In this document: positions 1 through 22,052 of the stretch, piece after piece | How positions within the stretch are numbered: the first letter of the stretch is position 1 | How the letters are laid out: each line of letters opens with the position of its first letter | DNA from: a virus | Length of the DNA: 22,052 nt | Strand: one strand, 5' to 3' | IMG/VR virus record: IMGVR_UViG_3300043427_000160 | Location: 1-22,052 of that record | Position numbers and translations under genes: made by a program | The notes under the pieces: generated by a model | What the model saw: the letters and a program-made list of their open reading frames with translations, nothing else | Told to the model about the DNA's origin: nothing | The model's database searches: none

Positions 1-723
1 CTAGCCTTGTAGTTCCTTAAGTTTGTTCTTCAAATGTTCGTTTGACCAATACAATGCGTAGTAGTCATAGTCAAGGGAGAATCTCTTCATATGCTTGACG
101 GTTGCCCCAGTGTGTGCGTGTAGCGGAATCCCTGCTGCCTTCATTCTACGGAAGAAGATAATGTCCTCACCAATGAAATGGTCGTCCTGTCCATCGCCAG
201 TCTCCATAAACATACCCTTGCCAGGGTGTGCTTCACGAAGTTTAGGAATGATTGACTTGTGCATTAAGACAAATCCAAAGCCAGCATTATCAATCTTGAT
301 TACTTCATCTTGCGGTAGCGGATGCACGTACTGAATCTGATACTCAGATACATCATTGAACAAGACTGGGTATGGCTTCATCAGGCTACCCTCATTCTCC
401 TTAGAGATGAAGTAGACACCGCTAACGACAGGGCGGTTAATCTTGTCTGCTGTCTGCCATAGTTTCTTCATACTATCTAGGTTCAAAACAATGTCTGAGT
501 CAACCCAGAGTAGCCAGTCTGTCTTTATCTTGTCAGCCCAATGGTCAAACAATACTTGGCGTTGTCTGCCAATCTGATTGCCTTGTACTCTAATTGTGGT
601 ATGTATTGGCATACCATTAGGGCCACCAGCAACTAGTGCTGTGGCTAGTCCTTCTGTAAATTTGCCATCGGTGGTGCCGTTATCGCACCAACCGAGGGCT
701 ACTGTATCTGACTTACCTATCAT
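1..723 (-). CDS. Glycosyltransferase-like protein, GT-A fold (240 aa)
   Basis: The gene is complete: its TAG occupies bases 1-3. The N-terminal part fits a GT-A nucleotide-sugar fold, with WLLWVDSDIVL at 70-80 giving a DxD-type metal motif (D75-S-D77). A conserved acidic pair GEDIIFFRRMKAAG (185-198) and a histidine cluster HAHTGATVKHMKR (202-214) fit the acceptor and metal site of family-2-like enzymes. There is no transmembrane segment, so it is cytoplasmic. Substrate and sugar are unknown. Lying right after the fibre, adhesin and fibre-associated genes, it may decorate virion proteins or, alternatively, alter the host surface. AAGGGG is four bases before the ATG. Confidence 0.8.
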   Translation of the reverse strand: MIGKSDTVALGWCDNGTTDGKFTEGLATALVAGGPNGMPIHTTIRVQGNQIGRQRQVLFDHWADKIKTDWLLWVDSDIVLNLDSMKKLWQTADKINRPVVSGVYFISKENEGSLMKPYPVLFNDVSEYQIQYVHPLPQDEVIKIDNAGFGFVLMHKSIIPKLREAHPGKGMFMETGDGQDDHFIGEDIIFFRRMKAAGIPLHAHTGATVKHMKRFSLDYDYYALYWSNEHLKNKLKELQG

Positions 724-739
724 TGTCCCCTTGCTTTCT

Positions 740-1006
740 TTAGTTTTCTATTGCTAGTGTAGGTGTTACTTCTTCTACATCAATTACTGGCTCTGCTGCG
801 ATGAACTTATCTAGTTCTGCATCATAAGTATCACCAATGCCAGCAAACTTGCTTCTAATATTAGAGTTATATGATGTTTGAATCCAGGTTCCACCTAGTC
901 CACAGTCATCAGCAAGGAATTCTTGTCCTCTGTGTTCTTGTGAGTCATCAACTACAAGCACTCGGATAATTTTGTTGTTTTCATCTAACTCTGCAAAATG
1001 TGCCAT
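740..1006 (-). CDS. Small fibre-associated phage protein (88 aa)
   Basis: It begins MAHFAELDENNKIIRVLVVD, has GGTWIQTSYNSNIRSKFAGI in the middle followed by GDTYDAELDKFIA, and ends in an acidic tail. This G-W-QTSYN-R-AGIG-YD-FI pattern is one I know from short proteins beside tail-fibre genes of cyanophages, pelagiphages and related aquatic phages. The function is unknown; a compact beta fold joining or capping a fibre is possible. AAGGAG is nine bases before the ATG. Confidence 0.8.
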   Translation of the reverse strand: MAHFAELDENNKIIRVLVVDDSQEHRGQEFLADDCGLGGTWIQTSYNSNIRSKFAGIGDTYDAELDKFIAAEPVIDVEEVTPTLAIEN

Positions 1007-1018
1007 TATGTATTCTCC

Positions 1019-1702
1019 TTATTCAAACCAAGTAACGATACAAATGCCCGAACCACCTGCGCCGCCAGTTCTTGGGCTAGCACTAGTAGATGCGGAAACG
1101 CCGCCGCCGCCGCCGCCTGTATTTGCTATGCCAGCACCAGGGCTAGTGGATGAAAAACCGCCACCATTTGAACCGCCACCTATAGCACCTTGACCACCAC
1201 CTGCACCGCCGCCACCAAATCCATAAGAACCTGGACCGCCGATATGCCCGGCAAGAAAACCTGCTGAAGAAATGTTTTGAACCCATGAGGAGCCAGCACC
1301 AGAACCTTCGCCAATACTGCTTCCACCGCGGCTGTTTACTCTACCAAAATTTCCACCGTTAGCCGTTACAAGTGCGCCAAATGTTGAATTGCTTCCGCCA
1401 GTACCATCTGCCCCTACACCACCTGCACCACCGCCACCAATTGTAACTGTTACAGAAGAGCCTGCTGAAAGTTGAACAATTCTTTTAATAACAGCACCAC
1501 CGCCACCACCACCGCCGCCGCCTGTACTGTTGGCATCTGTAGTACCAGCACCACCACCGCCACCCCCAACAAGTAACACTTCTACCCAACCATTATAGGT
1601 TGAAGCGGTTGTTGCAGTGAAAGTTCCAGTTGATGTAAAAACTTGTTGTTTTGCACCTTTAATGCTAGCAGCACTTGCTGCAGGAAATACTGCGATACCC
1701 AT
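1019..1702 (-). CDS. Glycine-rich adhesin-like tail protein (227 aa)
   Basis: The N-terminal part QQVFTSTGTFTATTASTYNG (about 19-38) and VEVLLVGGGGGG match the start of glycine-rich phage tail domains. Long Gly runs follow (nine in a row about 61-69, repeated later) alternating with loop-like segments, ending SGICIVTWFE. In phages such as S16 a similar Gly-rich fold forms a polyglycine-II sandwich whose loops bind the receptor, so this may be the tip adhesin. GCC/ACC triplet runs encode the Gly tracts. The TAA is followed 10 bases later by the next ATG, with AAGGAG in between. The ninth to fifteenth residues could be mistaken for a signal peptide, but there is no charged n-region. Confidence 0.82.
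   Translation of the reverse strand: MGIAVFPAASAASIKGAKQQVFTSTGTFTATTASTYNGWVEVLLVGGGGGGAGTTDANSTGGGGGGGGGAVIKRIVQLSAGSSVTVTIGGGGAGGVGADGTGGSNSTFGALVTANGGNFGRVNSRGGSSIGEGSGAGSSWVQNISSAGFLAGHIGGPGSYGFGGGGAGGGQGAIGGGSNGGGFSSTSPGAGIANTGGGGGGVSASTSASPRTGGAGGSGICIVTWFE
1100..1117 (-). repeat. Six-unit GCC microsatellite in the adhesin-like gene
   Basis: Six perfect GCC units on the plus strand (GGC on the coding strand) encode a Gly run. A related mixed CCA/CCG tract lies around 1490-1522. Slippage in units of three would change loop length without a frameshift. Confidence 0.7.
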
Positions 1703-1703
1703 A

Positions 1704-2009
1704 TTATGCTACCTCCACGCCTGAGATGTGGAAATTAACAGTTGTTGCCGATGCTCCACCTTGGATTGTTTCTGTTGCATTTAAAACTTGCTTTAAGTCA
1801 ACATAGACTGTTGAATTTGCTGCAATAGTTGTCGCTTCGTGGATACGAGTTCCAGCAAGCGCCAAAGTAAATGTTGCTGAGGTTCCAGCAGTATTACAAA
1901 TTGCCATATTTGTTACTATAGTTGTTGTCGCACTAGGCACTGTATACAAAGCAGTTGTTACTGTCGTTGTAAAAGCACCTCGTGCTAGTCGTTTAGTTGT
2001 TGTAGCCAT
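1704..2009 (-). CDS. Small beta-sandwich virion protein (101 aa)
   Basis: The sequence is Thr/Ala/Val-rich with strand-like segments (ALYTVPSATTTIVTNMAICN, SATFTLALAGTRIHE, TTIAANSTVYVDLKQVLNAT) and an end GGASATTVNFHISGVEVA. I know this pattern from small tail or head-decoration proteins of aquatic phages. It sits in the receptor-binding module, so a tail-tip or fibre-associated role is more likely than capsid decoration. It overlaps the upstream gene by TAATG and is separated from the adhesin-like gene by one base. Confidence 0.74.
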   Translation of the reverse strand: MATTTKRLARGAFTTTVTTALYTVPSATTTIVTNMAICNTAGTSATFTLALAGTRIHEATTIAANSTVYVDLKQVLNATETIQGGASATTVNFHISGVEVA

Positions 2010-2239
2010 TACTCAGCACCTTCCAATCCAGCAAGTTCTGCACTATGGGTATTGATTGCAGCCTCAAGGATTTCAAGAGCCTTGTCTGCTACTGCTACTC
2101 CGTCAGAGTCGCTTAGCGCCTCACAAGTAACTTTGTTTAATGAATGTTGGTATGCCTCAGCAGCAAACTGTGCAATTCGCTGTTGCAGGATACCTCTTTT
2201 TTGTTCTGCTGTTAGCAGGGCTGTATAGTCTATAGCCAT
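2009..2239 (-). CDS. Small helical fibre-adjacent protein (76 aa)
   Basis: The protein MAIDYTALLTAEQKRGILQQ continues RIAQFAAEAYQHSLNK and ends LEAAINTHSAELAGLEGAE. It is almost all helix, Ala/Glu/Gln-rich, and acidic at the end. I do not recognise a named family. Short helical genes directly after a fibre gene often encode fibre-assembly helpers, so a chaperone role is a fair hypothesis; the fibre itself carries no self-chaperone domain. AGGAAAGGA precedes the start, and the TAA overlaps the next ATG as TAATG. Confidence 0.7.
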   Translation of the reverse strand: MAIDYTALLTAEQKRGILQQRIAQFAAEAYQHSLNKVTCEALSDSDGVAVADKALEILEAAINTHSAELAGLEGAE

Positions 2240-2264
2240 TATTTACTATTTCCTTTCCTAGTTG

Positions 2265-5200
2265 TTAGAGCCAAGCGCCCATTATAACGAATAGTTCTAC
2301 ATCTTCTCCATTGACAGACAAGCCACCAGTGTTGGTTCCTCCACCAGTACCAGTTCCAACGTTGACATTACCAGATGCATCAATACTTGCGCGGCTTGTT
2401 CCGCCAGTCATTAGGTTAAGAGTTGAACCGCCAACATACAATGGTTGATATGATGCAATTCCAGTATTATCTACGCCTTCTACATACGCAGCACCTGCTG
2501 TTGTTCCTAATCTAACGGCTCTAGCAGTTCCAGCAAAAACTGCTGTAATGCTTGAATCTATTCCTGGAGTTACGGCTAAAGTTCCATCACTTTTAATCCT
2601 TGTAAGATTTGTTCCAGCGCTATTCTGAATCTGCAACAAATCACCAGACTGCGATGCAGCACCACGAATAACTGCGCCAACATTGGATGCAGCAGTTGAT
2701 ACCACACCAAACTGTTGGGCAACAGAACCTGAGCCAAGAGTTAGTGATGTTGAACCAACTGTGGTTTGACCTGCAAAGTAGTTAGCAGCGGTGCCGTTCA
2801 TATATGCGTTCCACACACCAGATGCTGCTGCAAGGTTTCCATAGAAACCATAGTTGTTAGTAGCACCTGTTAATGTAGATTGAACCAAATAACCAAACTG
2901 GCTTCCTACAGTAGAACTTGCTCCTATTGTTGTTGTACCAACAGCAATATGAGTTAATGATGTAAGATTAAATGTTGTTGCTTCTGTAGTTGGAGCAATA
3001 CGCAAACCGTAGTAAGTGCCTGTAACATCTGATTTAATTGTTTGGTCAACATACATACCGTAACCAGTTGTTGCACCAGTTGCATCTCTACCTAATATAA
3101 AAGCAGTTGCTGTGGTTGGTGTGGTACCAATACCTATTGAGCCACTGCTACTAATACGCATACGCTCTGCAGAAGTACCAGCAGAATCAGTAGTTAAAAA
3201 GACTAAACGACCAGGAACTACACCGCTTGAAGGAGTGGCATCAGCGTTTGCTCTAATTACTGCAGATTGTTGCCAAGCAGTTCCGTCATCTCCATAAAAC
3301 ACTAAGTCGCCTAAAGTATCACCTGAATTGACTGTTGTGTAAGTTCCAGTTGTTGTTGAGCGACTCTTATGAAGTGCAACTCTTGAACCTATAGAAGAAG
3401 CATACATTCCATAAAGAGCAAGTGGATAACCGCTTCCAGTACCAACAATGCTTTCAAGAAATGCTCCGCTACCAGCAGTAGGGTATCCATTGTTTCCTAT
3501 AATTAAACGACCAAGGTGGTCAACTATAAATGGAGTTGAATCAGGATTAGTTGAATCTTCAACAAGAAGTGAATAGCCTGTACCTGTATTAGTAATACGG
3601 AATACATCAGCAGTACCAGCATTGGTAAATGTGTTTAGACCAGTAAAGTCATTGTTACCAGCAAGGGTTGGGAAACCAGAGGTAGATACTGCTACCTGCT
3701 CCCAAGCACTTGTGTTGCCGTTGTATACAAACATAACACCGCTTGTGGTGTTGTAGTACAGCACTCCGCTTGTTAGCGGATTGCCATCATTGTCTACAGT
3801 TGGGGCAGAAGCCTTTGGTCCTAGGTATCTGTCATCAAAGGAGTCAAATGAAGCAGCAGCACTATTAGCAGAAGTTAATGCAGATGCTGCCGAAGTGCTG
3901 GCGCTGTTAGCGCTAGTTAAAGCAGATGATGCTGAAGTTGCTGCACTTGATGCTGACGTTGCCGCATTTGTTTCAGATACCGCAGCACTTGAAGCAGATG
4001 TAGCAGCAGCAGTCGCTGATGCGGCTGCGGATGTAGCACTGGTTGCAGCATTAGTTGCACTTGTAGATGCAGCAGTTGCTGAAGCAGCAGCGCTTGTTGC
4101 GCTAGTTGCAGCAGCAGTAGCGCTAGCAGATGCTGAAGTCGCTGAGGTAGCAGCAGCAGTTGCACTGGCTGCAGCAGAAGTAGCGCTGGTAGCAGCAGCA
4201 CTGGCTGAGGTAGCCGAAGCAGTCGCTGAGTTAGATGCGCTAGTTGCTGAAGTGCTTGCTGAGTTAGCCGATGTTAAGGCTGAGGATGCTGAGGTGCTAG
4301 CCGAAGATGCAGATGTTGCTGCTGCGGTAGCAGAGTTAGCAGCCGTAGTAGCAGATGCTGCAGCGCTTGTGGCGCTGGTTGCCGCTGCTGTCGCAGAAGC
4401 CGCTGCAGAGGTTGCAGAGGTGGCTGCTGCTGTGGCTGAGGCAGATGCACTGTTGGCGCTAGTTAGGGCGTTAGAAGCGCTTGTAGCCGCGCTAGAGGCA
4501 CTTGTAGCGGCAGAGGCAGCACTTGTAGCAGCCGATGCTGCTGAGGTTGCTGCAGCCGTTGCTGAGCCTAGGATGCTATCTACGTAATCCTTAGGGGTAG
4601 CAGAGGATGAAATCATACCTGCGCTAGACAGACCTGTGATTACTGGTGAACCTGATATTACAGGGCTTGTCAAGGTTTTATTAGTCAGGGTTTGGGTTGC
4701 TGAATCAAGGACTACGGTACCTGTTGTGTTAGGCAGGGTGATTGTATTGTCCTGTGTTGGGTCAACTACAGTCAGGGTAGTCTCGTGAGCATCAGCGGTA
4801 GAGCCTTCAAAGACAATGCTTGCCTCGGCACTAGGAGTGCCGGTAAAGGTTGGATTAGAAATTGTTGGGCTGGTAAGAGTCTTATTGGTCAGAGTTTGTG
4901 TCTTAGCTGTACCAACTACATCACCTTCGCCAGAGCTAATGCCATGCATTGTGTGGCCTGTACCACTACCATCATTGTAGTAGGCAGAAGCCTCGGCATG
5001 TAGGTTAGCATCACGGAAGTCACGACCAATAGCCATGTGACGCACTACCGCACCGGCTGAATGTTCCTGTGCTGATGAGCCATCAATTGCGCGGGTGACT
5101 GTAAAGGTATTAGTGGCTACCGCCGTGGCATCTACAATTTCTTCAAGAGCTGTGTCTGGGTCAATAACCAATGTAAAGGTACGACCAGCTGGGATTGTCA

Positions 5201-5312
5201 CACCGCCTAGAAGAGTTGTTCCTGAAACAACTGTCATCGAGGTTGCACCTGATGTAATTGTTCCAGTCAGCGTACTCTGCTGGCTACGGGACGAGTATTG
5301 GCGTGTTGTCAT
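2265..5312 (-). CDS. Tail fibre protein with Ala/Ser/Thr heptad stalk (1015 aa)
   Basis: This is a host-contact fibre. Residues 1-130 form a beta-rich attachment domain (STLTGTITSGATSMTVVSGT, then PAGRTFTLVIDPDT). Two copies of TLTNKTLTSP follow at 140-149 and 208-217, a motif common in aquatic-phage fibres. Residues about 250-488 are some 34 heptads of the form x-T/N/A-S-A-x-x-A, expected to be an alanine-zipper coiled coil. After YNTTSGVMFVYNG (520-532) come several beta modules with ERMRISSSGSIGIGT, typical of distal fibre repeats, and a conserved end VNGEDVELFVIMGAWL. I see no intramolecular chaperone (endosialidase-type) domain. RBS AGGA is seven bases before ATG. A trimeric state is expected for the class but not shown here. 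Confidence 0.88.
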   Translation of the reverse strand: MTTRQYSSRSQQSTLTGTITSGATSMTVVSGTTLLGGVTIPAGRTFTLVIDPDTALEEIVDATAVATNTFTVTRAIDGSSAQEHSAGAVVRHMAIGRDFRDANLHAEASAYYNDGSGTGHTMHGISSGEGDVVGTAKTQTLTNKTLTSPTISNPTFTGTPSAEASIVFEGSTADAHETTLTVVDPTQDNTITLPNTTGTVVLDSATQTLTNKTLTSPVISGSPVITGLSSAGMISSSATPKDYVDSILGSATAAATSAASAATSAASAATSASSAATSASNALTSANSASASATAAATSATSAAASATAAATSATSAAASATTAANSATAAATSASSASTSASSALTSANSASTSATSASNSATASATSASAAATSATSAAASATAAATSATSASASATAAATSATSAAASATAASTSATNAATSATSAAASATAAATSASSAAVSETNAATSASSAATSASSALTSANSASTSAASALTSANSAAASFDSFDDRYLGPKASAPTVDNDGNPLTSGVLYYNTTSGVMFVYNGNTSAWEQVAVSTSGFPTLAGNNDFTGLNTFTNAGTADVFRITNTGTGYSLLVEDSTNPDSTPFIVDHLGRLIIGNNGYPTAGSGAFLESIVGTGSGYPLALYGMYASSIGSRVALHKSRSTTTGTYTTVNSGDTLGDLVFYGDDGTAWQQSAVIRANADATPSSGVVPGRLVFLTTDSAGTSAERMRISSSGSIGIGTTPTTATAFILGRDATGATTGYGMYVDQTIKSDVTGTYYGLRIAPTTEATTFNLTSLTHIAVGTTTIGASSTVGSQFGYLVQSTLTGATNNYGFYGNLAAASGVWNAYMNGTAANYFAGQTTVGSTSLTLGSGSVAQQFGVVSTAASNVGAVIRGAASQSGDLLQIQNSAGTNLTRIKSDGTLAVTPGIDSSITAVFAGTARAVRLGTTAGAAYVEGVDNTGIASYQPLYVGGSTLNLMTGGTSRASIDASGNVNVGTGTGGGTNTGGLSVNGEDVELFVIMGAWL
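3849..4565 (-). repeat. Heptad-encoding imperfect 21-base repeat in the fibre gene
   Basis: About 34 imperfect 21-base units encode the stalk (fibre residues about 250-488). On the plus strand it appears as blocks of gcagcag, gctgaag and gcgctagtt. Unit consensus at protein level is x-[TNA]-S-A-x-x-A. Longer near-identical blocks recur (ATSATSAAASATAAATS appears more than once), which points to past unit duplication and makes expansion or contraction by recombination likely. The bias also creates long spurious frames on the opposite strand. Confidence 0.8.
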
Positions 5313-5320
5313 TTATGTTC

Positions 5321-6253
5321 CTATCGGCTGTAGTGAACTCGGGTTGGGAATTGACCCTGGAAGGCTGATATTTCTTCTTTAAGTCTTTGTTGATAAAGTG
5401 CGAATATTTGACGAGCAGCGGAGTTGGCAGAGCCAAAGGAGCGCTTAGCATCAATCTCATCTGCCTGTGGGCTGATTTGAGATGCACGAGCTGGGTCTAG
5501 GTAAGTCAATAGTCGGTATGCTGCGCCCAGGATTACAACATCACGAGCGGTCTCAGAGTACCCTGTTGTGGTGGTAAACACATCTGTGCTGTTTGACATG
5601 GCCTGTGGCTGTACTACATAGTTAACCTTGACTGTACGCCCAGCTGTGATGTAATCACCAATTGTAACTGTTTGAGCTCCGGCACCCCAGGTGCCCGTGT
5701 CTGCCTTAGAATCAAATGTCCAGCGACGTACATTAATCCATTCCTGGCTAGGACCAATGTCCTGCCATGACATGGTTAGAATGTTTTCAATATTAAGTGG
5801 GTTGCCATTGCTGTCAGTTAGTTCGTAAGTTGTGACAGATGGGTTGAACACAAATGTTGTTTGACCAATAACCATAAGCTGTGTGCCCATGGCACGGATA
5901 GTGTCGTTGATGGCACGCTTAACTACATAGCGTGGGAAAATTGGGGAGATGGTAACTTTGGTATCGCCAATATGTGTAGCAGCTTGAGAGCCTAGATAGC
6001 CACGGCCATAAGGCGCGATGGTGGCTGTATTGCTAACACGGTCGAAGGAGGATACCCACATAAGCTCCTCGTCAACTTCAATTACACCTTTGCCTAAGTC
6101 TTGAGTAGAGCCTAGGCTTAGCACTGTCGGAGAGGAGCTAGGAGAAGTTAATGTGGTAACTGGAGCAGTAAGATAAGTACTTCTATCTTGTTGATAGGTA
6201 TAGCCTGAGAGATTAACTAATGTCTCATCAATCATTTCACTAAGTGTTGTCAC
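5321..6253 (-). CDS. Probable head-tail adaptor / neck protein (310 aa)
   Basis: The helical N-terminus (TLSEMIDETLVNLSGYTYQQ) and the C-terminal helical part (ARDVVILGAAYRLLTYLDPA, 234-253, then a RQIFALYQQRLKEEISAFQ helix) bracket a beta-rich middle with ELMWVSSFDRVSNTATIAPYGRG-type strands. Helical ends around a beta insert, in the gene just before the fibre, fit the ring-forming adaptors that link portal and tail, as gatekeeper or tail-tubular proteins do in podoviruses. I do not see a decisive signature for one named family. The start is GTG 6251-6253 in a GTGA overlap with the preceding gene. The stop TAG forms part of TAGGA, the ribosome-binding site of the fibre gene 8 bases on. Confidence 0.72.
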   Translation of the reverse strand: MTTLSEMIDETLVNLSGYTYQQDRSTYLTAPVTTLTSPSSSPTVLSLGSTQDLGKGVIEVDEELMWVSSFDRVSNTATIAPYGRGYLGSQAATHIGDTKVTISPIFPRYVVKRAINDTIRAMGTQLMVIGQTTFVFNPSVTTYELTDSNGNPLNIENILTMSWQDIGPSQEWINVRRWTFDSKADTGTWGAGAQTVTIGDYITAGRTVKVNYVVQPQAMSNSTDVFTTTTGYSETARDVVILGAAYRLLTYLDPARASQISPQADEIDAKRSFGSANSAARQIFALYQQRLKEEISAFQGQFPTRVHYSR

Positions 6254-6525
6254 AGGTTAATGCTCCTTAAAGCGTCAGTCGGTGATAAGTTCGTTGTTCC
6301 TGCAAGTTCATTACAGATTCCGCCAAGAGCTTTATAGTTGTTCGGCTGACGATTGGCATCTGCTTTTTTATTCAAGGCAGCAATCAAGGCTAAGCCTGTA
6401 GTTCCTGCATAAACGTTTGCAGCCTTAGTAGGTGCTACGTAATTTAGAATAGATGGATAAGTGCCACCATTAGCTAAGCGATTTAGCTCGCTAGTAAATG
6501 AACTACCTGCTGTGCCTGTTGCCAT
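6250..6525 (-). CDS. Repeat-containing small virion-type protein (91 aa)
   Basis: The short protein contains a near-repeated motif: LNRLANGGTYP (about 14-24), VYAGTTGLALIAALN (38-52) and CNELAGTTNLSPTDALRSI (71-89). I have seen similar AGTTGL-ALN proteins in actinobacteriophage tail regions, but no function is known to me. It is coupled upstream by TAATG. Downstream its TGA overlaps the GTG start of the adaptor-like gene (GTGA), so it is probably made together with the neck protein. Confidence 0.75.
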   Translation of the reverse strand: MATGTAGSSFTSELNRLANGGTYPSILNYVAPTKAANVYAGTTGLALIAALNKKADANRQPNNYKALGGICNELAGTTNLSPTDALRSINL

Positions 6526-6920
6526 TATCTATACCTCGAAGTTTTCTTTGCTATTGATTTAGGTTGCTTAGAGAACTGCTTACCCTTGCGTAAGTCTTCG
6601 CGCTTCTTTGCTGATGTCTTAGCGTATTCAGAAGCTGACAACTTCTCACGTGCTTTCTTGGGAAGATATCTTTCCCCTGTGGCTTTGTCGCCTTGGGTGC
6701 TAGGTTTACCTGACTTGGTACCCCAGTCTTCCTTAGTCCACTTGCTTAAAGATTTTTGTTTGCTAGTCTTACTTCCAGAGTAACCACCACCAGCTTTCTT
6801 GTATTCTTGCGCTACAAGTTGTGCCTTGCGAGCTGACCATTGCCCGGGCTTACCGCCCTTGCTACTGGCCATAACTTTCTTTTTGATTCGCTCACGAAGT
6901 TCAGGATTGGTGTATGCCAT
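6525..6920 (-). CDS. Basic protein, DUF5872-like (131 aa)
   Basis: The first half reads NPELRERIKKKVMASSKGGK then GQWSARKAQLVAQEYKKAGGGY. The second has SLSKWTKEDWGTKSGKPS, then TGERYLPKKAREKLSASEYA and a Lys/Arg tail. The KGGKPGQWSARKAQL and KW-WGTKSG-TGERYLPKKAR motifs are those I associate with DUF5872-type proteins of phages and some large eukaryotic viruses. By count 37 of 131 residues are Lys or Arg. I chose ATG 6918-6920, which gives the TAATG junction; a GTG two codons earlier would only add two residues. The function is unknown. It closes the basic cassette. Confidence 0.8.
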   Translation of the reverse strand: MAYTNPELRERIKKKVMASSKGGKPGQWSARKAQLVAQEYKKAGGGYSGSKTSKQKSLSKWTKEDWGTKSGKPSTQGDKATGERYLPKKAREKLSASEYAKTSAKKREDLRKGKQFSKQPKSIAKKTSRYR

Positions 6921-7210
6921 TACCACTTTACCTTGTCAGCCCAATAAGCGGCTGACATCTTTCCTTTAGCAATGTTCTTTGAATGGCGTGCCTTAAATGA
7001 TGCACGCTTCTTTTTCATTCTGTCAGACTCTCCAGCTTTAGGAGCACCAGCAGTCTTAGCGCCTTGCTCACCGAAACGAATAGTCTTTACTTTGTCCCCT
7101 ACTTTAGCCACAACTACATGTGACTTGGTCGGGTGATTAGGAGTGCGCTTAGGTTTATTGAAACCTGAAACACCGGCTCTCTTAAGCCTTGGGTCCGCTT
7201 TCTTTTCCAT
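6920..7210 (-). CDS. Basic protein, DUF6321-like (96 aa)
   Basis: The core reads DPRLKRAGVSGFNKPKRTPN, then HPTKSHVVVAKVGDKVKTIRF and FKARHSKNIAKGKMSAAYWA with DKVKW at the end. I associate this arrangement, with the invariant-looking KRTP-HPTKSH-VVAK and KARH-KNIAKGKMSAAYWA parts, with the DUF6321 family seen in phages. The function is unknown; the charge and the His/Lys pattern suggest nucleic-acid contact. I chose ATG 7208-7210 (MEKKADPRL) because family-like sequence starts there. An ATG three codons upstream is also possible but has AGGA almost abutting it. The stop overlaps the next start as TAATG. Confidence 0.78.
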   Translation of the reverse strand: MEKKADPRLKRAGVSGFNKPKRTPNHPTKSHVVVAKVGDKVKTIRFGEQGAKTAGAPKAGESDRMKKKRASFKARHSKNIAKGKMSAAYWADKVKW

Positions 7211-7331
7211 ACTCACCATACTTTCCTAGTACCTTTTGAATTCTACCGTCTTTGCGAAGGCGCACCACATATCCATTTTTAATCTGAACTGGGTTAAAAC
7301 CATGATGCGCCTTGCCCTTACCTGACGACAT
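7182..7331 (-). CDS. Overlapping mini-gene (49 aa)
   Basis: The short frame starts at ATG 7329-7331, sharing its A with the TAA of the upstream gene, and reads MSSGKGKAHHGFNPVQIKNG followed by YVVRLRKDGRIQKVLGKYG. The second part looks like a small beta hairpin with alternating basic residues. Its 3' end overlaps the DUF6321-like gene out of frame by 29 bases. The one-base TAATG junction and the fact that it exactly fills an otherwise unexplained 110-base gap favour a real gene. No function can be assigned. Confidence 0.62.
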   Translation of the reverse strand: MSSGKGKAHHGFNPVQIKNGYVVRLRKDGRIQKVLGKYGEYGKESGPKA

Positions 7332-7609
7332 TATCGGTTCTTGATTCCGAACATACCACCTGCACCGCCGCCTGACATGCGGCCAATGCGGGTTACTCCA
7401 GCCTTGACTGGATTGCTATCTACTTTTACTACCTTTGGAGTTTTACCACGTAGTTTCGCTCCATCATTCTCTGCTTTAATTTGTTTAGCTCCCATGCGTG
7501 CAGCATTACCAGACTTAGCCTGCTGAGTTGCCCACTCGGAGAATGCATTGTATATATTCTGTGGCTGTGTCTTGCTTGCTACAGTTGGGCGCTTTCTTAC
7601 TGTTGCCAT
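7331..7609 (-). CDS. Basic hypothetical protein (92 aa)
   Basis: The sequence begins MATVRKRPTVASKTQPQNIY, has a helical centre (AFSEWATQQAKSGNAARMGA) and a Lys-rich part (KLRGKTPKVVKV), and ends in a Gly/Met-rich tail (GRMSGGGAGGMFGIKNR). I do not recognise it. The Gly-rich end resembles flexible tails of minor virion proteins. It abuts the 60-aa gene and overlaps the following 49-aa gene by TAATG. Confidence 0.72.
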   Translation of the reverse strand: MATVRKRPTVASKTQPQNIYNAFSEWATQQAKSGNAARMGAKQIKAENDGAKLRGKTPKVVKVDSNPVKAGVTRIGRMSGGGAGGMFGIKNR

Positions 7610-7792
7610 TTACTTGCCCTTCTTCTTACGAGCCATACCTGCCTGAGACAGAGCAATGGCAATAGCCTGCTTGCGGTTCTTTACTACCTTGGCTTTCTTT
7701 GGACCCTTCGGGTCCTTGCCTGCATGTAATGTGCCAGCTTTGAACTCACGCATTACTTTAGAAACTTTCTTTTGCTTAGCAGTCTTTTTCAT
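7610..7792 (-). CDS. Lys-rich mini-protein, DUF6496-like (60 aa)
   Basis: The core reads KVMREFKAGTLHAGKDPKGP followed by a KAKVVKNRKQAIAIALSQAG segment, a pattern I associate with the DUF6496 family: KV..EFK.G.L..G, then V-K-RKQAIAIALS. By count 21 of 60 residues are Lys or Arg and only two are acidic. Family members are found in bacteria and phages, with no known function to my knowledge. The TAA stop is directly followed by the ATG of the next gene. The family name is from memory and should be checked by profile search. Confidence 0.78.
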   Translation of the reverse strand: MKKTAKQKKVSKVMREFKAGTLHAGKDPKGPKKAKVVKNRKQAIAIALSQAGMARKKKGK

Positions 7793-8007
7793 TTCTGCTT
7801 GCCCTTTTTATTGTAGCGTCTACCTTGTAGTAGAGCTCCTAGGAATTGGCCTTGTTCTGCCTGTTGCTTCTTACGAGCAGCTACTGCTCTTTGATTAGCA
7901 CCAGGACCTACTGCTGCGTCAGCATCAAATGACTTACGCCAAGCATTGACAAACTGGCCGCCTTCTTTGAATAAATTACCGAAGTAATTGTCATCTCTTT
8001 TGGCCAT
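7789..8007 (-). CDS. Basic small protein (72 aa)
   Basis: It starts MAKRDDNYFGNLFKEGGQFV and has a central GPGANQRAVAARKKQQ stretch and a basic end (GRRYNKKGKQK). I recognise no family. The N-terminal half looks like an amphipathic helix, the middle like a linker, and the tail is strongly positive. It starts two bases after the stop of the 45-aa gene and ends with an ATGA overlap onto the 60-aa gene. It is the second member of the basic cassette. Confidence 0.75.
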   Translation of the reverse strand: MAKRDDNYFGNLFKEGGQFVNAWRKSFDADAAVGPGANQRAVAARKKQQAEQGQFLGALLQGRRYNKKGKQK

Positions 8008-8009
8008 GA

Positions 8010-8147
8010 TTACTTCTTCTTACCCATCTTCTTCATGGCTGCCTTCTTAGCTGGTGCCTTCTTCTTCATCATTTTCATCTCTTCAGCCTTAGCCATCTTC
8101 TTGCCCTTAGCTGTGTATGGGAATTCTTTCTTTCCTACCTTTGGCAT
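8010..8147 (-). CDS. Lys/Met-rich mini-protein (45 aa)
   Basis: This gene fills an otherwise empty 141-base space. It reads MPKVGKKEFPYTAKGKKMAK at the start and continues with Lys/Met/Ala runs to a KKK end. By count 18 of 45 residues are lysine and three are acidic. AGGAG lies six bases before ATG 8145-8147, within the end of the 103-aa gene. I associate the VGKK-FPYTAKG start with small proteins of aquatic phages. A nucleic-acid-binding or DNA-condensing role is plausible from charge alone; nothing more can be said. Confidence 0.75.
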   Translation of the reverse strand: MPKVGKKEFPYTAKGKKMAKAEEMKMMKKKAPAKKAAMKKMGKKK

Positions 8148-8148
8148 A

Positions 8149-8460
8149 TTATACTCCTAGTTCTTTCATTACCGCTGCTGATTGTTTGTTGATTGCTTTA
8201 GCTGGTGGCATCTTACCGGCATCATATGGCCGACCTAATGTCTCACTAGCTTTTACTGCTTCCTGAATCTTCTTCATTGAAGTTCCAGAAGGCTGAATGC
8301 CTTGGGCTCTAGCCTCTTTGTAGGCATCCAATTCTTTGTTGAACGCTTTGTTCGGCATCTGTTTCCGACTGTCAGCGTCTCCTGCGTTCATCTGTATGCT
8401 TAGGCCTTTACACCCAAAGCAGCCGTCCACCGGCTCAGGATGATATTCCCAATGTTTCAT
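8149..8460 (-). CDS. CxxC small protein of actinophage type (103 aa)
   Basis: The N-terminus contains HWEYHPEPVDGCFGCKGLSI, a CxxC knuckle at about 14-17 with nearby histidines that may bind zinc, followed by MNAGDADS. The second half is helical and charged (KELDAYKEARAQGIQPSGTS, then MKKIQEAVKASE). The combination of GCFGCK with a DAY-EAR-QGIQP-GT motif is one I know from many actinobacteriophage structural regions, and is among the better host clues here. No function is established to my knowledge. Its start overlaps the preceding stop (ATGA). Its stop region also supplies AGGAG for the next gene one base downstream. Confidence 0.82.
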   Translation of the reverse strand: MKHWEYHPEPVDGCFGCKGLSIQMNAGDADSRKQMPNKAFNKELDAYKEARAQGIQPSGTSMKKIQEAVKASETLGRPYDAGKMPPAKAINKQSAAVMKELGV

Positions 8461-8729
8461 AGTGCTGTAAAGTTCTCCGTTGTAACTCCGACGTTACCGT
8501 TGATAAGTGCCTCACGGGTTGCGTCATCCACTTCGTATGAATATCCACCACGATATACAGCTGGATAAAAATCCAAGTCGTCATCTACAGGATAGCGAAT
8601 CTGTGCATATCCTCCGGTAGGCTTTTGTACAATTGTAATACCTCTGTCAATTTTATAGAAGTAAAACAAACGGTGCTCACCAGCAGGCCCTTCCTCTACG
8701 GTTGGGGTTTTAAATAACCAGGTTGTCAT
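8457..8729 (-). CDS. Small actinophage-type protein downstream of capsid (90 aa)
   Basis: The protein begins MTTWLFKTPTVEEGPAGEHR, then LFYFYKIDRGITIVQ and a Tyr-rich beta stretch with AVYRGGYSYEVD. Similar short proteins starting with the WLF-TPTVEEGP pattern sit just after the capsid gene in many actinobacteriophages; their function is not known to me. I chose ATG 8727-8729 because the family-like sequence begins there and AAAGG lies five bases upstream. An in-frame ATG 14 codons earlier would place the start inside the capsid hairpin. The stop overlaps the next start as ATGA. A virion or neck role is possible from position. Confidence 0.78.
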   Translation of the reverse strand: MTTWLFKTPTVEEGPAGEHRLFYFYKIDRGITIVQKPTGGYAQIRYPVDDDLDFYPAVYRGGYSYEVDDATREALINGNVGVTTENFTAL

Positions 8730-8758
8730 AAGTCCCTTTCTAGTGAACTCACCCCGAA

Positions 8759-8780
8759 GGGTAGGTTTCAAGGCCTACCC
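8759..8780 (-). other. GC-rich hairpin just after the capsid gene
   Basis: A perfect 7-base inverted repeat, GGGTAGG (8759-8765) and CCTACCC (8774-8780), surrounds an 8-base loop, in the 66-base gap between the capsid stop and the next start. On the transcript it is followed by TTCGGGG and not by a U-run, so it is not a classic intrinsic terminator. It could protect the 3' end of a processed capsid message or cause partial termination that lowers downstream expression. Confidence 0.5.
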
Positions 8781-8795
8781 CGCAGAGTCAATCAA

Positions 8796-9998
8796 CTAGA
8801 GAGCAGCGATTGAGGAACCAGAGGTGATGCGATACAATGCCTCGTCGCGGTAAACTGCGAAGCCTAGTACGCCGTACCAGCCCATTGGGCGGAAGCGCAT
8901 CAACTTGTCAGTTACGTTACCGATAACGATGTGTGGCTCTTCAGCAACGGCTTCTGCCATAGCCTGAGCACCGCACACGATTGTGTCGAATACACGAGTT
9001 ACTGGAGTTACAGTTACAGTTGTGGTTGCAGTAACTGCACCGGTGTTAGCTGTATCTACAGTGAAGGTTGTGGTTGAGCCAGAGGTGGAGATTGCAGTAA
9101 TCTTAGCACCTGAAGCGATACCAGTTCCAGCAATCTTGTCGCCAACCTCAGCACGGGTTGCGATAACAGCAGTTGAAGCAACACCGAAGGTGAAGCCAGC
9201 TGATGTACCAGCAACGGTTACAGCGGTTGTAGCAAGAGGAGTCTGGTCTGCACCTGACTTAGCATTGTACAAACGTGGTGACTCTACGAAGAATGCGCCT
9301 TCGTAATCTCCGATTTCTCCTGCCCAAATCTTGTCTGCAGCTGGAGATGTTTGTGCATGTACGAAGTTCCAGCCCATGTTTCCGGTTTCTGCACGAAGGT
9401 CGTGTGAAACTTCTGGGTGGATACCTGTCCAGTATAGTGAGCCACGGCGAGCCTTGGCCTTGTTAGCGCGTAGCTTAGCAACAGCGCGACGGATGTCAGC
9501 TGAATCGATTGTATCAGCAGCATCTACGTTAGCAACAGCAGTTGCGTTTCCAGCAAAGATGTTGTTTGAACCGGAGCGAAGAGTTGTCATAGCAACTGCA
9601 TCGATGGAGTCAGCTAGGTTGTAAGCAATGATGTTTGCAATAGCTGGGTCTACATCTGCAAGTGAGAACAACTCAAGTGCACGGGTTACTAGAACTGCAT
9701 TTCCGTACTCGTTTAGAGTTACGGTTACAGTTGTAGGTGTTGATAGAGAAACTGCATCTGGGTCAGTTGTCTCTGTTAGTGTACCAGTTACCTGGTCCAA
9801 ATCGACGTACTTCTGTAGTACAACGGTCTGGCCTGGGATAGCTTGACGGGCAGGACGCTTATCTGCGACAGAACGAATTAGTGGTTCTGAACGGAGAGCG
9901 AACTCGAGAAGACGGTCATACGCCTTCTGTACGAGACCTGCGCCACCAACGGAACCGCCGAGCGAGGTGCTCGCGGTTGACGTATATTGGTTTGACAT
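8796..9998 (-). CDS. Major capsid protein, N4-gp56-like, with inserted domain
   Basis: This 400-residue protein is the shell subunit. The HK97-type body resembles the N4-gp56 major capsid family. It has an N-terminal helix (AYDRLLEFALRSEPLIRSVA, 26-45), a beta-rich stretch with GTLTETTDPDAVSLSTPT (72-89) and NEYGNAVLVTRALELFS (96-112), then the helical part RRAVAKLRANKAKARRGSLY (170-189) with the following HPEVSHDLR. A conserved end follows, IVCGAQAMAEAVAEEPHIVI (340-359) then MRFRPMGWYGVLGFAVYRDEALYRI. Residues about 245-333 do not fit that body: they are a Thr/Ala/Val-rich beta segment, probably an inserted surface domain. The gene follows the scaffold by 29 bases with AAGGAG about 10 bases before ATG 9996-9998. 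A GC-rich hairpin lies after its stop. Confidence 0.9.
   Translation of the reverse strand: MSNQYTSTASTSLGGSVGGAGLVQKAYDRLLEFALRSEPLIRSVADKRPARQAIPGQTVVLQKYVDLDQVTGTLTETTDPDAVSLSTPTTVTVTLNEYGNAVLVTRALELFSLADVDPAIANIIAYNLADSIDAVAMTTLRSGSNNIFAGNATAVANVDAADTIDSADIRRAVAKLRANKAKARRGSLYWTGIHPEVSHDLRAETGNMGWNFVHAQTSPAADKIWAGEIGDYEGAFFVESPRLYNAKSGADQTPLATTAVTVAGTSAGFTFGVASTAVIATRAEVGDKIAGTGIASGAKITAISTSGSTTTFTVDTANTGAVTATTTVTVTPVTRVFDTIVCGAQAMAEAVAEEPHIVIGNVTDKLMRFRPMGWYGVLGFAVYRDEALYRITSGSSIAAL
9000..9266 (-). other. Inserted Thr/Ala-rich beta domain within the major capsid protein
   Basis: Capsid residues about 245-333 interrupt the N4-gp56-like body between ESPRLYNA and TRVFDTIVCG. The segment contains VGDKIAGTGIASGAKITAIS followed by alternating Thr/Val strands, a pattern often seen in beta-sandwich modules of phage tail and decoration proteins. 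The boundaries are estimated by eye. Confidence 0.55.
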
Positions 9999-10027
9999 TA
10001 GTTTTAGTCTCCTTGACTATGAACGGA

Positions 10028-10498
10028 TTATTGTTGTGATTGAAGGATTGACAATAGTTCTTCAGCAGAACCTGCCTGATTCAGACGTTGGTCTAAATCT
10101 AATCCTCTATCAGGTGTCAGTGCACCTTGTGTTAGGAAATCTTGCTGGCGTAGCCGTGCAAGGTCCTGTTGACTTACTGGTGCTTCGTCAGCTACCTTGA
10201 GTCCGAACAAGTCTGCGTTATCATCGAGCCAGTGCGATACTGTCTCCTCGTTAACTTCATCCAAGTCCTTCATTACAAGGCGTGCAGCTTTTTCGTTGAC
10301 ACCCTTTTTTGCTAGGACATTCTTGACAATCTGCTCACGCTGCGACTTGGTAAATGTCTCAAGCTGCTCTGTGAGTTCTTTGATACGTTTTTCATCTGCT
10401 CTCTTGGCTTTGCGTAACTTCTTTAACAAGTCACTTCCATCGAGCTGAGGCTCGTTATCTAGGTCATCGTCTTCGTCGTCCCAGTAGTTGTTGCTCAT
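10028..10498 (-). CDS. Capsid scaffolding protein (156 aa)
   Basis: The scaffold guides assembly of the major capsid protein into a prohead and is then removed. The gene lies immediately upstream of the capsid gene, its usual place. The protein has a very acidic head (YWDDEDDDLDNEPQLD), a heptad-rich charged helix (about 20-50, with KKLRKAKRADEKRIKELTEQ), a middle segment VNEKAARLVMKDLDEVNEETVS followed by HWLDDNADLFG, and a Gln/Leu-rich C-terminal helix ending ELLSILQSQQ. This layout matches scaffolds of many actinobacteriophages. I chose ATG 10496-10498 with AAAGG nine bases upstream; an in-frame GTG three codons earlier lies within that spacer and lacks its own RBS. No protease domain is visible. 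Confidence 0.83.
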   Translation of the reverse strand: MSNNYWDDEDDDLDNEPQLDGSDLLKKLRKAKRADEKRIKELTEQLETFTKSQREQIVKNVLAKKGVNEKAARLVMKDLDEVNEETVSHWLDDNADLFGLKVADEAPVSQQDLARLRQQDFLTQGALTPDRGLDLDQRLNQAGSAEELLSILQSQQ

Positions 10499-10616
10499 AG
10501 CAACCACCCTTTCTATTCGTTGTTAGTTCGCAGGCCTCATAGCTATTCGGGGAAAATAGTATGGCTCCTACTATCGGTCTATTACGCTGGCGGGGCCGAC
10601 CGGTCCGCTCAGGATT
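10499..10616 (-). promoter_or_regulatory. Longest intergenic gap; possible regulatory leader of the scaffold-capsid genes
   Basis: This 118-base gap lies between the 558-aa gene and the scaffold gene, where most neighbours overlap. It contains the inverted repeat ATAGTA (10556-10561) and TACTAT (10569-10574) with a 7-base loop, followed on the minus strand by TTTT then CCCC, and the 8-base palindrome GACCGGTC (10598-10605). An AAAGG Shine-Dalgarno element lies 9 bases before the scaffold ATG. I see no clear -35/-10 pair. The stem is AT-rich and weak, so calling it a terminator would be overreach. A promoter, operator or processing site boosting capsid expression is plausible. Confidence 0.4.
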
Positions 10617-12293
10617 CTAGAATTGGCCGCCTACTTGGCTGCCTAATGAGCCTCTGGCTGTACCAGAAGCTCCTGAGAACTCAGCAAGTTCTCTTTGAGT
10701 TAGTCTCTGACGCTTACGTTGAGCTGATGCAAGGGTATTAAATACTTCCTGCTCTGCTTCTTTCAAGCCGTAAGTCTCCATCGTATCTCCATAGATTGAA
10801 GATAGTTTATCAGCTGTGGGTAGGATGTCAGCAATTGTTGCATAACCCTTTTGTGCCTGAGCCTGGGTAATACCCTGTGCAGCAAGCTGTTCAGCAACTG
10901 GAGCTCCTACATCAATTCCCTGTAGCTTACCTGCAGCACCAATCTCAGCTGCTGCTACCTGACGCTCAATCCTCTGGAACTGTTGGTTCGGGTCAAGGAC
11001 ATATGCTACTAGGTCATTCTGCCCAATACCATAGAAGTCACGAAGAGTCTTGGTAATAGCTGGGTCAGCATTCTGTACTCTTTGTACAGCTGTGGCCACA
11101 CGCTGAGATAGCTCAGATGGTGACATGTCGTTACTAATAAACTGAGAGACATAGGCATCTGTATCGAACTGATTCAAGCCATATGCTCGTAATGTTTGTC
11201 GATAACTATCTTCTAGGTTTAAGTAATCAGCAGGGCTGAGAACCTGTAAACCCTTTTTCATTCTCTCTTGATTAGCAGCAAAGCGACGCCTATAGTCATC
11301 TGTTTCTTGCAAGGCTAATGTAATTGTTGACTCTGTAGCACCCTCTCTCGCTAGGCGAGTGATGGTAGGAATCAAACCTTGTAAGTTGTACTTATTAAAT
11401 CTATCTGTCAGGGTTGCGATGACTGACTCACGCTGCATGTTCAATGCTTTTTCTGCAGCAGCCTGTTGTTCAGTATACATCTTGACAGCCACATCAGCTG
11501 CAGTAGGCTGTCCTATAACAGTTGCAAATGGACCTGGTACGGTTGTGGGAACATTGCCAGCTACGTTTATGTTAGCATTGGCTGCAGCAGCTGTAGCTAT
11601 ATTTTGTGCTGCTTGAGCTTGGGCTGCAGCATTTGCTGCTGCTTCCTGTGCTGCTTTCTGTGCTGCTTCTGCTCTAGCATTTGCTTCAGCTAACGCTCTG
11701 TCTGCTGCCGCCCTAGCATCTGCGCTAGCTTTTGCTGCATCTGCAGCTGCTTTTTCTGCTGCTGCTCTTGCATCAGCTAATGCTTTATCTGCAGCAGCTT
11801 TAGCCGCCGCTGCTTCTGCTGCAGCTTTTTCCGCTGCTGCTTTTGCGGCAGCTTCTTGCGCTGCTAATTTTGCTGCAGCTTCCGCTGCTGCTTTTTCTGC
11901 AGCCTCTTGTGCTGCCTTTAGTCTGGCTTCTACTGCAGCTCTATCAACTTCTGACTGAGCTAAACTTTCCCCAATCTCAGCATTCTTTGCTTGCTCTTCA
12001 GCTACACGTAAAGCATTTTCTGCTTCTTTTGCGGCTTCGGCTGCTGCTGCGTTAAATGCAGCACCACTGCCTACAGTTGCTTTAATTTCATTTACTGCAT
12101 TTTCAGCAGCTGATAATGCTTGATTTGTTCTTGCTTTTGTAGCTGCGGTTTCAGCAGCAGTTCTTCTGCGAAGAGCGGCTCTTTCTCTAGCCGTCATTCT
12201 ACTAGGGTCTAACTCAGAACCACTACGTGTTCCAGCACCTGTTTCGGCGTCGCTATCTAGCATTATGTCGCCGGGTCTGCCTACGATTCTCAT
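10617..12293 (-). CDS. Internal virion-type protein with long Ala-rich helix (558 aa)
   Basis: Two parts can be seen. Residues about 35-240 are an Ala/Lys/Glu-rich, TolA-like segment with repeats such as AAAEKAAAEAAAAKAAADKA, expected to form one very long helix or coiled coil. Residues 290-558 are a globular helical region with DDYRRRFAANQERMKKGLQ (332-350), YLNLEDSYRQTLRAYGL (357-373) and a late segment LAAQGITQAQAQKGYATIA, resembling actinophage virion proteins. It ends in a Gly/Ser-rich tail. I chose ATG 12291-12293, giving a TAATG overlap with the upstream stop; a TTG 15 bases earlier would add five residues but has no support. The long helix could set a distance or form a shaft inside the particle, but that is inference. 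A 118-base gap follows the stop. Confidence 0.8.
   Translation of the reverse strand: MRIVGRPGDIMLDSDAETGAGTRSGSELDPSRMTARERAALRRRTAAETAATKARTNQALSAAENAVNEIKATVGSGAAFNAAAAEAAKEAENALRVAEEQAKNAEIGESLAQSEVDRAAVEARLKAAQEAAEKAAAEAAAKLAAQEAAAKAAAEKAAAEAAAAKAAADKALADARAAAEKAAADAAKASADARAAADRALAEANARAEAAQKAAQEAAANAAAQAQAAQNIATAAAANANINVAGNVPTTVPGPFATVIGQPTAADVAVKMYTEQQAAAEKALNMQRESVIATLTDRFNKYNLQGLIPTITRLAREGATESTITLALQETDDYRRRFAANQERMKKGLQVLSPADYLNLEDSYRQTLRAYGLNQFDTDAYVSQFISNDMSPSELSQRVATAVQRVQNADPAITKTLRDFYGIGQNDLVAYVLDPNQQFQRIERQVAAAEIGAAGKLQGIDVGAPVAEQLAAQGITQAQAQKGYATIADILPTADKLSSIYGDTMETYGLKEAEQEVFNTLASAQRKRQRLTQRELAEFSGASGTARGSLGSQVGGQF
11574..12191 (-). repeat. DNA encoding the Ala-rich TolA-like helix
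   Basis: About 620 bases are dominated by GCx codons mixed with AAA/GAA/GAT, giving an imperfect trinucleotide-scale repeat (plus-strand runs of tgctgctt and cagcagc). It encodes residues about 35-240 of the 558-aa protein. The bias leaves several spurious long frames on the other strand. The repeat is imperfect, with synonymous variation between units, which argues for selection at the protein level. Confidence 0.7.
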
Positions 12294-13246
12294 TAAATAA
12301 GACCCCAATCACTCATAACCTTATAAGAAAGATTATCAATAGTAGTTCTAGCGTTGTTAGTTTTCTCCCACTCAGGAGTCATACGAAGCTCACGCTCGAA
12401 CTGCCATAGTGGTTTAACTGCAGGCTTACCATCTGGACCCACGTTTTGTAATGCAGCACGAAGTCTCGGGTCTTGGTATGTAATAGAGTCTGGGTCAACC
12501 TCAAGTACCGAGGCGATAGCTCCCTTGTATGCTGAAGCTAAAGAGTCAATTGCAACTCCAGCTTTAATTTGTTCAGCATATCCTGGGAAAGCGCTAGCTG
12601 CAATATTGCGTACTTCATCCTGAATATCTTCAGTTGTGGTATTGCCGAGGAATAGGTCCTGTGACTTCTGGGCCCAATACTTATTGTCTAGATACTGACC
12701 AACTCCAAAAGAGTTGGCATAGGACTTAAGTGCCGAGGTATCACCAAGGACTGCTCCGCCGTAGCCAGTAACTAGATTAGAATTAACAATCAGTAGCTTA
12801 AGCTGATTCTCATCCATACCTGAATTATAGGCTATCTTAGCTAAGCCATCAAATAACTTGGCATCCATCTTTAAGCCAGAGGATACAAGGCTCTTACGTG
12901 TCTCTAGTTTATACTTGTTTAGAGCATCTAGATAAGCGCCAGGTTGAGACTGTTCAGCCATGATTCTAGCACGGGCTGTGGCATTGTTGTTCTTATAGAA
13001 ATTGCTTGCAAGAATCGCAGCACGCATGCCGTCGATATCGCCAGCTTCCCATAGTCTCCAAGCTTCTTCTAGTTTGCTGTCGCCTAGAGTGGCTAGAGCC
13101 TGAAGCATTTGAACTTGAGCTGCGATATCAGGGTTTGATAAAGCGGCAGCTTTTAATACGTCAGCAGTGCTTGGTCCAGTTATGTTTACTGTAACACCTT
13201 CACCGCTACTATCAACCTGACTACCTGTGGTAATTGGGAATGCCAT
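12293..13246 (-). CDS. Actinophage-type internal/minor virion protein (317 aa)
   Basis: This helical protein has features I associate with minor virion proteins of actinobacteriophages. A segment NFYKNNNATARARIMAEQ...YLDALNKYK (about 107-140) leads to a GLKMD element. The C-terminal part carries DPDSITYQDPRLRAAL, then PLWQFERELRMTPEW (about 278-292) and a final WGLI. The first segment has a spacing pattern like one in the downstream 558-aa protein, so the two may be distant paralogues. The gene is locked to its neighbours by TAATG on both sides. No transmembrane segment or signal peptide is seen. Likely location is inside the head or at the portal vertex, which is inference. Confidence 0.76.
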   Translation of the reverse strand: MAFPITTGSQVDSSGEGVTVNITGPSTADVLKAAALSNPDIAAQVQMLQALATLGDSKLEEAWRLWEAGDIDGMRAAILASNFYKNNNATARARIMAEQSQPGAYLDALNKYKLETRKSLVSSGLKMDAKLFDGLAKIAYNSGMDENQLKLLIVNSNLVTGYGGAVLGDTSALKSYANSFGVGQYLDNKYWAQKSQDLFLGNTTTEDIQDEVRNIAASAFPGYAEQIKAGVAIDSLASAYKGAIASVLEVDPDSITYQDPRLRAALQNVGPDGKPAVKPLWQFERELRMTPEWEKTNNARTTIDNLSYKVMSDWGLI

Positions 13247-14064
13247 TAAATTCCACCTGCCATAATCTTCTGGAATAGGTCAAGGCCTTCGAATGCTTTA
13301 CGACGTTCTACTAGCTCTGGAGTCTCTTCTTCAAACTTCTTGCCAAGCATAGACTCAAACTTCTCTTGGCTAAATCCACCGGTAGTCTTAGATACATTCT
13401 CTAACTTACCAGTCTTTGGGTTACGGACTTGTTCAGTCTTTGTAAGTACACCCTTTTGAATAATCTTATCAGCCATGTCTAGGGCTTCTTGGAGCTCTGC
13501 ATCATCTAGCTTCTTGCCTCTGTTCTTGATAGCAAAAGCTTGTGCAATTTCAGAAAGAGTTCCTTTGTCATACTCACGAATCTGACGCTGTGGAATATTG
13601 TCAGTAGCTGATGCGCCCTGCATTGACATATTAAGAAGTTCGTATGGGGTAATCTTTGGCCCACTGCCACCTCTGTAGATTTCAGCTGCTTGGTCTACGA
13701 TATCTTTCCATACTTCATAAGCACCTGGCTTGCCAGCATTGGCACGGCCCATAAGTTGGAGATAGGTCATTACCTGATTCTGAGTGCCCGGGTTTGACCA
13801 AAACTCACTATAGATATCTTCTTTAGGTTTAGTATTAACTTCTACAATTTTAGCTTGTCCGCCCATACCTGCTACATCAGAAGCACCAGGGGCCATCGTT
13901 CTAGCTGGAGCCTTCTTGCCTTTCTTGGTTACCTTCTCGCCTAGGTAAACATTTGCGCTTCCCGTGCCGCCACCCATGGCGTATGCTGCGCTGAGTGCGG
14001 CAATAGCCTGGTCTCTTGTAACACCCATAGCTTGCATAAATGCTTGTATAGCTGCCTCATCCAT
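13246..14064 (-). CDS. Putative internal virion protein with short N-terminal helical domain (272 aa)
   Basis: I recognise no enzyme motif. The first 30 residues (AAIQAFMQAMGV...QAIAALSAAY) look like a small three-helix module. A Gly/Lys linker follows (about 31-62: GGGTGSANVYLGEKVTKKGK). The rest is mixed helical with many charges, ending LFQKIMAGGI. It is sandwiched between the giant protein and the 317-aa protein with one-base TAATG overlaps at both ends, so all three are probably made in coordinated amounts and act together in the particle. Role as virion component is inferred from position only. Confidence 0.72.
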   Translation of the reverse strand: MDEAAIQAFMQAMGVTRDQAIAALSAAYAMGGGTGSANVYLGEKVTKKGKKAPARTMAPGASDVAGMGGQAKIVEVNTKPKEDIYSEFWSNPGTQNQVMTYLQLMGRANAGKPGAYEVWKDIVDQAAEIYRGGSGPKITPYELLNMSMQGASATDNIPQRQIREYDKGTLSEIAQAFAIKNRGKKLDDAELQEALDMADKIIQKGVLTKTEQVRNPKTGKLENVSKTTGGFSQEKFESMLGKKFEEETPELVERRKAFEGLDLFQKIMAGGI

Positions 14065-17000
14065 TACTTGCCAACTCCTAGGTATTTATCGTATATAGGG
14101 TCCTGGTCTAAATATCTATCATATAGGTCCGAAAACCCTATATCCTCGCCCTTTAGGCGAAGAGCTACTGCAGACATTAGTATCTTTAAATCAGCATTTT
14201 CTCTAGCGTTGATATCTTTAGAATTACGTAGAGCTAGTCTTGAAGCTACAAAGCCACGCATATTAAGATACGCAATTACAGATTTCCAAGTACCACTATC
14301 AGCATTGTCCTCCATGAATGTAGGATTGCTGACAATCTTTTGTAGTCCCTGTACAAATCGGGTAGTCTTTGTGCCATCTCTGTCTAGATAATCTATATAC
14401 CAAGCGCTTGGCTCACCTGTAGGCTTACCAGTTACAGGATTAATCTTGCTAGCCAGGGCTTGAACTGTGGCAGTCTTTAACGCTTTCAAATCAGAAGCTC
14501 CTGCAGCATCTAATGATGATAGCTTGCGACGACGTAATTCTACATCGATATAGCTTTGAATCCTGCGGAACTTTACCCAACCTTCACGGGCCTGATTACG
14601 CTGAATAGCTTCCTTGGGGTCAACTGCGCCACGGAATCTCTCTGAAGTTCCTGGAGATATAGCTGTCTCTTCTTGCCACCAATATGCGGTAGGTGAGAAT
14701 GCTGACTTCTTGGAACCGCGAGTAATTAAACCTACCAAAGAAGGATTTAAGTCTTTAACTTCTGAAATCAAGTCTGCATAGCGCTGAGCATTCTTAACAT
14801 CTGTCATTGTTGCTGCGGAACCAGTTCTATTCTCTGATAGAGAAATAGCAAAGCTAAAGAATTCAGGGTAATCTTCCATGAATTTCTGGTCAGCTTGTAC
14901 GCCATACTTGTCGTTATACTGACGGTACTTCTCAATGTAGATACGGTATGGACTCTGGAACTGAGGGGCAAATGGAAGAATCAAGTTAGCCCATGTACGT
15001 GTATTGTACAGAGCATCAGTCATCTTCTTGATTTCTTTGTCACTCTTGAATGGAGTGCCGTTTTCTTTAGCCTTCTGCTGTTCGGTCAGCCAGATTGTAG
15101 CAAACAATCTAGCATACGCAGGGCTATCCATACCCTGAGCGCGTTCTACCTGACGGCGTAACCATGTAGGAAGGAACTGTTGAACTGAGGTATCTGGTCC
15201 ATATGGGAATGCCCAACTTAATACGGCATCTGTATCAGGTGCCATCTTGATTAGATAAGAAGCAGGCAATGCAAAGTAAGGTCCAACACCTAGACTGAAT
15301 GGATTGCCCATAAAGACTACGTCGATAGAGCGCTTACTAATACCGACTTGTTCCATGCTCTTTAAGCCTTCGCCAATAAGCGGTAGCTTCTTCATTGATT
15401 CAGGAACCTGCAACCATATAGTTTCATTACCATCTAGGGTTGTATATGGTGGTACTGGATTGCCTTCTTCATCTGTAATAAGTCCTGCGCTGTTAGGAGC
15501 ATACCATAGTGCAGCTGCACGGGTGAAGATATAAGGCTTTTCACTAGCAATCTTTAGCCAAGTCTTAATAGAGTTCTCTTGTGCAGAGAAGAATGGGGCA
15601 ATAAAGCGTAAAGCTTGCGCTAAACTTGTGCGACGCTCTACGTTATAAAGGATTTCCTTTACTCCCTTTAGGGCATCAGCTCTCGCACCAGCTTCAATAT
15701 TCTTTTGAATCTCACGGAACTCGTCAGCTGTAAAGCTCTTCTTATTTAAGAACTCATATGTGGCAAAACGTTTCTGTGCGGAGCGGCGGTAAATCTCATC
15801 AAACAATGGGTTACGTGCCCAGGCATCTTCAGGCATTGAGCCAATAATCTTAAATGCCTTATTGATAGCACGCTTAGTCCAGTTAGCACCCTTGCGGTTA
15901 ATGTTCTCCTCAAGTAGGAAACCATGAACTGTAGGTAGTTTAGCTGGGTCTTTGATAGCCTCGCGTAGGAACTGAGGGGTTACAGCTCCAGCCTTAGCTA
16001 ACTCATCTGATATACCACTGCCTGATGGCATGTAGTTATCCATAAAGCTCTTTACTGTAGCTACATACTCCAGAGATTCTTCTCTAGATAATCCTAGGCG
16101 TGCACGTAGTTTACGTCCATCATCTGTAGTCTCTAGCCATCTTGCCACAGAAGTCACATCTTCGCCGGGTATGAGTAGCTGCTTAACTACAGCAGAGTTT
16201 CCAAATGCTTTATTAATAGCATCTGACCATTCCTTGTAGTAGTTATCCATATCAGGAGTAATCTTGCCACGGGTACCAGATGCAAACTTAGCACCATAAA
16301 TGTTAGCATAGTCATCTAGTATGCGTGACATTACACGCTCAGATGAGTTCAAGGTGCGGAACATGTCGCCCAGTGGGCCACCAAAGCTACCATGTACAGT
16401 AAACTGTGAGCCATCTGGGCTCTCATACATAGACGATAACTTGAAGTCCTCTTGTCCAAGAGTCTTCTTTTGTGTCTTTAACTTTGCTTTTTCTAGAGCT
16501 GTCAAAGAGTCACTATTAGTCTGATATACTGCAGCCTTAGCGTCATACTTAACCTTTTCAGCTACAAGCTGTGCAGTTAAGTCTGGGTCATCTGGTGACT
16601 TCTCTAGCTGCTTTGAAATCTTCTTAATATTAGCTTCATGCTCGGCCATCTCAGCTCCAGCTTTTTGCATGCTGGCTTTAATCTCACCATAAGATGACGG
16701 CTTCAAGCCTTTACGGTAGTTGCCAATGTTATCGATTAAACGAGCACCCTGATTGTACTTATTCTCAACTAGGTTCTGCATGCCCTTGCCCATATGGCGC
16801 ATGGTAGTCATGGCGCCGAATACAGACATAATACGTAGCTGTGAATCTAGGGCGTTACGTACAGGGTAACCAACACGTAGAAGTACAGAAGCTTTCCATA
16901 GGTCGTTAACAGCCTCCAGTGCTTGGATGCTGCTACCATAGATTTCGTGTAGAGTCTTGAATGCACCTTTATTAGAGCTGATTACTCTATCGATTAAATC

Positions 17001-18662
17001 AAAGTCAGCAATAGGGTAGAAGTTGGCTGTCTGTGATTCAAACAAAGCAGCCTTTATGTTGGTATCGGTGATGCTGTCGTAGACATAGCCGACTTCTTTC
17101 ATCTCTCTCAAGAAGCCATTCTTTAGTGCCTGGTGATGGTTCAACAAAGTCTTTACTTCATCAACAGTTAAGCCGTGCTTCTTACCAATAGCGGCAAAGC
17201 CGGCCTCTTCTAAAGCTACTAATATATCAAACTTAGCTTCAGGTGATATTGCTGCACCATAGCGAGATAGGAAAGATGCTGCTACATCAGAGCCAACAAG
17301 TTCTTTGTCAACTAATCTATTAAGAGTTGCTGTAACTTCCTTGATTGAGTCACCCTCATTAAGATTTGCAAGACCTGAAGGAGTTTCTTTGCCAAGAGTA
17401 GATACTTTGTAGTACATACGATGGAATGGGGTAGGCTGATAAATCTCCATCGTAGGTTCAATTATAGCTTCGTCAACTAGTCCGGCTGTACGAGCAGTAG
17501 CAATCTCTCGGTTGAAGCGCTGAGATAGCCCAGTTGCTACACCTTCAGTCATTGGTGCAACTTCTGATACGCCCATTAGGGCTGCGATGTACTTGTCATG
17601 CTGAGCATAGATGCGAAGGAACTCGGTATCCGCTGCGATTTCTTCTGGAGTTCTCAAGTAAGACAGCGGAAGCATGTCTTCATCTTGTGTTCTTCCTAGA
17701 ACTCTTTCATCACGAAGTAAAGTCTTTAGCTCACTGCGTGTAAGTTGTCCATTTGCAATACTGATAGGCTCAGCAATATCTGGACGCTTCATAGCATCTA
17801 GCTTTTCTACGGAACTTGAATCGCCAAGAAGAGCTTTCATTGTATAAAGAGCTTCTTCTTTTGTGCTAGCTTGTCCTAGTAGGTAGGACGATACGCCAAT
17901 ATTATTACCAGCTTGTACCCAAGGGTGCTTCTGTGCCCACAAATCTGAGTTAGCAGCAAAATCTTCACCCATCTTAGAGTATTTATTGTTCTTGCCAGCT
18001 AAAGCTTCATCGATTCCCTTGATTGCCTCAATTGGGTCATCAGGCGTACGTAGTGCTTGTACACCTTTACCGCCGATTAGTGATACGTCAAGTCCTACTT
18101 GCTTCCAAAAGTCAAGTGTTCCAGACATAACACCACCATAAAGCGAATCTTTAAATCCTTTTTGGCGTTGCTCTGCGTCGAAAATATCAAAGTCTTCTTT
18201 AAGTATTAATGGAAGATTTTCTTCAGTGCCAGTTAACTTAGCATACTGCTTCCATCCATAGCTCCATGGCAGCATCTCTGCGTATGCTTGACCAAGAGAA
18301 ACATCGTTACGAGCTTCCCAAGCTTTCTTCCAGCCTGCAATGTTCTCTTCTTTTGTTTGTGTACCAAGAGATACTTCTTCGCCAGCCAAAGCTAAAGCAG
18401 TAAGAGGCTCCCAAATAATGTTCTTGTTGGTCTGATAGATACCAGCAACTAGTCCACCAACTGGTCGACCAAGATTTTTACCGAAGTCTAAGCTAGCCTG
18501 ACGCAAGGTATTAGCAACACCATTGAATTCTTCTCTGTCATTGTACGGCGCAGTGCCGACATCCCAGATAAACTTATAAGGTGCTATGGCTGCTAGGCCG
18601 ACATCTTTAACCCAGTCGGTTGCACCTTTAGCAAATCTTCCAACATTATCCCATACACTCAT
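14064..18662 (-). CDS. Giant internal virion / ejection-type protein (1532 aa)
   Basis: This is the largest gene in the window. I recognise no enzymatic catalytic motif. It resembles the very large proteins encoded between portal and scaffold in actinobacterial phages. Landmarks are a Trp-rich amphipathic N-terminus (MSVWDNVGRFAKGATDWVKD), a segment LWKASVLLRVGYPVRNAL (588-605) followed by LRIM, a charged coiled-coil-like stretch (about 660-735), and the motif LRFIAPFFSAQENSIKTW (1018-1035). After that comes a region rich in Trp, Tyr and Pro that could lie against membrane or DNA channel. Size, position next to the portal and the absence of a tape-measure gene suggest a head-stored protein that leaves with the DNA, like the internal core proteins of T7-type phages, though I see no direct homology to those. 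It starts by ATGA overlap and ends in TAATG. Coding is certain; function is inferred. Confidence 0.75.
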   Translation of the reverse strand: MSVWDNVGRFAKGATDWVKDVGLAAIAPYKFIWDVGTAPYNDREEFNGVANTLRQASLDFGKNLGRPVGGLVAGIYQTNKNIIWEPLTALALAGEEVSLGTQTKEENIAGWKKAWEARNDVSLGQAYAEMLPWSYGWKQYAKLTGTEENLPLILKEDFDIFDAEQRQKGFKDSLYGGVMSGTLDFWKQVGLDVSLIGGKGVQALRTPDDPIEAIKGIDEALAGKNNKYSKMGEDFAANSDLWAQKHPWVQAGNNIGVSSYLLGQASTKEEALYTMKALLGDSSSVEKLDAMKRPDIAEPISIANGQLTRSELKTLLRDERVLGRTQDEDMLPLSYLRTPEEIAADTEFLRIYAQHDKYIAALMGVSEVAPMTEGVATGLSQRFNREIATARTAGLVDEAIIEPTMEIYQPTPFHRMYYKVSTLGKETPSGLANLNEGDSIKEVTATLNRLVDKELVGSDVAASFLSRYGAAISPEAKFDILVALEEAGFAAIGKKHGLTVDEVKTLLNHHQALKNGFLREMKEVGYVYDSITDTNIKAALFESQTANFYPIADFDLIDRVISSNKGAFKTLHEIYGSSIQALEAVNDLWKASVLLRVGYPVRNALDSQLRIMSVFGAMTTMRHMGKGMQNLVENKYNQGARLIDNIGNYRKGLKPSSYGEIKASMQKAGAEMAEHEANIKKISKQLEKSPDDPDLTAQLVAEKVKYDAKAAVYQTNSDSLTALEKAKLKTQKKTLGQEDFKLSSMYESPDGSQFTVHGSFGGPLGDMFRTLNSSERVMSRILDDYANIYGAKFASGTRGKITPDMDNYYKEWSDAINKAFGNSAVVKQLLIPGEDVTSVARWLETTDDGRKLRARLGLSREESLEYVATVKSFMDNYMPSGSGISDELAKAGAVTPQFLREAIKDPAKLPTVHGFLLEENINRKGANWTKRAINKAFKIIGSMPEDAWARNPLFDEIYRRSAQKRFATYEFLNKKSFTADEFREIQKNIEAGARADALKGVKEILYNVERRTSLAQALRFIAPFFSAQENSIKTWLKIASEKPYIFTRAAALWYAPNSAGLITDEEGNPVPPYTTLDGNETIWLQVPESMKKLPLIGEGLKSMEQVGISKRSIDVVFMGNPFSLGVGPYFALPASYLIKMAPDTDAVLSWAFPYGPDTSVQQFLPTWLRRQVERAQGMDSPAYARLFATIWLTEQQKAKENGTPFKSDKEIKKMTDALYNTRTWANLILPFAPQFQSPYRIYIEKYRQYNDKYGVQADQKFMEDYPEFFSFAISLSENRTGSAATMTDVKNAQRYADLISEVKDLNPSLVGLITRGSKKSAFSPTAYWWQEETAISPGTSERFRGAVDPKEAIQRNQAREGWVKFRRIQSYIDVELRRRKLSSLDAAGASDLKALKTATVQALASKINPVTGKPTGEPSAWYIDYLDRDGTKTTRFVQGLQKIVSNPTFMEDNADSGTWKSVIAYLNMRGFVASRLALRNSKDINARENADLKILMSAVALRLKGEDIGFSDLYDRYLDQDPIYDKYLGVGK

Positions 18663-19174
18663 TGAGCAGTCTGGCGCAACAATAGAGCAATTACGTCACG
18701 CGTCTCCTGTGATGTGGTAGGTAAGCTCACGATATATTCTAATGGTTGTGCATATGCTTGAATGGATGAATTAAACATTTTGTCACCCTCAGGCTGTGGT
18801 GGAAGCGTTAAAGCTTCAGGGCCGGGGCCACCAGGTAATGTTGTGCCAGCCTGAATTGGCTCTTCTGGTAGCGCTGTAGGCGCTGTAATTGGAGTTACTG
18901 GTGCACCACGTCCTAAACTTATAGCTGAAGTTCTAGGCATACCAGCGCTAGCAACAGCTGGGGCAGTAGTCTTAACTCCACCACCTGCAACAATCTGTTG
19001 CGACAGAGCTCGATTCTCTCCGGTAGGTAATCCTGACATGCGAAGCTGTTGTGCTTTAGCTGTCTTCTTTGCAGCAGAACTGCCAGATTGACCATTACCA
19101 CCCATAGGTGAAACACTCATCGGATTATTCTGAGGAGCTGTTGGCCTGAAGCCACCACGATTTTCAACTGCCAT
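18659..19174 (-). CDS. Pro/Gly-rich portal-adjacent structural protein (171 aa)
   Basis: This low-complexity protein is of a type I associate with the gene just after the portal in actinobacteriophages. The N-terminus contains APQNNPMSVSPMGGNGQSG (about 14-32), then a short motif MSGLPTGENRALSQQ (about 46-60). The middle is Pro/Thr/Gly-rich (PEEPIQAGTTLPGGPGPEAL), and the last 40 residues look helical (YIVSLP...ETRDVIALLLRQTAQ). It is probably disordered apart from the C-terminal helix and may link portal and internal proteins; its biochemical role is unknown. The start is coupled to the 86-aa gene by TAATG and its stop overlaps the giant gene as ATGA. Confidence 0.78.
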   Translation of the reverse strand: MAVENRGGFRPTAPQNNPMSVSPMGGNGQSGSSAAKKTAKAQQLRMSGLPTGENRALSQQIVAGGGVKTTAPAVASAGMPRTSAISLGRGAPVTPITAPTALPEEPIQAGTTLPGGPGPEALTLPPQPEGDKMFNSSIQAYAQPLEYIVSLPTTSQETRDVIALLLRQTAQ

Positions 19175-19434
19175 TATTCCTCATCCTCTTCAAAATCATC
19201 TAATGGATTTTTAATTGGGTCTTTCGGGTCAACTATCCAATCAGGATAGCTGGAACGGTCCATTGCAAATGCCATAGCTGTTCCTTCATCAAATCCAGCA
19301 CGTACGCAAGCATCATAAACTTCTTTAGCAGCAATAGCCCAGAAATCAATTTTAACTAATACTGGTTCTTTAGTAGTCCTTCTGCGCTTTGCTTGAGGCT
19401 TAGCCTTCGAAGCTTTTTTGCGTTGCTGAGGCAT
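19174..19434 (-). CDS. Small hypothetical protein, basic head and acidic tail (86 aa)
   Basis: I do not recognise a function. The protein is strongly polarised. The first 25 residues are Lys/Arg-rich (RKKASK, AKRRRTTK), the middle is a compact predicted helical part (IDFWAIAAKEVYDACVRAGF, with TAMAFAMDR after it), and the end is acidic (DDFEEDEE). It lies between the portal and the 171-aa virion-type protein. It has an excellent ribosome-binding site and its stop overlaps the next start as TAATG. The layout suggests a small virion or assembly factor that could touch DNA or RNA through its head, but that is inference. Coding status is supported by the RBS, the spacing and the non-random composition. 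Confidence 0.75.
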   Translation of the reverse strand: MPQQRKKASKAKPQAKRRRTTKEPVLVKIDFWAIAAKEVYDACVRAGFDEGTAMAFAMDRSSYPDWIVDPKDPIKNPLDDFEEDEE

Positions 19435-19438
19435 CGTT

Positions 19439-19444
19439 CCTCCT
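19439..19444 (-). promoter_or_regulatory. Consensus Shine-Dalgarno site for the 86-aa gene
   Basis: The minus strand reads AGGAGG here, a perfect anti-16S match, four bases before the ATG at 19432-19434. It is the strongest ribosome-binding site I noticed in the window. It sits in one of the few real gaps (19435-19474), so this small gene is translated independently and not by coupling to the portal. I see no convincing promoter in the gap. Confidence 0.7.
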
Positions 19445-19474
19445 ATATCGTTTTATTGAATACTTAGGTACTTA

Positions 19475-21196
19475 TTAAAGCTGAGCTCCGCCGGTTAAGC
19501 TTGATAGTAAGCTCATCACATCTGGTGCTCCACCTTCTGGAGGAAGAGCGCCTCCTGCCAATGCGCCGGGAGCAGGGGACGGTTGCTCAACCATTGGGGC
19601 ACCAGCAGGAGGAACCTGTTGTTCAGGCACAAAGATTTCTTCAATAGCATCTTCGATTGCTTGTCCCTTTTGTCGAGCTTTAATCACCTGTGCAATCTTA
19701 GCAACAATCTGGCTAGCGTCTCCGCCTTGTGATGCAATTGTTGGAATAGCCTGTGTGTACTGTTGCAAAGCTGTAAGCAAAGCAGCACGCATATCTTCAA
19801 TTTCAATCTTCTCAACTTCTTGGCTAACGTTTACGCTGAACGGTAATTCACGCATAGCCATATCCTTGGAGATAAGTTTACCACCAAGTGCTTGTAGCAT
19901 GAAGATAAGACCCTGTGCTGGGTTTAAGCCTGCAAGCATACCATAACGTACATCAGCGCTATAGTCACCCTTAATGTCCTTTTTAGGGTTATAGGTGATT
20001 TCGTATGGAGCTCCAGCATCTACACCACGAATGGTCTTCTCTGCTGGGAAAATCTTTTCATCAACTTCAAAACAGATTTGGATTGTATCACGGAGGGCGC
20101 TGGCGAAGATTGCCTGTGCGGATTTGACCTGGGTATCGAATGCACCCATGAGAGCCTGAACGCCCTGACCCGTGACAATCGATGCGTTGACGTTACCTGT
20201 ACGGCTCTCTGGATAGCGAGCACCAACGCGTAGTTCTTGATTAAGAAGTGTTTGTTCTGTAAATGCACCTTGTGGTATTGTAAGTTCTACACGACGTACA
20301 CCTGTTGGGTTTGATGTACGGATAACCGCATCTCCACCAAGCTGTAGCTCTTGCACATCCTGAGGCAGTACGATTGGAGACTGTACAGATTTCTCTGCAG
20401 CTTCCATTGCAAGCAACGCGAAGCGGTTGCGTAGCAACTGAATACCTAGGATATCATCGAACTGTCCACGCATCTCACCATCGATAGATGGCTTACGTGC
20501 TACAACAATCATCATCTTACCAAGAGGATTCTTGACAGTTGACAATACAAGGTTGTTCTTATCTGGTAAATAAATTACTGATTGGTCTTTGTCATAGTAG
20601 CGAACCATCTCAATCAAAGAGTTTAGGTCCTGCTTGTATCCAAGTCCACCAAGTAAGGAACGCTCATATTCAGGGAACTGAGCAACAAGTTCGCCTAGCG
20701 TTAATTGATAACGCTTCGCAAATGCGATGCAACGACCATAGCGGTCGAACTCTGGGTAAGCACCCACTGGGTTTTCTAGGCGAATACGAGGTAGCTTAGC
20801 TTCTGCATCTAACTCAACAACAAATGGCAAGAAGCCGTAGGTTAGATACCAGTCCGCTCCCGAATACATCTGAACGGATAGGTCAGAGTGAGCAAAATAA
20901 TTACTAGCAATGCGAGTACGCTTATCAGCAAAAGCGCGAGCACGGTCGCTCGTTTGGTTTGCTGCGGAGCAGTTGACGGCCGGCAGAGGTGCCATAACTT
21001 CAGATAAGTCTCTAGCAACAATGTCAATAAAATTCGCAACGACATTGGCATCTACTCCATCTGGAAAGAAGTCAGGATATACGCTAGCAATCTGGCCTTT
21101 ACGGACAGCAAGGACGTCAAGGTTGCGTGCGTCCCTGTCTGCATTACGAAAGCGTAGCGAGTCAACTCGCGCTGCAATCTGTTCAATAGATAACAT
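19475..21196 (-). CDS. Portal protein
   Basis: This 573-residue protein forms the dodecameric ring at one capsid vertex, through which DNA enters and leaves and to which the tail connects. Its length is normal for a portal and it directly follows the terminase. Recognisable stretches are the N-terminal region ending in ARDLSEVMAPLPAVNC (about 61-76), the segment WYLTYGFLPFVVELD (116-130), and the SRTGNVNASIVTGQGVQAL region (331-349) followed by GAFDTQVKSAQ, which resembles actinobacteriophage portals I know. The last 60 residues are a Pro/Ala/Gly-rich tail, probably flexible. Translation starts at ATG 21194-21196, with AGGA supplied by the upstream terminase stop region. The stop is a tandem TAA TAA, followed by a 40-base gap before the next gene. 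Confidence 0.92.
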   Translation of the reverse strand: MLSIEQIAARVDSLRFRNADRDARNLDVLAVRKGQIASVYPDFFPDGVDANVVANFIDIVARDLSEVMAPLPAVNCSAANQTSDRARAFADKRTRIASNYFAHSDLSVQMYSGADWYLTYGFLPFVVELDAEAKLPRIRLENPVGAYPEFDRYGRCIAFAKRYQLTLGELVAQFPEYERSLLGGLGYKQDLNSLIEMVRYYDKDQSVIYLPDKNNLVLSTVKNPLGKMMIVVARKPSIDGEMRGQFDDILGIQLLRNRFALLAMEAAEKSVQSPIVLPQDVQELQLGGDAVIRTSNPTGVRRVELTIPQGAFTEQTLLNQELRVGARYPESRTGNVNASIVTGQGVQALMGAFDTQVKSAQAIFASALRDTIQICFEVDEKIFPAEKTIRGVDAGAPYEITYNPKKDIKGDYSADVRYGMLAGLNPAQGLIFMLQALGGKLISKDMAMRELPFSVNVSQEVEKIEIEDMRAALLTALQQYTQAIPTIASQGGDASQIVAKIAQVIKARQKGQAIEDAIEEIFVPEQQVPPAGAPMVEQPSPAPGALAGGALPPEGGAPDVMSLLSSLTGGAQL

Positions 21197-21203
21197 TTAG
21201 TTC

Positions 21204-22052
21204 CTATCCGTAAGTTTGTTGCCATTGCTCAGCAATAGCTTCATCTAAGTTAATCGAGAATCGTCTCTCTGTTTGTGCTCTAGTAGCCCAACGGTTTTGC
21301 ATCCATTTGGCTGACTGGGAACTCTGTTGCATTAGCTCGCGTACACGAATCACTGCGAACCATAAAGCCATCACGCAGTCTGTTGCGTTTCTTGTGTCAG
21401 GCTTCCAAGTGATTAGTTGCTGAACAAGAGCCTTAAGTCCCTCACTACCTTCGTTAGAAGGCAGTTCAATTATGTTGTTGTCTTGGAATCTTCCATCTCT
21501 AAGAGTGCCAAAAAGACCTGCCATAGAAGCCACACCGAAGCTAGTATCCCACTTATTCTTACCAGTGAAGTGAGAGTTAAGCTGACAGCCGTACATCGAG
21601 AGCCAGCCTCGTAGTTCATCGTCGAGTGCGTATGCTTTCTGGTGTGCGTTGATTTCAATTCGTAATTCCTGAGGCTTGTACTTTGGTACCCATTCTTCAA
21701 TCAGGGCACGAATCTTCATAGGTGTTGGGTCAGTCATGTTGATAGCATCTAAAATATAAATCATGCTATCAGCACGGTTATATGTCAAGACCACCGCTGC
21801 CGTGTTCCCCGTCATCGCAGGGTCTAGACCAATAACCGTATAGGTTGATTCTAAATTCTTGGGATGACCCGGAGCACCTGGCTTAAGCGGTCCGCGCTTT
21901 CGCATACTGTTGACACATCCTGCAACTGCTGCTGGCGGAAAGATTGCGTCTTCGACGACGTCTTCTTGTTGATATACCATTGCCCAGACAGAAGGCGCCA
22001 CTTCGCTTCGTCTAGTGAAGAGAGCTCCCCCGTCCCATTTGGGGTATAGTCC
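21204..22052 (-). CDS. Terminase large subunit, C-terminal part (5' end cut by window edge)
   Basis: The packaging motor cuts and translocates phage DNA into the prohead through the portal. The reading frame is open to the window edge and 282 residues are visible, so the ATPase domain lies outside. The first visible residues read YPKWDGGALF...RRSEVAPSVWAM, as in the linker between terminase ATPase and nuclease domains. The RNase H-like nuclease then follows: a first acidic motif in VIGLDPAMTGN (about visible residue 77), a second in ELRIEINAH (about 133) and a third in NATDCVMALWFA (about 225). A GTG at 21999-22001 could be mistaken for a start, but clear family sequence continues upstream. 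The stop codon TAG is part of the ribosome-binding sequence TAGGA of the portal gene 7 bases downstream. The fold-level call is firm; the packaging type cannot be told from this fragment. Confidence 0.93.
   Translation of the reverse strand, partial: GLYPKWDGGALFTRRSEVAPSVWAMVYQQEDVVEDAIFPPAAVAGCVNSMRKRGPLKPGAPGHPKNLESTYTVIGLDPAMTGNTAAVVLTYNRADSMIYILDAINMTDPTPMKIRALIEEWVPKYKPQELRIEINAHQKAYALDDELRGWLSMYGCQLNSHFTGKNKWDTSFGVASMAGLFGTLRDGRFQDNNIIELPSNEGSEGLKALVQQLITWKPDTRNATDCVMALWFAVIRVRELMQQSSQSAKWMQNRWATRAQTERRFSINLDEAIAEQWQQTYG

Follow-up and report, generated by a model that had tools for sequence, protein, structure and literature searches.

Tlr6f genes are reported from nearly all polinton-like viruses, in several virophages, in many Megavirales and in some phages, and have no known function (PMC4642659); that they are conserved across virus groups without a known function is also noted elsewhere (PMC12220804). 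The protein family, Tlr6F/DUF5754 (PF19058), is one of four that concern us here. DUF5872 (PF19197) and DUF6496 (PF20106) are both families without described function, and the algal giant virus CpV-BQ1 carries one DUF5754 and one DUF5872 gene that are not adjacent (PMC12085832). The fourth, DUF6321 (PF19846; cyanophage T4-GC119), lies between the terminase genes in T4-type cyanophages and is called hypothetical there. We rejected its label as a 'structural protein' in cyanophage S-P4 as virion evidence, since the source paper, like the annotation of S-SM1, has the same cluster as hypothetical. For small proteins inside a phage head, IPI-III and Alt of T4 may serve as a working model, in which small core proteins assemble together with the scaffold, remain in the head and are then injected; after its injection IPI acts as an inhibitor of GmrSD, and the target that Alt modifies is RNA polymerase (PMC9958956). 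The T4 proteins, to which the cassette proteins have no known sequence relation, use a cleaved targeting sequence.

The window, i.e. the whole stretch of 22,052 nucleotides that was analysed (IMG/VR record IMGVR_UViG_3300043427_000160, from an aquatic phage), carries a cassette of seven small genes on its minus strand, at positions 6525-8147, which we call P1 to P7 in transcription order. The capsid gene is followed by Pa and Pb, then by the cassette, by Pc and by the gene of a 310-aa neck/adaptor-like protein. A first-pass annotation had described seven tiny basic genes between capsid and neck genes, and their coordinates, exact lengths, lysine richness and position were all borne out by our analysis. 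The features are, in transcription order:

Acidic scaffold-like protein (context): 10028-10507, minus strand; phrog_3760 'head scaffolding protein' (6e-4), pI 4.6
Major capsid protein (context): 8796-9998, minus strand; phrog_1357 'major head protein' (1.1e-77)
Pb: 8149-8460, minus strand; 103 aa, phrog_24600 (1.6e-25), upstream edge of the slot, kept in 55 of 56 loci
P1: 8010-8147, minus strand; 45 aa, Lys-rich (18 K of 45), phrog_33179-like (1.1e-5), recurrent member
P2: 7789-8007, minus strand; 72 aa, basic, lineage-specific
P3: 7610-7792, minus strand; 60 aa, DUF6496 (PF20106, 1.9e-10), 21 K+R of 60
P4: 7331-7609, minus strand; 92 aa, basic, lineage-specific
P5: 7182-7331, minus strand; 49 aa, basic
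P6: 6920-7210, minus strand; 96 aa, assigned by sequence to the Tlr6F/DUF5754 superfamily (phrog_7595), near-invariant core
P7: 6525-6920, minus strand; 131 aa, DUF5872 (PF19197, 1.6e-6), two domains (P7N, P7C), 37 K+R of 131
Pc: 6250-6525, minus strand; 91 aa, phrog_27452 (7.5e-35), downstream edge of the slot, kept in 56 of 56 loci
Neck/adaptor-like protein (context): 5321-6253, minus strand; 310 aa, SU10_adaptor (3.8e-5, just below cut-off), phrog_7578

P1 and P2 are separated by a 2-bp gap, P2 and P3 overlap by 4 bp, and P3 and P4 abut; further downstream there are overlaps of 1 bp (P4/P5), 29 bp (P5/P6) and 1 bp each (P6/P7 and P7/Pc). All seven cassette proteins have a pI of 10.2-11.4. 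For Pa, the capsid protein, the scaffold-like protein, the neck protein and the portal the pI is 4.6-5.2. Five of the seven genes are under purifying selection, with median dN/dS values of 0.16 (P1), 0.14 (P3), 0.12 (P5), 0.06 (P6) and 0.07 (P7); P2 and P4 gave no usable pairs. The dN/dS values refute, for these five genes, that the cassette consists of chance or decaying small ORFs, and the families are moreover conserved across hundreds of contigs. P2 and P4 would best fit such an explanation, being rare and without measurable conservation; for the cassette as a whole we regard it as scarcely credible. In family searches, P2 had no match and P4 no significant one.

Outside the cassette, the window encodes a 1532-aa protein (14064-18662; phrog_10618, unknown) that by size and place might be an ejected internal virion protein. 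A tail-fibre protein with long Ala/Ser/Thr repeats (2265-5312) contains a probably spurious 268-aa antisense open frame, and a glycosyltransferase gene (1-723; phrog_34859) lies at the end of the structural genes.

P6 is, on the basis of sequence comparison, a diverged protein of the Tlr6F/DUF5754 superfamily, which we claim as superfamily membership and not as membership of the Pfam family. It matches phrog_7595 over its full length (4.2e-43, residues 2-96 of 96) and phrog_220 at 1.6e-5. When 62 aligned P6 relatives were compared by hhalign with 14 aligned Tlr6F/DUF5754 proteins from phages, the probability was 99.3% over 76 columns (E 3e-20), and 13 of these 14 proteins match PF19058 (best 4.9e-16); it is from these two results that the superfamily assignment follows. 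At the Pfam gathering score the P6 of the window has no DUF5754 match, and 37 of 66 relatives match DUF5754 weakly, with 0.00097 as best value. P6 also differs from Tlr6F/DUF5754 by a longer basic N-terminus, a distinct linker and its place in a phage late operon. Its predicted fold is a beta hairpin followed by two helices (pLDDT 85.6, pTM 0.75). Fold searches returned, at probability 1.00, a 1393-aa protein, an XkdF protein, ICP1 ORF125 and a Tunisvirus protein, the last of which adds to the likeness with Tlr6F/DUF5754; against solved structures, neither P6 nor P7 found a match. Sequence matches of P6 to ribosomal L24 and to RNases were insignificant and were dropped.

Close relatives of P6 are found in phages of Roseobacter, Celeribacter, Lentibacter, Puniceispirillum, Synechococcus and Prochlorococcus, and in phages whose hosts are Synechococcus, Rhodobacteraceae or uncultured, identity is mostly 60-90%. 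A scan of bacterial genomes gave matches that were all in metagenome bins or single-cell assemblies, which are probably viral contigs. In one contig (L211:1497-2402) a truncated P6-like domain stands in frame with a stretch that by eye resembles a glycosyltransferase, perhaps due to a deletion or an assembly chimera.

Three cassette proteins had been likened to DUF6496, DUF6321 and DUF5872, and two of these likenesses stood. P3 matches DUF6496 with 41.4 bits against a gathering cut-off of 24, and P7 matches DUF5872 over residues 4-116 with 29.1 bits against a cut-off of 27.5. P6 as a DUF6321 protein had to be rejected, as the protein of the window has no match to that profile and hhalign gave an insignificant 8% over 13 columns, although P6 and DUF6321 have an RRxSFxAR motif in common and occupy the same slot with the same neighbours.

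P7 is a natural fusion of two units, P7N and P7C, which in other phages are adjacent separate genes (104 fused, about 60 split). Its predicted structure has a pLDDT of 89 but a pTM of 0.54. P7 occurs in several phages that carry close P6 relatives and in pelagiphages. Among cultured phages, Roseobacter phages CRP-603 and CRP-9 and Synechococcus phage S-CRES1 encode P6 and P7 as stand-alone proteins. P3 adjoins P6 or DUF6321 in other phages; in annotated phages, neither P3 nor a frequent slot protein from a different family had a match. Two contigs have P7C fused to P6 in one ORF (L105:4963-5499 and L130:4479-5009), which is evidence that the two act jointly. To keep such fusions out of it, the P7 profile was made from short ORFs only, with P7N and P7C as separate parts.

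We then compared the slot across the capsid lineage, for which 56 relatives had capsid and neck genes on one contig. P6 was present in 55 of these, P1 in 47, P7 in 33, P3 in 30, P5 in 22, P2 in 10 and P4 in 5. The cassette members are unequal: P6 is the core, the recurrent members are P7, P3 and P1, and the remaining three (P2, P4 and P5) are lineage-specific. Sixty-nine distinct slots contained 4-9 genes each, and 93% of their 333 distinct ORFs had a net charge above +0.1 per residue, versus 1% of 85 control ORFs, i.e. small ORFs of the same strand elsewhere; among the called slot ORFs some were probably read in the wrong frame, an error that could only weaken the charge signal. Summed over the slot, the charge had a median of +89 (10-90%: 61-111) and reached +111 in the window. 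P7 was found in 45 of the 69 slots, a different basic family in 20, neither in 4 and both in none. One family of basic 53-aa proteins, which belongs to no known kind (L024:3772-3933 and 24 relatives), replaces P7 and never stands alongside it. Only two of the 69 slots lacked P6 (L044 and L306), and both had DUF6321 instead (5e-21 in L044).

The variable content of the slot and the rapid exchange of its members might also indicate a packaged arsenal that is injected against a new host, for anti-restriction, nuclease block or seizure of RNA or ribosomes, like IPI* and Alt of T4. The cassette would then turn over because host defences differ, and the described activities of the T4 proteins provide a precedent. 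This is the main and a strong rival to the reading that we prefer, in which the proteins stay with the head and its DNA, although we consider it rather unlikely: specific inhibitors from unrelated families would not be expected to be uniformly charged, and P6 is highly conserved across phage hosts, unlike arms-race genes.

The first-pass annotation had made its proposal of a shared job dependent on co-location of the families in related phages. We found them co-located, in unrelated phages as well, in addition to the fusion of P7C with P6. Outside the capsid lineage, the density of P7C was 0.42 per kb in the first 500 bp around P6 and 0 beyond 3 kb (same strand in 34 of 34 cases), and P3 showed the same pattern relative to P6 (0.16 per kb, 0 beyond 3 kb, same strand in 17 of 17). 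When loci sharing large proteins were merged, leaving groups without detectable large-protein similarity to each other, P6 and P7 stood within 1 kb in 17 such groups and P6 and P3 were adjacent in 11. In marine phages, DUF5754-type proteins follow split or fused P7N/P7C at 0.1-0.4 kb (L423, L425, L440 and six others), so that the P6-P7 pairing reaches the classical Tlr6F branch.

P6 and DUF6321 never occurred in one locus (393 P6 loci versus 37 DUF6321 loci), and phages with P7 but without P6 usually have DUF6321 nearby. The p value of 1.4e-7 for this exclusion counts related loci, and a hypergeometric test at the level of lineages was not significant (p 0.2). The argument for substitution therefore rests on swaps between members of one lineage, in which either P6 or DUF6321 is present; these were seen in four lineages and in the capsid lineage.

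Cassette genes are not always at capsid genes, which counts against a role in the head: in S-CRES1 they stand beside lysis genes, and in HTVC035P close to early genes. The place of DUF6321 between terminase genes in T4-type cyanophages points the same way. The slot could hence be a hotspot of late accessory genes with basic products that act outside the virion, for example on cytoplasmic nucleic acids, and some cassettes indeed adjoin lysis genes or end the late operon. We hold this to be improbable, given that P6 is strictly kept beside the capsid gene and that P6-like domains are fused to head proteins.

These fusions are of two kinds. Protein gp012 of phage CL131 (L331:2417-6598, 1393 aa), a phrog_220 portal-MuF fusion, combines Phage_portal_3, a P6-like domain (residues 534-604), an InPase-like domain and Phage_Mu_F, and the 1393-aa fold match of P6 is taken to be this protein because of the same length. 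To find an InPase-like domain within a portal protein is odd in itself. LC-MS/MS of CL131 particles after purification identified 23 proteins, CL131 gp012 among them (PMC6293099); the mass spectrometry reports on the whole fused protein and not on the P6-like domain itself. CL131 gp012 is one large multidomain protein, whereas P6 is stand-alone. In the second kind, the P6-like domain is N-terminal in XkdF-type capsid proteases, as found by profile in gp102 of Aeromonas phage 2L372D and by fold in ICP1 Gp125, a predicted capsid protease (PMC9040626; PMC7567579). In 2L372D gp102 the domain is followed by Peptidase_S78_2, i.e. the XkdF-type protease, and the gene lies three genes upstream of the annotated capsid gene in a cluster that spans terminase to major capsid gene. 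In these proteins the domain is joined to a protease, while no protease of this type is seen next to P6 in the window. Domain fusion and one virion proteome thus link the P6 domain to phage heads; for stand-alone P6, P7 or P3 in a virion we found no report in the literature.

The occurrence of P6-like domains in a virion portal-MuF protein and in a capsid protease strengthens the part of the earlier proposal that saw one shared job, here a job in the head; as a whole, the proposal is partly supported. The same fusions would suit P6 or DUF6321 being mainly a head-assembly factor, which would attach to scaffold, portal or protease before being lost or cleaved, with DNA binding being incidental. 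The acidic scaffold-like protein of the window and the position in cyanophage KBS-S-2A, between minor head protein and coat protein, agree with such a role. The same domain family is, however, present in polinton-like and giant viruses, whose capsids differ from those of phages, and the basicity of all other slot proteins would be left without explanation. An assembly role as the main function is therefore quite unlikely in our opinion.

In the reading that we prefer, and to which we assign about an even chance, the cassette supplies the head interior with a modular set of proteins, probably DNA-binding, that are made with the capsid and have P6 or DUF6321 as their core. The proteins would be produced alongside the capsid and built into the head interior, where they might neutralise or organise packaged DNA, perhaps after binding the acidic scaffold first. 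P6, a stand-alone Tlr6F-type domain, or DUF6321 would form the core, P7 would be the usual partner of P6, and P3, P1 and others could be exchangeable charge carriers. A virion-internal location of the proteins of the window, their binding to DNA and their joint action are inferred.

Apparently new in this work are the linking of the families, the charge-conserved slot and the tie of Tlr6F to phage heads; the families themselves were named already, without a function, and among the open-licence literature we found no paper making these points. DUF5754-like proteins, DUF6321, DUF5872 and DUF6496, which are unexplained and common in aquatic phages, are joined into one functional unit, and the slot is a case in which charge is kept under sequence exchange. 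We may further speculate, as a tentative and somewhat doubtful generalisation, that the Tlr6F-type domain is a general virion-internal DNA-handling module of tailed phages, polinton-like viruses, virophages and giant viruses, and that aquatic phages surround it with a swappable cassette in which total charge rather than sequence is selected. If true, this would solve the function of Tlr6F. As both common descent and domain fusion tie Tlr6F to portal and capsid-protease proteins of phages, one of which was seen in virions, the question becomes testable on cultured phages.
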